64,000 bases of DNA, from contig NC_017542.1 of assembly GCF_000237325.1 (NCBI RefSeq), positions 1,743,501 to 1,807,500 of the forward strand. Reading direction: 5' to 3'. Source of the DNA: Paenibacillus polymyxa M1 (GTDB taxonomy: Bacteria; Bacillota; Bacilli; Paenibacillales; Paenibacillaceae). Shown here one piece after another: positions 1 to 64,000 of the stretch. The notes below the pieces were generated by a model. It was not told where the DNA came from and ran no database searches. It saw nothing but the letters and a program-made list of their open reading frames with translations. Within the stretch, counting starts at the first letter, position 1; the number at the start of each line of letters is the position of its first letter. The position numbers and the translations under genes were made by a program.

Positions 1-137
1 ATGGCAGTGCTGGGAAGAGGCAAATTATTAAGTTCCTGAACATTTTCATATTCAGTACTAACCTCCTGGGTCAAACTATCTGTTACATTTGAGCATGATG
101 CAAGGATTATTAATAATACTAAACAAATCAAGCGCAT
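1..137 (-). CDS. Small lipoprotein, cut by the window edge
   Basis: The minus strand opens with MRLICLVLLIILASCSN, a lipoprotein signal peptide with lipobox LASC, so the product should be anchored to the outer face of the membrane. The ATG has a good ribosome site (TGAGGTG) and starts 8 bp after the stop of the amidase-domain gene, so the two look co-transcribed. The 3' end lies outside the window. No family is recognisable from the 45 visible residues. Confidence 0.6.
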   Translation of the reverse strand, partial: MRLICLVLLIILASCSNVTDSLTQEVSTEYENVQELNNLPLPSTA

Positions 138-144
138 AAACACC

Positions 145-1245
145 TCAGTCATTTGGGGTTCTTTTTGCAGTACTCATTTTCCATGCATAAACCTTGTACC
201 CATTTGAATACCAAGTAGATAGGGGAGCGTCTTTTCGATCTGTTGTATGCTGAGTCAAAAAGAAATGACCATTCGTAAACTCAGTTATAATAGCTGTATG
301 ATCAATGTCACCATCATTATTAAAGTCAGCATTTACTGGGTCTCCCATTGACATATCGTTTGTACTAGATGCTAATTTAGCTCTATACTTCCAGTGATTA
401 TAGAAGTTATGTGCCCCTCCCCAGCTATGGGTTGGTTTAAAGAGGTGGCCATTTCTAAAGTACCAAGCATCATCACCAGTTAAATATAAACCATCCCATT
501 CCAGCATACCACCAGCATATAATGCCTGTGAAACAAAGTTGGTGCAGTCATTCCAACATGCTCTACTTACAGAACAACCAAAATAATCGGCGTAGTACTC
601 AGAGTAAGTTGGATTACGGTCATCCCACCATTTGTAAGCATATTCTCTTGCATCAACTGAACTGTATCCATTTGCATATCTTAACGGTTTTATGTCTGCC
701 TTTTCTTGATAAACTGAGGCTTCAACAGTCGAAGGAGTCTCAACTGTTGAAGGATCTGACAAGGATACTGGTACAAGTTCCAACAGTTCCGCTAAGCCAT
801 CCTCATTAATGGATTTTGTATATAATTTTGATTTAAGGTTATTAATAATCTTGTTTTTCTCAGCGTTTTCGTATAAATCCACAAATTTAACTAACTTCAC
901 AAGTTCTTGTCTGTCAGGCTCTGAAAAGTCATCAAGTGATGACCCTAATGACTTTATAAATTTTTGATATTCAATGTTGTCGAGATCTTGATTGATTTTA
1001 ATATTTTTTTCTACAATATACTTTTCTACAATATCAAAAGCTTTAGCATATTGTTTTAAGGCTTCGTCTTTTGTGACATTTGTTTCTTTAAGGGTATTGA
1101 TTTTTAGCGTAGTTTTTCCCTGCACAATGTTATCTACCAATGTAGAAAAGGACGAATTTGGTTTAGCTTTTGACGTCAATTCCTTTTCTCCGTCTGCTGA
1201 TGCAGGCGATGCTAAGAATGAGGTGGTTAAAAAAAGAAATAACAA
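145..1245 (-). CDS. Secreted amidase-domain protein (Amidase_6-like), N-terminus frameshifted
   Basis: A hydrophobic signal segment ending ASPASA is followed by a helical stretch of about 150 residues and then a C-terminal domain with YANGYSSVDAREYAYKWW, the NDCTNFVSQAL motif holding the probable catalytic Cys, and DIDHTAIITEF with a His. This matches the putative amidase domain found in exported firmicute proteins, so a cell-wall or peptide amidase is likely. The readable frame opens at TTG with no clear ribosome site. An ATG at 1282 in another frame reads MLKIIRKITSPLLVISFF and would join this frame if a T run near 1230 were one base longer. The true gene is therefore probably 145-1282 with a one-base loss. 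A lipoprotein gene follows closely. Confidence 0.75.
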   Translation of the reverse strand: MLFLFLTTSFLASPASADGEKELTSKAKPNSSFSTLVDNIVQGKTTLKINTLKETNVTKDEALKQYAKAFDIVEKYIVEKNIKINQDLDNIEYQKFIKSLGSSLDDFSEPDRQELVKLVKFVDLYENAEKNKIINNLKSKLYTKSINEDGLAELLELVPVSLSDPSTVETPSTVEASVYQEKADIKPLRYANGYSSVDAREYAYKWWDDRNPTYSEYYADYFGCSVSRACWNDCTNFVSQALYAGGMLEWDGLYLTGDDAWYFRNGHLFKPTHSWGGAHNFYNHWKYRAKLASSTNDMSMGDPVNADFNNDGDIDHTAIITEFTNGHFFLTQHTTDRKDAPLSTWYSNGYKVYAWKMSTAKRTPND

Positions 1246-1282
1246 GTAACGGACTAGTAATTTTTCTTATGATTTTTAACAT

Positions 1283-1625
1283 AATTGCACCAATTTGTAA
1301 TATTTATAATCAAAGACTAGCACACATCCTAAAGTACTTGAACATGCCATTCGAATCAAAAGTCGATGTCGTTTTTTGTCTTTTTGGGGCTATTTGTTTA
1401 TTTTTTTATAATCCGCTATTTCTTAAATAAAGATGAGATTGATGAAATCTACAAAAGAGTAGGTACTTTTATTTAAAGTAGGTTAAACTAGCTATCGTTG
1501 AAATAGATTAATGAAAAATTAAGAGGGGATGAGGTTTAGTCAGATATTTTTTGCAATGTCCAACTTGTTTAAGGTATTTGAGTCTGATTTAATAAGGAGA
1601 GTATATATAGTCAATATAACCCATG
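1283..1625. other. Intergenic stretch, possible degraded membrane-protein gene
   Basis: No intact gene is visible. On the plus strand, reading from about 1270, a hydrophobic frame MIFNIIAPICNIYNQRL runs to a T tract near 1402. It would continue to IYKRVGTFI (stop near 1477) with one T fewer, which is compatible with a small membrane-protein remnant. The evidence is weak because the frame overlaps the 5' end of the minus-strand amidase gene. Confidence 0.3.
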
Positions 1626-2159
1626 TAAAACACCAATTTTACCATCCAGTTGCCCCTATATTGACGGTGACTGGATTTTTTTATTCAATTCTCAATATGC
1701 ACTTTTTTTGTGCAGATTGATAGATACCTTGATATTGAGAATCTTCTACGAAAAATTCGGGGAACCTTATTGATGTCCTAAACTTAACTTAGGGCGGATT
1801 GTTGCCATTACTAATACTTAAACAATTTCAGTATTAGGCTACTAAGTTAAGCTTAGTACGTTTAAATGGTGGGATTTCCTACATTTCTGTGTGTGTGAAT
1901 ATCAAACGAAATGGGTGTCATCAAGTGTAACCCTAAGAGAATATCAAATTGTAATGTCGTCACTATTCCGTGTCACCAAGTGACACGATTCCTACTCCGC
2001 GAAATCGCGGAAAATTCATTCATGAGTGAGGGAGTAAAATTGTGCTGTCTCACTTTTATTCTTCGCTGGACAGAATTGTCAATGTAACGATGTCGTTACA
2101 ACTTAATGTCTGGTGAAATTAAAGTTTAGATTGGTCGCTGGTATTAAGCTAACGAGCAG
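1626..2159. repeat. Hairpin-rich non-coding repeat, copy A
   Basis: This stretch is almost the same as 22805-23358, with scattered substitutions and small indels. It is packed with short inverted repeats. TTAACTTAG pairs with CTAAGTTAA around an inner arm CTAATACT/AGTATTAG. Others are TGTCACcaaGTGACA, CCGCGaaatCGCGG and GTAACGatgtCGTTAC. No plausible coding frame is present. Function is unknown: a structured RNA, a replication or transfer origin, or a recombination site would all fit. Confidence 0.8.
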
Positions 2160-2309
2160 GATAACGAGAAGAAAGGAATTAACCCAAATATGTCGAATAC
2201 GATTGATTAAGAAAATGAAAGGGGGATTTACTATGTGGTTTTACAGTTACAGAAAACCAATAAGAATCCGTCACCTCACTCAATATTAAAAAAATTGAGG
2301 AGGATTACA

Positions 2310-2950
2310 ATGAAAATAAATGATGATTATTTGAAGGAACAATTAAAGAATGTATATTGGTTAAATGGTGGTTGTTGTGCAGGGAAGTCCACAATGACAA
2401 AGAAATTTGTTAAAGAGTTAGGATTTCTAACACTGGAAGATAACGTGATGAATTACAGACCATTCACAAATCCAGTTGATTACCCTGCCCTAAGTATCCT
2501 CATTCGAGTTTAGATTGGGATAAATGGTTCAATAAACCCAATGATGAACATGTTCATTGGCTTTTTCAAATTGTCGAAGAGATGATGGAGTTTTTTGTTA
2601 CGGATTTGTTAAAAATGCCTACTGATAAACCAATTATTATAGACTTAGGAATTATGCCCGAGCGTATATTACCCTTTATTCCAAAAGAAAGAATGATTTG
2701 CCTTTATACTTCTGACGAAGAAATAGAAAGGCTATATTTCTTTAGAGAAGACCATAAGATGATTTTGGATGTTATTAATCTTACATCAAATCCAGCGGCA
2801 ACAATAGCAAATGGCAATAAAAACATGGTTAGATTTTCTCATGATGTAAGAAGTGCCTGCATTCGAAATGGCATCAAAACACTGGAAAGAACACCCGAAT
2901 TGAGTGCTGAAGAACAGTTTAAATTAGTTCGTGAGCATTTTGGATTATGA
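2310..2950 (+). pseudogene. P-loop NTPase/kinase-like gene, frameshifted
   Basis: After AGGAGG and ATG the protein reads MKINDDYLKEQLKNVYWLNG, followed by the Walker A motif GGCCAGKST. The frame breaks near 2495 and resumes in another frame as HPHSSLDWDKWFNKP..., continuing through IIIDLGIMPERILPFIP to a stop at 2950. Joined, the product would be about 213 residues and resemble small nucleotide or shikimate-kinase-like P-loop proteins. One base (or two extra) accounts for the break. The substrate cannot be told. Confidence 0.7.
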
Positions 2951-2992
2951 GATAAAAAAAACAATTGTTGATTTCATTGGTAGGTAACATAA

Positions 2993-3020
2993 TACAGGCT
3001 GCCCTTGGTTGGCAGCCTGT
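2993..3020 (+). terminator. Hairpin after the P-loop pseudogene
   Basis: CAGGCTGCC pairs with GGCAGCCTG around a 7-nt loop, 40-70 bp after the stop. There is no clear T tail, so it may be a weak terminator or only an RNA hairpin. Confidence 0.5.
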
Positions 3021-3131
3021 TGAACTAATGGGAAACATTAGTTTAATAAAAAAGCAGCAGTTTAGGACTTTATTCTCTTCGGACGCTTGATTCATTCAAC
3101 GTAAAATTGCGTTCAATCGGGGTACAAAAAC

Positions 3132-3164
3132 AAGCCTAGATGATTAAACATATCTAGGCTCTTT
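3132..3164 (-). terminator. Terminator of the minus-strand HTH gene
   Basis: AGCCTAGAT pairs perfectly with ATCTAGGCT. On the minus strand the stem is followed by TTGTTTTTG, as expected for the end of the HTH gene at 3205-3441. The same stem sequence recurs after the serine recombinases (12747 and near 31440), so it is a shared module. Confidence 0.7.
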
Positions 3165-3204
3165 GCCGTGTCTATGTAGGTGATGATTATAGTAATCTGT
3201 AGAT

Positions 3205-3441
3205 TTATTCTCCTGTTTCTTCTGCTATCTCGAACAACTCCCCTAAACCGATACCTAAATAACCACAAATGTTAGCCATCATTGAGGTAGAAAGACGAGA
3301 GTTATCAAGATCTTGATTATTTACTAATTTATAGATTGTTCCGATTCTTTCACCAGTCTCCTTCGATAATTTATAGGGGGTAATGTCTTTTTCTTTAAGT
3401 ATCTTATCTAGATTACATGTAAGTGTGAATTTAGGCTTCAT
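3205..3441 (-). CDS. Small XRE-family HTH repressor
   Basis: The 78-residue protein is almost entirely a Cro/CI helix-turn-helix domain (ITPYKLSKETGERIGTIYKLV, then a C-terminal helix LGIGLGELFEIAE), as in YozG-type regulators. It starts with ATG after AGGAGG and points away from the gene at 3630. The shared intergenic region holds a strong plus-strand promoter and a 14-bp direct repeat, so autoregulation and control of the divergent gene are likely. This is inferred from layout. Confidence 0.85.
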   Translation of the reverse strand: MKPKFTLTCNLDKILKEKDITPYKLSKETGERIGTIYKLVNNQDLDNSRLSTSMMANICGYLGIGLGELFEIAEETGE

Positions 3442-3474
3442 TATTTTCCTCCTAAATATGCTTAAATAAAACTA

Positions 3475-3548
3475 TTGACATCAAACGTCTATAGTCGTAT
3501 ATTGTTTATATAGTCATTAAATGATTATAACCACTAAACGATTATACC
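3475..3548 (+). promoter_or_regulatory. Divergent promoter and probable repressor operator
   Basis: TTGACA (3475-3480), a 17-bp spacer and TATATT (3498-3503) form a near-consensus sigma-A promoter toward 3630. Just downstream lies a direct repeat, TAAATGATTATAACC (3518-3532) and TAAACGATTATACC (3535-3548), with a 17-bp period. This is a good candidate site for the adjacent XRE repressor. Confidence 0.65.
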
Positions 3549-3629
3549 ATTATTGAGAAGAAATGTATATACATTTCCTTAGCTTTGATATTGCCGTTTT
3601 ATCAATTTCTCAAGGAGGAAGATACATAT

Positions 3630-4058
3630 ATGTTCACTACTACCAACAAAGGGGTACATGATATGGACACTGCACTACAAAAGGTTATGACTGAACTCGA
3701 AATCTCACCTAAAGCAACGATCATTATTGACTTGATGAAGTTTCACCTTAAAACGATTAATAGACTGAATGAGTTTGTTGAACGGTTACTGTTTGAAACT
3801 AGCGGTAGCGTACCTGAATTGTCATTGCTTGCTAAAATGAGAAAAGAGGACATTGATTCCTACAGCTACACCGACAAAACAACTTTCGTTTACGATTATT
3901 ATCGCGATAAACAAACTGCACTAGAAAAGTTATTTCAGGAACCAATGAAGGCGGTCAAGATTAGACGTTTTAAAACGGACAACCCTGAGCTTATCTATGA
4001 TGTCTATTTTAATTGCGGCAAGTATTCTTCATCGCTAACTGTGGCATTATCCATCTAA
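3630..4058 (+). CDS. Conserved accessory protein, SPKA/NEF family, copy A
   Basis: Family unknown to me. The 142-residue product starts MFTTTNKGVHDMDTALQKVM after AAGGAGG. It shares with the protein at 26055 a motif ISPKA...MKF.L+T..R.NEF..R, then KMRKEDID, FVYDYYR(D/N)K, ALEKLFQE and a C-terminal GKYSSSL.VALSI. The ordered conservation between two distant copies argues for real coding. No signal peptide or membrane segment is seen. It lies behind the promoter at 3475, and the 94-residue gene at 4167 and the 32-residue ORF at 4555 follow. Confidence 0.7.
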   Translation: MFTTTNKGVHDMDTALQKVMTELEISPKATIIIDLMKFHLKTINRLNEFVERLLFETSGSVPELSLLAKMRKEDIDSYSYTDKTTFVYDYYRDKQTALEKLFQEPMKAVKIRRFKTDNPELIYDVYFNCGKYSSSLTVALSI

Positions 4059-4166
4059 TTCAAATAATACATAGCAGGGCAGGTTGCAATTACATATTCA
4101 TTATAGGTCATATTTGTCCTGTTAAAGCGCATAACAACTAATTAATAATATTTATGGGGTGTGGTT

Positions 4167-4451
4167 ATGAATAATAATTTGCATAAATCATTATATGAAA
4201 AATTCATAAAAGAGCATAATGGTGCAGCTATGTTAGTTGTCTACATGTTCCAAGTTGTCAGCAGGTACGAAGAAAAAAGGTTTGATCCACTCGTCGATGT
4301 AATAGACAAGAACAAGCCTGTAAACAGCCCTGAACTTAATTTGCTTGATAGTAGTATCGCTGAATCATTTAAGCTTGCTGTTAAACATGCATTAGTTGAC
4401 TTGGAGATTGAAAAGAAACAGAAGGAAATTGAAGAACTCCAATCAATGTAA
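4167..4451 (+). CDS. Hypothetical protein, 94 aa
   Basis: Starts MNNNLHKSLYEKFIKEHNGA, with GGGGTG upstream; an in-frame GTG two codons earlier is less well placed. The charged C-terminus ends in a short coiled coil (EIEKKQKEIEELQSM). No family recognised. It lies between the SPKA-family gene and the 32-residue ORF. Confidence 0.6.
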   Translation: MNNNLHKSLYEKFIKEHNGAAMLVVYMFQVVSRYEEKRFDPLVDVIDKNKPVNSPELNLLDSSIAESFKLAVKHALVDLEIEKKQKEIEELQSM

Positions 4452-4554
4452 AATTACTATTTCATCATAACATCGTACTGTAACAGGCTGCATTCTACTG
4501 GAATAAGCACTGTAGCGTGACACTACATTCTATAAAATCAAGGAGCGATAACCA

Positions 4555-4653
4555 ATGTATAGATGCGGACGACTCATTAAAGGAAAACTTTTCCTACAGG
4601 CTTGGGATGGTCAATTAATCAGTTTGAAAGTGCTGGCTCAAGCCAATAGGTAG
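4555..4653 (+). CDS. Conserved 32-residue small protein, copy A
   Basis: AAGGAGCGATAACCA precedes ATG. The peptide begins MYRCGRLIKGKLFLQAWDGQ and ends KVLAQANR. A copy at 26538-26636 differs by one residue (A to T) despite several nucleotide changes, most of them silent. That pattern, the ribosome site, and the same position downstream of an SPKA-family gene all support a translated small protein. Function unknown. Confidence 0.6.
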   Translation: MYRCGRLIKGKLFLQAWDGQLISLKVLAQANR

Positions 4654-4721
4654 GGAGGATGCCAAAGGAAGCTGAAATAAGAAGGAGATGCCGTATTATC
4701 ACCCCTTTGATGTGTAACCAA

Positions 4722-4746
4722 GCGCCTAGCAATAGGTGTTTTTTGT
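4722..4746 (+). terminator. Rho-independent terminator
   Basis: CGCCTA pairs with TAGGTG (one G-U) around a short loop, followed by TTTTTTG. It closes the 3630-4653 gene set ahead of the zinc-ribbon gene. Confidence 0.6.
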
Positions 4747-4812
4747 TACTATAGACCCATTACCCAAGACATGGTAAACTATTGGTATAATTTGAGAGTT
4801 GGAGGATTATAA

Positions 4813-5523
4813 ATGAAAATTTGTCCGAATTGTAGTAATCAACTAGAGGAGGAAAGTCATTTTTGTAACAAATGTGGTACAAATTTGGCTGATAGTGGAG
4901 TTCCTGCAATTAAAAAGCCACGAAAAAGTAAGCTTAAAAAGGTTATGTTCATACTAACTACATTAATTCTGATTGTGGGATTAACAGGTGGGGTCCTTAT
5001 TTACAAAGATCATCAACATAAAGTTGCTTTGAATACCTACAAAGAGAATGTTGACAAAGCAGCAACTCAGATAGTTGCATATTCATTGGCTTCAGAAAAG
5101 GTTTGTGATTTATATTCAGATGTTTGGAGACGTGCAATTGATGCAGATTATTGGATCGAGGTAGACGGAAAGAAAGCCTATGATTTTAATGAGGCTATAC
5201 AATATCAACGTGAAGCTTTGGAATCCAAAAATGTTTTATCGGAAATTGAAAAAGGAACAAAATCAGTAGACGATTTAATGAGTAAGTTGAAAAATCCTCC
5301 AACTGAGTTTCAGGCTTCATATGAAAAACTGGTGGAATTATATGGACTTTATACACAATACGCAGATCAAGCAGATTCCCCTTCTGGGAGCCTAATTGAA
5401 TTCAACAAGAAGACAGATGAGCTATCGTCAGAAATCGGCAAGGAATATAACCAGCTAAAAACTATCATCCCAGAAATTAAAGAAGGCAGCATTAAAGGTT
5501 ATATATCGCAATTCAACATCTAG
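4813..5523 (+). CDS. Zinc-ribbon membrane protein
   Basis: Residues 1-25 form a zinc ribbon (CPNC...CNKCG). One transmembrane helix follows at about residues 43-65 (KVMFILTTLILIVGLTGGVL), then about 165 extracytoplasmic, mostly helical residues. This zinc_ribbon_2 plus single-helix layout is common in firmicute envelope proteins of unknown role. The start has GGAGG 7 bp upstream, and TATAAT lies near 4786. The gene stands alone. Confidence 0.75.
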   Translation: MKICPNCSNQLEEESHFCNKCGTNLADSGVPAIKKPRKSKLKKVMFILTTLILIVGLTGGVLIYKDHQHKVALNTYKENVDKAATQIVAYSLASEKVCDLYSDVWRRAIDADYWIEVDGKKAYDFNEAIQYQREALESKNVLSEIEKGTKSVDDLMSKLKNPPTEFQASYEKLVELYGLYTQYADQADSPSGSLIEFNKKTDELSSEIGKEYNQLKTIIPEIKEGSIKGYISQFNI

Positions 5524-5531
5524 TACTATAA

Positions 5532-5561
5532 TAGTCAATAGTCACATCAATATGGTATAAT
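5532..5561 (+). promoter_or_regulatory. Promoter of the type I toxin transcript
   Basis: TATAAT at 5556-5561 has TAGTCA 18 bp upstream as a -35 box. It places transcription start near 5568, just before the 5' arm that can pair with the 3' end of the toxin mRNA. Confidence 0.5.
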
Positions 5562-5588
5562 ATCCCTACAACAGAAAGGCTTAGATGG

Positions 5589-5851
5589 GCGGTCGGCTAG
5601 TCTCCTGAAAAGGAGGTGATGCCTGTGGAGGTTAAAGATGCTCTGACATTAATGATGATGTTCGGTACGCTGATTGTAGCGTTGATCGGATTAATCGTCA
5701 CAATTGTTATTGCATTGAACCAAAACAAAAAGAAATAGACCGCCCTGTGCAAAGGTAAACGGTCTATTTCGTTGAACCAAAACACTGCCGACCGCTCTTC
5801 AAGGCGGCTGTTGTAAAAGAGTTAGGATGTATGCGCATCCTGCTCTTTTTT
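5589..5851 (+). ncRNA. Structured toxin mRNA of a type I toxin-antitoxin locus
   Basis: The 5' segment GCGGTCGGC (5589-5597) is exactly complementary to GCCGACCGC (5787-5795) beyond the toxin ORF. Such long-range 5'-3' pairing keeps type I toxin mRNAs untranslated in known cases. A 10-bp stem, AAATAGACCG/CGGTCTATTT (5733-5769), sits over the stop codon. A second hairpin with T tail (5815-5851) ends the transcript. An antisense antitoxin from the minus strand over the 3' region is expected but cannot be proven from sequence. Confidence 0.55.
5619..5738 (+). CDS. Holin-like type I toxin peptide
   Basis: The 39-residue peptide reads MPVEVKDALTLMMMFGTLIV, then a hydrophobic helix and a KKK tail. 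It has the ALTLM.MFG signature of the putative holin-like toxin family (relatives of TxpA/BsrG). Such peptides insert in the membrane. Two starts are possible: ATG at 5619, very close to AGGAGG, or in-frame GTG at 5625, 8 bp from it and better spaced. The mRNA structure fits the type I class. Confidence 0.75.
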   Translation: MPVEVKDALTLMMMFGTLIVALIGLIVTIVIALNQNKKK

Positions 5852-5947
5852 AGTATATACATCTTGACTATATTTTATCACAGTATAAGAGCCAAAGAAA
5901 GTACTTAAGTAAAACGATGATTTCATACAGAAGGCGGTGGAACTAAA

Positions 5948-6164
5948 ATGAATGAGAACAAGAAACGCGAAATTGTAATGTTTGTAATCAGAGAATTAAG
6001 GGAGTATTCCTGTTATTGTGGTAGAGGAAATATGAGTTTTCAAAAATTACAATGACTACTGGACTAATGTTGATATAAAATGCAAAACAAATACTTGTAA
6101 TCATACAAGGACAGTTAAATGTATTATCCAGATGAATTATGTCCTAATTATTGGGCTAGATAAA
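5948..6164 (+). pseudogene. Small zinc-finger-like gene, frameshifted
   Basis: ATG after GGCGGTGG begins MNENKKREIVMFVIRELREY, with SCYCGRGN. The frame then breaks near 6045 and continues elsewhere as NYNDYWTNVDIKCKTNTCNH. Joined, the pattern CxC...CxxxxC resembles the C-terminus of the protein at 8131. It looks decayed; function unknown. Confidence 0.4.
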
Positions 6165-6227
6165 ATAACACTTTTACTAGGAAACGAGGTGTAGCAAATG
6201 GATTCTCAATCAAAATATAACTGAAGT

Positions 6228-6515
6228 ATGATGGATTACAACAATTTAAGAGATAGCAATAATTCATCAGGATATTTTTTAGAGCAAATAAGGAAAGGTG
6301 AAATAGTAAGAGCAGTGAATTTGTTTGTTGGGGGTCACTATGTTGTTTCACCATTGAATTTTCTGAAGATCAAACACAGAGATAGAAGGTGTGTTATAGC
6401 TGAATTTGAATTAGATGAGTTGGATAATCCCATAAGGGCTAAAGTTCGTTTTGATGACAATAATCGATCAGGTATGGTTGATTTGCACGATTTAGATATT
6501 ATTCAAAGTAGCTGA
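6228..6515 (+). CDS. Hypothetical protein, 95 aa, in-frame stop just upstream
   Basis: Unknown family: a mixed alpha/beta protein with FELDELDNPIRAKVRFDD. An ATG at 6198 with a better ribosome site (CGAGGTG) opens the same frame, but TGA closes it after eight codons (MDSQSKYN). Translation must then restart at 6228. Either a nonsense change shortened the gene or the short leader is coupled to it. The gene at 6546 follows closely. Confidence 0.5.
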   Translation: MMDYNNLRDSNNSSGYFLEQIRKGEIVRAVNLFVGGHYVVSPLNFLKIKHRDRRCVIAEFELDELDNPIRAKVRFDDNNRSGMVDLHDLDIIQSS

Positions 6516-6545
6516 TAAAGCAATTCTTTTATAGGAGATGTCTAT

Positions 6546-6998
6546 ATGAAGTTGTATATTGCTGGGATCAATCACAATGACCCTGTTTCAAGAACAGGGC
6601 TAATTCAATGGTTACATGAGATTAAAGCTGGAAACAAAACTGAACCCGACTTTATTGCTTCAGAATGGGACGAGGAGGTATATACAAAGGTAGCCGCCCA
6701 AAGGTCATATCTTTCGCAATTAATAGAAAAGGAGTGGCCAGATTTAAATCAAAGACAAATTGAATCTATCTCAAAAACATTGGCTTTTGAAGGGGATAGC
6801 CACAAAGGTATCTTTGATAATGTAAATGTTCTATGGCTTGACCATTCGAGAGATGTAGATCAAGAAGCTGTTGGTAAATTTGCGATTTTGAGACTTCAGA
6901 CTTTGAAAATGCATTGTAACAACGATGCGAAGTTTAACTTTATTGAAGAACTGAGTCGAAATCTAAAAAAGAGCGAATGCATTGTTAAGCATTTTTGA
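6546..6998 (+). CDS. Hypothetical protein, 150 aa
   Basis: Starts MKLYIAGINHNDPVSRTGLI after AGGAGATG. The motifs IASEWDEEVY and LAFEGDSHKGIFDNVNVLWLD, rich in acidic and His residues, suggest an enzyme-like fold, perhaps distantly TraB/ChaN-like, but I cannot assign it. The UPF0489-like gene follows, and both may share a transcript. Confidence 0.6.
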   Translation: MKLYIAGINHNDPVSRTGLIQWLHEIKAGNKTEPDFIASEWDEEVYTKVAAQRSYLSQLIEKEWPDLNQRQIESISKTLAFEGDSHKGIFDNVNVLWLDHSRDVDQEAVGKFAILRLQTLKMHCNNDAKFNFIEELSRNLKKSECIVKHF

Positions 6999-7047
6999 TT
7001 TCATTATTTGCAGATCAGATCAGTCTTTCATGAGGTGGCGGGGATAA

Positions 7048-7829
7048 TTGAATAACGAATGGGAAAATGATGTTAATTGGAAAGTTCATACTGACAACAA
7101 AAAAGTTTACATAATGAGAGATCATAATTGGGCTTTCGCAGCATGGGAGTTAGCAAAACTTGATGAACGAATAAAGGGACAATCCTTAGTTGTTCATGTT
7201 GATGCACACCTAGATGATGTTCCTGATGGTGTTTTAGTTAAAAACCTATTGGAAGCTAAAACAGAAAGTGAAATATTAAGCTTAAGCAAAGGCCATGACT
7301 ACACGACTGGTTCTTTATCATCTGAGTCGTATTTAATGCGAATTGACAACTTTATTTGGGCATCTCTTGCTCGTAAAACCATTGAAGAAGTAATTTATGT
7401 TTCAAGATACAGAGACGACATTTTTAAGCTGGAAGAACTGAGAGAAGAAGAAACCCAACTAAGCAAATTGATACGCTCTAAATTACCCATAAACTTTAAC
7501 TATAAGCACCAGAGATTTAGAGAAATTGATGATTTTCTTCATGCATTTGATCAGGACTCTTTTAGTAAAAAGTCGGTAACAGATCTGCTATCCTAGATCT
7601 TGATTTAGATGTGTTTAATGAAGTTGACGATACAATAGAACCAGTTATTAGCCCCTTATTTGAAGTAAGAGACCAGGTCGAGAGGTTACTAAATTTATAT
7701 CCTTGGGATCTTATAACAATTGCAATATCTCCAATATACTGCGGAGGACACTCAGAAGCAGAATTATTGCTAGATAATGTATTAAAGGTCATGAATATAG
7801 AGATAACGGATTTATCTAAATGGCAGTAA
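7048..7829 (+). pseudogene. UPF0489-family protein, one-base frameshift
   Basis: TTG start after GAGGTGG. The first part carries YIMRDHNWAFAAWE and LVVHVDAHLDDVPDG, and the part after the break carries SAILDLDLDVF and PWDLITIAISP. These are hallmarks of UPF0489, an arginase-like fold with metal-binding His/Asp clusters. The frame breaks at a run of five A near 7570; six A would join both parts into one protein of about 260 residues. A more decayed copy lies at 28482-29236. Confidence 0.7.
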
Positions 7830-7874
7830 AACGAATCTTTGATTTGGGTAGCATCAATTAAAGGAGAGGGTTCC

Positions 7875-8039
7875 ATGAAAAAAGGCATAAAAATTAGCGG
7901 AGCAGTTTTTGCTACTGAAGGAAACGTTGATCCCGATGAATTTATTGATAAGTTTATAGAGTTTGTTGAATCTAATGGCTGGGAATTTGGTGGAGGAAGT
8001 AGATTAATAGATGAAGATGGAAATGATATTAAAGAATAG
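7875..8039 (+). CDS. Conserved 54-residue protein, copy A
   Basis: AAAGGAGAGGGTTCC precedes ATG. The protein begins MKKGIKISGAVFATEGNVDP and ends with GWEFGGGSRLIDEDGNDIKE. It is nearly identical to 28259-28423. No signal or membrane segment is seen. Function unknown; its duplication alongside UPF0489 genes suggests a linked role. Confidence 0.7.
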   Translation: MKKGIKISGAVFATEGNVDPDEFIDKFIEFVESNGWEFGGGSRLIDEDGNDIKE

Positions 8040-8130
8040 CTAGCTAATAAAGTAGCTCTCAAGAAACTGGACGTTCTCTCGTTACTGTGTAATTAACGAA
8101 CAAATGATTATGTAAGAAAGGATAAAACTC

Positions 8131-8847
8131 ATGAGTTATCACGAACTAGCTGTTGAGAGAATTAAGAATATTGACGCGAAACAATACATTGGAGTTTCTA
8201 ATAAAAGGTATTCTGAATTCAGATCGAGAGGTGAATACGAAGTAGATGCTAGGTTGATTGCTGAGTATTACCGAAGAGTTGGTGCTTATTTACAGTTTAT
8301 CTCCAAAGAAGTCACAAGTATCTATGCAGGAATGGATATGTTAATAGGCTATAAAATGGTCGATAATGAATGGGATGAACTATTGGTAAAGTGTCCAAAC
8401 TTTGTAGAAATTGATTGTATGCTTATGAAATTAATAAGCATACACTATCTACGATGGTGCACTTTGCTTGATAACAGCAACAATATTGCACTTCAGTTTC
8501 TAGACATATATGAACCGATGATAATATTGTTTGAAAGAGGTGGTGGACGGATTAGTACGCATCATCATGAGTTGGTTGGTGGATTTGGAGCTTTTTCTCG
8601 TTCAATTGATGCAAAAAGAGGGGACAAGAAACCTATTGATATTAGTGATAATGCTCTTAAAACAATAATTGAAGAGATAGAACTAGCAGAGGCTTATCTG
8701 GTAGAGCATAAAAAAGGAAATCTAACAGAAAAATACTGCATTCGCTGTGGGAATAGATTAATCATCCATTATAACAATAAATTTGGTCAACAATGGTACA
8801 AAATTAAGTGTGAAACCAAAGATTGTTTTGACAACAATTTTTCATGA
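8131..8847 (+). CDS. Hypothetical protein with C-terminal zinc-binding motif
   Basis: 238 residues from MSYHELAVERIKNID after AGAAAGG. The body is helical, with a His-rich HHHELVGGFGAF segment. The end has YCIRCGNRL...KCETKDCF, a CxxC...CxxxxC zinc knuckle. No family recognised. It sits among paralogous small genes, where immunity-like proteins are common. Confidence 0.65.
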   Translation: MSYHELAVERIKNIDAKQYIGVSNKRYSEFRSRGEYEVDARLIAEYYRRVGAYLQFISKEVTSIYAGMDMLIGYKMVDNEWDELLVKCPNFVEIDCMLMKLISIHYLRWCTLLDNSNNIALQFLDIYEPMIILFERGGGRISTHHHELVGGFGAFSRSIDAKRGDKKPIDISDNALKTIIEEIELAEAYLVEHKKGNLTEKYCIRCGNRLIIHYNNKFGQQWYKIKCETKDCFDNNFS

Positions 8848-8901
8848 TGTATATAAAAAAACGAGTCTTTTATCAAAAAGAGAAAAAGGAGAGCAAGTGC
8901 A

Positions 8902-9216
8902 ATGAGGGAAGGATTAGTACTACTAGAATTGTATGAGAACAAATTGATTTTTTTTGAATTCAAGAAAAAAGCCGTCACTCTGGTACCTGATATTATTCGC
9001 GCGGAATTCAAGGATGCACAAGTGATTAATGAACACAACAGTAAAGAAAAAGTGATTTATCAGGTATACCTTATTGAAAACCACGTTGAATTTACCATTC
9101 GAATTATCACTTCATATTTGAATGATTCCGTCACTATTGTTGCTGACGAGGCGAGTATAACAATCAGAGCTTATCAAGCCTTGCATAGAAAACTTGCAAA
9201 TGACGCATTAGATTAA
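8902..9216 (+). CDS. Conserved accessory protein, copy A of a pair
   Basis: 104 residues, MREGLVLLELYENKLIFFEF..., with AAAAAGGAG upstream. A close paralog lies at 19514-19825, sharing KKAVTL.PDIIR.EFKDAQVI and much of the C-terminal half. Soluble alpha/beta protein; function unknown. Confidence 0.65.
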   Translation: MREGLVLLELYENKLIFFEFKKKAVTLVPDIIRAEFKDAQVINEHNSKEKVIYQVYLIENHVEFTIRIITSYLNDSVTIVADEASITIRAYQALHRKLANDALD

Positions 9217-9601
9217 AAGAAGACTAATTTGGACTAAATACATTAAACGATTGGTGAAAGTGCTAGATTACTACGTCAATATTTAAACGCCATCTCAATA
9301 ATTTTTCCTTTTGATGGTAAGACATGTTCAATCGACATAGATAGAAGTAGCCTGAATAATTTCTTAGGGTATAAAATCGAAAGTTTCAGCACCGAGGACA
9401 GATCTTGGAACGACAATTCTCTGATCCATATATCTATGATAAATGCAATCGGCAAAAATTCTTTGACACATTCGTTAAAATTAATTAATTGTAAGGGCGT
9501 GGGTCAACCGCGTCTTTTTTGTTTCCTATTTATAGTATAATGAACGTTATAAGATAGACTAAAGGAGCAGCTTCATATATAATCTAAACCAGTATTATAC
9601 T
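9217..9601. other. Intergenic, gene remnant
   Basis: An open frame without start reads IGESARLLRQYLNAISIIFP and continues to about 9490. It looks like the inside of a lost gene. No promoter can be pointed to with confidence. Confidence 0.35.
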
Positions 9602-10051
9602 ATGACTTACACGCTAAATAGCGTTATTAAAGGAAGTGTAAACCTATCCACCAAACAAATACAGGACTGGATAGAATCTTATCGTGTTGGGAGTAAATAT
9701 GTAACCACAGTTGGTAAAGAATACTTCGGATTGAATCCTGAGCTAGTTGCAGATTTTAAAGTACATAATGAATTTTCCGAGCAAAGGGAATATGTAGCAG
9801 CAATAGAGCAACCAGTAGTAGCGAGTAAGAGTAAAGAGCAATTAGCAGATGCATATAGTCAGCACAAGGTATTGATTCAGGTAGAGTGTAAATGTGGAGC
9901 TTCCTATATAGAAGAGTCAGCGTACAAGAGGAATAAATGGGGCTGTGAAGAGTGTGGTGATATTGTGTTCTTGGATAATAAGAAGGGTATGGTGGAAACT
10001 GTTAAGGGTAAGGCTTGGTATATGACTAATAGGTATTTTGTTGAGAGGTGA
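9602..10051 (+). CDS. Hypothetical protein with zinc ribbon
   Basis: 149 residues from MTYTLNSVIKGSVNLSTKQI. The C-terminal half holds VECKCGASYIEE...WGCEECGDIVF, a four-Cys zinc ribbon. The N-terminal STKQIQDWIESYR...VTTVGKEYFGL could be a small DNA-binding or helical domain. The ribosome site is weak. Function unknown. Confidence 0.55.
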   Translation: MTYTLNSVIKGSVNLSTKQIQDWIESYRVGSKYVTTVGKEYFGLNPELVADFKVHNEFSEQREYVAAIEQPVVASKSKEQLADAYSQHKVLIQVECKCGASYIEESAYKRNKWGCEECGDIVFLDNKKGMVETVKGKAWYMTNRYFVER

Positions 10052-11482
10052 GGAGGCTTCTTTTAATTTTGAAATAACCCTCTACATGCAAAAGATTCAG
10101 CTTTCCTCAAGTTGGAGAAACCTTTATATACAGGCATGATACATAAGAAAATCAGCTACAGGTTTGTGACAAACTTTCATAACCCTTGATGATATGACTA
10201 GGTTTAACGTAGTGTTAAACAGTTGTACGGTGCGTATAACTGTTGGACAACGTCCAACTTTTGGGTGTCACCTAATGTCACCAAGTGACAAGATTGTTTG
10301 GGAATATCAATAATAGTGTGACACCGTGTAACGCTATTAAACATGACTCGTGTCCGAGATGAACACAAGTTTGGATATCCCAAAATGGGAAAGCTGAAAA
10401 CTCAATTGTGTTTATATGTGAGTCGAATTTGGATGTCGCAAATCCCGACAACTGAATTTAAATCTTTCGTTTTAGTAAGGTTTGAACATTATTCGGACAT
10501 GGTGAATCGCCATATCTAAGTATCAAATCGTTCAGGACGAAATTTCCTCCCATATATATCATTAGAGTTGAGTCCCAATTTTAACTTAGTGCTGAGTCAA
10601 ATAATTTTACTCACCAATTTTATTTAAAATATCTTCCTGAGTTTTTGCCAGAGCAAAATTATTTTGGTCTGCCTCTTTGTCTTTGGATGGGAAATTGTTT
10701 CCTATCCTCTCATTATGATGCTTGCTTCCATGTTTAATACTGAATCAATTTAGTATAGAGGTCGATTGGGTTCATGATGAGTTAGATTTTAGTTTCTTCT
10801 ATTATATATATGAGATGAACCAACTTGATAGAGTGAAAAAACATGAAAATAACACTTCCACTCCGCGATTCTTGTTACGATTTATGATTCGATTGAGCTA
10901 CGATACAAAACATAGATAAATAAAGGTTTTTTTAAAAATTTAAATTTTGAATAAATCAATTGCTAAAAATAAAAAAATCCATTGATTCATTAGCCTTTTA
11001 GCGAATTTCCTTCCAATTCGTACGATTGAATCTACGATTCCAACTATTCTCACAAAAAATCCTTCATTTATCTATGTTTTAGCTATTGTCTCGATACGGC
11101 AACGATGTAAATATATTATGGTACAATTTTGAACTACAATGACTCAAAAAACCATATAGAATATAGTATTTATGCACATATTATCAATTTTGACGATTGA
11201 GGTTCGATACGGGTGTCGATATAGGATATCTCTACAGTGTCTCCAAAGTTGGTGATACCCTCATATGGTTGACACAGCGTCAACTTCCTATCCTCATTAC
11301 TGATAACGTCAAAATATTACTTTCAAACTATGATTACAAATGTATTGAAAAAAGAGTTGAGCAATTTGACTTTTGTTGAATTCATGCATACAATTTGAAT
11401 ATATTGGTTATGAATACATATAAATTGTTAAAATATGTATGGAAATGGATATGCAATTAATTAATGAAGGGTGAGGAAAGAA
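10052..11482. other. 1.4-kb gene-poor stretch with many short palindromes
   Basis: No convincing gene. Bases 10200-10340 hold a run of hairpins: GTTTAACgtagTGTTAAAC, GTTGGACaacGTCCAAC and TGTCACcaaGTGACA. They resemble in style and vocabulary the repeat at 1626/22805. On the minus strand, 10594-10700 reads KDKEADQNNFALAKTQEDIL, a remnant related to those upstream of the two toxin genes. AT-rich filler follows to the secreted-protein gene. Confidence 0.5.
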
Positions 11483-11815
11483 GTGAAGGCTAAATTAAAA
11501 TTTTTAGGGTTGGCTGCCCTTACTGTTACGTTTGCTGTAGTTATTAGTAATAATGTTTTTGCTAGTGATGATACTTCTGAAGAAATGAAAGACGTTACAA
11601 AAGAAATAGTCCCTGATAGTGTATTAGAAGGACTTAATCATCCTGATAAAATTTATACTAAAGATGCATTATTTATAAAAAAAACGCAATCTCTCCATGA
11701 TGAAGATAAATTCAATCAAAATGAAGTAGTCTACGACGTTTCAAAGGCTACTGATGAAACTAAAGCGATCATTCAATATGAAGCTACTTATATCAAGGAA
11801 GAAGACAGTAAATAG
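11483..11815 (+). CDS. Secreted small protein upstream of recombinase/receptor locus 1
   Basis: GTG start after GAGGAAAG. The half-copy at 31141 keeps this GTG but not the earlier in-frame GTG at 11471, which decides the start. A signal peptide (KAKLKFLGLAALTVTFAVV to NNVFASDD) precedes about 80 acidic, polar residues without Cys. Family unknown. A UUCG-capped terminator follows, then the recombinase and receptor genes. The same neighbourhood at locus 2 has the gene cut in two by an inversion. Confidence 0.7.
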   Translation: MKAKLKFLGLAALTVTFAVVISNNVFASDDTSEEMKDVTKEIVPDSVLEGLNHPDKIYTKDALFIKKTQSLHDEDKFNQNEVVYDVSKATDETKAIIQYEATYIKEEDSK

Positions 11816-11865
11816 ATTTGCGTACTAAAGCATTTGAAAAGTTAATTTGTATAATTGGAATATCT

Positions 11866-11889
11866 AGGGCGACTTCGGTTGCCCTTTTT
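11866..11889 (+). terminator. UUCG tetraloop terminator
   Basis: AGGGCGAC-TTCG-GTTGCCCT followed by TTTTT is a classic strong terminator after the secreted-protein gene. The same element appears inverted at about 32200-32222. Confidence 0.9.
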
Positions 11890-11926
11890 ATTATGCTCAA
11901 TTTAGCCAAGGCCTTTTTCAACACCA

Positions 11927-12001
11927 TGTCATATAGTATACCTTTTGCAATAGTAGTCTAGTGTGTGTCATAAGTGGTTATGATGCATGTCAAATAGTAT
12001 A
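11927..12001. repeat. Direct repeat, possible resolvase site
   Basis: TGTCATATAGTATA (11927-11940) and TGTCAAATAGTATA (11988-12001) are 61 bp apart, just upstream of the serine recombinase. A related TTGACATAGTGTTG lies closer to the gene. At locus 2 the equivalent segment has a single copy and lacks the intervening DNA. Resolvase genes are often next to such multi-subsite targets; this role is inferred. Confidence 0.4.
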
Positions 12002-12093
12002 TAAATTATTTTGAAACTTTTCATATATATTGATATACATTTTGACATAGTGTTGTTATAATATAATCAATGACATAGCAAAGGATGATCCAT

Positions 12094-12711
12094 ATGAGTG
12101 AGATTAGACACTATGGTTACATAAGGGTATCGACGAAAGACCAGAACGAAGCTCGACAATTGGAAGCAATGCAAGATTTAGGTATCATGGAACGTGATTA
12201 TTTCATTGATAAGAAAAGCGGCAAGAATTTTGACAGACCACAATATCAAGCATTGAAGAGTGTGCTTAGGAAAGGCGACATTCTGTTCATCAAGGACCTG
12301 GACAGACTTGGACGGAATGCAGAAGAAATCAAACGTAAATGGCAAGATATTACGCACGAGATAGGCGCACACATCGTTATTCTTGATATGCCAATTCTTG
12401 ACACTAGACAATATCATAATGGCTTGGAGAAAGTTATATCCAGTATTGTGCTTGAATTACTCAGCTACATGGCAGAACGTGAACGTGAGAAGATAAACGG
12501 TAGACAATCTGAAGGTATAGCAGCAGCTAAGAACAATGGCGTTGTGTTTGGTCGTCCTAAACAGGCAATAAGCGATGACTTCATTATGGTATATGAGGAA
12601 TGGAAGCAAGGTGGAATAACAGCAGTGGAAGCCATGAGACGTATAGAAATGAAGCCTAACACGTTCTATCGTAGGGTAAAGGAATATGAGCAACAGCAAC
12701 AGGTAGGATAA
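12094..12711 (+). CDS. Serine recombinase (resolvase/invertase), copy 1
   Basis: MSEIRHYGYIRVSTKDQNEA carries the catalytic Ser in YIRVST. FIKDLDRLGRN and MAEREREKINGRQSEGI follow the resolvase pattern, and a C-terminal helix-turn-helix (GGITAVEAMRRIEMKPNTFY) contacts DNA. Length (205 aa) fits Tn3-type resolvases and Hin-like invertases. The ATG at 12094 is well spaced from AAAGG; an in-frame ATG three codons earlier is less likely. It sits between the secreted-protein gene and receptor gene 1. The near-identical copy at 31474-32091 is inverted. Confidence 0.9.
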   Translation: MSEIRHYGYIRVSTKDQNEARQLEAMQDLGIMERDYFIDKKSGKNFDRPQYQALKSVLRKGDILFIKDLDRLGRNAEEIKRKWQDITHEIGAHIVILDMPILDTRQYHNGLEKVISSIVLELLSYMAEREREKINGRQSEGIAAAKNNGVVFGRPKQAISDDFIMVYEEWKQGGITAVEAMRRIEMKPNTFYRRVKEYEQQQQVG

Positions 12712-12723
12712 AATAATATTCAT

Positions 12724-12776
12724 GTGTACACTACGTACACACTCACAAGCCTAGTGTAAGCGAGCTAGGTTTCTTT
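12724..12776 (+). terminator. Palindrome and terminator after recombinase 1
   Basis: GTGTACactacGTACAC (12724-12740) is followed by AAGCCTAG/CTAGGTTT (12747-12772) and a T-rich tail. The second stem is the same type as at 3132 and after recombinase 2. Confidence 0.6.
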
Positions 12777-13002
12777 ATTTTTAATAACCATATATTGGTG
12801 TGTAATTTGAAGAAGGGGGATAGTTTACACCCAAAGCGCCTATTAAATTTCCAAATAATGCAGTAGCACATCTACCTGCACGCTGAAGTTATTTTATGAA
12901 CTGATTTTGCTTCTATAGATACCCGGCGGTAGTTAAAATCAATTGACCATTCACTTTCTACAAATATACCCCTAGCACCTCTACTCCCCGACTCAGCCCA
13001 AT

Positions 13003-13372
13003 TTATAGTCGATACCATCCCTAATATCATTAAGGTTGCTTCTATGCTATACATCCAATCTAAGCTCAAATCATAGATTAATTACAAGGGAATATGAACA
13101 TAACTATTAATCAGGTAACTTTGTATTGGATGAGTTGTATTCTGATTTTCCCAATAAACTATACATCAATATGAGGATGATACTTTTAATTATAAAATCC
13201 TCGAAAACTATCCCAAAAGGTATCTAAAGTACATATATGAAAGGTATATGATTTTATGCCAAAAGATGGTATGATCAAGATCATTAGAATATTTTACTAC
13301 TTGTTTCACAACTACATAATAATTTTAACTATGCATAGTATTGTTAGTCTACGTTGAAAGGGTGGTTTATCG
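13003..13372 (+). promoter_or_regulatory. aloR: Conserved upstream region of receptor gene 1
   Basis: About 370 bp closely matches 32431-32799 upstream of receptor gene 2, although it is non-coding. It holds three related blocks, AAAAGGTAT (13215), AAAGGTAT (13240) and AAAAGATGGTAT (13261), kept in both copies, and GAAAGGGTGG before the start codon. The blocks are candidate operator sites. 12777-13002 shows nothing else recognisable. Confidence 0.5.
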
Positions 13373-14791
13373 ATGAATATTACACCCACGATTAGAGCAG
13401 AATTGGAACAATTTCTACAACAAGAGGACTTAACATTATCGCAATTTGGACAAATTGCAGGGATGAATAGGGGAATAATAAGTAGCATTGTAACAGGTAA
13501 TAAATCTATGTCTATTAATCAGCTTGATCGAATTACTGAAGCTATGGGTTTACCAGAAGGGTATTTTTACGATCTGTTTATAGATAACTATATCATCGAC
13601 ACTCCCCCGAATATGAGACGAATAGAACCATTTTTGTATCGCTGTGCGGAGTTGGATAAGCTGGATGCGATCCGTCGAGTGGTGGGGGCCATCATGGACA
13701 ATCTTCTCTACTCACCCAAACTATTTGAAATTGCAGAAGGATTGTTGGCACAGGGACGACTAGGAGCGGCATTGATACTCTATGAGGGAGTTGCAGAAGC
13801 GGAGAAGTACCAGCACTCGGAACGGTTAGCCATCTGTCAATATCGTATATTTAAAATCCAGATTGGAGACGACCAAAGTAAAAACCTTAGTGCAGCTACG
13901 ATTTTTGAAGTTTTTGTTGAGCGCCTTAATGAAGTAGACCAACTTGACGCATTAAAGGATTTGGCAAACGTATACAGGTCTTTACGTAAATGGGATAAGG
14001 TTGAGGAAATAGCTAAAAAAATGAGAGCTAAAGCTGAAATCCAATATACACTGAAACATAAACAGAACAGTCGAGAACGTGATGAATCTACTAAAAATCT
14101 AACTCGTCCCTTGTTTGTATACATTTCCTATGCTGACCTGTTGTGTGCAAGTGTCTGTGAAGCCCAAGGCGATTATCAGCAAGCTTTACAATATACTTAC
14201 GCCTACGCGGATTTAGAATGGGTTAAAGAGGATGACGAGGATACCCAGCACTGGATTGGTTTATACAAGCAATGGTCAGAAGGTAATACTCACGTTAACA
14301 AACTCCTGTCTGGAGATACAAGTGTGCTTACGGAATATGTTGAATACATTGCCTCAACAAATGTAACGGATAAAGAAATGGTCACCAAACTGTTAAATGT
14401 TATGATGGCTGCTAATCGTTATCAGATTGATGTAGATAACATACTTCAGCGCTTTGAAGTTGAAATTGATTCTTTTACTCAGCAGGGACATCCATCATCT
14501 GATATGTACACTAATCAGGTAATACCAGAACAATTCGCACGTTTGAGTTATGAATTAGCTTATTATCAATTACATCGAGGTACATATGATGATGGCTTCA
14601 AATTCTTGATGTATTCAATGGTAAGTTATCATACACTAAATAATGAGACTTATTTCATTAATTGTATGGGGCTATTTTTACATTTTAGGGATCATGCAGT
14701 TCCTGAAATCAAAGTCGGTTTTTTAAATTTTATTGAAAAGGTGTGGATGAACAATGTCGAAAAAAGTGGTAATGCTGATCATCGCGGCTAG
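13373..14791 (+). CDS. aloR: RRNPP-type peptide receptor (AloR-like), HTH plus TPR, locus 1
   Basis: 472 residues. Residues 1-70 are an XRE-type helix-turn-helix (LTLSQFGQIAGMNRGIISSI), and the rest is helical repeats of TPR type (RRIEPFLYRCAELDKLDAIR, AALILYEGVAEAEKYQ, ALKDLANVYRSLRKWDKVEE). This is the layout of RRNPP sensors such as AimR, NprR and PlcR, which bind a re-imported signal peptide and change DNA binding. I recall that Paenibacillus has many such pairs called AloR/AloP. The pro-peptide ORF starts inside the last 38 bp of this gene, so the pair is translationally linked. A toxin gene follows 470 bp later. Confidence 0.9.
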   Translation: MNITPTIRAELEQFLQQEDLTLSQFGQIAGMNRGIISSIVTGNKSMSINQLDRITEAMGLPEGYFYDLFIDNYIIDTPPNMRRIEPFLYRCAELDKLDAIRRVVGAIMDNLLYSPKLFEIAEGLLAQGRLGAALILYEGVAEAEKYQHSERLAICQYRIFKIQIGDDQSKNLSAATIFEVFVERLNEVDQLDALKDLANVYRSLRKWDKVEEIAKKMRAKAEIQYTLKHKQNSRERDESTKNLTRPLFVYISYADLLCASVCEAQGDYQQALQYTYAYADLEWVKEDDEDTQHWIGLYKQWSEGNTHVNKLLSGDTSVLTEYVEYIASTNVTDKEMVTKLLNVMMAANRYQIDVDNILQRFEVEIDSFTQQGHPSSDMYTNQVIPEQFARLSYELAYYQLHRGTYDDGFKFLMYSMVSYHTLNNETYFINCMGLFLHFRDHAVPEIKVGFLNFIEKVWMNNVEKSGNADHRG

Positions 14792-14870
14792 TTTTTTGTT
14801 AATTGTTACTGTGCCTATTCAGTCACATGTTGCAGAAATCCATCTTTACGATCAAATCGGAGGTTCTTAA
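14754..14870 (+). CDS. aloP: Secreted signal pro-peptide (AloP-like), locus 1
   Basis: 38 residues: MSKKVVMLIIAASFLLIVTV is a short signal peptide, followed by a polar tail ending LYDQIGGS. The ATG lies within the receptor 3' end in another frame, with AAGGTG upstream. Three other pro-peptides here share the K/VVMLII.AASF core and a GGS/GGA end, while their middles differ. That is expected for signal specificity, and phage AimP peptides likewise end in xxRGA. The mature signal is probably the last 6-8 residues; the processing site is not known. Confidence 0.85.
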   Translation: MSKKVVMLIIAASFLLIVTVPIQSHVAEIHLYDQIGGS

Positions 14871-14903
14871 ACGTGTATTAAATTTCTGAAAAAGGCGTTA
14901 AAT

Positions 14904-14974
14904 AATGCACCCCTAAAACAGTTATTGGAGAGAACCAGCAAGTTCAACCAATAAAAAATGGGGGTGCATTTTAT
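14904..14974 (+). terminator. Hairpin after pro-peptide 1
   Basis: AATGCACCCC pairs with GGGGTGCATT across a 47-nt loop and is followed by TTATATTTAATT. A terminator for the receptor/pro-peptide transcript is likely, though the loop is long. Confidence 0.5.
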
Positions 14975-15339
14975 ATTTAATTAATCAATACAAAGATAAA
15001 AGTGCTGAGCAAAATAATTTTGGTCACCAAAAAATACAAACCAATATTGCTGATGATTTAAACATTACGACTCAGCAACTTAGAAACTATAAAAAAACTC
15101 TTAACGCTTATCCCTGAGTTGCAAGATATGGTTGAGGGACGAAGTTTAGGGCTAATAGTGCCACGTTGATAAATGTATCTTATAACAAAGGATTATAATA
15201 CTTTAGACATAGTAAATCTGTTTAGCTCAGTTCAAAGGTCACATGGATTAAAAGGGAATATCAGGATAGTAGATGGGTTTTCCTAAATCATCCCTTCTGA
15301 TAAGATTATTTCCATCAAAATTAAAGTGGGCGTGGTAGA
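14975..15339 (+). other. Toxin-gene upstream region with gene remnant and leader hairpin
   Basis: Bases 14998-15175 read EQNNFGHQKIQTNIADDLNI...TTQQLRNYKK in broken frames, a ParB-like or methylase-associated remnant that also precedes the second toxin (39240-39420). TATAAT occurs near 15195. The leader hairpin TATCAG/CTGATA (15259-15302) with inner GATG/CATC is kept at 39494-39537 although its loop sequence differs. Confidence 0.45.
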
Positions 15340-16517
15340 ATGGGGAGAATATTAGTTCCACCTGACAAACTGATGGAAGTTGCTGATCAGTTCTTACACG
15401 GAAAGCATGAATTGGAACGTATGCTGAATCATTTGAGTGGACGAATTGATTTTGTGCAACAAGGCTGGTCTGGAGCCACCCAAGAGAGATTTTTTCAGGA
15501 ATTTCAGGTTTCTCGACAATCCATGAGCGTGACGCTTGAACGACTATCTATGGTTGCACAAGAACTCATCTTTATTTCAAAAAGTTTTACACAGGTAGAT
15601 GGAGAGAAAGTGGTACTGGATGTGCCGTGGCTTGGCACCCCTGTTAAAACGGCATCCACAGGTGAAGGTTGGTTACATAAAATCTTTGAACAGATTGGAA
15701 AAGCGGAGATCACCAAGGCTGAAGCCCAGATGGAAGCTAGCAAACTTCAAGGAGAAATCCTCTGGGATACTGCACAGGGAGCAAAAAGTGCTATTCAGGA
15801 AGATTTAAGCTTAGGGATGTTACCTGATAAAGAACGGGATTATGATCATCCCATGGCAGCTAAAGTAGGTGAAATTCTCGGTCATGCAGCTACAACATTG
15901 CAGGGAGCTGGTGAGGTAGTAGCTGGATTAGGTGGAGAAGGATTATCAGTTGCAGTTTCATCTACAGGTGTAGGGAGTATAATCGGAGTACCAGGATTAA
16001 TTGGATCTGCAGCTTTGACGGCGCATGGAGCTACAACGGCGGTTAAAAGTGCAAGTGGAGTAGGAGAAAAAACAGCGGAATTGTGGCAGATGGCGAGAGG
16101 AGAAGGTGGAGGCTCATCAAAATCCACTTCTTCTTCGGGAGCTAAGCCAGAGAGTACGCCTCATGCTCTTGAGGGGGGGGCGGAGGTGGAAATTATGCTA
16201 AACCCTATGACGGAACACGTAATCCAGAAGTGGATTTTATGAATGGTAAAGGTAAAAGTACATTAGATAGACATGTCAATAAGTACGATTATGATTCACC
16301 AGAAAAATATTTACATGATGCAAGAGAATTTTTAGAAAAACGCCCAACGTCAACAACTCAGACTTTTGTCTCAAACGAAGGAACATACTTCAGATATGAT
16401 TCTGCTACAAATGAATTTGGGATAATTAATAAGTACGGAGGAATCTCAACTTATTTCAAGCCTGAAGATGGGTTGGAATACTGGTTAGAGCAAATTAGTT
16501 TATATAGTCCAAAATAA
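15340..16517 (+). CDS. Type VII-type polymorphic toxin 1, C-terminal domain out of frame at a G8 tract
   Basis: The first 300 codons encode a WXG100-like delivery domain (QQGWSGATQERFFQEF, W43-S-G45), a conserved middle (LDVPWLGTPVKTASTGEGWL) and a glycine-rich hydrophobic linker. The frame then ends at 16242. With nine rather than eight G at 16173-16180, it would continue as GGGNYAKPYDGTRNPEVDFM into a toxin domain with DRHVNKYDYDSPEKYLHDA, YDSATNEFGI and TYFKPEDGLEYW. That pattern recalls BECR-fold RNase toxins of the CdiA/YobL kind; the activity is inferred. Corrected length is 392 aa. A CPCC-type gene follows 15 bp later as probable immunity. Confidence 0.75.
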
Positions 16518-16532
16518 AGAGAGGCAATTAAA

Positions 16533-16787
16533 ATGGATACGAAAAAATGCCCATGTTGCGGTAATTTTACAGTTGAAGAGGATTTTGATATTTGTGAAGT
16601 TTGTTATTGGCAGTATGATACTGTTGCGCACAATAATCCTGATATAGTCATGGGAGCAAATAAGATTTCTTTGAACATGGCGCAAAAAAATTATAAAACT
16701 TTTGGGGCTTCTGAAGAGAGATTCATAGATAAGGTCAGAAAACCAGTATCGGAAGAACTTCCAGAAAACAATACTGAGAGTGATTAA
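16533..16787 (+). CDS. CPCC cysteine-rich protein, probable immunity protein
   Basis: 84 residues with MDTKKCPCCGNFTVEEDFDI, then CEVCYWQYD and GANKISLNMAQKNYKTFG, the signature of the Cys-rich CPCC family. The CPCC...CxxC Cys pattern should bind zinc. Such genes often follow polymorphic toxin genes and are regarded as immunity proteins. Here it starts 15 bp after the toxin tail, with GAGAGG upstream. Confidence 0.8.
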   Translation: MDTKKCPCCGNFTVEEDFDICEVCYWQYDTVAHNNPDIVMGANKISLNMAQKNYKTFGASEERFIDKVRKPVSEELPENNTESD

Positions 16788-16826
16788 TATAAAAGTGAGA
16801 GTCTTAGAGGATGAGATAGGTTTGGT

Positions 16827-17183
16827 GAGGATTACTATTACGGAATTTGGTGGATTCTAAGTGAAGTATGGAAAATCCCCTCTCCCAGGGTAATGGTAGG
16901 AATCATTTGTTTTTTAAGAGAGTACTGTGCAACAGCTAAATTCTGTGAAATAAGGTTATATAGAAGAAATGAATGGAACCCAATTGAAATATATCCTCTA
17001 CTAGAAGATGAATATTATTCATAAATATGTAAAATATATGAAAAAAGTAAGGAAACAAACTCTGTAGAAGAATTAGCAGAACAGATTCATTTTGTATTTG
17101 CACAATCTTTTAAAAAGGAATTCGATAAAGGTATTGAAAAGTGTCGGTTAATTGCTGAAAAGATAATTAATGTTACAAAATAA
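16827..17183 (+). pseudogene. Degraded immunity-like gene
   Basis: A frame of 119 codons with no start and one internal TAA reads EDYYYGIWWILSEVWKIPSP, then EWNPIEIYPLLEDEYYS, stop, ICKIYEKSKE and QSFKKEFDKGIEKCRLIAEK. Composition and position between toxin fragments suggest a former immunity gene. Family not recognised. Confidence 0.45.
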
Positions 17184-17214
17184 TTTATTTGTGAGCTTGC
17201 TCCTTTAACAATAA

Positions 17215-17378
17215 AAATGGGAGTAAGCTTTCTCCATCTGAGTTTGCTACAAGCAACTCCTATAACGGATAGAGCGCACAAATTAAAATAGAAAGAAAGT
17301 ATTTGGGTACTGACGGGAATTTGTATAGGAACAATCAGCAAAATATTACCCATATACCAGTGGATCTTGGGAGGTAAA
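17215..17378 (+). pseudogene. Orphan toxin tail (same type as toxin 2)
   Basis: Broken frames read KLSPSEFATSNSYNG, then a stop, then RKYLGTDGNLYRNNQQN. This matches the last 50 residues of the intact toxin at 39575-40921. It lies immediately upstream of a cognate-type immunity gene, as orphan modules do when a newer toxin cassette displaces an older one. Confidence 0.75.
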
Positions 17379-17379
17379 C

Positions 17380-17787
17380 ATGAATTTGAATGAAATTAAA
17401 CAATTGCCTGATGTTATGTCAAAAGAACAGTTAGAGTCATATATTATTCAATATTTAGACTCCATTGAAAATTTAGAGAAATTAAATATTCTTGAAACGT
17501 TAGAATGTTTTTCGGAATTTGCTGACAGGAAGACTTATACTTACGAATTGTTAAGTGATTTGTTGAGAAAAAGATTAAATAGCTTTCTCCAGAAAATATG
17601 GAATGATACATCTACAGAGATAGTAGATGTATATTCTTCAGTTGTTGTTAATCTGAACTTAAAAAATAGCTATAACTTGATGAAAGAATCTTTAAACAAA
17701 GATTTGAATGAAGATGTAAGGGAAATCATCGAGGAAACTGTAGATGAAATTGGTGAAGATATAGAGGTTCCATTTAAAATGAACTAA
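17380..17787 (+). CDS. Probable immunity protein, paired with the orphan toxin tail
   Basis: 135 residues, MNLNEIKQLPDVMSKEQLES..., close to the gene directly after toxin 2 (40921-41328). Helical and acidic (VREIIEETVDEIGEDIEVPF), typical of immunity proteins that mask a nuclease. GGGAGG precedes ATG. Its toxin partner here survives only as a fragment, so it would now protect against sister cells that still carry the toxin. Confidence 0.75.
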   Translation: MNLNEIKQLPDVMSKEQLESYIIQYLDSIENLEKLNILETLECFSEFADRKTYTYELLSDLLRKRLNSFLQKIWNDTSTEIVDVYSSVVVNLNLKNSYNLMKESLNKDLNEDVREIIEETVDEIGEDIEVPFKMN

Positions 17788-17954
17788 TATGTGAGAGTTC
17801 AGAGCTAAGTTCCAAATGCTTGCAAATAGAATGACTATAAAGATTGCTATTCCATGTTTCTTCATAACTATCTCCTTGTTTAGATTAAAAAAGTTTCTAC
17901 TATAATCATTCTAACGCTTCCCTAGAAATATCATGATAATAAAAATAAGACATA

Positions 17955-17983
17955 TTGCCTATTCCCTTCATTTGTCTTATGAT
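17955..17983 (+). promoter_or_regulatory. Promoter upstream of the secreted coiled-coil gene
   Basis: TTGCCT, a 17-bp spacer and TATGAT lie 32 bp before the ATG at 18015. A reasonable sigma-A promoter. Confidence 0.5.
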
Positions 17984-18014
17984 AATTGTACTATTACCAG
18001 ACAAGGGGATACAT

Positions 18015-18549
18015 ATGAAGAAAGCAATTCTACAATTATTAATGATTGTTGTTTTAATTCCATCACAAGTATTGGCAGCAACATCTACAAAAGCAATGTC
18101 AACAAGCGAAGTCGAAAAATTATAATTACAAAGATCGTGTAAAAGAAATTAAAGTTGCACAAAAAAAACTTAATGTTGCTCTGGGGGCAGAAGTTCGTGA
18201 GCTGACTCAGAGATTAAACCAAGCCTCTGCACGTTATAAAAATGAAGTGAAAAATAAGTCTAGTAAAGCGGTAATAGCTCAAGCCAAGGCTGATTGCGAT
18301 AAATTAAAGAAGCAGCTCAGCGTGGCAAAAGTGGAACTAAGTAAAAGTATTAAAAATTACAAGCGAGAAAGTGACCAAGTTTTAAAGGATATTGCAAAGC
18401 AGAAAGCAGAGCTTATAAAATTCATTAAGAATCACACGGCAGGAAAAGACAAACTTACGGAATCTCAATTTAGCAAGCAAGTTAATGGAGAAATTATGTC
18501 GATCGGCAATTCATTTACTGAAGCTTTAAAAACATTAACGGAAGCTTAG
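18015..18549 (+). pseudogene. Secreted coiled-coil protein, frameshifted
   Basis: MKKAILQLLMIVVLIPSQVL is a clear signal peptide. The frame stops after TSEVEKL, but the shifted frame continues NYNYKDRVKEIKVAQKKLNV for about 140 residues of Lys/Glu-rich coiled coil to 18549. One A fewer in the run near 18115 would join them. Similar small secreted helical proteins occur in Paenibacillus; function unknown. Confidence 0.6.
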
Positions 18550-18570
18550 ACTCTTTTTTTGTTTCTAATA

Positions 18571-18834
18571 TGACAAAATCAGAGCTTCTGATAATGATGT
18601 AAGAGCAATAGCTGAAAATTCTGGGATGAAAGAAAGTAGAGTTCAAAGAATCAAAAAAACACGTTTTCATAAACGACAAGCGGTTATGGCAGATTTCATT
18701 CTGATTACGAAATAGCTCAAGCATGGGATAGATTACAAAAAGGATTACAAACACAAAAAGATATGGATTTGCTTAACCATGAATTGTTTGAATCCCCATT
18801 TGAGAGTATATTTAAAACAAGCTAGAGGAGATTT
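18571..18834 (+). pseudogene. Orphan toxin C-terminal fragment
   Basis: DKIRASDNDVRAIAENSGMK...ESRVQRIK, then broken frames containing HSDYEIAQAWDRLQKG and KDMDLLNHELFESP. This resembles a C-terminal domain common at the ends of LXG/Rhs-type toxins (…RVQRIKxHVF…IAxAWxRL…LLxHExxE). At least two frame breaks. The small gene at 18839 follows as a probable partner. Confidence 0.6.
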
Positions 18835-18838
18835 TATA

Positions 18839-19090
18839 ATGGGGGCATTTGTTTTACTTTTTAAAGAACATGAAGATGAGACAGTAGTTATTTATAGATA
18901 TGGCCCAAATGAACACATTATGGGGAAAATTCAATTGAACAAGGAGACTAAGTTGTTCTCTGAAATTGAACCTTTATCAGATCCGAGTTATTCAAATAAA
19001 TTTTATTTTGATAGGGCTGCACAGCGGATGGCACGTTGCTTCGTTAAAGAAGATGGTATATTTCCCGACGAGATGACATTTGAATCATAA
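18839..19090 (+). CDS. Small protein, probable immunity to the adjacent orphan toxin
   Basis: 83 residues, MGAFVLLFKEHEDETVVIYR..., with GAGGAG 8 bp before ATG. Its end (RMARCFVKEDGIFPDEMTFE) and its place directly after a toxin-tail fragment suggest an immunity protein. An in-frame upstream start at 18779 would overlap the fragment and has no ribosome site. Confidence 0.6.
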   Translation: MGAFVLLFKEHEDETVVIYRYGPNEHIMGKIQLNKETKLFSEIEPLSDPSYSNKFYFDRAAQRMARCFVKEDGIFPDEMTFES

Positions 19091-19513
19091 AGTAGTTTAA
19101 GAAGTTCAATTACTATCTTTGCCTGTTGACGTTTAATTCAATTACACGGTTAGTTAAACGCAATAACTTTTAACGCATGATCCCTCAATTCGGTGAAATG
19201 CTCAATACTTTCAATCATGGTGGACTGTTTAAAAAATGAGAAGCTATATCTAAAATTCCAACTTTTTCTGCTGGAAGCGTAACTGACATATAATCCCGTC
19301 CATTAGAGTGTGGCTGACCAAGATTTCTTTCGCTAGAAGTGGGTTACTCTAAGGATAGTGAGTGGAATTTGATTGTGAAAGTAACATCAGGCAACTTCGC
19401 ACGACTCATCAAGATTGATCGTTGGGATTAGTATTTAATAATTATCTTGGAAATATATAAAAGCTTGGGAAGAATCAAAATGAATTTTTCTGTTCATGAG
19501 GAGGGCGATTGTA
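19091..19513. other. Intergenic remnants shared with 41936-42090
   Basis: Bases 19109-19225 match 41936-42060 (the shared core includes TTTAATTCAATTACACGGTT). Beyond this, an open tail EVGYSKDSEWNLIVKVTSGN ends at 19430 and looks like the end of a lost gene. Nothing intact. Confidence 0.45.
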
Positions 19514-19825
19514 ATGAAAGAAGGGTTGACACTAGAATTTCATAAGAACAAATTAATTTTTTTTGAATTCAAGAAAAAGGCTGTCACTCTGATACCTGAT
19601 ATTATTCGCGAGGAATTCAAGGATGCGCAAGTGATTAATGAGCACAACAGTAAAGAAAAAGTGATTTACCAGGTATACCTATATGAAAACGACATAGAAT
19701 TTACCATTCGAATTATCGCTTCTTATTTCTATGATTCCATCATCATTATCGCTGACGAAGTAAATATAACAATCAGAGCTTATCAAGTCTTGCATAAAAT
19801 ACTTGCAAATGGCTCATTGGCTTGA
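19514..19825 (+). CDS. Conserved accessory protein, copy B of a pair
   Basis: 103 residues, MKEGLTLEFHKNKLIFFEF..., paralog of 8902-9216. AGGAGGGCGATTGTA before ATG fixes the start; an upstream in-frame ATG at 19496 overlaps that site. Function unknown. Confidence 0.65.
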   Translation: MKEGLTLEFHKNKLIFFEFKKKAVTLIPDIIREEFKDAQVINEHNSKEKVIYQVYLYENDIEFTIRIIASYFYDSIIIIADEVNITIRAYQVLHKILANGSLA

Positions 19826-19891
19826 AAGATGGCTAACCTAGCTATACTATGGTGAGAGTAAAACAAGATTTGACATGAGAAAGGATAAATA

Positions 19892-20425
19892 ATGAACTAC
19901 ATAATCTTTGATTTAGAAGCTACCTGCTGGGAGAATGATCGAACAAGGCAGAATGAAATTATTGAAATTGGTGCTGTCAAAGTAAATGTAAATTTAGAGA
20001 TTATAGGCGAATTTCAAACTTTTATTAAACCTAAATTGAACCCACAATTATCTGACTTCTGTAAGAGTCTAACTTCAATTTCGCAGCAAGATATTGATAT
20101 GGCAACATATTTTCCACAAGCTATCTATAAGTTTCAAGAATGGATTGGTAAAGAACCCTATTATCTTTGTTCTTGGGGATTTTATGATAAGAGTCAACTG
20201 AAGAAGGACTGTGAGTTACATAAAATCAGAACTGAATGGATTAGAAATCATATAAGTATTAAACATCAGCATGGAAAACTAATTGGAAATGATCGTGGAG
20301 TTGGTATGGAGAGAGCTTTAAAGATGCTTAATCTGCCATTGGAGGGTACTCATCATAGAGGAATTGATGATGCAAAGAATATCTCAAGGATTTTTGTTAA
20401 GATATTTGACCGTTTGAAGCTTTAA
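19892..20425 (+). CDS. DEDDh 3'-5' exonuclease (KapD/ERI-1-like)
   Basis: 177 residues. Exo I is IIFDLEATCWEND with D and E, Exo II lies in the central segment, and Exo III is HHRGIDDAKNISRIF with the catalytic His and Asp. The short length and DLEATCW are typical of the KapD/ERI-1 branch, which trims the 3' ends of structured RNA. The RNA ligase gene starts 50 bp downstream with its own AAAGGAG, so the two look co-transcribed. Together they suggest trimming and rejoining of RNA ends. Confidence 0.85.
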   Translation: MNYIIFDLEATCWENDRTRQNEIIEIGAVKVNVNLEIIGEFQTFIKPKLNPQLSDFCKSLTSISQQDIDMATYFPQAIYKFQEWIGKEPYYLCSWGFYDKSQLKKDCELHKIRTEWIRNHISIKHQHGKLIGNDRGVGMERALKMLNLPLEGTHHRGIDDAKNISRIFVKIFDRLKL

Positions 20426-20475
20426 TTAACCGCACATATAACAATGATTTTTTAGTTGGATAAAAGGAGACAAAC

Positions 20476-21255
20476 ATGGATATACAAAAAATTAATTCGA
20501 TTACGAAGTACCCTAGCATTCTTACATATCATGAAATAGGCGAAAGAGGGCGGCTAAAAGGTACTCTTACTCAAGCTAAATCCTTTCCTTCTGATGAGAT
20601 ACTATATTGTTATGAGAAAGTAGATGGTGAGAACTCAAGAATGATATTCATCAACGATGGTGAAGAAGCGGATTATTTTATAGGTTCCAGAGAGGAGCTT
20701 TTAACTTCTAAAGGAGATAGAATAGCAAACCCTTACGGTAATATTGCAGAATTTTTAAAGCCATTAGCAGAAAAGTTGAAAGGATCTATTTTTAAGAATC
20801 GAAACGATCTTGCGTTAACTGTTATCTATCAAGAATCTTATGGAGGAAAAACTCCTAAATCTAAAAACTATACGCAGAATAAAACACAAGGTTATCAAGT
20901 ATTCGATGTTTTTTCCCTCACATGGGAGCAGTTTAATGGATTGATGAATAGGGATGTATCTGCTATAGCATCTTGGAGAGACAATGGAGGACAGCCATTT
21001 TACAATGAGACAGAGAAGCGTAGATTGGTTGATGGCTTTAAATTGGATGCTAGCCCTATCGTAGACCATTTAAGTTCAGATCTTTTTCCTGAGTCAATTG
21101 ATGATGTATACACGTATTTGAAGAGGTATGGATTTACTAAGGTAGGTATTGATGTAATCGGTAAATCCGAAGGAATTATTGTTCGAACAGAAAATAGAAG
21201 CATGATTCGAAAAGTTAGATTTGAAGATTATGAAAGAACCCTAAGAGCCAGATAA
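20476..21255 (+). CDS. ATP-dependent RNA ligase, Rnl2-like
   Basis: 259 residues with the covalent nucleotidyltransferase motifs in order: motif I YEKVDGENSR (Lys is AMP-linked), FIGSREELL, motif III VIYQESYGG, motif IV SEGIIVRT and motif V IRKVRFEDYERT. Length fits a compact Rnl2-type ligase that seals nicks or 3'-OH/5'-P ends in RNA. It follows a DEDDh exonuclease. A broken kptA (2'-phosphotransferase) lies 21 kb away, and the three could have served RNA repair after ribonuclease damage. A good terminator follows. Confidence 0.85.
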   Translation: MDIQKINSITKYPSILTYHEIGERGRLKGTLTQAKSFPSDEILYCYEKVDGENSRMIFINDGEEADYFIGSREELLTSKGDRIANPYGNIAEFLKPLAEKLKGSIFKNRNDLALTVIYQESYGGKTPKSKNYTQNKTQGYQVFDVFSLTWEQFNGLMNRDVSAIASWRDNGGQPFYNETEKRRLVDGFKLDASPIVDHLSSDLFPESIDDVYTYLKRYGFTKVGIDVIGKSEGIIVRTENRSMIRKVRFEDYERTLRAR

Positions 21256-21270
21256 AAGATTAATTTGGCC

Positions 21271-21297
21271 AAGATCGCTTAGGCGGTCTTTTTTTGG
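21271..21297 (+). terminator. Terminator of the exonuclease/ligase pair
   Basis: AAGATCGC and GCGGTCTT form a stem (one G-U) with a T7 tail. Confidence 0.8.
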
Positions 21298-21427
21298 TAA
21301 TTTAAGTAGGAAAGATATTTGAAATCTAAATCCATTGACTTTATTAACCAGGAGCATATCAATCGTTCAAATTGTAGTGCGGTCGTACCTTCTTAAAAAA
21401 TACGATAGAAACAAATTAAGGAAAAGA

Positions 21428-21706
21428 CTAGATGGAATGATTCGTCTAGTCTTTTTGATATCGCCTGTTTTACTGTACATAAATAAGCTTCTTAATATTT
21501 TGAATGTATCCACGGGTGTCCACACTTACCCGCAAATGCCGCATAAAATATCCCGGATGAACAAAGAGGAGGTGCATGTAATAACCATGATACACATGGA
21601 ACCCATTCAAGTGGGTGAGCATACATTTATCGGAGTCGAGGTCAAACTGTCTAAAACAACGCTATTGACGATCTCTAACTCCCGTGGTTACACCATGTGT
21701 GGTGCG
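21428..21706 (+). pseudogene. yunC: Partial duplication of the yunC region
   Basis: From the terminator-like GACTAGA...TCTAGTC, through AGGAGGTGCATGTAATAACC and the first 40 codons of yunC (MIHMEPIQVGEHTFIGVEVK), this copies 42709-42992. Homology stops abruptly at 21706 after MCGA. It is a truncated copy of a core gene inside accessory DNA. 21707-21975 shows no gene. Confidence 0.8.
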
Positions 21707-21975
21707 TCTAATATGTACCGAATTTGGGGTAATAAAATTTACTGCTGTTTAATCCTTAAAGTCAAGCAGGACAAGCTTTCATAGCAATTTTCAATTTACT
21801 GTTCTGTACTGAATCATTCTATTAAAATCTTATAAATGACTGAATTTTGTGACCGCATTTGTGACCTTTTGGAGGAGGACAAGCATGTGACTGTGCATCA
21901 TACTCCTGTGAGGTCTGCTCAAATGGTTGTTTGAGTTGAGCCATAAAAAATATATTAAAAAGAAGATATTTGTAT

Positions 21976-22197
21976 ATGGACAAAATGATTGTACGATATA
22001 GTATTCTTCGTAACAATGGCTTTGGAAAGTTTATTCTGGAGAAGAAAACTGCAACTGTGAATTGTGAAATGAACTTAAAAGACTACGAGTACTATCAAGA
22101 GAGCATAGTAAATGAGATAAGCTCAAAGGAAAGCGTACAAAGGACAACATATGTTTATTCATTCCAATTTCATATAAAGTATCAATTGTACACATGA
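21976..22197 (+). CDS. Hypothetical protein, 73 aa
   Basis: MDKMIVRYSILRNNGFGKFI..., a soluble, mixed protein with a weak ribosome site (AAGAAG). An acceptable frame, but with no paralog or motif to confirm it. Confidence 0.4.
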   Translation: MDKMIVRYSILRNNGFGKFILEKKTATVNCEMNLKDYEYYQESIVNEISSKESVQRTTYVYSFQFHIKYQLYT

Positions 22198-22327
22198 TAT
22201 ATTTTAAATTCAAAGAGCTGTTCACATTATATTCACTATTATTAACAATTAATTCAATTTTTTGTTTACTTTTGGTAATTGTTCTACTATGATAAATGTG
22301 TATTCCAAATATGAAAGGATGATAGAG

Positions 22328-22645
22328 ATGAAAAAGAAACTATTAGTTGGTCTGTTGACTGTCGTTGCTTGTTTCACACTTGGATCAACATCTTTTGCGG
22401 CTAGTGCTACCACACAAACCTCCAATACTAACTCAAGTAAAATTTCATCAATAACACCTTTTGAAACAAAATATGTAACTCATCAAGAGGTTTTACCAAA
22501 ATCATCTTTCCCTGATCTTGCTAGTTTGCCTATGTATTATGGTTACAATCAGGATGGATGGACGGGTACCATACCTTTGCGTTCTGTGGATGGACAAACA
22601 GGTTACACTTGGACAGTCACTTATGCAGGATGGGTAAATCGATAA
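22328..22645 (+). CDS. Small secreted protein with a Trp/Gly-rich C-terminus
   Basis: MKKKLLVGLLTVVACFTLGS is a signal peptide cleaved near SFAAS. The mature part ends YYGYNQDGWTGTIPLRSV...WTVTYAGWVNR, with spaced aromatic-Gly motifs that suggest a small beta-rich extracellular protein or bacteriocin-like product. No Cys. GAAAGG lies upstream. It stands alone, followed by a long perfect inverted repeat. Function unknown. Confidence 0.65.
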   Translation: MKKKLLVGLLTVVACFTLGSTSFAASATTQTSNTNSSKISSITPFETKYVTHQEVLPKSSFPDLASLPMYYGYNQDGWTGTIPLRSVDGQTGYTWTVTYAGWVNR

Positions 22646-22665
22646 GTTTAGTTAATTAATTTTAT

Positions 22666-22706
22666 GAATAGTAGGCTCTATATCTATTTACCTGAGCCTA
22701 CTATTC
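22666..22706 (+). terminator. Long perfect hairpin after the secreted protein gene
   Basis: GAATAGTAGGCTC pairs over 13 bp with GAGCCTACTATTC, with a 15-nt loop. No T tail, so it may serve as an attenuated terminator or an mRNA 3' stabiliser. Confidence 0.5.
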
Positions 22707-22804
22707 ATATAGTGTACATACATTATCATCAAATCTTTATTTTGCTGGATTCTTTCTTCTTCAAATAAAGGTGAATTATTCTATATTATTTTCAGTACAC
22801 TAGA

Positions 22805-23358
22805 TAAAACACCAATTTTACCATCCAGTTGCCCCCATATTGACGGTGACTGGATTTTTTTATCCAATCTCAATATGCACTTTTTTTGTGCAGATTGATA
22901 GATACCTTGATATTGGGAAGCTTCTACGAAAATTTCGGGGAACCTTATTGATGTCCTAAACTTAACTTAGGGCATTGTTGCCATTACTAATACTTAAACA
23001 ATATCAGTATTAGACTACTAAGTTAAGCTTAGTACGTTTAAATGGTGGGATTTCCTACATTTCTGTGTGTATGAATATCAAACGAAATGGGTGTCATCAA
23101 GTGTCACCCTAAGAGAATATCAAATTGTAATGTCGTCACTATTCCATGTCACCAAGTGACACGATTCCTACTCCGCGAAATCGCGGAAAATTCATTCATG
23201 AGTGAGGGAGTAAAATTGTGCTGTTTCACTTTTATTCTTCGCTGGACAGAATTGTCCAATGTAACGATGTCGTTACAACTTGATGTCCGGTGACAATAGA
23301 GTTTTAGACCAAGAAAACAAAGTTGTAGACTGGCTGCTGGTATTAAGCTAACGGGCAG
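22805..23358. repeat. Hairpin-rich non-coding repeat, copy B
   Basis: Second copy of 1626-2159 with the same nested inverted repeats. Differences include a few substitutions and an insertion near 23308, and stems are mostly kept. Together the copies flank about 20.6 kb of accessory genes in direct orientation. Confidence 0.8.
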
Positions 23359-23463
23359 TATGGCGTAGCCATGATATTTGAATATATGATACGGTTCACC
23401 GTACCGTAGTGTATTTAAACACAAAGTACAATTTGACCACAAAATATACCTCCATATAAAGAC

Positions 23464-23496
23464 AAAGCCACTCCTTACAATGGAGTGGTTTCTTTG
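23464..23496 (-). terminator. Terminator of the amidase gene
   Basis: AAAGCCACTCC and GGAGTGGTTTC form a strong hairpin just past the minus-strand amidase stop. The T-rich tail reads on the minus strand (GGCTTTGTCTTT). Confidence 0.65.
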
Positions 23497-23511
23497 CATG
23501 GAACTTCTCTT

Positions 23512-24984
23512 TTACTTATGACTGAGTAACGGCTTTTTTCTATGTTTCGTTCGTTGTTCATATGCAAATGCTATACGAATTAGCATAGGTTCACTAAATG
23601 CCTTTCCTGCAAACGTAACTCCAAATGGTCTGCCGTTGTCTTTGAAGCCAGCGGGAACAGCTACTGATGGATACCCTGCCCTTGCACAAATTTCTGCTCC
23701 CACATATGATGGAAACATAATTGCATCCAATCCGTATTTCGCTATGGCATAATCTATGCCTTCATTCTGGGAATAATATAAATCAGTTAAAGACTCTAAT
23801 ATATAGTTCGGATTCTTCAATGGATTCACTAAATGTTGACGGTTCTTCAGTAAATCTTGTCCATATTTCAAAGCCTTCTCGGAGTTTTTTTCGTTCCACT
23901 CAACCAATTCACTAAAGGTATGTACAGGCATACTTTGTGGAAGGTTTCGGAGATAGTTATCAAGACCATGCTTAAATTCGTTATTCAACTTGTTCCAATT
24001 CCATTTCCTATCGAAGGCTGGCATTTCAATGTCTTCAATGACGATTGCTCCCGCTTTTGTTAGTTCCTCTACAGTATTATTAAATAATATTTTATCATAT
24101 TCGTCAGGGTCACGAAATTGCTCTAATGGTACATCTCTATAAACCCCAATTTTCGCCCCTTCTAAGCCATTCTTGTCTAAGTAAGTTGAATAGTCAATCG
24201 TATCATCATTTTTCCATGTAGCAGGGTCATCATCGTCTTTGCCTGCAAGTACACTAAGTAAGATTGACGCATCTGATACTGTCCTTGCCATTGCTCCAGC
24301 GGTATCTTGAGAATAGGAATAAGGTATTATACCTGTACGACTTATAAGCCCAACTGTAGGCTTTATACCAACAATCGAGTTTTGAATAGCTGGACTTAAA
24401 ATTGATGCTGAAGTTTCCGTTCCAACTGCAACACTTGTAAAATTTGACGCCACAGCTACAGCAGAACCAGTACTTGACCCACCCACGAAAAAGTCACCGT
24501 ATGGATTTAATACTTGTCCGCCTTTAGAACTGTAACCTGCACACACTTTTGAGGATACACCGTTTGCCAATTCAGTCATGTTTGTTTTTCCAAGGATAAT
24601 GGCTCCAGCTTCTCTAAGTTTTTTTACAAGAAAGGCATCCGTTTCGCTAATGTTGTTTTCCAGTGCCAACGCTCCCGCACTCGTCCGCATTTTGTCCTTT
24701 GTTTCAATATTTTCTTTCAACAAAACAGGTATACCATGTAAATACCCTCTAATTCCTCTTGTTTTTCTTTCTTTGTCTAGGGCTTCTGCAATGAAAATCG
24801 CATCTGGGTTGATTTCCATTATAGAATTTATATTTTGACCACTCTGGTCGTGTGTTGCAATACGATACATGTAGTACATAACAAGTTCCCTAGAAGTAAC
24901 CTCCCCTTTTCTCATTGCTTCTTGCAATTCAAAAATGGTTACTTCCTCACCATTTAGATTCTTAAGTTTAAAATTAGGTTCCAT
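23512..24984 (-). CDS. Amidase signature family enzyme
   Basis: 490 residues with the Ser-cisSer-Lys triad: Lys in PVLLKENIET, cis-Ser in the GGSSTGSAVAVASN loop and the nucleophile Ser in TETSASILSPA. Substrate could be aliphatic or aryl amides. It is not GatA, since no gatC/B are nearby and the C-terminus (FGVTFAGKAFSEPMLIRIAF) is of the stand-alone type. No signal peptide. GGAGCAAC precedes ATG. Intact, unlike many neighbours. Confidence 0.9.
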   Translation of the reverse strand: MEPNFKLKNLNGEEVTIFELQEAMRKGEVTSRELVMYYMYRIATHDQSGQNINSIMEINPDAIFIAEALDKERKTRGIRGYLHGIPVLLKENIETKDKMRTSAGALALENNISETDAFLVKKLREAGAIILGKTNMTELANGVSSKVCAGYSSKGGQVLNPYGDFFVGGSSTGSAVAVASNFTSVAVGTETSASILSPAIQNSIVGIKPTVGLISRTGIIPYSYSQDTAGAMARTVSDASILLSVLAGKDDDDPATWKNDDTIDYSTYLDKNGLEGAKIGVYRDVPLEQFRDPDEYDKILFNNTVEELTKAGAIVIEDIEMPAFDRKWNWNKLNNEFKHGLDNYLRNLPQSMPVHTFSELVEWNEKNSEKALKYGQDLLKNRQHLVNPLKNPNYILESLTDLYYSQNEGIDYAIAKYGLDAIMFPSYVGAEICARAGYPSVAVPAGFKDNGRPFGVTFAGKAFSEPMLIRIAFAYEQRTKHRKKPLLSHK

Positions 24985-25515
24985 TTAGTTGCTCCTTCAA
25001 TGATGAACTTTTCTATTAGAAATTACATGAAATCCATGCTTTGTGTACTATCTTTTATACTACCATATGTTGGAACTGACTACAATATCCGTTATCTCTT
25101 CATATTCTGCTTATAGTCGGTCTATGGAAGTGCCTACGGTATATGTGATAACGACTAACATGGAAAAGGTGTACTCCCCCTATCCCTAACCACATCATGA
25201 GAACGACTAAACAGCCTTCACAGGCATGTTTCAATCCTACATTAAGATCTATCACAACCCTATCAAAAATTGTTCAGAAGACCACACAGACCCACCCCTG
25301 CTCAAACATACAATGTCAATAACTTCGAGGGTGTAGGAGTGTCAGAAAGTCTGCCTAATGGATTTGAAATGTTTCGTATGTCTATTAGTAACATCTGAAA
25401 TGTAAAATTATCTAATTTATCTGATAAATTGTAGGATAACTCACGGTGAACCGCATCATAAAGAGTGTGAAGTCATTGAATTAACGGGATAAGTTAGTTT
25501 AATAAAACAGCAGCA
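24985..25515. other. Gene-free stretch
   Basis: No convincing ORF, RNA or repeat. The last bases (TAGTTTAATAAAAC-GCAGCAGT near 25495) match 3044-3065, marking the start of the duplicated block that carries the SPKA-family genes. Confidence 0.4.
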
Positions 25516-25593
25516 GTCGCTATCCAAGTATTTGAGCATGGCAATGACGATAATTGGACTTGTATTATCGAGCCAGCACCGTACAATCCTAAC

Positions 25594-26010
25594 TTGTCGA
25601 TTAATGAGCTAATCAACATGCTCAATATTTCTCCTGAAGCAACTGGCATTCGCAATGACATGCAAATCATATTGAACACAGTTGAACGCCGCAATGAATA
25701 TGTAAGTCGTATCGTCAATGTTAATGGTGAAAGTAGATTTCTTCTGCTTCATCAAATGAAAGATGAATATTTACAGCATGACCAACTGACAGATGAAAAG
25801 TTCATGTATTTGTGCGCTGTGAATCCTGTGGAAGCTCTGACCCTGTATTTCTTGCAGTCTATTGATATCATCATGTATTGGGAATGGGCTAACGCTAACG
25901 GCACTGCTGAGAAGGCTATACAGTACAAACGTGAGGAACCTTTGTTGCCGTTTATACAAGTTATTGAACGTGCTGAGGATGAATCGAGAGGAATTGTTTC
26001 AGGTTTCTAG
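25594..26010 (+). CDS. SPKA/NEF-family relative, 5' end uncertain
   Basis: The open frame actually extends back to about 25500 (VAIQVFEHGNDDNW...NPNLSINELINML) without an ATG, so the start is unsure or lost. The motif NISPEATGIRNDMQIILNTV-ERRNEY parallels VSPKA..MKFMLRTVERMNEF in the next gene, so the two are diverged tandem paralogs. The C-terminal half is different. Function unknown. Confidence 0.55.
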   Translation: MSINELINMLNISPEATGIRNDMQIILNTVERRNEYVSRIVNVNGESRFLLLHQMKDEYLQHDQLTDEKFMYLCAVNPVEALTLYFLQSIDIIMYWEWANANGTAEKAIQYKREEPLLPFIQVIERAEDESRGIVSGF

Positions 26011-26011
26011 G

Positions 26012-26025
26012 GTGTCACGTGACAC
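26012..26025. promoter_or_regulatory. Perfect 14-bp palindrome GTGTCACGTGACAC
   Basis: It lies directly after the stop codon and upstream of the next gene. The TGTCAC/GTGACA half-sites also occur in the hairpin-rich repeats and near 10267-10290, so a shared protein-binding site is possible. Confidence 0.4.
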
Positions 26026-26054
26026 AACTATTTTCCAAAAGGAGAAGATAAATA

Positions 26055-26501
26055 ATGACAATCACATTGAACAACAAAGGGATAGTCAATTTGACCACTA
26101 CTCAAACTCCATATCACTCTGACCTGACAATTGAAAAGCTTTGCTGGTTTCTCGAAGTTTCACCTAAAGCAGAGATCCTAGTTACCAAAATGAAATTTAT
26201 GCTTAGAACCGTTGAGCGCATGAATGAATTTCTTCAACGTAAGTTGCCCACAATGACTGGATTGTCGTTGCTTACTGTTATGCGTAAAGAGGATATTGAT
26301 GCACATGGATACACTTTTAAAGCTGACTTTGTATACGACTATTACCGCAACAAAAAAGGAGCGCTGGAGAAATTGTTTCAAGAGGAAATGCCAACTTGGA
26401 AAGTAAATAGGCTTAAAAAAGATGATCCAGAACGTACATATGACGGTTACGTTGAACGTGGAAAGTATTCATCCTCGTTGGAAGTGGCATTATCTATCTA
26501 A
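26055..26501 (+). CDS. Conserved accessory protein, SPKA/NEF family, copy B
   Basis: 148 residues, MTITLNNKGIVNLTTTQTPY..., with AAAAGGAGAAG upstream. It shares VSPKA..., MRKEDID, FVYDYYRNK, ALEKLFQEE and GKYSSSLEVALSI with 3630-4058. Function unknown. The conserved 32-residue ORF follows 36 bp later, as in the other copy. Confidence 0.7.
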   Translation: MTITLNNKGIVNLTTTQTPYHSDLTIEKLCWFLEVSPKAEILVTKMKFMLRTVERMNEFLQRKLPTMTGLSLLTVMRKEDIDAHGYTFKADFVYDYYRNKKGALEKLFQEEMPTWKVNRLKKDDPERTYDGYVERGKYSSSLEVALSI

Positions 26502-26537
26502 CTGTTACCTATTGAGTTGATAAAGGAGCGATAAACA

Positions 26538-26636
26538 ATGTATAGATGTGGACGACTCATAAAGGGTAAACTTTTTCTACAGACTTGGGATGGTCAATTA
26601 ATCAGTCTGAAAGTGCTGGCTCAAGCCAACAGATAG
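26538..26636 (+). CDS. Conserved 32-residue small protein, copy B
   Basis: MYRCGRLIKGKLFLQTWDGQ...; one residue differs from 4555-4653. Ribosome site AAAGGAGCGATAAACA. Kept linkage and coding sequence support a real small protein. Confidence 0.6.
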   Translation: MYRCGRLIKGKLFLQTWDGQLISLKVLAQANR

Positions 26637-26870
26637 GCATATGTAAAACAAGAGAGAATGTGTATATAGGAGTCAGGGAGGGTTAAATTTAGCCCCAAGT
26701 AAAAAAGGAGAAGTAAACAGGTATAGCTTTTTAGCATTTGTTGGATTTATTTAAGTATGAAACAAAATTCTTCCTTATTATTGGAACAATGTGCTAATAT
26801 AATAGGTATATAATACCAAAAGAGAGTTGTAGAAAAGTAAAAAAATAAGGTATTAGCTAGTTCATTCGCC

Positions 26871-27410
26871 TTGGTGTTAATTCTTTCCAGTACTAGTGCA
26901 TATGCTCATCCGGGTAGAACTGATTCAAATGGTGGACATTATTGCCGTACTAACTGTGCTAAGTGGGGACTCCAAGACGGGGAATGTCACTATCGTTCCT
27001 CATCTTCAAGTTCAAGTAAATTAACTCCTAAAAAGAGCGTTGCAAAGCCTAAAGCAGCAAAGCCAGCTTATAAAGAATCTGGATTAAGAGTTTACGTGAA
27101 CGGAAATAAATTAAGCGTTAGTAGTGAGCCATTGATTTATCAGAATACCAATTTGGTTCCACTTCGCGAGATTGCTGAAGGCTTGGGTGCTACCCTGAAC
27201 TATGATAATAATAGTGGCACAATTGGTGTAACTAAAGGAAATAGTAAAATGACACTTACCATTGGAAGCAAAATAGTGTTTTACAATGGATCATCTGAAA
27301 CAGTGAGCGCAGCACCTAAAGTAATAAAGGGAGTTACATATGTTCCTGCTCAGGTTTTTGCTAGGGGATTAGGTGCAGGAATTGAATTAGACAGTATTAT
27401 AACTCTTTGA
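26871..27410 (+). CDS. Secreted YHYH-like/copper-amine-oxidase-N domain protein
   Basis: After a partial signal segment (LILSSTSAYA) comes HPGRTDSNGGHYCRTNCAKW...GECHY, the Cys/His motif of YHYH-type surface proteins. A Ser-rich linker and a copper amine oxidase N-terminal-like stalk domain follow (RVYVNGNKLSVSSEP, VPLREIAEGLGATLNYD). The ORF opens at TTG; upstream the signal peptide appears out of frame (KVLASSFALV with a missing T), so the start is uncertain. An envelope-binding role is inferred. Confidence 0.7.
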   Translation: MVLILSSTSAYAHPGRTDSNGGHYCRTNCAKWGLQDGECHYRSSSSSSSKLTPKKSVAKPKAAKPAYKESGLRVYVNGNKLSVSSEPLIYQNTNLVPLREIAEGLGATLNYDNNSGTIGVTKGNSKMTLTIGSKIVFYNGSSETVSAAPKVIKGVTYVPAQVFARGLGAGIELDSIITL

Positions 27411-27603
27411 AAATAACATATTAGAGCCCTGTAAATAAGATAGAGAAGTTTTGTGACTACCTTCAATATACCAATTAAAGTATCACAGGTTTTAGAAAAG
27501 TTACATAAAATCTGTGATGCTTTTCTGTTATATATTGATAACTGTGTTGTAAGTAAAAAGATAATTTTATAAGGAATTGATTTATATTAAAGAGCAGCTA
27601 AAG

Positions 27604-28016
27604 ATGGTAGCAACCAAAGTAAGGAGAGCAATTGAGAGTATTGATCCAAACAAATTCTCTATGTACTGCCAGTTCCATCATGGATTTCCTGATGGGCATG
27701 TGGAGATTCAAGTATGATCATAGGGAAGTTGTTGCTGGATGAATTTGAAATTGATTGTGATTATGTTACTGGCAATTGTACTATTGAAGGTCACGAATCA
27801 AAGACTCACGTATGGTTAGAGTATGAAGGATATAAAATTGACATTACAGCGGATCAATTTAGAGATTTATTTAGAATAACTGAAGAGATTGTAGTCAGCG
27901 CAAATCATGAATTGTATAAATATTTTGAAGTAAAAGAAACAAGGAAAATATCTGAGCACTTCCCTAATGAATTAAGGACGCCTTATATTTTGATAAGAGA
28001 TTTAATCTATAACTAA
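27604..28016 (+). pseudogene. Papain/transglutaminase-like hypothetical, one-base frameshift
   Basis: MVATKVRRAIESIDPNKFSM...FHHGFPDG continues, if one G is added at 27688-27690, as ACGDSSMIIGKLLLDEFEID and THVWLEYEGYKIDITADQF. The ordered Cys (ACGD), His (THVWLE) and Asp (IDITADQF) resemble a common family of small papain-fold hypothetical proteins. As read, the second part alone starts at ATG 27714 without the Cys. Confidence 0.55.
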
Positions 28017-28045
28017 ATTAATCTTACACAGGATAGGGTGAATTC

Positions 28046-28213
28046 ATGAATAAGCAAGCGCTCAAAGGGTTTGCTCTGATTTGTATCGTTGCTTTACTCA
28101 TACATAAGTGGCTATTTGTAACACTTTTGTTTGGTGGGATAGTTTTCTATGTTATTGGCAAAATCGACTTTTATCAAATGAAGGATGCCTATAAGTCAAA
28201 AAAGAAAAGGTAA
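28046..28213 (+). CDS. Small membrane protein, 55 aa
   Basis: MNKQALKGFALICIVALLIH..., with two hydrophobic segments (residues 7-21 and 23-40) and a basic tail KSKKKR. GGATAGGGTG lies upstream. It sits between the papain-like gene and the 54-residue gene. Function unknown. Confidence 0.55.
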   Translation: MNKQALKGFALICIVALLIHKWLFVTLLFGGIVFYVIGKIDFYQMKDAYKSKKKR

Positions 28214-28258
28214 AACGAATCTTTGATTTGGGTAATATCAATTAAAGGAGAGGATTCC

Positions 28259-28423
28259 ATGAAAAAAGGCATAAAAATTAGCGGAGCAGTTTTTGCTACT
28301 AAAGGTAACATTGATCACGATGAATTTATTGATAAGTTTATAGAGTTTGTTGAATCTAATGGCTGGGAATTTGGTGGAGGAAGTAGATTAATAGATGAAG
28401 ATGGAAATGATATTAAAGAATAA
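28259..28423 (+). CDS. Conserved 54-residue protein, copy B
   Basis: Differs from 7875-8039 by a few residues (ATKGNIDHDEF). The same ribosome site (AAAGGAGAGGATTCC) and about 45 bp of upstream sequence are shared, so the duplicated block starts near 28212. Confidence 0.7.
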   Translation: MKKGIKISGAVFATKGNIDHDEFIDKFIEFVESNGWEFGGGSRLIDEDGNDIKE

Positions 28424-28481
28424 AATATGACTTTCATAAGCTGATATAAAGAAAACTAGATTTTGATTAGGAGGTTGTAAG

Positions 28482-29236
28482 ATGAATTACCCTTAGAGCA
28501 AAGATATTGACTGGAAGCTACAGTCAAAAGACAAGCAAGTGTATATTATGCGAGATCATAACTGGTCATTTGCTGCTTGGGAAGTATCTAAAATAGAGAA
28601 TAGAATTCAAGAGGGTTCATTGGTTGTTCATGTTGATTCACATTTTGATGATGTGCCAGATGGACTAGTAGTAAGAGGTTTATTTGAGGCGAAATCCAAA
28701 GAAGACATCATGAAGGTAAGTAGAAGCTATGACAGATCATTGGGGCAAGTTCCTGAGTCTAATTTGATGCATATAGACAATTTTATTTGGGCATTGATTG
28801 GAAGAGGAACCATTGAAGAAGTAATTTTTGTATCAAGAGACAAACTAGAACTTAATGTTCTGCCAGATGTGCGAGAAGAGTATGCACATTGCCTCCCTGA
28901 AAATTGAAAGTATAGTTCAAAGCTATTCCCTAATACTGAAGAATTTTTGATTCATATGATGGTGAAAAGTTTTGCAGAGTACATAGGTAATGGTCTGCTA
29001 TTCTAGACCTTGATATTGATGCTTTCAACAATAGCGACACAATCGGAGAGTCCGACTTTATTTCGGAAGAAACAATAAGAGAATATATTAAAGGTTTGAA
29101 AGAGTTGTATCCATGGGATTTGATAACAATCGCCATTTCGCCCGATTATTCTGGTGGAACCACAGGGGCATCGTATTTGTAAAATATAGTTTTGAGTGAG
29201 TTGGGTATAGATTTAACCGATATGGAGAAGTGGTAG
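28482..29236 (+). pseudogene. UPF0489-family gene, decayed copy
   Basis: ATG after GGAGG is followed by an early TAG (MNYP, stop), then SKDIDWKLQSKDKQVYIMRD and VVHVDSHFDDVPDG. Further stops and a frame change precede SAILDLDIDAFNNSD and PWDLITIAISPDYSGG. At least four lesions. It is the decayed relative of 7048-7829. Confidence 0.75.
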
Positions 29237-29293
29237 GACTATGTTTTATTCAAGTCGATGAAACAAATACTTCATAACAAGGAGTACATGAAA

Positions 29294-29614
29294 ATGGGAC
29301 ACGATATTAGTGGGTTTAACAAGGAAAACAAAGAAGTTGTGTATACTCGATACGGATCTTGGAACGAAGGCGCAAGGTATTTATATAGAGTTCTAGATGT
29401 TCAATTATTAGACGGTGGGGTTAGTGGTGTAGGTGAAGAAATTTATTTCGATGAAAACCAAATTAGAGATGCTATTTTAAAGTCCAAAACAATTGATTGG
29501 TCTAACATTGAACAAACCGAGCCTGAGTATGAGAAAGACAAATTAGCCAAGTTTCTCGATGGACTTTTAAGCATAGCTACCAACGAAGGCAAGGTAAAAG
29601 TTTATTTTGGATAA
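29294..29614 (+). CDS. MGHDIS-type hypothetical protein
   Basis: 106 residues starting MGHDISGFNKENKEVVYTRY, preceded by AAGGAGTACATGAAA. Small firmicute proteins starting MGHDI are common, but their role is unknown. Soluble alpha/beta. Confidence 0.6.
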   Translation: MGHDISGFNKENKEVVYTRYGSWNEGARYLYRVLDVQLLDGGVSGVGEEIYFDENQIRDAILKSKTIDWSNIEQTEPEYEKDKLAKFLDGLLSIATNEGKVKVYFG

Positions 29615-29643
29615 ATCATACATTTCATTGTGAGGGGACTTGG

Positions 29644-30236
29644 ATTGGAAACAAACTACTGGAGTAAACTTTACAATTCTTTTGAGAGTGACTCAAAAAT
29701 ACTTGTATATTGGAACTTATTTATAGCGCTATCCATCCCTTTCATTATTTTTATAAATAGTAGAATGGGCATAGATATGTCTTTGATTTATAATCATTAC
29801 TAGCATCATGTTTATTTATTCTTTTGTATGTACTATTAAGTTGAAGGGAGGAAATAAGCTTCCTTGGTGGACATATCCAATCTTATTAGTTCTTATTCCG
29901 ATAGTAGCATCTTACCTTGTTCGTTGGATTGGCGATGATATGACTTCAGGAATTGTTATAAACTCAAATCCACAACAATTAAAATCTGCATCAACAGAAG
30001 ATTTAAAATACTCTATATTTTCAGCGATACGTTCAGGCTCCGAAGAGGTATGGAGATACTCGGCAATATTCTCTGATATGTATTTTTTTCAGAAACAATT
30101 AAGTAAATTATATTCATGCTCATTGATGAAGTATCTATTCTTAATGATTTCATTTTTGATCATTACATTCCTTTTTGATCATTACATTCCTTTTTGGGTG
30201 GATACATACTCTGGGTTATTCCAATTCATACTTTAA
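29644..30236 (+). pseudogene. CPBP-like membrane protein, frameshifted
   Basis: ETNYWSKLYNSFESDSKILV... runs through one membrane helix, then shifts frame near 29797 to MFIYSFVCTIKLKGGNKLPW... The motif SGSEEVWRYSAI resembles motif 1 (EExxxR) of CPBP intramembrane proteases. Near 30153-30192 a 20-bp segment is duplicated in tandem, which shifts the 3' end. Later CPBP motifs are absent, so it is probably inactive. Confidence 0.55.
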
Positions 30237-30378
30237 TTTCGATGTAATTATAGTGATCGGAATGATTTCCAATTAGCAAATAAACTGGATTGAAAGCGGG
30301 AGATGCATCGTTGTATGTTACACCTAAGTTAGTGTGCGAAAAGTTATCGTGGTGACTATTGATAATAGTGTGAAAAAA

Positions 30379-30657
30379 TTAACTCGATTTTCCTAACTGT
30401 GAAAATGCCATCTTATAAGCCACAAACGTAATAATTGCGTAGATAAAACCATGTAGAATCCAAGCATCTATATTAACTGCAATGGTTTTTAAATTGGTGG
30501 CAATAAATATAAGAGGCAGTAACAAGGCTAGAATTAATCCTAAGTAGATGTTTCCTTTGAAATAGGCGAAACATACTCCGATCAAGATTGCAAGAATGGG
30601 GCAAAGTAAAAAAGTAGGGAGGAGAGGATTAAGTTTTGGAAATAACCAATAAATCAT
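30379..30657 (-). CDS. Small integral membrane protein (DUF2651-like)
   Basis: The ATG at 30657 after AAGGAGTGATTATT is preferred over an in-frame GTG three codons upstream. About 92 residues with three hydrophobic helices (LLPTFLLCPILAILIGVCFA, LGLILALLLPLIFIA, HGFIYAIITFVAYKM). Function unknown. Confidence 0.6.
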   Translation of the reverse strand: MIYWLFPKLNPLLPTFLLCPILAILIGVCFAYFKGNIYLGLILALLLPLIFIATNLKTIAVNIDAWILHGFIYAIITFVAYKMAFSQLGKSS

Positions 30658-30675
30658 AATAATCACTCCTTAAAG

Positions 30676-31032
30676 TTATTTAGTCAGAAAAAAACGAATC
30701 ATTTCCTTGTTTGATTTAAATGCTAGAGGAATGACATGTAATTCTTTGCCTGTCAATAAGTCATATTCTCTTCTTTCTCTTATTCTATCAACAGGAGAAT
30801 TTTTGACATAATCATATAGGACAAAAACAGATCCCGCAAGATACTGTACTCCAGATATTATTCCTTTCTCATTTTGTATTTTTTCGGATACAGAATTGCT
30901 TTGTTTTAATCTCAGCTTTTTAGGATTTTTGTTGAGGTCATTGAAAATAGTATAATTTAAGTCTTCAGAGAGAATATATAATTTATCGTTGTAAATTTGG
31001 CTGTCATAAAACAAAAATGAAGTATCTGACAA
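30676..31032 (-). pseudogene. 5'-truncated hypothetical protein
   Basis: The frame SFLFYDSQIYNDKLYILSED...FKSNKEMIRFFLTK extends back to about 31075 (NQTHHFRNGKLENE) without a start, and then meets the duplicated secreted-protein region. It looks like the C-terminal part of a beta-propeller-like protein cut off by that insertion. Confidence 0.5.
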
Positions 31033-31140
31033 TGATGTTTCATTCTCTAACTTACCATTCCGAAAATGATGGGTCTGGTTACCCGATTAAATTTTCTGGG
31101 AATGGATATACAAATTAATTAATGAAAGGCTAGGGAAGAA

Positions 31141-31315
31141 GTGAAGGCTATATTAAAATTTTTGACCCTTACTGTTACGTTTGCTGTAGTTATTGGTAAT
31201 AATGTTTTTGCTAGTGACGATACTTCTGAAGAAATGAAGGGCGTTACAAAAGCAATAGTCCCTGACAGTGTATTAGAAGAACTTAATCATCCTGATAAAA
31301 TCTATACTAAAGATG
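31141..31315 (+). pseudogene. 5' half of the secreted small protein gene, locus 2
   Basis: GTG after AGGGAAGAA begins KAILKFLTLTVTFAVVIGNN and runs to HPDKIYTKDG, closely matching 11483-11655. Homology ends at 31315; the 3' half lies 1 kb away on the other strand (32273-32419). Confidence 0.85.
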
Positions 31316-31473
31316 GGTGAAAGTGAATCTGCTAGGGGCAATTTTAGAAATTAAATAGACGTTTATGATGTAAAATACCCCCCGTCCTTTTTATTGTACC
31401 TGCTAGTATTCGATCAGCAGACATAACAAAGAAACCTAGACATAATCATCTAGGCTCCATACACATGAACAAT

Positions 31474-32091
31474 TTATCCTACTTGTTTCTGTTGCTCATA
31501 TTCCTTTACCCTGCGATAGAACGTGTTAGGCTTCATTTCTACGCGCTTCATTGCTTCGACTGCTGTTATTCCACCTTGCTTCCATTCCTCATATGCTGTA
31601 ATAAACTCATCACTTATTGCCTTTTTAGGCCGACCAAATACCACACCATTATTTTTGGCTGCTGCTATATCTTCAGATTGTCTACCGTTTATCTTCTCAC
31701 GTTCACGTTCTGCCATGTAGCTGAGTAATTCAAGCACGATACTAGATATAACCTTTTCCAAACCATTTTGATATTGTCTAGTGTCAAGGATAGGCATATC
31801 AAGGATAACAATGTGTGCACCTATCTCACACGTTATATCTTGCCATTCACGTTTGATTTCTTTAGCATTCCGTCCAAGCCTGTCAAGTTCCTTAATGAAC
31901 AGAATGTCTCCGTGTCTAAGTACGCTCTTTAATGTTTGATATTGTGGTTTGTCAAAATTCTTGCCACTTTGCTTATCAATGAAGTAATCACGTTCCATAA
32001 TACCTAAGTCCTTCATCGATTCTAATTGTCTAGCTTCATTCTGATCTTTACTCGATACTCTTATGTAAGCATAGCGTCTAATCTCACTCAT
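31474..32091 (-). CDS. Serine recombinase (resolvase/invertase), copy 2
   Basis: MSEIRRYAYIRVSSKDQNEA, with catalytic Ser in YIRVSS. Otherwise close to the copy at 12094, including FIKELDRLGRN, MAEREREKINGRQSE and the C-terminal helix-turn-helix. Start chosen as for copy 1. Its terminator (AGCCTAGATGATTATG-TCTAGG) lies at 31432-31458. The gene sits inside the inverted segment it may have moved. Confidence 0.9.
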   Translation of the reverse strand: MSEIRRYAYIRVSSKDQNEARQLESMKDLGIMERDYFIDKQSGKNFDKPQYQTLKSVLRHGDILFIKELDRLGRNAKEIKREWQDITCEIGAHIVILDMPILDTRQYQNGLEKVISSIVLELLSYMAEREREKINGRQSEDIAAAKNNGVVFGRPKKAISDEFITAYEEWKQGGITAVEAMKRVEMKPNTFYRRVKEYEQQKQVG

Positions 32092-32199
32092 ATGGATCAT
32101 CCTCTACTATGTCATTAATTATATTATAGCAAAAATATGTAAAAATGTATGCTATATGACAAAGTATTGGAAAAAGACTTGGCTAAATTGAGCATAATA

Positions 32200-32222
32200 A
32201 AAAGGGCAACCGAAGTCGCCCT
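32200..32222 (-). terminator. UUCG-type terminator, inverted copy
   Basis: Reads on the minus strand as AGGGCGAC-TTCG-GTTGCCCT plus TTTTT, the same element as 11866-11889. Confidence 0.85.
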
Positions 32223-32272
32223 AGATATTCCAATTATACAACTTAACTTTTCAAATGCTTTAGTACACAAAT

Positions 32273-32419
32273 CTATTTACTGTCTTCTTCCTTGATGTAA
32301 GTAGCGTCATATTGAATGATTGCTTTAGTTTCATCAGTAGTCTTTGAAACGTCGTAGACTACTTCATCTTGACTGAACTTATCTTCATCATGGAGAGATT
32401 GCGGTTTTTTTATAAATAA
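32273..32419 (-). pseudogene. 3' half of the secreted small protein gene, locus 2
   Basis: On the minus strand it reads KKPQSLHDEDKFSQDEVVYD and ends EEDSK, matching the end of 11483-11815. It is separated from its 5' half (31141-31315) by the inversion. Confidence 0.85.
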
Positions 32420-32430
32420 GTCAAGTTATT

Positions 32431-32799
32431 TTTTGACTCGATACCGTCCCTAATATCATTAAGGTTGCTTGTATGTCATACATCCAATCTAGGCTCAATT
32501 CATAGATTAAAACACAAGGGAATGCGAACCTGACTATTAATCTGGTACTTTGTATTGGATGAGTTATGTTCTAATTTTTCAAATAAACTATACATCAACA
32601 TAAAGATGATATCCTTAATCATGAAATCATCGTAACTATCCCAAAAGGTATCTTGAGTACTATATGAAAGGTATATGATTTTATACCAAAAGATGGTACA
32701 ATCAAGATCACTAGAACTTTTTACTACTTGTTTCACAACTACATAATAAATTTAACTTTGCATCGTATTGTTAGTCTGTGTTGAAAGGGTGGTTTATCG
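32431..32799 (+). promoter_or_regulatory. aloR: Conserved upstream region of receptor gene 2
   Basis: Matches 13003-13372 along its length, including the AAAAGGTAT, AAAGGTAT and AAAAGATGGTA blocks and the GAAAGGGTGG ribosome site. Conservation of non-coding DNA next to a regulator gene suggests operator function. Confidence 0.5.
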
Positions 32800-34218
32800 A
32801 TGAAAATTACACCCACGATTAGAGCAGAATTGGAACAATTTCTACAACAAGAAGGCTTAACATTATCTAAATTTGGACAAATCGCAGGGATGAATAGAGG
32901 AATAATAAGTAGCATTGTAAAAGGTAATAAATCTATGTCTATTAATCAGCTTGATCGAATTACTGAAGCTATGGGCTTACCAGAAGGTCGCTTTTATGAT
33001 CTATTTATAGAAAATTATATTATTGACCATCCTCCTAATATGAGACGAATCGAGCCGTTTTTGTTTCGCTGTGCGGAGTTGGACAAGTTGGATGCAATCC
33101 GTCGAGTGGTGGGAGCCATCATGGATAATCTGCTGTATTCACCCAAGCTATTTGAAATTGCAGAAGAATTGTTGTCGCAGGGAAGACATGCGGCTGCATT
33201 GCTACTCTATGAGGGGGTAGCTGAAGCGGAGAGATATCAACATTCTGAACGTTTGGCGGTTTGTCAATATCGTATATTCAAGATTCAGATTAGTGACGAT
33301 CAAAGCCAAAATGTCGGGGCGGCAGCCGTATTTGAGGCTTTTGTCGAACGACTAGATGAAATAGACCAGCTTGACGCATTGAAGGATTTAGCAAACGTAT
33401 ACAGGTCTTTACGAAAATGGGACAAGGTTGAGGAAATGGCGATAAAAATGAGAGCTAAAGCCGAGATCCAATATACAATGAAACATCAACAGAACAGCCG
33501 AGAACAGACCGAATCTAGCGACAAGCTAAGTCGTCCCTTGTTTGTGTACATTGCTTATGCAGACTTGCTCTGTGCTAATGCATGTGAAGAGCAGGGTAAT
33601 TATGAGCAGGCATTACACTATACATATGCCTACTCCAATTTAGATTGGGTTAGAGAGACCGATGAGGATACCCAGCACTGGATTGGTTTGTTTAAACACT
33701 GGTCACAAGCTAATATACTTGCATATAGGCTTTTATCTGGTGATGTGAGTGCGCTTCATGAATATCTAAACTTTATTGATGACTCATCAGATACGATTCA
33801 AGAAGATAGGGTAACTCAATTACTTAACATAATGACGGCGGCTAACCGTTATGAGCTTGATTTAAACGATATACTTAAACGATTTGAAACAGAAATTGGG
33901 TCTTTATCTCAGCGACCATCATCAGATGATATGTATACCCAGCAAGTAATACCGGAATACTCTGCACTTTGTGGATATGAATTGGCTTATTATTATTTAA
34001 ATCATGGGATGCATTATGATGGCTTTAATCATTTGTTTTGTGCAATGGTAAAAGCGCATATACTAAATAATGAGACATATTTTATAAATTGTATGGGGTT
34101 GTTTGTGCGTTTCAAAGCCCATGCGGTATCTGAAACCAAAACAGAGTTTTACAATCTCATTGAAAAGGTGTGGTTAAACAATGTTGAAAAAAATGGTAAT
34201 GTTGATCGTTGTGAGTAG
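32800..34218 (+). CDS. aloR: RRNPP-type peptide receptor (AloR-like), locus 2
   Basis: 472 residues. The HTH (LTLSKFGQIAGMNRGIISSI) is nearly identical to locus 1, while the TPR part diverges more toward the C-terminus. That pattern fits shared DNA recognition with changed peptide specificity. The pro-peptide starts within its last 38 bp. Downstream are a papain-like secreted protease gene and a membrane-anchored protein remnant. Confidence 0.9.
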   Translation: MKITPTIRAELEQFLQQEGLTLSKFGQIAGMNRGIISSIVKGNKSMSINQLDRITEAMGLPEGRFYDLFIENYIIDHPPNMRRIEPFLFRCAELDKLDAIRRVVGAIMDNLLYSPKLFEIAEELLSQGRHAAALLLYEGVAEAERYQHSERLAVCQYRIFKIQISDDQSQNVGAAAVFEAFVERLDEIDQLDALKDLANVYRSLRKWDKVEEMAIKMRAKAEIQYTMKHQQNSREQTESSDKLSRPLFVYIAYADLLCANACEEQGNYEQALHYTYAYSNLDWVRETDEDTQHWIGLFKHWSQANILAYRLLSGDVSALHEYLNFIDDSSDTIQEDRVTQLLNIMTAANRYELDLNDILKRFETEIGSLSQRPSSDDMYTQQVIPEYSALCGYELAYYYLNHGMHYDGFNHLFCAMVKAHILNNETYFINCMGLFVRFKAHAVSETKTEFYNLIEKVWLNNVEKNGNVDRCE

Positions 34219-34303
34219 CTTTTTGTTCACTTTAGCTGTGCCTATTTATCTGGACAGTCACAATGAAGGATTTCAAATCTTTGCAACACATGGAGGAGCT
34301 TAA
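34181..34303 (+). CDS. aloP: Secreted signal pro-peptide (AloP-like), locus 2
   Basis: 40 residues: MLKKMVMLIVVSSFLFTLAV, then a polar tail ending FATHGGA. Overlaps the receptor 3' end in another frame, with AAAGGTG upstream. Ending THGGA versus QIGGS at locus 1 predicts a different signal. Confidence 0.85.
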   Translation: MLKKMVMLIVVSSFLFTLAVPIYLDSHNEGFQIFATHGGA

Positions 34304-34524
34304 ATACGAATTGATTTGAAAATTTGTTAAAACTGCACCCCCTGAAATAGGTCTAATTACGGAACCCAACAGGCCACCGCAGGGGAATCTCAAAAATCTA
34401 TTATTAAATAATGTCCTATTCCAAGACCTACAACTAAAGTAGGTCTTCTTTGTGATTCGTTCAGACTGTTTTTGTGAACTATCCACTATTAACTAAGATG
34501 AGGATTTGAATAAGGAGGTGCATT

Positions 34525-34647
34525 ATGATAGGGGACGACGGTTTACGTCAAAGGATGGTGATACCTTCAATGTTGTGCGTAATTAAGGAAGTAGCAGGAT
34601 ACAGTTTTCTTAAAATTGTTAATATTTTAACACTTACAGGAAAATGA
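34525..34647 (+). CDS. Possible small protein, 40 aa
   Basis: AAGGAGGTGCATT precedes ATG; peptide MIGDDGLRQRMVIPSMLCVI... Another frame here reads GRRFTSKDGDTFNVVRN, so this may be a frameshifted remnant. The strong ribosome site is the only support. 34304-34524 shows no other gene. Confidence 0.3.
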   Translation: MIGDDGLRQRMVIPSMLCVIKEVAGYSFLKIVNILTLTGK

Positions 34648-34791
34648 TTAATATAGTTCTACTTGCTATTTTTGCTAGAATGTTGAATAAAATGTTATAT
34701 TATTGTATTTACTGTGATATTATTGGATTGTATTCCAAATAAGAAGAAAGGAAGTGTCATTACATGAAAAAAAATCAAAAAGATAGCATTT

Positions 34792-35364
34792 GTGCTTATG
34801 GGGGTATTAGCACTTAGTGCTATCGCTCCATTAACATCAGCCCAAGAGATCAATTCAGACAAAAGCACGCCTAGTTACATAGATTACAAATCTCTTCATG
34901 TGCCTTCACATAAACAAGAAAAATCTAACTGGTGCTGGGCTGCTACTTCACAGATGGCTATAGAACATTTAGGTGGAAATAAAACTCAATCTCAAATCGT
35001 AAAATATATTAAAGGTAGTCTCGTAAATAAGGGAGGCTCGGATAAAGAAGTAAAAAGCGCGCTAGCATATGGGGGGGTGAGCTCTACAATTGATAAAGAG
35101 CCGATACCCTTTGGAACTATTATCTCTCAAATAAAAAGAAATCAACCGCAATTAGCGCATATCGTGTGGAAGGACGACTCTGATCTTGGACATATGTATC
35201 TAATAAATGGATATTCAGATAATACAAATTTAGGATTTCAAAAAGTATATTACAATGACCCTGCCGTTGGTGAGAAGATGGATAAAATAGATTACTATGA
35301 TGGATTTGTTAATAACAGAGATTTTAGTTGGTATAGCACTATAAACGAAATTTATGTTGATTAA
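34792..35364 (+). CDS. Secreted papain-like cysteine protease, start frameshifted
   Basis: VPSHKQEKSNWCWAATSQMA gives the QxxxxWCWA active-site Cys. GHMYLINGYS carries the His and YYNDPAVG the Asp/Asn, as in C39-like/papain-like exported proteases. The best start is ATG 34764 after AAAGGAAG, reading MKK then IKKIAFVLMGVLALSAIAP if the A8 run at 34767 had seven A. The frame shown opens at TTG inside the signal peptide. Located right after receptor/pro-peptide pair 2. Confidence 0.75.
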   Translation: MLMGVLALSAIAPLTSAQEINSDKSTPSYIDYKSLHVPSHKQEKSNWCWAATSQMAIEHLGGNKTQSQIVKYIKGSLVNKGGSDKEVKSALAYGGVSSTIDKEPIPFGTIISQIKRNQPQLAHIVWKDDSDLGHMYLINGYSDNTNLGFQKVYYNDPAVGEKMDKIDYYDGFVNNRDFSWYSTINEIYVD

Positions 35365-35391
35365 AAGCGAGAACTAAGGAGGACTGATAAA

Positions 35392-36166
35392 ATTTATAAA
35401 AAAATAATTGGAATTGTATTTTCTTGTATCTTATTGTTTCCTATAGCGGTCTTAGCGGCAAATGAGGTTCCGCAAGAAGTTGAGCAATCTATTGAAAAGG
35501 ATTTGGGGAATTTCAAAGATGATATTAGAAAGAATACGGGATTTAAAATAACAACTACTAAAGAAGGGGAAAATTTAACTCTTGATGAAGGTTTTAAGGT
35601 TTACACTGTTAATTCTAAAGCTGTTAGAACAGGGAATACAGATAGAGCTAATGACATTTTAAAATCTAAAGGGTACTTATTTTCCATAAAAAGTGGACAA
35701 CAAAATAACGGTATTGTTTTTTCAGAAGATGGGAAAAGAATACGATCAGCTTATAGTGATCTTGAGTTTCCGAGTCAATTCGAAGAAGCAAAGAAATTGA
35801 TTGGCTACGATGAAAGCAGCAAACTGATATATGATGAGACGGTTGCTCTAATTTCTGATATAGATGGAAAGAAGTTGTGGTTCCTCTTAGAGAGAGCGTA
35901 TACATGGACTTTAAGCCAATGAAAGGGTACAATCTACAGGAATTTGTAGAGTTTCTATCTGCCAATGAGAAGGCTCGACAAGAAGCTGCTGAAAAAAATG
36001 ATTCAGATGAAAGATCTCTGGAGGTAGTCCATCTAGTCTAAACTCGACTACTTCGCAGGTCATTACAAGCAAAATTAGCACAGAAAAAGTGTCACTATTT
36101 TCTATTGCTGGGTTAGCAATTATTGGTGGCATTATTTTCGTAATTAAGAGAAGAAAAAAGGTGTAG
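35392..36166 (+). pseudogene. Membrane-anchored secreted protein, two frameshifts
   Basis: AAGGAGG lies 9 bp before an ATT codon that opens IYKKIIGIVFSCILLFPIAV, a signal peptide. The ectodomain runs to ERAYTWTLSQ (35922). Other frames continue DFKPMKGYNLQEFVEFLSAN and, after a second break, SGGSPSSLNSTTSQVIT and a C-terminal helix FSIAGLAIIGGIIFVI with RRKK. The whole was a membrane-tethered surface protein next to the protease. The ATT start is unusual, or a lost ATG. Confidence 0.6.
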
Positions 36167-36230
36167 ATTAATCTTTATATAATAAACCGTGTAATAGTTT
36201 TGACATAATTAAACGGGATTGGTGTGTTGG

Positions 36231-36440
36231 ATGGATATAGCTGAATTAGTGCAGTATTTAAATCGGATGAGTTCTAGCATAAGTGAAATAGGGGATAAAA
36301 CTAGTTCAGGTTTACAGAACATTGAAATTAGATTGAGTGACTTAGATAGCACCTTTACTATGACTAATGTTTTACTCTTCATTCTAATTATTGTTGTTGC
36401 CCTAAATACATTCCTAAAATGGAAAAATTCAAAAAATTAG
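36231..36440 (+). CDS. Small protein with C-terminal membrane helix
   Basis: 69 residues: MDIAELVQYLNRMSSSISEI (amphipathic/coiled coil), then VLLFILIIVVALNTFLKW. ATG 36231 is chosen over an in-frame upstream start for spacing to GGGATTGG. Function unknown; holin-accessory or immunity-type roles are conceivable. Confidence 0.55.
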   Translation: MDIAELVQYLNRMSSSISEIGDKTSSGLQNIEIRLSDLDSTFTMTNVLLFILIIVVALNTFLKWKNSKN

Positions 36441-36552
36441 CTATCAGCTCATTGCATATGTTCATACATGAATGCCCCTATACATGTCAGAAAGTTGCGG
36501 CGATCTGGTTAGGGGCTTATTCTTATGGATTGAGTATAGGAGCTACTAGTAC

Positions 36553-36870
36553 ATGAAGAAGAATGCGAGCCTAAAACACAAATATATGGAACAAGAAGTG
36601 AGTTATGAAAATTTGAAGTATTTTATAGAGAGTTACTTTAATTGGAGTATGGATTTTGCTGATTTAGAGAACTTAATTGAGGAGTTTAAAAGTAGGGAGT
36701 TACCTGCTTATGTTGAAGGTCTGACTCAGGAGATCGAAGTAATAAATGAACTAAAGAATTGGGATAATGTACAAGAATTTGTTTATTTATATGGACAAAG
36801 AAATTTGAACATTAAAAAGATTGAGTGCATAATTGAGTTGTTGCTGACAAAATTACATGGAGATAAATAA
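36553..36870 (+). CDS. Hypothetical, possible immunity protein
   Basis: 105 residues, MKKNASLKHKYMEQEVSYEN..., with LKYFIESYFNWSMDFADLEN and a helical acidic body. The FIESYFNWS pattern and size resemble contact-inhibition immunity proteins, but I am not certain. Upstream, GGTCTAATTACGAAC-type repeats also occur near the pro-peptide genes. Confidence 0.5.
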   Translation: MKKNASLKHKYMEQEVSYENLKYFIESYFNWSMDFADLENLIEEFKSRELPAYVEGLTQEIEVINELKNWDNVQEFVYLYGQRNLNIKKIECIIELLLTKLHGDK

Positions 36871-36977
36871 AAAATATTTTGTAGAGCGATAGAATAAAAA
36901 TATGACGAAAAGGTCTAATTACGAACTAACAAGTCACCACGGAGGAATTTAAAGCACGATCATGAGTATTCTTCAGC

Positions 36978-37018
36978 AAAAGGACTCCAACCATGTATTA
37001 TGTTGGAAGAGTCCTTTT
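36978..37018. terminator. Strong bidirectional terminator
   Basis: AAAGGACTCCAAC pairs with GTTGG-aa-GAGTCCTTTT. It serves the plus gene at 36553 and/or the minus gene at 37028. Confidence 0.8.
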
Positions 37019-37027
37019 GTGTTCATC

Positions 37028-37294
37028 TTACAGCTTATTCTCATTTACCAGTTTTAAAATAGGGTTTAGGAACTCCTCGGTATAAAAGAAACCGCCCTTT
37101 GAAGGAACATTCACTCGACTGTGGTCAAATACTTTGAAATCGTCAATGTTTGTTATCTCATGTGTTTCACTGTCATATACTAATTCAACTAAATTTTTAT
37201 AGCCTTGCTTTGATCTAGGGAAGCACAGTACATCTTGAATTGTATCATGGGAATCCAAGACATAAACATGGGTGTCAGTAACTCTATAATTCAT
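37028..37294 (-). CDS. Hypothetical protein, 88 aa
   Basis: MNYRVTDTHVYVLDSHDTIQ... with AAGGAGAGATATT before ATG. Soluble, beta-rich. No family recognised. Confidence 0.6.
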   Translation of the reverse strand: MNYRVTDTHVYVLDSHDTIQDVLCFPRSKQGYKNLVELVYDSETHEITNIDDFKVFDHSRVNVPSKGGFFYTEEFLNPILKLVNENKL

Positions 37295-37540
37295 AATATC
37301 TCTCCTTATAAAGGTATAAAGATATAATAGTACAACTTTACCACTTACAAAGGTGCGATTAAAAAGTATGGTAGAGGAATTTCGGTATTCAAAATATATA
37401 ATTAATTAAAAGTGTAACATATACTCTAAAGTTGTACACCTTACTTCAAACGAAGGTGCGTCAAAATTGACTCACCATGCTCCAATAACAATTTGAACTT
37501 GGTCAGTATTTATATCAAGGAAGGATTAGGAGGGAAAGAT

Positions 37541-38095
37541 ATGAGAAAAATAGGGATTCTTTTGTTGTCTTTTTCTTTGTTTTTTGTTTTTGGAGCAAGT
37601 ATACAAGCAGCAGGTGTTAGTGATTCAATAGCCAAAAAAGCAGATCATGCGTACAACTCAAATCTTAAAAACACTGCTTTAACAATCTCGTATAAGCATA
37701 AAGGGAAACAGTTTGATTATAAGTCCCAATATATACCGATAAAAGATTTGTTTAGTGGTTATGTGGATTCAGTTTCATGGGATGCTAAGAAGAAGGTAGC
37801 ACTTGTAGAAAATCAAGGTAAAGTGTTTGTTTTGAATGTCTCGGGGAAAGAAATAACTCCTTTAAGTACCCAGATTGTTGCACCGACAGAATGGACACGT
37901 ATTTCAAAGGGGGGCGTTGAAATAAAAGCATCAGTTATCGCTTATGTTTTTGATAGATACGGTGACAGTTATAAAGATAAAGAAAGAGAAGCTTGGAGAG
38001 AAAAACTTAATTTTTTAGATATAAAAGAAACGGATGGTTTACCTGGTATAAGAGATGGTTATCTTCATGTTTCTCTAGCTTACAATGACAAATGA
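37541..38095 (+). CDS. Secreted stalk-domain-like protein
   Basis: AGGAGGGAAAGAT precedes ATG; MRKIGILLLSFSLFFVFGAS is a signal peptide ending IQAAG. The mature part has YIPIKDLFSGYVDSVSWDAK-KKVALVENQGKVFVLNV, like the copper-amine-oxidase-N/stalk repeats of Paenibacillus surface proteins. A perfect terminator follows. Confidence 0.7.
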   Translation: MRKIGILLLSFSLFFVFGASIQAAGVSDSIAKKADHAYNSNLKNTALTISYKHKGKQFDYKSQYIPIKDLFSGYVDSVSWDAKKKVALVENQGKVFVLNVSGKEITPLSTQIVAPTEWTRISKGGVEIKASVIAYVFDRYGDSYKDKEREAWREKLNFLDIKETDGLPGIRDGYLHVSLAYNDK

Positions 38096-38104
38096 TATTT
38101 AATT

Positions 38105-38138
38105 AGGTGTAGTCACCTTAATGACTACACCTTTTTTG
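38105..38138 (+). terminator. Perfect 11-bp terminator
   Basis: AGGTGTAGTCA / TGACTACACCT with six T. Ends the secreted stalk-domain gene. Confidence 0.9.
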
Positions 38139-38351
38139 ATATTTGTGGAATATTTTCCCCTACAGTTATACACATCTTTAATTGTACATACAGTCTGGTT
38201 ACAATTTTATCAAATAGGTTGCATCTGAAAGACAACTGTAGACAGTTTCGAACTCTGGTATTCAAGCTAAGGGCTAACATGTAGGAAGTTAGCATGTTTG
38301 TATAAATAGTATGGAATGCTTGTTCGTCTCTAATCTTGAAAAGATGTGGTT

Positions 38352-38473
38352 ATGAATGTTAGAAAAATGGTACTTCTAATCATTGCGGCTAGTTTTTTTT
38401 TATCGTTATTATACCTGTCCAGTCGAATAGCCATCAGGTTAATCCATACTATGATCCAATTGGTGGAGCATGA
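38352..38473 (+). pseudogene. aloP: Orphan signal pro-peptide (AloP-like), T9 frameshift, receptor lost
   Basis: MNVRKMVLLIIAASFF then meets nine T (38393-38401). With ten T it reads FIVIIPVQSNSHQVNPYYDP and ends IGGA, a perfect 40-residue AloP-like pro-peptide; as sequenced it runs out of frame. Just upstream, SNLEKMWL and a stop match the last residues of the receptors (NLIEKVWL), so a receptor gene has been deleted and only its stub remains. The second toxin locus follows 1.1 kb downstream. Confidence 0.75.
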
Positions 38474-38716
38474 ACGTAAATGAAATTTGAATGAAAAAGT
38501 TTTGGAATAATGCAATCCTAAAATGGGTTTAATTGCGAACCGAACAGGTTACCGCTGAGGATTTTAATCATTCCTAAAACGAGTCAATGGGAAGCAAAGC
38601 AGATCATTAAATCATAAAAAATTTAAGTGAAGGTTAGGCGAGATTGTCCTTCTAGCCTTTTTTTATGTATGGTTGAAACGTATTGATGTTTTCCTCGAAA
38701 ATAGTCTCAAAAATAA

Positions 38717-38745
38717 AAGCCCTCCTTTTACAAGGAAGGCTCTTG
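38717..38745 (-). terminator. Terminator of the small minus-strand gene
   Basis: On the minus strand AGCCTTCCTT pairs with AAGGAGGGCT, followed by TTTATTTTTG. Confidence 0.75.
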
Positions 38746-38806
38746 CCTTTAGAAAGCTGTGATACAGCATTCCCAACAATCCAATTGTATAGAATAGAGT
38801 GCATAG

Positions 38807-38923
38807 TCAAGGTCTTACGTTACTAATAAATTGATAATATCCCACAATAGCAAAAAAAACATAAAATAAAACAATCGCTAAGACGGAAAAGCAAGCTATC
38901 TTCCAAGCCTTCTTCTTATTCAT
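38807..38923 (-). CDS. Small single-helix membrane protein, 38 aa
   Basis: MNKKKAWKIACFSVLAIVLF... with one transmembrane helix, AAGGATG upstream and its own terminator. Function unknown; small enough to be a signal- or toxin-related peptide. Confidence 0.5.
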   Translation of the reverse strand: MNKKKAWKIACFSVLAIVLFYVFFAIVGYYQFISNVRP

Positions 38924-39574
38924 GATACATCCTTGATTATTGAATTATTGGGAAGGCACATGCAGATTATTGACCGCCCACAGGTTTAAAAGGAAAAAGA
39001 CGATAATGATTTCGTAAAATCCTAATTATGATAAAAATAGTTTTCTTTTACGTTGGTTTAAGTTGAATACCCAACCATCAAGTTGAGCCTTGCTATTACC
39101 ATAGGTAAAAGGCAATTTATCAGTAAGAATAACTAGTTTTTTCAACTTCAATAAAAACACACCCTTTTCGATATTTTTTAACCACCATCTAACCGTAACA
39201 AAAAAGTAAATGTTTGTATTTTATAAATAAAAAACAGTTGCCTTGATAAGAGGTAAAGTCAAATGATTTTACTTTTGGCAAAAACTCAAGAGGATATTGC
39301 AAACGATTTGAACATAGCAACTCAGCAGCTACACAACTATAAAAAATTCCTGAGTTGTAGGATATGGTTGAGGGACGTAGTTTAAAGCTAATAGTGCAAC
39401 TTTGATCCATGCAACTTAAAACAAGGGGTATAATACTTTTGACATAGTAACCTGTTTATTTCAGTCCATTGGTCACATAATATAAAAAGGAAATATCAGG
39501 ATAATAGATGGATGTCACTAAACATCTCCTTCTGATAAGATTATTTCCATCAAAATTAAAGTGGACGTGGTAGA
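38924..39574. other. Upstream region of toxin 2
   Basis: 39240-39420 holds the same ParB-like remnant as near 15000 (KTQEDIANDLNIATQQLHNY). TATAAT lies near 39431. A leader hairpin TATCAG/CTGATA with AGATG/CATCT occupies 39494-39537, equivalent to that before toxin 1. 38924-39240 shows no gene. Confidence 0.45.
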
Positions 39575-40921
39575 ATGGGGAGAATATTAGTTCCACCTGA
39601 TAAACTGATGGAAGTTGCTGATCAGTTCTTACACGGAAAGCATGAAATGGAACGTATGCTGAATTTTTTGAGTGGACGGATTGATTTTGTTCAACAAGGC
39701 TGGTCTGGAGCTGCCCAGGAGAGATTTTTTCAAGAATTTCAGGTTTCTCGACAATCCATGAGTGTGACGCTTGAGCGACTATCAGCAGTAGCACAAGAAC
39801 TTATTTTCATTTCAAAAAACTTTACACAGGTGGACGGGGAGAAAGTCGTATTGGATGTGCCGTGGCTTGGTACCCCTGTTAAAACGGCATCCACAGGTGA
39901 AGGTTGGTTACATAAAATCTTTGAACAAATTGGACAAGCTGAGATCACCAAGGCTGAAGCTCAATTGGAAGCTAGTAAACTTCAAGGAGAAATCCTTTGG
40001 GATACTGCACAGGGAGCAAAAGGAGCTATTCAGGGGAATTTGACATTGGGGATGCTGCCAGATAAAGAACGAGATTATAATCATCCGATGGCAGCTAAAG
40101 TAGGAGAAATTCTCGGTCACGTAGCTACGACATTGCAGGGAGCTGGTGAGGTAGTAGCTGGATTAGGTGGAGAAGGATTATCAGTTGCTGTTTCATCTAC
40201 AGGAGTAGGGAGTATAATCGGGGTACCCGGATTAATTGGATCGGCAGCTTTGGCGGCGCATGGAGCTACAACTGCGGTTAAAAGTGCAAAAGGAGTAGGA
40301 GAAAGCTCAGCAAAATTGTGGAAGATGGCGAAGGGAGAAGGTGGAGGCTCATCAAAATCTACTCCTTCTTCGGGAGCTAAGGCAGAAAGTGCAACTCCTA
40401 CTGAAAGTAAGGGGAGAAATCAGGAAGAACTAAAGCAAAAATTGTCGCATGAACGTGAATTGAAAGCAGACAAGAAACCCGAAAATCGTATGGAAACATT
40501 AGCTCAAGCAGAAAAGAATATTGCTGAACATAAAATGCAGATGGAAAAACTAATCGACAGTGATGGGAACTTTAATCTTAGTAATGGACTAATAGAAAAT
40601 GGAAAAATAAGCAAACACCAACTACAATCTTGGGTACCATCAGGAGCAAGTAATAATTTTAGACCTGATCCTGGTATTATTGAGAGTGGTTATAAGTATA
40701 ATTTTAATTATAATGGGACAAAGGTTGAAATAAAATGGCACTCACCACAGCTTAACCTGAGCAGCAAGCTTTCTCCATCTGAGCTCGCTGCAAGCAATTC
40801 CTATAACGGATGGAGTGCACAAATCAAAATAGGAAGAAAGTATTTGGGTACTGACGCGAATTTGTATAGAAATAATCAGCAAAATATATATACCAGTGGA
40901 TCTTGGGAGGTAAACAAATAA
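39575..40921 (+). CDS. Type VII-type polymorphic toxin 2, intact
   Basis: 448 residues. The N-terminal WXG100-like domain (QQGWSGAAQERFFQEF), middle region and glycine-rich linker are almost the same as toxin 1. A charged coiled coil follows (NQEELKQKLSHERELKADKK), then a toxin domain of about 120 residues with FRPDPGIIESGYKYNFNYNG, KVEIKWHSPQLN, SYNGWSAQIKIGRKYLG and NLYRNN. This resembles polymorphic toxin type 30 as I recall it; nuclease activity is inferred. The stop TAATG overlaps the start of the immunity gene. Export would need a type VII system outside this window. Confidence 0.85.
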   Translation: MGRILVPPDKLMEVADQFLHGKHEMERMLNFLSGRIDFVQQGWSGAAQERFFQEFQVSRQSMSVTLERLSAVAQELIFISKNFTQVDGEKVVLDVPWLGTPVKTASTGEGWLHKIFEQIGQAEITKAEAQLEASKLQGEILWDTAQGAKGAIQGNLTLGMLPDKERDYNHPMAAKVGEILGHVATTLQGAGEVVAGLGGEGLSVAVSSTGVGSIIGVPGLIGSAALAAHGATTAVKSAKGVGESSAKLWKMAKGEGGGSSKSTPSSGAKAESATPTESKGRNQEELKQKLSHERELKADKKPENRMETLAQAEKNIAEHKMQMEKLIDSDGNFNLSNGLIENGKISKHQLQSWVPSGASNNFRPDPGIIESGYKYNFNYNGTKVEIKWHSPQLNLSSKLSPSELAASNSYNGWSAQIKIGRKYLGTDANLYRNNQQNIYTSGSWEVNK

Positions 40922-41328
40922 TGAATTTGAAAGAAATTAAACAGTTGCCTGATGTTATGTCAAAAGAACAGTTAGAGGCCTATATTATTCAATATTTAGA
41001 CTTCATTGAAGATTTAGAGAAGATGAATGTTCTTGAAACGTTGGAATGTTTTTCGGAATTTGCTGACAGGAAGACTTATACTTACGAATTGTTAAGTGAT
41101 TCATTGAGAAAAAGATTAGACAGCTTTGTCCAGAAAATATGGGATGATACATCTTCAGAGTTAGTAGATGTGTATTCTTCAGTTGTTGTCAATCTGAACT
41201 TAAAAAGTAGCTATAACTTGATGAAAGAATCTTTAAACAAAGATTTGGATAAAGGTGTAAGGGAAATCATTGAGGAAACTGTAAATGAAATTGGTGAAGA
41301 TATAGAGGTTCCCTTTAAATTGAACTAA
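40921..41328 (+). CDS. Immunity protein to toxin 2
   Basis: 135 residues, MNLKEIKQLPDVMSKEQLEA..., overlapping the toxin stop by one base (TAATG) with GGGAGG upstream. Its paralog at 17380 follows a fragment of the same toxin domain, so toxin and immunity types co-segregate, which supports pairing. Confidence 0.8.
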   Translation: MNLKEIKQLPDVMSKEQLEAYIIQYLDFIEDLEKMNVLETLECFSEFADRKTYTYELLSDSLRKRLDSFVQKIWDDTSSELVDVYSSVVVNLNLKSSYNLMKESLNKDLDKGVREIIEETVNEIGEDIEVPFKLN

Positions 41329-41381
41329 TATGTGAGTTCAGAGCTAGATATACATGATTTCAGCGATGTTGATTTGCCTCG

Positions 41382-41413
41382 AAGCTTGCTCCTTAAACAT
41401 AAGGAGTAAGCTT
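41382..41413 (+). terminator. Hairpin after immunity 2
   Basis: AAGCTTGCTCCTTA pairs with TAAGGAGTAAGCTT (one mismatch), followed by AATTTAAAAG. A degraded version lies near 17190-17230. Confidence 0.65.
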
Positions 41414-41415
41414 AA

Positions 41416-41568
41416 TTTAAAAGAAATTTTGCGCTAGATGAAGCTCAAGCTAGTATAAGAGCAGCAAGGTTTGCTCCCGATTTAACATCAATAGAAAGGA
41501 TGACGCTACTAAGGGATGCCCTAACCCGAATAAAAAGTGCTGATTTGCGTATACGCGATGTGAAATGA
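41416..41568 (+). pseudogene. Orphan toxin tail
   Basis: An open frame without start: FKRNFALDEAQASIRAARFA... to LTRIKSADLRIRDVK and stop. Position directly after a toxin/immunity pair and before an immunity-like gene marks it as a displaced toxin C-terminus. Confidence 0.5.
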
Positions 41569-41607
41569 AAGCTTTGTATTGAAAAACGATAAGGGGCATC
41601 GTTTGAA

Positions 41608-41912
41608 ATGGAAAAAATAATGGATGTTAGTTTGACTTTTCAATCAAAAGATGAAGGTACAATCATTGTCGGAACAAGCAAAGGATTAGATTATTTAACC
41701 TACCCAGAAATAAAAAAATCATAGCAGATAAAATTCTTATTAAAAATGAAGATCAAAATGAGATGGTATTAAGCGTTAGCTTCATTCAAATTTCAACTTC
41801 AATGGCTGAAAGAAAAAATATTGGTATTTGTATTGGTAAGTTAGCATCTCCTGACCTTGTTCAAGTGGAGGCAAGTATTTATAGTTTGGAAACTATGGTA
41901 AGAACAGACTAA
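41608..41912 (+). pseudogene. Immunity-like gene, A7 frameshift
   Basis: ATG after AAGGGG reads MEKIMDVSLTFQSKDEGTII...YPEIKKS and stops. With eight instead of seven A near 41715 it continues IIADKILIKNEDQNEMVLSV to SLETMVRTD, 101 residues in all. Probable partner of the preceding toxin tail. Confidence 0.55.
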
Positions 41913-41935
41913 TGAGACTGTTCGGTAAAGCTCAA

Positions 41936-42090
41936 TCACCATCTTTGCGAGTTGAATCGTTTAATTCAATTACACGGTTAGTTGGACGTAATAACTTCCA
42001 ACGCATGGTCCCTCAATTCGTTGAAGGCTTGGTACTTTCAATCATGGTGGACTGTTCAAATAATTGGATATATATACTTAAAATCCCAAA
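41936..42090. repeat. Remnant shared with 19109-19260
   Basis: Both copies share TTTAATTCAATTACACGGTT and CCCTCAATTCG with neighbouring sequence, following toxin/immunity debris. Probably the same lost gene fragment. Confidence 0.5.
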
Positions 42091-42126
42091 ATAGATAGAC
42101 AAATATTTTATTAGAAGGAGTATGTA

Positions 42127-42676
42127 ATGTTAACGCCAAAACAAGAAGAAAGCCTTAGTAAATTTATGAGTAAGATTCTTAGGCATACACCAGAACAGTT
42201 TGGTCTTGAGCTAGACCATGAGGGTTATTGTGACATTTTAAGACCTGCTTCGAGGAATAAGATCAGAGAATAGATGGTCTGATGTCAGTGAGTCGGATAT
42301 CAAGCAAGTAGTAAGCCATTGTCCAAAACAAAGATATGAGATGGTTAATGGGTACATAAGAGCTAATTATGGACACAGTGCAGGCAGATTAAATTATGAG
42401 GAAGCTACTCCACCAACGATTCTCTATCACGGTACAAACACAAAGGTAGTCCATAACATTTTCACTGAAGGAATTAAGCCAATGGGCAGAAAGTATGTAC
42501 ATCTGTCTGAATCCCTAGAGTTTGCAATTTTAGCAGGCAAAAGACGTGGAGAACTAGTGATCCTTGAAGTAGATACAGAAAAGGCATTGGCTAATCAAGT
42601 GAAGTTTTATAAAGCCAACCACGGTGTTTGGCTTGCCGACCTTGTGCCGCCACAGTACTTAAAAAAGTTTGAATAA
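42127..42676 (+). pseudogene. kptA: RNA 2'-phosphotransferase KptA/Tpt1, frameshifted
   Basis: MLTPKQEESLSKFMSKILRH...LDHEGYCDILR, then a 2-nt loss near 42246, then LLRGIRSENRWSDVSESDIK, YEMVNGYIRANYGHSAG, YHGTN, IKPMGRKYVHLSES and HGVWLADLVPPQYL. These are the ordered motifs of KptA/Tpt1, which removes 2'-phosphates from spliced or repaired RNA using NAD+. Restored length is about 183 aa, normal for the family. AAGGAG precedes ATG. Confidence 0.85.
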
Positions 42677-42872
42677 AGCGTAACCCAGACCGTTAACGAT
42701 GATCACCGAGACTAGATGAGGAAAAATTCGTCTGGTCTTTTTGATATCGTCTATTTTGCTGTACATACATTCCCCTCCTAATATTTTGAATGTATCCACG
42801 GGCGTCCACACTCACCCGCAAATGCCGCATAAAATATCCCGGATGAACAAAGAGGAGGTGCATGTAATAACC

Positions 42873-43175
42873 ATGATACACATGGAACCCATTCAAGTGG
42901 GTGAGCATACATTTATCGGAGTCGAGGTCAAACTGCCTAAAACAACGCTATTGACGATCTCTAACTCCCGTGGTTACATCATGTGTGGTGCGCTGGATGT
43001 CGTATTGCTCAATGAACGGCTGGCGGATCGGAAAATTCTTGCCGCACGAGCTGTGGGGGTAAAAACGCTGAAGGAACTGTTGGAAGCACCGATGGAGTCA
43101 GTGACAACGGAAGCCGAGCAACTTGGAATTAAGCCAGGGATGCCAGGCTATGAAGCACTATTAAAACTGGTGTAG
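42873..43175 (+). CDS. yunC: YunC/DUF1805 family protein
   Basis: 100 residues: MIHMEPIQVGEHTFIGVEVK..., GYIMCGALDVVLLNERL, ESVTTEAEQLGIKPGMPGYE, an almost complete match to the YunC pattern. Conserved in Bacillales; biochemical role unknown. Its 5' half is duplicated at 21587-21706. The IS3 element has split the terminator behind it. Confidence 0.9.
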   Translation: MIHMEPIQVGEHTFIGVEVKLPKTTLLTISNSRGYIMCGALDVVLLNERLADRKILAARAVGVKTLKELLEAPMESVTTEAEQLGIKPGMPGYEALLKLV

Positions 43176-43313
43176 AAAGCCTAGTAATAGTTGTTGGATA
43201 AAAGCAAAAAAATTAAAAAACCGGGCGCTATGGTATTATCCCCTTCTAGTAGACAAGAGAGAAAAGACATCTGTTAAGATGGACTTAATCTTGTTGAACG
43301 GAGGGGATTTTTC

Positions 43314-43613
43314 ATGGCTAAAAAGGGACAATCATTCCGGCAATACTCCTTAGATGTAAAGATGGAGGCAATCCGGTTGGTGAACGAAGAACATATGAGT
43401 ATTCGTGAAGTGACGAAACACTTAGACATTCGTAATAAATCCCAAGTACAAAGCTGGGTGACGAAATATCGAGCGGGGGAGAACCTCCAGCCAACGACCA
43501 CAAGACAGGGACGACCCAAAACGAAATTTTCCAGTATGGAAGAAGAGATGGCGTATCTACGGGCGGAGATTGAATATTTAAAAAAGCAGTATCCAAATCT
43601 ACACAAGGAGTGA
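43314..43613 (+). CDS. IS3 orfA, transposase HTH subunit, copy 1
   Basis: 99 residues with an N-terminal helix-turn-helix (RQYSLDVKMEAIRLVNEEHM, IREVTKHLDIRNKSQVQSWV) and a C-terminal leucine-zipper-like helix (MEEEMAYLRAEIEYLKKQY). It binds the IS ends. Overlaps orfB by 4 bp. Confidence 0.9.
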   Translation: MAKKGQSFRQYSLDVKMEAIRLVNEEHMSIREVTKHLDIRNKSQVQSWVTKYRAGENLQPTTTRQGRPKTKFSSMEEEMAYLRAEIEYLKKQYPNLHKE

Positions 43614-44476
43614 CGAGGAAAGAAGCGAGGTTTGAAATTATTGAGGGAATGCGAACACGATATTCGTTGAAATGGTTACTTGAATTAGCCCATGTTTCTC
43701 GGGCAGGATATTATAAATGGAGAAAGACTCAGCAAACAACCCAGCAGCGTAAGCAAGAAGAAGAGCTTCTGGAATCGCATATGTTGTCGATCCACCGGAT
43801 CCATCCCTATTTTGGTTATCTGCGGATGACCGTTGCTTTACGTAGAGAAGGTATCTTGGTCAATCACAAAAAGGTGTACCGCCTAATGAAGAAATTAGGG
43901 ATCCGTTCCGTCATTCGAAAGAAGCGGCGTTTTTTTGGCAAACAGGCATCTGTGGTAAATGCCAACCGATTAGATCGACAATTTCAGGCAGATTCTCCTT
44001 TATCCAAGCTGGTTACCGATATTACATACATACGAGCTGGAGAGCGGTTTGTATATCTCTCTGTCATTCAAGATCTGTTTAACAATGAAATCGTGGCTTG
44101 GCGTCTTTCGGAACGAAATGACCTTGCTCTAGTTAGCGAGACGCTAGACGTTCTAAGTAAGAACGTGAACATGGAGGGTGTCATTCTCCATTCAGACCAG
44201 GGTTTTCAGTATACCTCCAAGCCGTTTAACCGCAAGCTTAAGCGGCTTGGCATGCTTGGGAGCCATTCAAGGCGTGGAAATTGCCTAGACAATGCCTGTA
44301 TAGAATCCTTCTTCTCCCATCTTAAAACAGAGAAGATTTATTTAACGAAACCCGGAACCCTAGCGGAGGTAGAACAACACGTACGGGAGTACATTTCTTT
44401 TTATAATGAAAATAGATTTCAGAAAAAATTAAACAACCGTTCCCCGATTGAATACCGAGAAACGGTTGCTGCTTAA
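43610..44476 (+). CDS. IS3 orfB, DDE transposase, copy 1
   Basis: 288 residues, GTG start overlapping the orfA stop. HTH_21-like part (HPYFGYLRMTVALRREGILV) and rve integrase core with D in VTDITYI, D in LHSDQGFQYTS and E in NACIESFFSHLKTE. Translational coupling or frameshifting may also make an OrfAB fusion. Confidence 0.95.
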   Translation: MTRKEARFEIIEGMRTRYSLKWLLELAHVSRAGYYKWRKTQQTTQQRKQEEELLESHMLSIHRIHPYFGYLRMTVALRREGILVNHKKVYRLMKKLGIRSVIRKKRRFFGKQASVVNANRLDRQFQADSPLSKLVTDITYIRAGERFVYLSVIQDLFNNEIVAWRLSERNDLALVSETLDVLSKNVNMEGVILHSDQGFQYTSKPFNRKLKRLGMLGSHSRRGNCLDNACIESFFSHLKTEKIYLTKPGTLAEVEQHVREYISFYNENRFQKKLNNRSPIEYRETVAA

Positions 44477-44606
44477 AGATGTCTTCTTAGTTCTGTCTAC
44501 TTGACAGGGGTATGACCACTACGGTCCGGTTTTTTCTGTGAAAAGTTTCATTTTAACGAGTGAAACCATTTGAATTATATACCAACTATATAACCTGCAA
44601 GAACAA

Positions 44607-45716
44607 TTAATCGGCAAACAAAGCGGTGAGGTTCTCGCTAAAGGGAGCTTGGACAATTCCTTTTTCGGTAATGATGGCGGTAATGTACTTATGAGGTGTA
44701 ACGTCGAAAGCCGGGTTGTAGACTTTGATGCCTTCTGGGGCAGTTCTTTTACCAAAGCTCTCAGTCACTTCCTCTGCAGAACGCTCCTCAATCGGAATAT
44801 CTGCACCTGTGGCAGTCTGCAAATCAATGGTAGATAGTGGTGAAGCAACGTAAAAAGGTATACCATGCGCCTTCGCCAGCACTGCCAGGCTATAGGTGCC
44901 GATTTTGTTGGCCACATCCCCATTAGCAGCGACTCTGTCTGTGCCGACAATGACCGCCTGCACCCATCCTTTGGACATCACCATGCCTGCCATATTGTCA
45001 CAGAGCAAGGTTACATCTATGCCTGCCTGCTGAAGCTCAAAGGCGGTCAGACGCGCACCCTGCAATACGGGGCGAGTTTCGTCAGCGAATACTTTCAGGT
45101 GGATACCGTTCTCCTGAGCTAAATACAGAGGCGCGAGCGCTGTTCCGTATTTGGCTGTTGCCAAGCCGCCTGCATTGCAATGAGTGAGTACGCCCATCCC
45201 GTCCTCGAACAGAGGTAATGCATGGATACCGATTTGGCGACAAACTTCTTCATCCTCCGCCTGAATGGCTATAGCTTCACGCTCCAGCCCTGCATTCCAG
45301 TCTTCGATCTGACTTACCTCAGCCTCTGTGACAAGTTCGCAGGCTCGCTTCTTCATGCGGTCCAGAGCCCAGAACAGATTTACGGCAGTCGGCCGTGAGG
45401 TAGCCAAATGTCCGCACACCGCGTGTACATGCTCCAGCCATCCAGCAGCGTCGTTGCCGCGATAGGAGATAGCGCCCAGCACAACACCGTAGGCTGCAGC
45501 CATCCCGATGGCGGGGGCGCCCCGTACCTTCATGGCATGAATGCCCTCCCATACTTCCTCGGTCGTGAATAAATCCAGCATGACTATCGTTTCGGGCAGT
45601 AGACGCTGATCCAGCATGGACAAGTGGTTACCCTTCCACACCAGCGAAGATAGAGGCTGTCCGGTCGCAGATGCTTCTCGGGAGGATGCGGGCGTCCATT
45701 TTTTATTTTCACTCAT
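44607..45716 (-). CDS. mtnA: 5-methylthioribose-1-phosphate isomerase
   Basis: 369 residues with [15 protein letters not shown], the catalytic Cys in [19 protein letters not shown] and the catalytic Asp in [20 protein letters not shown]. Converts methylthioribose-1-phosphate to methylthioribulose-1-phosphate in methionine salvage. Its ATG overlaps the mtnK stop (ATGA), so the two are translationally coupled. A 15-residue N-terminal lead precedes the family core. Confidence 0.97.
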
Positions 45717-46954
45717 ATTCGTGATGCTCCTTTAGTTTGGATCGCTGTTGCTGTCCGAACAATATCCCCTAGTTCCCGAATCGAATGAAGCTTGCGATTG
45801 CAGAGAACCAAGGCTTTTCCGATCGCTAACGCGAGACGTTCCGCAGCTTCCTTGATATCAGGATCGGCAATGGTATCGATATCCGCCACATGCGACAGGC
45901 TGATGATCCGGCGGATCACTTTGCACCCTGCAAAACCAATCGTATCTTGCAGCACTTTCTGGAGATACAAGTCCTGATATCCGGGCGTTCGTGCCAAATG
46001 ATCGGTGACGTGCTTGTCCCACAGGGTACGGAACCTGCTTTCAAACTGCTCCCATACTTGAATGACAGTCTTCAGGAGCCAGTCACGTTTTTCCTTTAGG
46101 GCCTTCTCTCCAGAAGTCCATCCGGGCTGTGCTGCGTAGTTCAACAGCAGATTGGCGATGACTGCTCCGATATCAAACCCCATGGGTCCATAGAAGGCAA
46201 ATTCAGGATCAATGACTTTAGTCGATTCAGCCGTTACAAAAATACTGCCTGTATGGAGGTCGCCGTGTAGTAGTGCTTCTGTTCGTGTCATAAACCTTTC
46301 TCGCAGTAAAGCCACTTCCAGGTGAAGCACCTGATCTGTACGGAGTGCCTCTGCTTCGTCTTCAATGTACACACCATAGTTGTTATTATCTGAAAACCGG
46401 TAGGGCTCATCCAAAATCAGATCCTCAGTTATTTTACAAAGTTCAGGATTAATAAAGCGTTTAACCAGCTCTTTTTTATCCTGCTGATTCATGCCTAAAT
46501 CTGAGGTGAAAAAGAGCGTGCGTGCCAGAAACTCCCCAATATGATTAGCAAAAAGGGGATATCTGTTGCCTTCTATTAGTCCCTTGCGCATGATTGTGTG
46601 TGAGCTAAGATCCTCCATCACGGTTAGCGCAAGCTCATCGTCATAGCCCAGTACCGCAGGAACCAATTCGGGGCAAAGCTGGTGTTCCTGCTGAAGTGCC
46701 TCACGTTCAATACGGGCACGATCCAGCGACAACGGCCAGGATTCACCCACAATTTTTACATAGGGAAGTGCCTGCTTGGCAATGATACTCTTGTTAGATT
46801 TAGAATCCGTAATATGAAAAACCAGATTTAAGTTGCCATCACCGATTTCTCGGCATTCCAGCTGGGCTTCCTGACTGAAAAATCCGGGGATGTTCTTCAC
46901 GAATTCGATTGCTTCTTCGGTCGTTAAGGGATGATATTTGGACAATGAGGTCAC
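45713..46954 (-). CDS. mtnK: 5-methylthioribose kinase
   Basis: 413 residues, APH-like kinase: [11 protein letters not shown] nucleotide loop, catalytic [13 protein letters not shown] and metal-binding [17 protein letters not shown]. Phosphorylates methylthioribose at C1, feeding MtnA. GGAGGTGACCTC precedes the start. No S-box (SAM-I) riboswitch is evident upstream, unlike B. subtilis mtnKA. Confidence 0.97.
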
Positions 46955-47249
46955 CTCCGTAAATTGTGCACATGTAAATGGTAAAAAAATATCACAATAT
47001 TAAACCAAGTATTTTGATAGGATAGAGAAAGTATAACGAAAATCACTGAATTTTTGTATATTTTTTTTATGATGGATTGGAAGAGAGAGAACTCTTCTTT
47101 TTGTTTCGTCTCTGTATAGAAAGGGTAAATATGAAACAGACGTCCGGCAGGTGATACTCAAATGCCCGCTGGCGTCTTACCGTCAGCAGTGACGGTGATG
47201 GATACGTAAACGCTTCTGAAAGTCAATTTGATGAAAAAGGAAGGGATTT
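46955..47249. other. Divergent mtnK/dps intergenic region with leader hairpins
   Basis: Near dps, CCGTCAgcagTGACGG is a perfect 6-bp hairpin (about 47180-47195). Just before it, CCGGCAGG can pair with CCCGCTGG. Neither has a T tail, so they may shape the dps leader mRNA. No riboswitch class recognised. Confidence 0.4.
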
Positions 47250-47723
47250 ATGATGGCTAAAACAACAAGTAACTCGAAAAATACGCAAACCAAATCGGTG
47301 GAGGAACTTTTAAACCGTCAAGTCGCTAACCTCAATGTGTTATATGTGAAAATTCATAACTATCACTGGTACGTGAAAGGCTCCAGTTTTTATACACTCC
47401 ATGTTAAATTCGAAGAATTATACAATGAAGTGACATTGAAAATGGATGAGATTGCCGAGCGTTTGCTCGCCTTGAAAGGTTCTCCTTCTGCAACATTAAA
47501 GGAATACCTAGAGCTGTCCTCAATTGACGAGGCCACTGGCAATGAAGATGCTCCTAAGATGGTACAAACTTTGATCGAGGATTTTGCGACTATATGTGAG
47601 GAGTTTCAGGAAGGTATCGAATTGGCGGAAAGTAATTCCGATCAGCCTACTGCAGATTTGCTAATCGGTTATAAAGCGGATCTGGAGAAACATATGTGGA
47701 TGCTGCGCTCTTATTTGGGCTAA
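47250..47723 (+). CDS. dps: Dps-family ferritin-like DNA protection protein
   Basis: 157 residues with the Dps ferroxidase pattern: KIHNYHWYVKGSSFYTLHVK and FEELYNEVTLKMDEIAERLL supply His, Asp and Glu ligands across the dimer interface. A disordered Lys/Ser-rich N-terminus could bind DNA. Stores iron and blocks Fenton chemistry. AAGGAAGGG precedes ATGATG; either ATG may be used. Its place beside suf fits an iron/oxidative-stress theme. Confidence 0.93.
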   Translation: MMAKTTSNSKNTQTKSVEELLNRQVANLNVLYVKIHNYHWYVKGSSFYTLHVKFEELYNEVTLKMDEIAERLLALKGSPSATLKEYLELSSIDEATGNEDAPKMVQTLIEDFATICEEFQEGIELAESNSDQPTADLLIGYKADLEKHMWMLRSYLG

Positions 47724-47761
47724 CTCCTCAAGCTTTCGTTCTAAAATAACCCTTTACATGT

Positions 47762-47798
47762 AAAACGCTACTGACGCATGCTGTCAGTAGCGTTTTTA
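47762..47798 (+). terminator. Strong terminator of dps
   Basis: AAAACGCTACTGAC pairs with GTCAGTAGCGTTTTT, 38 bp after the stop. Confidence 0.95.
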
Positions 47799-47973
47799 TG
47801 GCTAAAAAAGAGATGATGTATCCCATGGTTTTTTGTACTACACTATAACTATATAATCATTCGCAGGATGTATTTAGTCATTTGTGCGCTTGGTAGGATG
47901 AACATTTTATGAAGAAAGTTGGATAACGTGTGTCTGTTGGTTGCACCCTTAAAGATATTTATTATAAAATAAC

Positions 47974-48012
47974 TTGAGAATCATTGAGAATCAGTTTAGA
48001 ATGATTATAAAT
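47974..48012 (+). promoter_or_regulatory. suf operon promoter region
   Basis: Two overlapping options: TTGAGA-17 bp-TAGAAT (47974-48002) or TTGAGA-16 bp-TATAAA (47984-48011). The -35 boxes lie in a tandem repeat TGAGAATCAT/TGAGAATCAG, reminiscent of half Fur boxes but direct rather than inverted. Iron control is plausible, not shown. Confidence 0.5.
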
Positions 48013-48109
48013 AAATTTTTAAATATTGCTTGAAATCAGGGGGCTCCCCTGTTTAAATATACTTTCTGATTTCGACACCACACTACATTTTTTGGAGGGT
48101 ATTGCGAAT

Positions 48110-48892
48110 ATGGCTACAAACTTTAAGATTGAAGGTCTCAAAGCGACCATTGAAGGTAAAGAAATTTTGAAGGGTATTAACCTCGAAATGAAGGGCGGAG
48201 AAATCCACGCTATCATGGGTCCTAACGGAACGGGTAAAAGTACACTCGCATCTGCTTTGATGGGTCATCCTAAATATGAAGTCACAGATGGCAAAGTAAC
48301 TTTGGATGGAGAAGACGTGCTGGATATGGAAGTGGATGAGCGTGCACGTGCAGGATTGTTCCTGGCGATGCAGTATCCAAGTGAAATTGCAGGGGTAACA
48401 AACTCCGACTTTTTGCGTAGTGCAATTAACGCACGCCGTGAAGAAGGACAAGAGATTTCCCTGATTAAGTTTATCCGCCAAATGGAAAGCAAAATGAAAG
48501 AGCTTGAAATGAATCCTGAGTTTGCTCACCGTTACCTGAACGAAGGTTTTTCCGGTGGTGAGAAAAAGCGGAATGAGATTCTGCAAATGATGATGCTTGA
48601 TCCGAAAATTGTCGTTCTGGACGAAATTGACTCCGGTCTGGATATCGATGCTTTGAGAATCGTAGCTAACGGTGTAAACGCTATGCGTTCTGAAGACCGT
48701 GGCTTCCTTGTAATTACTCACTACCAACGTCTGTTGAACTACATTAAACCAGATTATGTACACGTGATGATGCAAGGACGTATCGTTAAATCCGGTGGTC
48801 CTGAGCTTGCAGAGCGTCTGGAAGCGGACGGTTACGACTGGATCAAGGAAGAGCTGGGTATCGTTGATGAAACTGTAGGACAAGAGGCGTAA
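48110..48892 (+). CDS. sufC: Fe-S assembly ATPase SufC
   Basis: 260 residues. Walker [13 protein letters not shown] signature [11 protein letters not shown], Walker [14 protein letters not shown]. ATPase of the SufBCD scaffold. Start [10 protein letters not shown] after GGAGGG; an upstream in-frame start at 48026 has no ribosome site. First gene of sufCDSUB. Confidence 0.97.
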
Positions 48893-48915
48893 GCCGGAAG
48901 CGAGGAGGAAAACTG

Positions 48916-51852
<2,937 letters not shown>

Positions 51853-51882
51853 TTTAAATAGAATAGAGGAGGTTTGAGAAAC

Positions 51883-53280
51883 ATGGCCAAGAAAGCACCG
51901 GAAATGGAAGAGTATAAGTATGGCTTTCGTGACGAGCACAAGTCCATTTTCCAAACAGGTAAGGGTCTCACTCCGGAAATTGTAAAAGAAATCTCCAAAA
52001 TTAAGGGTGAACCGGATTGGATGTTGGAGTTTCGTCTGAAAGCATTGAAGCAATTTGAAAAAATGCCAATGCCAAAATGGGGCGGAGACATGGATGAGCT
52101 GGATTTCGATGATATCCAGTACTATGTAAGACCTTCCGAGAAACAAGGGAAAACGTGGGAAGAGGTTCCTACAGAAATTAAGGAAACCTTTGATAAATTA
52201 GGGATCCCTGAAGCGGAGCAAAAGTTTCTGGCTGGTGTATCCGCGCAGTATGAATCCGAGGTTGTCTACCACAGCATGCAAAAGGACCTGGAAGAGCAGG
52301 GTGTCATTTTCATGGATACCGATACGGCGTTGCGTGAGCATCCTGAGATTCTGAAAGAGTATTTTGCCACAGTCGTACCTCCTGCGGACAATAAGTTTGC
52401 GGCCCTGAACAGTGCGGTATGGTCAGGCGGTAGCTTTATCTACGTGCCTAAAGGTGTAAAATGTGAAGTTCCATTGCAGGCTTACTTCCGTATCAACTCG
52501 GAAAACATGGGGCAATTTGAGCGTACGCTCATTATTGCTGACGAAGACAGCTTTGTGCATTATGTAGAAGGCTGTACAGCTCCAATTTACAGCACGAACT
52601 CGCTGCATAGTGCTGTGGTGGAAATTATTTGTAAGAAAAATGCACGCGTTCGTTACACAACGATTCAGAACTGGGCACCAAACATTTACAACCTGGTAAC
52701 CAAACGTGCGGTTGCTGAAGAAAATGCAACCATGGAATGGGTCGATGGAAACATCGGTTCCAAACTGACAATGAAGTATCCTGCCGTTATATTGAAAGGT
52801 CGTGGAGCGAAAGGGATGGTCTTGTCCATCGCTGTTGCAGGCAAAGGCCAGCATCAGGATGCAGGTGCGAAAATGATCCACTTGGCACCAGATACTACAT
52901 CCACCATTGTATCCAAATCGATCAGTAAGCACGGTGGTAAAGTAACGTATCGCGGATTAGCTTCCTTTGGTCGTCAGGCCCAAGGTGCAAAATCGAATAT
53001 TAAGTGTGATACGTTGATTTTGGATAATCAGTCAACTTCAGATACTATTCCTTATAATGAGATCATGAATGACGATATCACACTTGAGCACGAAGCAACG
53101 GTGTCCAAAGTATCGGAAGATCAGTTGTTCTATCTGATGAGTCGCGGTCTGACCGAAGCTGAGGCAACGCAAATGATTGTTATGGGCTTTATCGAGCCGT
53201 TCACCAAAGAACTACCGATGGAATATGCGGTAGAAATGAACCGTTTGATCAAGTTCGAAATGGAAGGTTCTATCGGTTAA
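51883..53280 (+). CDS. sufB: Fe-S assembly scaffold SufB
   Basis: 465 residues: [80 protein letters not shown] and [20 protein letters not shown]. Builds the cluster on the SufBCD complex. AGGAGG lies 10 bp before ATG. Last suf gene; an integrase remnant follows at once. Confidence 0.97.
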
Positions 53281-53319
53281 AATGCGGTAAGCCTTGGTGA
53301 GACAAGGTACTAGCGGTAA

Positions 53320-53565
53320 TTAAGCTGTTAAACCTGGGACGTGCCGATTTTGTGCCGACTCGGATTTCCTTTTAGTATAGGAGGCGAACTTTTTAAGTTC
53401 GTCTTCTTTTATTTTTTCAGTGATGTCTAAGTATGTGTCTGCTGTGGTTTTAATGGTCTTATGACCTAATCGTTTCGATACAAATTTAATAGTAGCTCCA
53501 GATTCTAGTAAGAGTACAGCGTGAGTATGTCTAAATCCATGAGTTCCATATCTAAATATAAGACT
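53320..53565 (-). pseudogene. Tyrosine integrase C-terminal remnant
   Basis: On the minus strand: YGTHGFRHTHAVLLLESGAT, KFVSKRLGHKTIKTTADTYL and EKIKEDELKKFASYTKRKSE. The HxxR, GH and nucleophilic Tyr motifs of phage-type integrases are present, but everything upstream is missing. It lies 40 bp after sufB, suggesting an old island or prophage boundary there. Confidence 0.85.
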
Positions 53566-53750
53566 GAACTAGAACAAATAAATAAAGCTATAGCTTCCCT
53601 TAAATAAAATCCGTAGTTATCCAGCAACAAACAAATTATATACTGTATACACAAAAGCCCCCTAAACTGGTATTATCCCCTTCTAGTAGACAAGAGAGAA
53701 AAGACATCTGTTAAGATGGACTTAATCTTGTTGAACGGAGGGGATTTTTC

Positions 53751-54050
53751 ATGGCTAAAAAGGGACAATCATTCCGGCAATACTCCTTAGATGTAAAGAT
53801 GGAGGCAATCCGGTTGGTGAACGAAGAACATATGAGTATTCGTGAAGTGACGAAACACTTAGACATTCGTAATAAATCCCAAGTACAAAGCTGGGTGACG
53901 AAATATCGAGCGGGGGAGAACCTCCAGCCAACGACCACAAGACAGGGACGACCCAAAACGAAATTTTCCAGTATGGAAGAAGAGATGGCGTATCTACGGG
54001 CGGAGATTGAATATTTAAAAAAGCAGTATCCAAATCTACACAAGGAGTGA
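53751..54050 (+). CDS. IS3 orfA, copy 2
   Basis: Protein identical to 43314-43613; HTH plus leucine-zipper-like helix. Confidence 0.9.
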   Translation: MAKKGQSFRQYSLDVKMEAIRLVNEEHMSIREVTKHLDIRNKSQVQSWVTKYRAGENLQPTTTRQGRPKTKFSSMEEEMAYLRAEIEYLKKQYPNLHKE

Positions 54051-54913
54051 CGAGGAAAGAAGCGAGGTTTGAAATTATTGAGGGAATGCGAACACGATAT
54101 TCGTTGAAATGGTTACTTGAATTAGCCCATGTTTCTCGGGCAGGATATTATAAATGGAGAAAGACTCAGCAAACAACCCAGCAGCGTAAGCAAGAAGAAG
54201 AGCTTCTGGAATCGCATATGTTGTCGATCCACCGGATCCATCCCTATTTTGGTTATCTGCGGATGACCGTTGCTTTACGTAGAGAAGGTATCTTGGTCAA
54301 TCACAAAAAGGTGTACCGCCTAATGAAGAAATTAGGGATCCGTTCCGTCATTCGAAAGAAGCGGCGCTTTTTTGGCAAACAGGCATCTGTGGTAAATGCC
54401 AACCGATTAGATCGACAATTTCAGGCAGATTCTCCTTTATCCAAGCTGGTTACCGATATTACATACATACGAGCTGGAGAGCGGTTTGTATATCTCTCTG
54501 TCATTCAAGATCTGTTTAACAATGAAATCGTGGCTTGGCGTCTTTCGGAACGAAATGACCTTGCTCTAGTTAGCGAGACGCTAGACGTTCTAAGTAAGAA
54601 CGTGAACATGGAGGGTGTCATTCTCCATTCAGACCAGGGTTTTCAGTATACCTCCAAGCCGTTTAACCGCAAGCTTAAGCGGCTTGGCATGCTTGGGAGC
54701 CATTCAAGGCGTGGAAATTGCCTAGACAATGCCTGTATAGAATCCTTCTTCTCCCATCTTAAAACAGAGAAGATTTATTTAACGAAACCCGGAACCCTAG
54801 CGGAGGTAGAACAACACGTACGGGAGTACATTTCTTTTTATAATGAAAATAGATTTCAGAAAAAATTAAACAACCGTTCCCCGATTGAATACCGAGAAAC
54901 GGTTGCTGCTTAA
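54047..54913 (+). CDS. IS3 orfB, DDE transposase, copy 2
   Basis: Protein identical to 43610-44476, with all DDE residues present, so both copies look active. Confidence 0.95.
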   Translation: MTRKEARFEIIEGMRTRYSLKWLLELAHVSRAGYYKWRKTQQTTQQRKQEEELLESHMLSIHRIHPYFGYLRMTVALRREGILVNHKKVYRLMKKLGIRSVIRKKRRFFGKQASVVNANRLDRQFQADSPLSKLVTDITYIRAGERFVYLSVIQDLFNNEIVAWRLSERNDLALVSETLDVLSKNVNMEGVILHSDQGFQYTSKPFNRKLKRLGMLGSHSRRGNCLDNACIESFFSHLKTEKIYLTKPGTLAEVEQHVREYISFYNENRFQKKLNNRSPIEYRETVAA

Positions 54914-55037
54914 AGATGTCTTTTTAGTTCTGTCTACTTGACAGGGGTATGACCAAACAGAGGGCTTTTACTTTTATAAAAGGGAATTAGTATTAGACTG
55001 CCTTCAATAACAGAAACAATCCTATGCCTTAATACGT

Positions 55038-55493
55038 CTATTGAATCGGAACGCAAATTTCGCAATAATGATTATTAATAAGTTCAACTGTATATCGCTC
55101 CAAGATAGGTCTGGTTTCATCTAAGCTGAACCTTTTAATTTCCAACTCCAGGAATATTTCAGTCCAAGCTTTTTGAACAGCTTCTGCTGTATGATTTATT
55201 TTAAAAACAGCGTATCTTCCTTCACTAATGTTGCTCAAGTTTACTTCATCAGTATTAACACAGTAATCATCAGGAAGAACCAAACATGCATCATAGCGAC
55301 AATTTTCCGGCTTCACAAATGCAGGATTATCTTGGGCAATACCAAGAATAATAGATGTCTTATTAAATAAATTATTCGATTTAACCCAACATTTAAATTT
55401 CTCCATTAGTTGTGAATTTGCAATTCCATAAGGACCAATCTGTCTCATGTATGCAATTCTACAAGAGGGTATTTTTTCAATTTTAGCCTTCAT
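55038..55493 (-). CDS. GyrI-like effector-binding domain protein
   Basis: 151 residues. A start MKAKIEKIPSCRIAYMRQIG, GIAQDNPAFVKPENCRYDAC, GRYAVFKINHTAEAVQKAWT and YTVELINNHYCEICVPIQ match stand-alone GyrI/AraC-effector-binding proteins. These bind small hydrophobic molecules or toxins such as microcins. The partner regulator is absent here. Confidence 0.85.
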   Translation of the reverse strand: MKAKIEKIPSCRIAYMRQIGPYGIANSQLMEKFKCWVKSNNLFNKTSIILGIAQDNPAFVKPENCRYDACLVLPDDYCVNTDEVNLSNISEGRYAVFKINHTAEAVQKAWTEIFLELEIKRFSLDETRPILERYTVELINNHYCEICVPIQ

Positions 55494-55889
55494 ATTTTCT
55501 TCGCTTTCTTTTTAAAGTACATCGATGTCTGAAACCATCATATAATGCTTTAAAATTAGAAACAAATCATATTTTTAAAATAGTCAATGAATAAATTTAG
55601 ATTTCAGCCTGTTAGTTGAGAAAACGGCAGCCACTTTATCGGCTACCGTCTGTTCATGTTTATTGAGTTATTGTTCACGTTAGCTCTATATAAATTCATA
55701 ATAATAGTCCGTTGGATATTGTATCGGAGTTTTAAACGTATAATCCAAACATTAAGCTTCACAGTCGTAACGAACGTTCTAACTTCTTCTAATAATAAGG
55801 CCAATTCTTTTATAACTTCATTTTCTCAGGTTCAACAACATAATCGGTAAAAACATAAAGGATTGACGCACTAAAAGAAATAGGTACAT
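55494..55889. other. Intergenic region
   Basis: A hairpin ACGGCAGCC/GGCTACCGT near 55624-55650 (one bulge) may be a terminator. No gene is convincing. Confidence 0.4.
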
Positions 55890-56495
55890 TTATTGCCTTA
55901 AATAAATAAGAATATTATAGACACTATGTGCAATCGTTGGAGCCCATATCGAAGAAGTCTTTTTATATATAAATCCAAGAATGTATCCTACGAGAAATAT
56001 GGTCAAATAGTTAAGAAGTGAGTATCCTGAAATAATACCTATTGGAAAGTGTATCCCCATAAAAAGTATGGCTTGTATAAAGTTGTATCCTTTTACCCGA
56101 TGGTCTCTTAGTTTATTCATAACGAATCCCCGGAATACTACTTCCTCAGAAAATGCAGTTAACGGTGTAATAATCCATCTGATTCCTATGTCCAATCTAA
56201 AACCATTAAAGATAGTAGCCTCGATTGCTACCAATAATAATCCAATAATTCCGCCAGTAAATACTCCCTTGATGATATTTTGTTTTAATTTTATGTAGTC
56301 AATGATTTGTTGCAACTTTACTCGATCGATATATACGAAATAAATGACCACCAGCCCAATCCAAAAAATCATTTTTATCAAGAAGGATATCAAATAAAGC
56401 TCCAAATCAGTTATTTTTGGATGGAATGTTAGCTCCTTAATTGTCCAGCCTATATAAAAAAACAATATAAAGAGAATAAGTTTACTTTTAGGCAT
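55890..56495 (-). CDS. CPBP intramembrane metalloprotease
   Basis: Start MPKSKLILFILFFYIGWTIK after GAGGG; an in-frame start 16 codons upstream is weaker. About 201 residues, six or so membrane helices. Motif 1 FSEEVVFRGFV, motif 2 FMGIHFPIG and motif 3 HSVYN are intact, so the active site is complete. CPBP proteases often mature or resist bacteriocins. Confidence 0.9.
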   Translation of the reverse strand: MPKSKLILFILFFYIGWTIKELTFHPKITDLELYLISFLIKMIFWIGLVVIYFVYIDRVKLQQIIDYIKLKQNIIKGVFTGGIIGLLLVAIEATIFNGFRLDIGIRWIITPLTAFSEEVVFRGFVMNKLRDHRVKGYNFIQAILFMGIHFPIGIISGYSLLNYLTIFLVGYILGFIYKKTSSIWAPTIAHSVYNILIYLRQ

Positions 56496-56614
56496 CTTTT
56501 TGTTTCCCTCAATAAATTTCTGCTGATAGTTTGATATTACCATAAAATATTCAGAAACTCTAATATCTGTAGTGGTCTTGGATTGGAGTATCGTATTATC
56601 CTAAGTAGAGTTAA

Positions 56615-56794
56615 GGCCCTGCAATTGAGAAGGCATATCTAGAGTATAAGGCCAAAACAAAAGCGCTACTGGCTACTGAAGCACAGCCAAACAAGAATGC
56701 AGCACAGGCAGCAGCTAAGGAAGCTGTATCTGGTCTGGCTGCAAAGCTTAATGGTTTCTTGACTCAGGATACGGCAGAGGTATCATCCGGCTAA
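56615..56794 (+). pseudogene. C-terminal gene fragment, Ala-rich
   Basis: An open frame without start: GPAIEKAYLEYKAKTKALLA...KLNGFLTQDTAEVSSG. It ends 30 bp before a strong terminator. A similar short tail (KTELEQINKAIASLK) ends at 53607. Probably the remains of a lost gene. Confidence 0.4.
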
Positions 56795-56824
56795 AGTTAC
56801 AAAGTAAACACTAAACAGATAAGG

Positions 56825-56868
56825 AAAGCCGGAAAGATAGCGTAGACTTGCTCCTTTCCGGCTTTTTT
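56825..56868. terminator. Bidirectional terminator
   Basis: AAAGCCGGAAAG pairs with CTTTCCGGCTTT plus extra T. A similar one lies at 59262-59294. Confidence 0.85.
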
Positions 56869-56889
56869 GCATGTTGCTAATCAGAACAA

Positions 56890-57955
56890 TTACTTATTCA
56901 ACAGTATGAAGTTATTGATAAAACCCTCTTCCTGTATAAAGATCGGGGTTTGAATTTTCGATGTGAAATCATAATAATATACGCCGCGCCCTTCCTCCTC
57001 ATTTTTCTCAGAGGCGCTACCCAAATAGTAGACACCCTTGCCGTCGGGGGACATATAGACAAATTGGCGGGTTAAAATAGGCAACTTTATTTTGGTACGT
57101 TTACCTTTTGCAATATCAACCAGACTATACTCGGGTTTGCTGTGATTAGTTAGATTGGTAGTTACGAGAAGTAGTTTATCATTACTGCTGGACATTGATG
57201 ATATTTTCTCTTTTTTCAGTGTGATGATAGAGCGTTCCTGCTTGGTGACGCTATTGATTTCTGTAACCTTGTTGTCCGGAGGGGCCATGATGGTTTGTGT
57301 TCGGTTTGAGATGACTCTTTGTTTCTCGTGCTCCTTATCTAAATACTGTGAACTGTAAATTGTTTTTTTGGCTAGATTATAGGTGATAGACCAAGTTGTA
57401 GTATCATCCTGATTTTCATCATGCATAATTTGCATGGTACGGGTTGTTTTGTTATAGAACATAGTCTTAAGTATCCGTTCTCCTTTTTTGACTGCAACCA
57501 GAACAAGGGGACCATCCGGAGTGGTTGGTACGATATCATTGATGGCAAACAAATTATCGGTAAGCTGTTCGCTTTTTTTGGTATTCAAGTCATACTAAAA
57601 TAATTGGTCTCCCTTAATCAGCAGAATAATAAATTTTGTGATCAGGCAAGGACACCACAGAAAGCGGGTATTGAGAGGTATACGGAACATCAGCCAGCTT
57701 GGTCATTTTTTTACTGCTTAAGTCGTACGTCATAACTCGCATAACCATGCCTTGATCTGCGTTCTTCCCATTCACATATTGTGTGTAGGTCATGGATAGA
57801 TATTGGCCCTGACCGGCTAGAGCTGTCTTTTCCCCTGATTGGGTCTTTTGGGGTACAGCAGATTCTGCTGGTGGGGTATAAGAAGGGGAGCAGGATGACA
57901 ATAAAGCGGGCACGAGCAGGGAAAGTATAAAGAATTTGTAGCGGCGTGTTCTCAA
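56890..57955 (-). pseudogene. Beta-propeller-like lipoprotein, split
   Basis: The 5' part (57614-57955) has a lipoprotein signal with SSCSPSYTPP and ends KIYYSAD. The 3' part (56890-57588) continues NTKKSEQLTDNLFAINDIVP and ends with SPDGKGVYYLGSASEKNEEE, a TolB/WD40-like repeat. An extra T and a TAG between them (SAD, shift, KGDQLF, stop, YDLNTKK) break the gene. A decayed copy of the 3' end lies at 59316-59470. Confidence 0.7.
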
Positions 57956-58058
57956 AACGATGCATTCCTTTCTGAAATAAGTGATGAATCAAACTGAATA
58001 TAATGCGAAAGGGAAAAAGGATAGGACACGAGACCCTATCCTTTTTGCTATAAATATA

Positions 58059-58610
58059 TCAGAAATTATAGGAATATCTACCTGAAAATGAAGTATACGA
58101 ATGCCATGTTAAACCTAGATCCTCTACACCCGTTTTCCAAATATCAATGATTGCATCTGGAAGAGACCCATTATCGGCCTTCGAAAATTCATGGACTATA
58201 TCCTTATCAGTATTCCTTACCCGAATTATTGTCCCAAACTCCGGATTATCAATGTCTCCTTTTGTTGCGCAGTCACATCTTCGGAGAGTATTTCCATTCT
58301 CACCTTGCTCGTCCGTGAAGTTGGTTCCTCTCCCTGTGCCTATAACAGAGCCATGCTTGTCTCCACTAATAGAAATTACATTATTAGATGCTCCGTATCT
58401 GTAATCCCCAGCTGGGTTTCGTGTTCCGTGTGGCAATGCATTAAGTCCATAAACATCCGAAGCCAGTCTATTTTCTTTTGGCAGGATCATGTCCTTGATA
58501 AGACCTTCGCCATCTTTAGTCCAGGTTGTGGGGCAGGGTTTTCAAAATGGTATACGGGCCGGGGTGTCTTGTCTTTTTCTCACAAATGGGGGTCAGTCCC
58601 GAAAGCTCTT
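58059..58610 (-). pseudogene. Secreted-protein relative, N-terminus lost
   Basis: The readable part, from DMILPKENRLASDVYGLNAL to GLTWHSYTSFSGRYSYNF, follows other-frame pieces RPVYHFENPAPQPGL and KDGEGLIKD. Those match the C-terminal half of the protein at 59509 (LPVYHIDNPDPQPGLK, DGEGFIKDIILP). Frames are broken near 58500 and 58560. Function unknown. Confidence 0.55.
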
Positions 58611-58637
58611 GTTAAACGATGAGTAGGAAATCATAAA

Positions 58638-58832
58638 TCAATGTGATTTACTTCGTCTTTTCAAAAAATTTACAAAAAGCATAACAAGCAGTATACAGAC
58701 AAATACTGCAAAAGCAATCACGATCCACCACTGAGGGTCAATTATATACAACACGATTCCAATAAGAAGAACTATTGTTGTTATTGCAATTCTCACTTTC
58801 AACATTGTGCTTTTACTTATCCGAGGCTCCAA
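58638..58832 (-). CDS. Small membrane protein
   Basis: Two hydrophobic helices (IAITTIVLLIGIVLYII, WWIVIAFAVFVCILLVMLFV) and a basic end. The open frame extends upstream through another helix (SIFFIVLAIIIQITI) without an ATG, so the start is uncertain; ATG 58805 is an alternative. Confidence 0.45.
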   Translation of the reverse strand: MEPRISKSTMLKVRIAITTIVLLIGIVLYIIDPQWWIVIAFAVFVCILLVMLFVNFLKRRSKSH

Positions 58833-59508
58833 TTTTCGTATTGTAATTTGAATTATTATAGCAAGTACAATGAAAAATATTGAAGTGAATGAATTATAGA
58901 TAATACCAGCTCCATTTAGTCATTATGCCTATCACATGCTCCAGCGGGGACTGTTAAAGATGGGAATTAAGAGTTGCTTGTGATGGAGTATCCTGTCTAC
59001 ATCAAGTTTATCGTAATTCCCTTTCCCCCATCTTGGATTTTAAGGGATTGTGCAAGAAGTCCTGCTTCTGACCCTGCACCTATTAATGCGCCAACAACAC
59101 CCGATCAAACAACTGTTATTACGGAATAGACTAATACGGATACAGTTTCTAAGTAAACACTAAATGCTCTACTGGCTAAGCTAGTAATAGAGGAGCGTAC
59201 AAAGGTACGACTGTGAGAGAGGTTCCGCAATAGATTTAGTGATTGGTATTAGATAAAGAAAGCCGGAGAGAGAATCTTCTTTTCCGGCTCTTTGGCATGG
59301 CGACAATCAGTACAATTACTTGTTCAGCAGCATGAATTTATTGATGAAACCCTCCTCTTGTATAAAGATGGGGGTTTGATTTTCGATGTGAAATCATAAT
59401 AATATACGCCGCATCCTACTTCCTGTTTTTCTGAGAAGTGCTACCTAAATAATAAACTCCCTGTGTCTCGAACATAGTCACTAGATGTTCCACGATTTTT
59501 AATTTTTA
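58833..59508. other. Debris region
   Basis: 59262-59294 is a terminator-like stem (AAGCCGGA/TTCCGGCT). 59316-59470 copies the 3' end of the lipoprotein pseudogene (same run TTTTCGATGTGAAATCATAA). The rest shows no gene. Confidence 0.5.
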
Positions 59509-59946
59509 TTATCGTATTCTCCGTATGTATAAGTCCCAGTTGATTTCTTTTTGATCAGGCAAGATAATATCTTTGATAAAACCTTCGCCGTCATAAATAA
59601 CTTTTAAACCAGGCTGAGGATCAGGGTTATCAATATGATATACCGGCAGTGATTTGGTTGCTTCTTCGATCTCTTTATCCTGTTGTTTTTCTTTTTCTAG
59701 CTCAACTTGTTGTTCAGCAGTAAGTGGGGCAATAGCAGCTTTAGATTTTTGCTGTTCAGGTACTGGAGTTCCTTTTTCCAATACAACCATGTTATTGTTC
59801 TCATCATATTGGATGATTGTACCCGCTAACATTTGGTCAGGGATTTTCCCCCCTTTCTCAGCATGAGAGATTGCCGGGCTGGCGACTACCAAAGAAATGA
59901 GTAACGTTGCAGCTAGAAAAGCTTGTGGTAGAAATTTTACTTTCAA
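59509..59946 (-). CDS. Secreted acidic protein
   Basis: TTG start 9 bp after AAGGAGG: KVKFLPQAFLAATLLISLVV is a signal peptide ending SHAE. The mature protein has MVVLEKGTPVPEQQK, a Glu/Lys/Gln coiled coil, then LPVYHIDNPDPQPGLKV and DGEGFIKDIILPDQ. The end WDLYIRRIR is probably out of frame, since another frame gives TGTYTYGEYDNKN, similar to the relative at 58059. Confidence 0.6.
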   Translation of the reverse strand: MKVKFLPQAFLAATLLISLVVASPAISHAEKGGKIPDQMLAGTIIQYDENNNMVVLEKGTPVPEQQKSKAAIAPLTAEQQVELEKEKQQDKEIEEATKSLPVYHIDNPDPQPGLKVIYDGEGFIKDIILPDQKEINWDLYIRRIR

Positions 59947-60090
59947 ACAAAACGCCTCCTTGAAATATTTGTGAATCAATAAATAGCATAAACGGGTCTA
60001 TTAATATCGTCAACCTTTTTATGGAATATATGAATATATTTAATAGATTCGTGGACAGGTAAAGGCTTTAAATGAAAAAAAGGAAAGGTA

Positions 60091-60119
60091 TTGACATCTG
60101 TTAAATTATGGATGACAAT
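60091..60119 (+). promoter_or_regulatory. Promoter of receptor gene 3
   Basis: TTGACA, 17 bp, GACAAT, 53 bp before the start codon. The region does not resemble the upstream regions of receptors 1 and 2. Confidence 0.5.
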
Positions 60120-60171
60120 AGAATGCAATAATAAAAAGTTTTGGAATTTCTGTGTAGAAGGTGGATATGAT

Positions 60172-61521
60172 ATGAAGCATACACCTACGATTCGAGCAGA
60201 ATTAGATAAATATATACAACAAAAAGGTTTGAGCCTAGCGCAATTCGGACAACTTGCAGGCATGAATAGGGGGATAATAAGTGCTATTGTAACAGGAAAC
60301 AAGTCAATGTCTGTTAACCAGCTAGACCGAATCACTGAGGCTATGGGTTTACCAGAGGGAGAGTTTTACGATCTGTTTATAGAAAACTTCATCATCGACC
60401 ATCCCCCGAATATGAGGCGAATCGAGCCATTTTTGTTTCGCTGTGCGGAGTTGGACAGGTTGGATGCGATCCGTCGAGTAGTTGGAGCCATCATGGACAA
60501 TCTCCTGTATTCACCCAAGCTATTTGAAATTGCAGAAGGATTATTGTCGCAGGGACGATTAGAAGCGGCATTGATACTCTATGAGGGAGTAGCTGAAGCG
60601 GAGAGATATCAACATTCTGAACGCTTGGCAGTCTGCCAATATCGTATATTCACAATTCAAGTTGGAGAGGATCAAAACCGTAATCTCGAGGCAGCAACGC
60701 TACTTGAACCCTTTGTGGAACGTCTTGATGAAATGGAACAGCTTGACGCGCTGAAGGATTTAGCTAACGTGTACAGATCTCTGCGTAAATGGGACAAGGT
60801 AGAGGAAATAGCAAAATTAATGAGGGCTAAAGCGGAAATTCAATATAATTTGAAAAACGAACATAAGAGTCGAGAACATACTGAATGTACTGATAAGCTA
60901 AACCGTCCATTGTTTGTATACATTTCCTATGCTGACCTGCTGTGTGCAGGTGTCTACGAAGCCCAAGGCGATTACCACCAAGCTCTACAATATACATACG
61001 CCTATGCTAATTTAGATTGGGTTAAAGAGACAGACGAAGATACCCAACACTGGATTGGTTTGTTTAGGTACTGGGCAGAAGCTAATATTATTGTCAATAA
61101 GCTTTTATCCGGAGATATAGAGGTCCTGCAAGAATATATTGAATACATCGACGCAGCGAAGGATACAACCCAAGAAGATCGGATTATTCAACTACTGAAC
61201 ATTATGATAACGGCTAACCGATATGATATCGACGTTAGTGATATAATTAAACAATTTGAAACTGACATTGTTTCATTATCACAACACTCATCAAGTGATA
61301 TATATACTCAACAAGTGGTACCAGATTATTTTGCGTGGTGTGGTTATGAGTTGGCCCATTATTATTTACATCGAAATTCTTACGATGATGGTTTTAAACA
61401 TTTGATGTATTCTATGGTAAGTTATCATACACTAAATAATGAGACTTATTTCATAAATTGTATGGGGCTCTTTTTACATTTTCGAGAACATGCGAGTCTT
61501 GAAACCAAAAAAAATTTTTAA
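60172..61521 (+). CDS. aloR: RRNPP-type peptide receptor (AloR-like), locus 3, 3' frameshift
   Basis: Start MKHTPTIRAELDKYIQQKGL after AGAAGGTGG. HTH SLAQFGQLAGMNRGIISAI and TPR helices as in the other two. The frame ends LETKKNF at 61521 in a T5 run, about 22 residues early. With one more T it reads FLNLIEKVW and on to DRRG, matching the paralogs. It may be a sequencing error or a real truncation of the last helix. A pro-peptide gene starts 27 bp later. Confidence 0.85.
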   Translation: MKHTPTIRAELDKYIQQKGLSLAQFGQLAGMNRGIISAIVTGNKSMSVNQLDRITEAMGLPEGEFYDLFIENFIIDHPPNMRRIEPFLFRCAELDRLDAIRRVVGAIMDNLLYSPKLFEIAEGLLSQGRLEAALILYEGVAEAERYQHSERLAVCQYRIFTIQVGEDQNRNLEAATLLEPFVERLDEMEQLDALKDLANVYRSLRKWDKVEEIAKLMRAKAEIQYNLKNEHKSREHTECTDKLNRPLFVYISYADLLCAGVYEAQGDYHQALQYTYAYANLDWVKETDEDTQHWIGLFRYWAEANIIVNKLLSGDIEVLQEYIEYIDAAKDTTQEDRIIQLLNIMITANRYDIDVSDIIKQFETDIVSLSQHSSSDIYTQQVVPDYFAWCGYELAHYYLHRNSYDDGFKHLMYSMVSYHTLNNETYFINCMGLFLHFREHASLETKKNF

Positions 61522-61548
61522 ATCTTATTGAAAAGGTGTGGATGAACA

Positions 61549-61665
61549 ATGTTAAAAAAAATGGCACTGGTGATCGTCGCGGCTAGCTTTTTGTTAATTG
61601 TTACTGTACCTATTCATTCGCATGGCATAGAGCCTCAAGTACAGCATGGAGGGGCTTATACATAA
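61549..61665 (+). CDS. aloP: Secreted signal pro-peptide (AloP-like), locus 3
   Basis: 38 residues: MLKKMALVIVAASFLLIVTV, then a tail ending VQHGGAYT. AAAGGTG lies upstream. GGA is followed here by two extra residues, unlike the others. In the frame-corrected receptor the two ORFs would overlap as at loci 1 and 2. Confidence 0.8.
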   Translation: MLKKMALVIVAASFLLIVTVPIHSHGIEPQVQHGGAYT

Positions 61666-61699
61666 GTAAAGCAAATCCCCGCTAACCTTAACTGAACTG

Positions 61700-61760
61700 T
61701 GACCCGTAAGATGGACACTTTGAAAAAAGTGACCCACTTACGGGTCATTTGTGTTTTAAT
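61700..61760 (+). terminator. Terminator of receptor/pro-peptide pair 3
   Basis: TGACCCGTAAG pairs exactly with CTTACGGGTCA (61737-61747), followed by TTTGTGTTTTAAT. Confidence 0.7.
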
Positions 61761-61792
61761 CAAACAATAAAGAGGATTGTGAGGTAAGATTC

Positions 61793-62932
61793 ATGAGCAA
61801 TAAGAGAGGTGCTTCCAAATCCGGTGGTGAACCAATCGAGTTTGTAAAAGGTGAGATCATTGGCTTTACTTATAAGAATAATAGTTCCATAAACCTTTCA
61901 GCTAAGTCTCCAAACTTGGCTCATTCGCTACATATTCGAAGCAAAATTCCGCTTCATTCGCTTCCTTCAGTTGTAGACAATGCGGATAATTCCAACATGC
62001 TGTATACATGGGCAAGCACAGAATATAAACCTGATACTGAAGATTACTATCGCAAATGTAATATCCAAATCGTTAGAAATGAAAACACAATTTGAGATAT
62101 TACGTTTACACACGCTTACGTAGATGAGTATCAAGAACAGATTGATACCAGTAAAGAGATCATTGAGTTTGAACTTGTTTTAAAACAAAAAGAAGATCAA
62201 TTGGGAAAAATACAGTACAGTCCTCAGGTAGAACCTAAGGAAACAAGAGAACAGGATGAGTCTGATGCCTCGAAAAAAGTATTGGAAGGTGCATACAGTA
62301 AGAATATGTTAGTGTATGCAGGAAATAATACTTTTCCGTTTGAAAATCCGATGGTAGAACTAGAAAAGACTTGGGTGCGAGGCGTAGAGAAGGTAAAAGA
62401 TTCAACAGATACTGTAATACATTATCCTGATCGTAAAGCATTTGCATTAGTAGCTGTTCCTATAGCTCGAAAGAAGTACGGGGACATCACAGCCAATTTA
62501 CTTCAACATTCACTTGACTACAAACCAGGAAATTTACACTTTAACGAGTGGTCGTATGAGGCACAGCAAATTAAAAAATCTAAAGAGCACATCGCAATAG
62601 TTAATGAAGAAGTCAAAAAAGCTAACGCTAATAAAGTTAAAAGTTTTTCTTATAATGGATCTGAGCAATTAGAAAGTGATAGAGATTTATATAATGCTTT
62701 TCACAAAATGAAGTACAAAATAGATGGAACATATGTAAACGGGCAATGGAAAATTACTACAACGTATTCTGATGTCTATAATTTTGAGTATAATTTTAAA
62801 CAAATGTTTACTGGGAACAACAAACTTGGTTGGGCTGCAGCAAACCTAACAAATTTAATGGAATCATGGGGAACACTAAATGAGTATACGTCTTATGTAA
62901 CAGTTACTGATACAAAAAAAGCTTGGAAGTGA
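61793..62932 (+). pseudogene. Two-domain toxin-like protein with an in-frame TGA
   Basis: One frame of 380 codons interrupted only by TGA at codon 101. Residues 1-130 (MSNKRGASKSGGEPIEFVKG, HSLHIRSKIPLHS, TFTHAYVDEYQEQID, EIIEFELVLKQKE) look like an Hcp/tail-tube-like carrier; this is a weak call. The C-terminal part (KTWVRGVEKVKDSTDTVIHY, YNAFHKMKYKIDGTYVNGQW) looks like a toxin domain. The membrane protein 14 bp later may be its immunity. TTG 62201 could restart translation of the second part only. Confidence 0.55.
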
Positions 62933-62946
62933 GGTGTGAATTGCGG

Positions 62947-63336
62947 ATGAAGCGTAGATATATCTTTATTTTGATCTTGCTCTCTCTACTAGTTATAACT
63001 ACTACTATAATTTTTTTAGTGAATTTGGGGGATAATACGAAGTATAAATACCCATCAGGCAAAGATACCGTAGAATATTTTGGTGACGGGACTTTTCAAA
63101 TTTTGAGAGGGGGGCCGCAAGACCCTTTAATACTTTATAATCATCTTGCTGATCCACTGGAAAAAGCTGTTGATAATATTGTGTCATATAAGATAAAAAA
63201 AAATATCGTATACGTGGTTGGTGAAAATAGCTTTATTAAATTGGATTCAAATACCAACACATACGTGAAAAAGAAACGGATTTCCGACTTTACTCCCAAA
63301 GATAGAGAGATATTTAATGAATTAATGGAAAAATAA
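62947..63336 (+). CDS. Membrane-anchored protein, possible immunity
   Basis: 129 residues: MKRRYIFILILLSLLVITTT is an N-terminal anchor, then an extracytoplasmic domain with YFGDGTFQILRGGPQDPLIL and KNIVYVVGENSFIKLDSNTN. GAGGTG lies 10 bp before ATG. Size, anchor and place after a toxin-like gene fit an immunity protein acting at the envelope. Confidence 0.6.
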   Translation: MKRRYIFILILLSLLVITTTIIFLVNLGDNTKYKYPSGKDTVEYFGDGTFQILRGGPQDPLILYNHLADPLEKAVDNIVSYKIKKNIVYVVGENSFIKLDSNTNTYVKKKRISDFTPKDREIFNELMEK

Positions 63337-64000
63337 AAGTAAAGTCTCCAGACTTACCTAGAGCCTTTTTGTGGTGTAATCTGGATTGTGTGACAAAACC
63401 GCTATAAAGGGCGAGGTGATGCATAGATGCATATTGAATTTATTACATCTGATTCTACTGATAAATTACGAGACGCTTGTTATGAGTATAATTATAAAAA
63501 ATATGAAAGTGTACAGCGTGACAGGCGTATATGTAAGAATTTCAACGGAAGAACAGACGTGCAAGATCATCTGGAAAGATCATAGTTTGAAATTGCTGAC
63601 CAATGATGATGTTACAAAATACTTGATAATGATTTTTAGGCAATTTCTTAGAGACATTCTTAGTAAAACAATAATGGCTACTGGAGTATGAAAACAGCTT
63701 ATTTCTAGAGTCAGGTGATCAATATTGAAAGGAGGTTGTTTTAACCGCTCCTGTGAATTTGGAAAGTAATTTGCGTAAATACATAGTAGAAATGACTAAA
63801 GGCCAACGAGCTACTTTGGTTCTGGATGGAGCGCCTGTCTAATATTTGTTTTAAAGGAGGTACTGGATGGGAAAAGAAAGGATGAATGTTAATTGTCAAA
63901 AAAACACTATATATAATAGTAGAAAAAAATTAAGCTTTCAGTAAAATGTGATACCACGCATGATACCGAAAGCTATTAAGTCTAAAGAAAAATTGTTAAT
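63337..64000. other. Window end, remnants only
   Basis: A possible 52-residue ORF at 63427-63585 (MHIEFITSDSTDKLRDACYE, with GAGGTG upstream) and a tail NLESNLRKYIVEMTKGQRAT ending at 63841 look like pieces of lost genes. 63845-64000 shows nothing. Confidence 0.35.

Follow-up and report, generated by a model that had tools for sequence, protein, structure and literature searches.

Overlapping Receptor and Pro-Peptide Genes of the Alo Family in Paenibacillus polymyxa M1 and a Candidate Position-by-Position Recognition Code

Three Receptor and Pro-Peptide Pairs

The window, the whole 64,000-nucleotide stretch of Paenibacillus polymyxa M1 DNA analyzed here, carries three genes for receptors with HTH and TPR regions. 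An earlier note on this DNA had described these receptors, which start at 13373, 32800 and 60172, as each being followed by a pro-peptide of 38-40 residues, and the ORF coordinates bear this out. It had also placed the pro-peptide start inside the receptor 3' end, in another frame, at loci 1 and 2; the overlap is exactly 38 nt at each. The parts of the loci are the following.

13373..14791, plus strand: aloR1, receptor of 472 aa, with an HTH (helices within residues 7-57) and a TPR superhelix
14099..14119, plus strand: AloR1 residues 243-249, tracking peptide position -1
14279..14299, plus strand: AloR1 residues 303-309, tracking positions -4 (304) and -5 (309)
14387..14389, plus strand: AloR1 residue 339, second site tracking -4
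14528..14542, plus strand: AloR1 residues 386-390, tracking peptide position -6
14738..14743, plus strand: AAGGTG, Shine-Dalgarno-like site of aloP1, inside aloR1
14754..14870, plus strand: aloP1, pro-peptide of 38 aa, predicted mature word DQIGGS
14754..14791, plus strand: overlap of aloR1 and aloP1, 38 nt, in different frames
32800..34218, plus strand: aloR2, receptor of 472 aa
34181..34303, plus strand: aloP2, pro-peptide of 40 aa, predicted mature word ATHGGA
34181..34218, plus strand: overlap of aloR2 and aloP2, 38 nt
38340..38473 (approximate), plus strand: degenerate aloP relic without a receptor, identified by eye, with a readable ending ...YDPIGGA
60172..61521, plus strand: aloR3, receptor of 449 aa from the ATG at 60172, usual C-terminal tail missing
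61549..61665, plus strand: aloP3, pro-peptide of 38 aa, after a 27 nt gap from aloR3

Judged by eye, the promoter regions upstream of aloR are of two types, one common to loci 1 and 2 and the other, at locus 3, of the TTGACA type.

Assignment to the Alo Family

Alo systems of P. polymyxa were described by Voichek et al. (2020, PMC7425212), and the RRNPP_detector study (Bernard et al., 2023, PMC10075063) includes AloR among the known RRNPP subfamilies; here and below, comparisons draw on portions of the cited papers. In common with the published systems, the window modules consist of an HTH and TPR receptor followed by a pro-peptide of 32-50 aa with an N-terminal hydrophobic helix (PMC7425212). 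The short ORFs directly downstream, at 38, 40 and 38 aa, fall within this range, their signals being judged from sequence, and both an N-terminal HTH DNA-binding domain and a divergent C-terminal TPR region are present in AloR. Helices 7-17, 22-29, 33-41 and 48-57 make up the HTH in the AlphaFold2 model of AloR1 (mean pLDDT 91.4). Profile comparison matches the receptor N-terminus to HTH chains of R-M controllers, and the HTH_3 Pfam matches of the three receptors (E 0.004, 0.005 and 1e-4) lie under the Pfam cut-off. In a fold search with the receptor model, AimR was absent among the matches listed.

The genome carrying the window (6.23 Mb, two contigs) was compared with AloR1 and yielded 32 matches, 17 of them near full length, including the truncated aloR3; the others are fragments or more distant partial matches. 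Downstream of one receptor of this genome, L018, lies a pro-peptide whose end, SHGRGG, is identical to the predicted mature AloP13, which is made up of the last six residues (PMC7425212); a Spo0E-like gene comes next, as in the published Alo13 arrangement. L018 is therefore probably the AloR13 orthologue and served as a stand-in for it. AloR1 is 36% identical to L018 over residues 4-440 of 472, which, with this stand-in, exceeds the threshold of at least 30% identity over 80% for homology to AloR13 in the RRNPP_detector AloR cluster (PMC10075063). Because the peptide and Spo0E-like neighbor of L018 match Alo13 and AloR1 is 36% identical to L018, sequence evidence supports the three modules as Alo systems, each an AloR receptor with an AloP pro-peptide; the RRNPP-type AloR/AloP identity that the earlier note had proposed was right. 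The modules themselves are ordinary new members of this known family.

All 50 named loci from the genome scan belong to Paenibacillus, in keeping with a Paenibacillaceae family. Among 31 plasmid records with relatives, 22 are from Paenibacillus, six from Brevibacillus, two are labelled Brevibacterium and one is from Arthrobacter. A phage origin was rejected, with two distant matches in 50,697 phage records.

A Fixed Overlap and a Shared Stop Codon

Receptors gathered from this genome, from the 50 named loci and from other genomes of the genus Paenibacillus gave a set of 160 distinct receptors, each spanning 420 codons or more from stop to stop and having 250 nt or more of downstream sequence. 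A signal-bearing short ORF lies near the stop in 129 of the 160, against 182 of 3200 control windows inside receptor genes. Partial overlap of short ORFs with the aloR 3' end and many copies per genome were already mentioned for P. polymyxa in 2020 (PMC7425212) and are common to the systems studied here. The earlier note had suggested a search of Paenibacillus genomes for the overlap pattern, and the 38-nt overlap proves to be conserved: aloP starts exactly at stop-37 in 112 of the 160 receptors (as called in 109; in three more a longer ORF was called, with an in-frame start at this point), none is in reach in 33, and 15 have another arrangement.

In this geometry, the receptor stop supplies the third base of AloP codon 12 and the first two bases of codon 13, such that residue 13 must be Ser or Arg with TAG, Asn or Lys with TAA, and Asp or Glu with TGA. 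The match between residue 13 and the stop is thus a necessity of the DNA, and the finding is the choice of TAG. TAG with Ser13 is found in 109 of the 112 overlapping pairs, the remaining three having TAA with Asn, whereas TAG ends 12 of the 33 peptide-less receptors (Fisher p 5e-14); among 46 ORFs of the window with 130 aa or more, selected mechanically, eight end in it. The AASF or VSSF signal core that the earlier note had recognized in the pro-peptides is real, and its Ser is invariant because the receptor stop is TAG, which spells Ser13. The comparison of many natural pairs shows that the receptor stop codon doubles as a piece of the predicted peptide secretion signal. Judged jointly with the modular code described below, a lock between the receptor TAG stop and AloP Ser13, tying the two genes together, is likely.

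Receptor Residues That Track Peptide Letters

Covariation between receptor columns and peptide positions was derived in the clade of the window receptors, using 58 pairs with the 38-nt overlap. Position -5 is tracked by residue 309, with a normalised mutual information of 0.87 and 0.24 for the next column. Asn at this residue goes with Gln in 35 of 35 pairs, Tyr with Thr in 19 and Pro in 2 of 21, and Phe with Val in 2 of 2. Position -4 is tracked by residue 304 (0.77), then by 339, 335 and 307 (0.43-0.54); Gly304 goes with Ile (27/27), Cys, Val or Ser with Val (9/9), and Ala with His in 19 and Gln in 3 of 22. For position -6, the leading residue is 390 (0.69), followed by 387, 386 and 338 (0.50-0.57). 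Gln387 accompanies Asp in 22 and Glu in 1 of 23 pairs, and Tyr387 accompanies Val in 28, Ala in 5 and Glu in 2 of 35; read together, residues 387 and 390 pair Gln and Arg with Asp or Glu, Tyr and Trp with Val, and Tyr and Leu mostly with Ala. Position -1 is tracked by residue 245 (0.67), then by 243, 249 and 244 (0.39-0.59). Here, Val249 goes with Ala or Ser (44/44), Gly249 with Phe, Met or Tyr (13/13) and Leu249 with Ala in one pair, and residues 243, 245 and 249 combine as Leu, Arg and Val with Ala or Ser, and as Thr, Gly and Gly with Phe. Positions -3 and -2 are a nearly invariant Gly-Gly. The background is low, with a median column of 0.07-0.08 and maxima of about 0.2 over 20 shuffles.

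The code sites lie on or beside model helices 247-264, 289-312, 333-350 and 378-401, which, judging from the model, would be the inner helices of successive TPRs. From the N- to the C-terminus of the receptor, they go from peptide position -1 back to -6, which would point the peptide C-terminus toward the N-terminal TPRs. Beyond -6, tracking drops: positions -7 to -12 reach 0.30-0.34, with -10 at 0.47 (with residue 310), against shuffles of 0.23-0.27. This drop supports predicted mature hexapeptides DQIGGS, ATHGGA and, with an additional YT in locus 3, VQHGGA. Reading loci 1 and 2 by the code returns DQIGGS and ATHGGA, the ends of their own pro-peptides, both loci being in the training set. 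A nearly modular code, in which every variable letter has a dedicated receptor site and these sites follow one another in reversed order on successive TPR inner helices, is a probable interpretation of these patterns.

Locus 3 and Relics

Locus 3 lacks the overlap because the aloR3 frame stops early, at an A/T run (61507-61519), although the DNA of the usual receptor tail, the Shine-Dalgarno-like site and the aloP start persist. Counterparts of aloR3 in P. ottowii (L033) and P. brasilensis (L039), taken as corresponding by their similar flanks, are full length and have the 38-nt overlap. The aloR3 residues call for VQHGGA, as in close relatives, whose peptides stop after QHGGA or QHGGF, and the aloP3 ORF extends two residues further. 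Of the three peptide ends listed in the earlier note, DQIGGS and ATHGGA stand on the code, but the YT of QHGGAYT is an extension of the word called for. Either YT is removed or the pairing has been lost.

It is an even question whether one or more of the three window loci, and locus 3 in particular, have decayed to relics that no longer signal. The truncated receptor and the longer peptide of locus 3 speak for decay, as do the degenerate aloP near 38340-38473 and fragmentary copies elsewhere in the genome. However, loci 1 and 2 are intact with peptides on code, and the tail missing from aloR3 belongs to a putative passenger region (see below). The receptor of L038 (P. brasilensis) also lacks the tail, yet its peptide VTIGGA is on code, and a homopolymer sequencing error in aloR3 is possible.

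Tests and Limits of the Code

The rule was fixed in writing before further pairs were fetched. The held-out set comprised 16 clade loci outside the training set, at least 60% identical to AloR1 and with an AloP; L006, L020, L038, L114 and L150 had been collected earlier than the rule but played no part in its training. With some calls allowing two letters and window locus 3 scored without its last two residues, the calls were right in 14/14 cases at -5, 15/15 at -4, 13/15 at -6 and 14/14 at -1. Both misses at -6 are accounted for by L226 and L150, the latter with a peptide that lacks Gly-Gly. Identity was measured for 14 held-out receptors, of which three are 95-99% identical to a training receptor and six at most 84%. 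The count leaves out three repeat entries of training loci, as well as truncated receptors and those lacking an AloP-like ORF (L235 plus strand, L245, L246, L247 in two pieces, L249 and L228 minus strand); short ORFs at L245 and L247 pass a loose filter but are unlike AloP.

An automatic test on 72 pairs (58 plus 14) dropped from training every pair sharing 75% identity or more with the query. At -5, -4, -6 and -1, the code was correct for 68, 68, 60 and 62 of 72 pairs, the nearest allowed receptor for 38, 30, 35 and 42, and the majority letter for 44, 21, 11 and 50. With the cut-off at 85%, the code gave 70, 68 and 62 at -5, -4 and -1, against 49, 47 and 47 for the nearest relative; at -6, the nearest relative did better (66 versus 60). 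Changes were also placed on a tree built from the TPR region minus the code columns, with similar letters grouped for 304 and -4. Position -4 and residue 304 undergo 14 changes each, all on shared branches; -5 changes 11 times and residue 309 ten times, with ten shared; and -6 (acidic versus aliphatic) changes six times and residue 387 four times, with four shared.

These results bear on the proposal that the loci are Alo systems in which residue tracking reflects shared ancestry or block recombination rather than recognition, which we consider unlikely. The family does recombine. Within the clade, HTH distance and mature-peptide distance are uncorrelated (r about -0.03), which fits domain shuffling, and distance over residues 281-420 correlates with mature-peptide distance (0.24-0.51); in the full set of 112 pairs, HTH and peptide distances are correlated (0.45, versus 0.71 for TPR). 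The weak tracking past -6, with the 310 pairing at -10, and the success of the nearest relative at -6 under the 85% cut-off also lean this way. In contrast, each peptide position has one leading column with a few followers on the same helices, and the same columns (309, 304, 390 and 245) were picked in 72 of 72 folds. Under the 75% exclusion the nearest relative is far worse at all four positions, receptor and peptide changes share branches many times, and signal-peptide positions exceed 0.3 in just three of 11 tested, all encoded by the overlap. Position-by-position recognition is thus the preferred reading within the clade.

Outside the clade of the window receptors, the code fails. All eight scoreable loci below 60% identity (L098, L230, L231, L232, L233, L234, L235 minus strand and L238) have at least one wrong call. 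Extension of the code to the mid clade was rejected, as -4 and -6 do not yield the code columns there.

A tandem second aloP lies 112-147 nt past the receptor stop at L044, L047, L056 and L229. At L044 and L229, the word of the second copy fits the receptor code less well than the first; the second peptide of L229, VQVGGS, is a misfit at -4.

Selection in the Overlap

Upstream, the third codon positions of close-clade receptors are those that vary most (1.11 bits); inside the overlap they vary least (0.38), and AloP third positions most (0.86). The mid clade shows the same pattern (0.84 versus 1.34). Among the 21 most distant pairs, the lowest value again belongs to the receptor third position (1.01), with AloP first and third positions alike (1.32 and 1.31). 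Receptor synonymous differences fall in the overlap, to 0.116 from 0.238 in the close clade and to 0.207 from 0.358 in the mid clade, whereas those of AloP barely change (0.368 versus 0.343, and 0.382 versus 0.423). From codon-position and synonymous variation, selection therefore very probably acts mainly on the AloP frame, with the receptor tail following as a passenger, a judgment made jointly with the interpretation as a whole.

That the short ORFs are not independent genes, and that the conserved 3' end is a functional receptor C-terminus, is highly improbable. In its favor, paired receptors conserve the tail residues (E-K-V-W..N-V). Against it, variation in the overlap tracks AloP codon positions, synonymous differences drop for the receptor and hardly for AloP, and receptors of a clade without aloP end in an unrelated FYY tail. 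In the model, the tail covers the end of the last helix and what lies beyond it, at lower confidence. Covariation also links the AloP C-terminus, which is not part of the overlap, to receptor residues a long way upstream.

The aloP-less receptors with the FYY tail include L046, L048, L050, L051, L077 and others. They may be listeners without a signal of their own.

Expression and Neighboring Genes

At receptor codons about 49-67 from the end, synonymous variation falls to 0.112 (best window) in the paired close clade, against 0.358 overall; the mid clade has a mild dip only (0.33-0.38, overall 0.485), and the orphan clade (n=13) stands at 0.54 at codon -60. An internal aloP promoter stays a suggestion, because a simple sigma-70 scan of the plus strand at the three window loci gave no promoter-like site at the low-variation codons, and haplotype homogenisation between paralogues is an alternative. 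Translational coupling through a hairpin was likewise set aside as not decisive: the Shine-Dalgarno and start region is slightly less accessible (0.42, n=91) than control stretches (0.50, sd 0.14, n=273).

Eight Spo0E-like genes in the genome exceed the cut-off and five of them adjoin alo copies, but none adjoins the three loci of the window. The window loci differ in this from published Alo13 (PMC7425212), and Spo0E control was rejected for them.

WXG100 genes follow locus 1 (15340), lie 1.1 kb past the aloP relic (39575) and follow L042 of P. terrae; the other loci compared for this, many with about 1.5 kb of flank only, gave no further WXG100 match. Alo control of these downstream toxin-like genes was not adopted, since the linkage may be chance given the short flanks and the upstream relic block that both window copies share. 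The two WXG100-domain proteins (15340-16242 and 39575-40921) are 89% identical over their first 286 residues and differ in their C-terminal parts, and a similar relic block precedes both genes. The second has a weak Ntox30 match under the cut-off. A remnant near the first (17222-17379) matches the C-terminal part of the second, as in polymorphic toxin arrays.

Serine resolvase-like genes, 89% identical to each other, lie upstream of aloR1 (12085-12711, plus strand, with a Pfam Resolvase match) and aloR2 (31474-32100, minus strand); relatives also precede alo loci in P. farraposensis (L064, L076) and P. terrae (L042, 41% identity). Downstream of locus 2, 34792-35364 encodes a papain-like protein (Peptidase_C39_2 / Peptidase_C70), which by its N-terminus is probably secreted; the gene is a possible target of locus 2. 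Two transposase-like ORFs (43610-44476 and 54047-54913), which we take to be of IS3 type, have identical translations, and the genes between them presumably correspond to suf and methionine-salvage genes.

Comparison With Known Systems and Implications

The Rap-Phr systems of Bacillus likewise have receptor-peptide coevolution and penta- or hexapeptide signals, with peptide duplication as a divergence step, to which the tandem aloP copies are comparable (Even-Tov et al., 2016, PMC5199041). In that paper, identifying the Rap positions on which coevolution crucially depends was called a key challenge for the future; for AloR, in contrast, coevolving receptor positions are proposed here. A survey of RRNPPA pheromones suggested that variability in one mature-pheromone position may give recognition specificity; its portions covered here hold no map from receptor residues to peptide positions, as is drawn above (PMC9765709). 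In ComR/ComS of streptococci, also an RRNPP-type sensor, specific peptide residues meet specific pocket residues, on the evidence of mutagenesis (PMC8605241), whereas the present code comes from many natural pairs. A structural tree places AloR, subfamily 08 and AimR in clan C, with nine-TPR folds, and streptococcal ComR among five-TPR folds; AimR is phage-borne, and the peptide motif of AimR and subfamily 08 is DPG, as opposed to xxxGGx here (PMC12700828). The RRNPP_detector study concerns detection and distribution, and the present work residue-level recognition (PMC10075063). In the portions of main text covered from PMC7425212, PMC10075063, PMC9765709, PMC11343458, PMC5199041 and PMC12700828, no statement was found of the fixed 38-nt geometry, the stop-codon/Ser13 identity or the recognition code. 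What goes beyond the literature examined is thus the fixed overlap with TAG and Ser13, and the residue-tracking code in the window clade.

The favored reading, to which we assign a probability of about 0.87, is that each intact module is an Alo quorum-sensing pair with position-by-position recognition in this clade. Pairing, overlap and residue tracking are visible in the sequences themselves; physical contact, processing and target genes we infer. AloR would be a cytoplasmic HTH and TPR transcription regulator, and AloP would be translated from a start codon within the aloR 3' end. By analogy with Alo13, AloP may be exported via its signal sequence and trimmed to its last six residues, and the hexapeptide may then be taken back into the cell, where it would occupy the TPR groove of the cognate AloR and alter AloR activity at nearby promoters. 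Recognition would proceed position by position, residue 309 with -5, 304 with -4, 387 and 390 with -6, and 243, 245 and 249 with -1, with the C-terminus of the bound peptide toward the N-terminal TPRs.

About 70 natural relatives give an explicit and testable letter-by-letter recognition rule for a family of bacterial peptide signals. Such a rule would predict which systems in one genome hear each other, which peptides orphan receptors may respond to and which exact mature peptide to synthesise. If the nearly modular code is true, peptide words would therefore be predictable from receptor sequence, and new orthogonal words would arise by combining or mutating sites.
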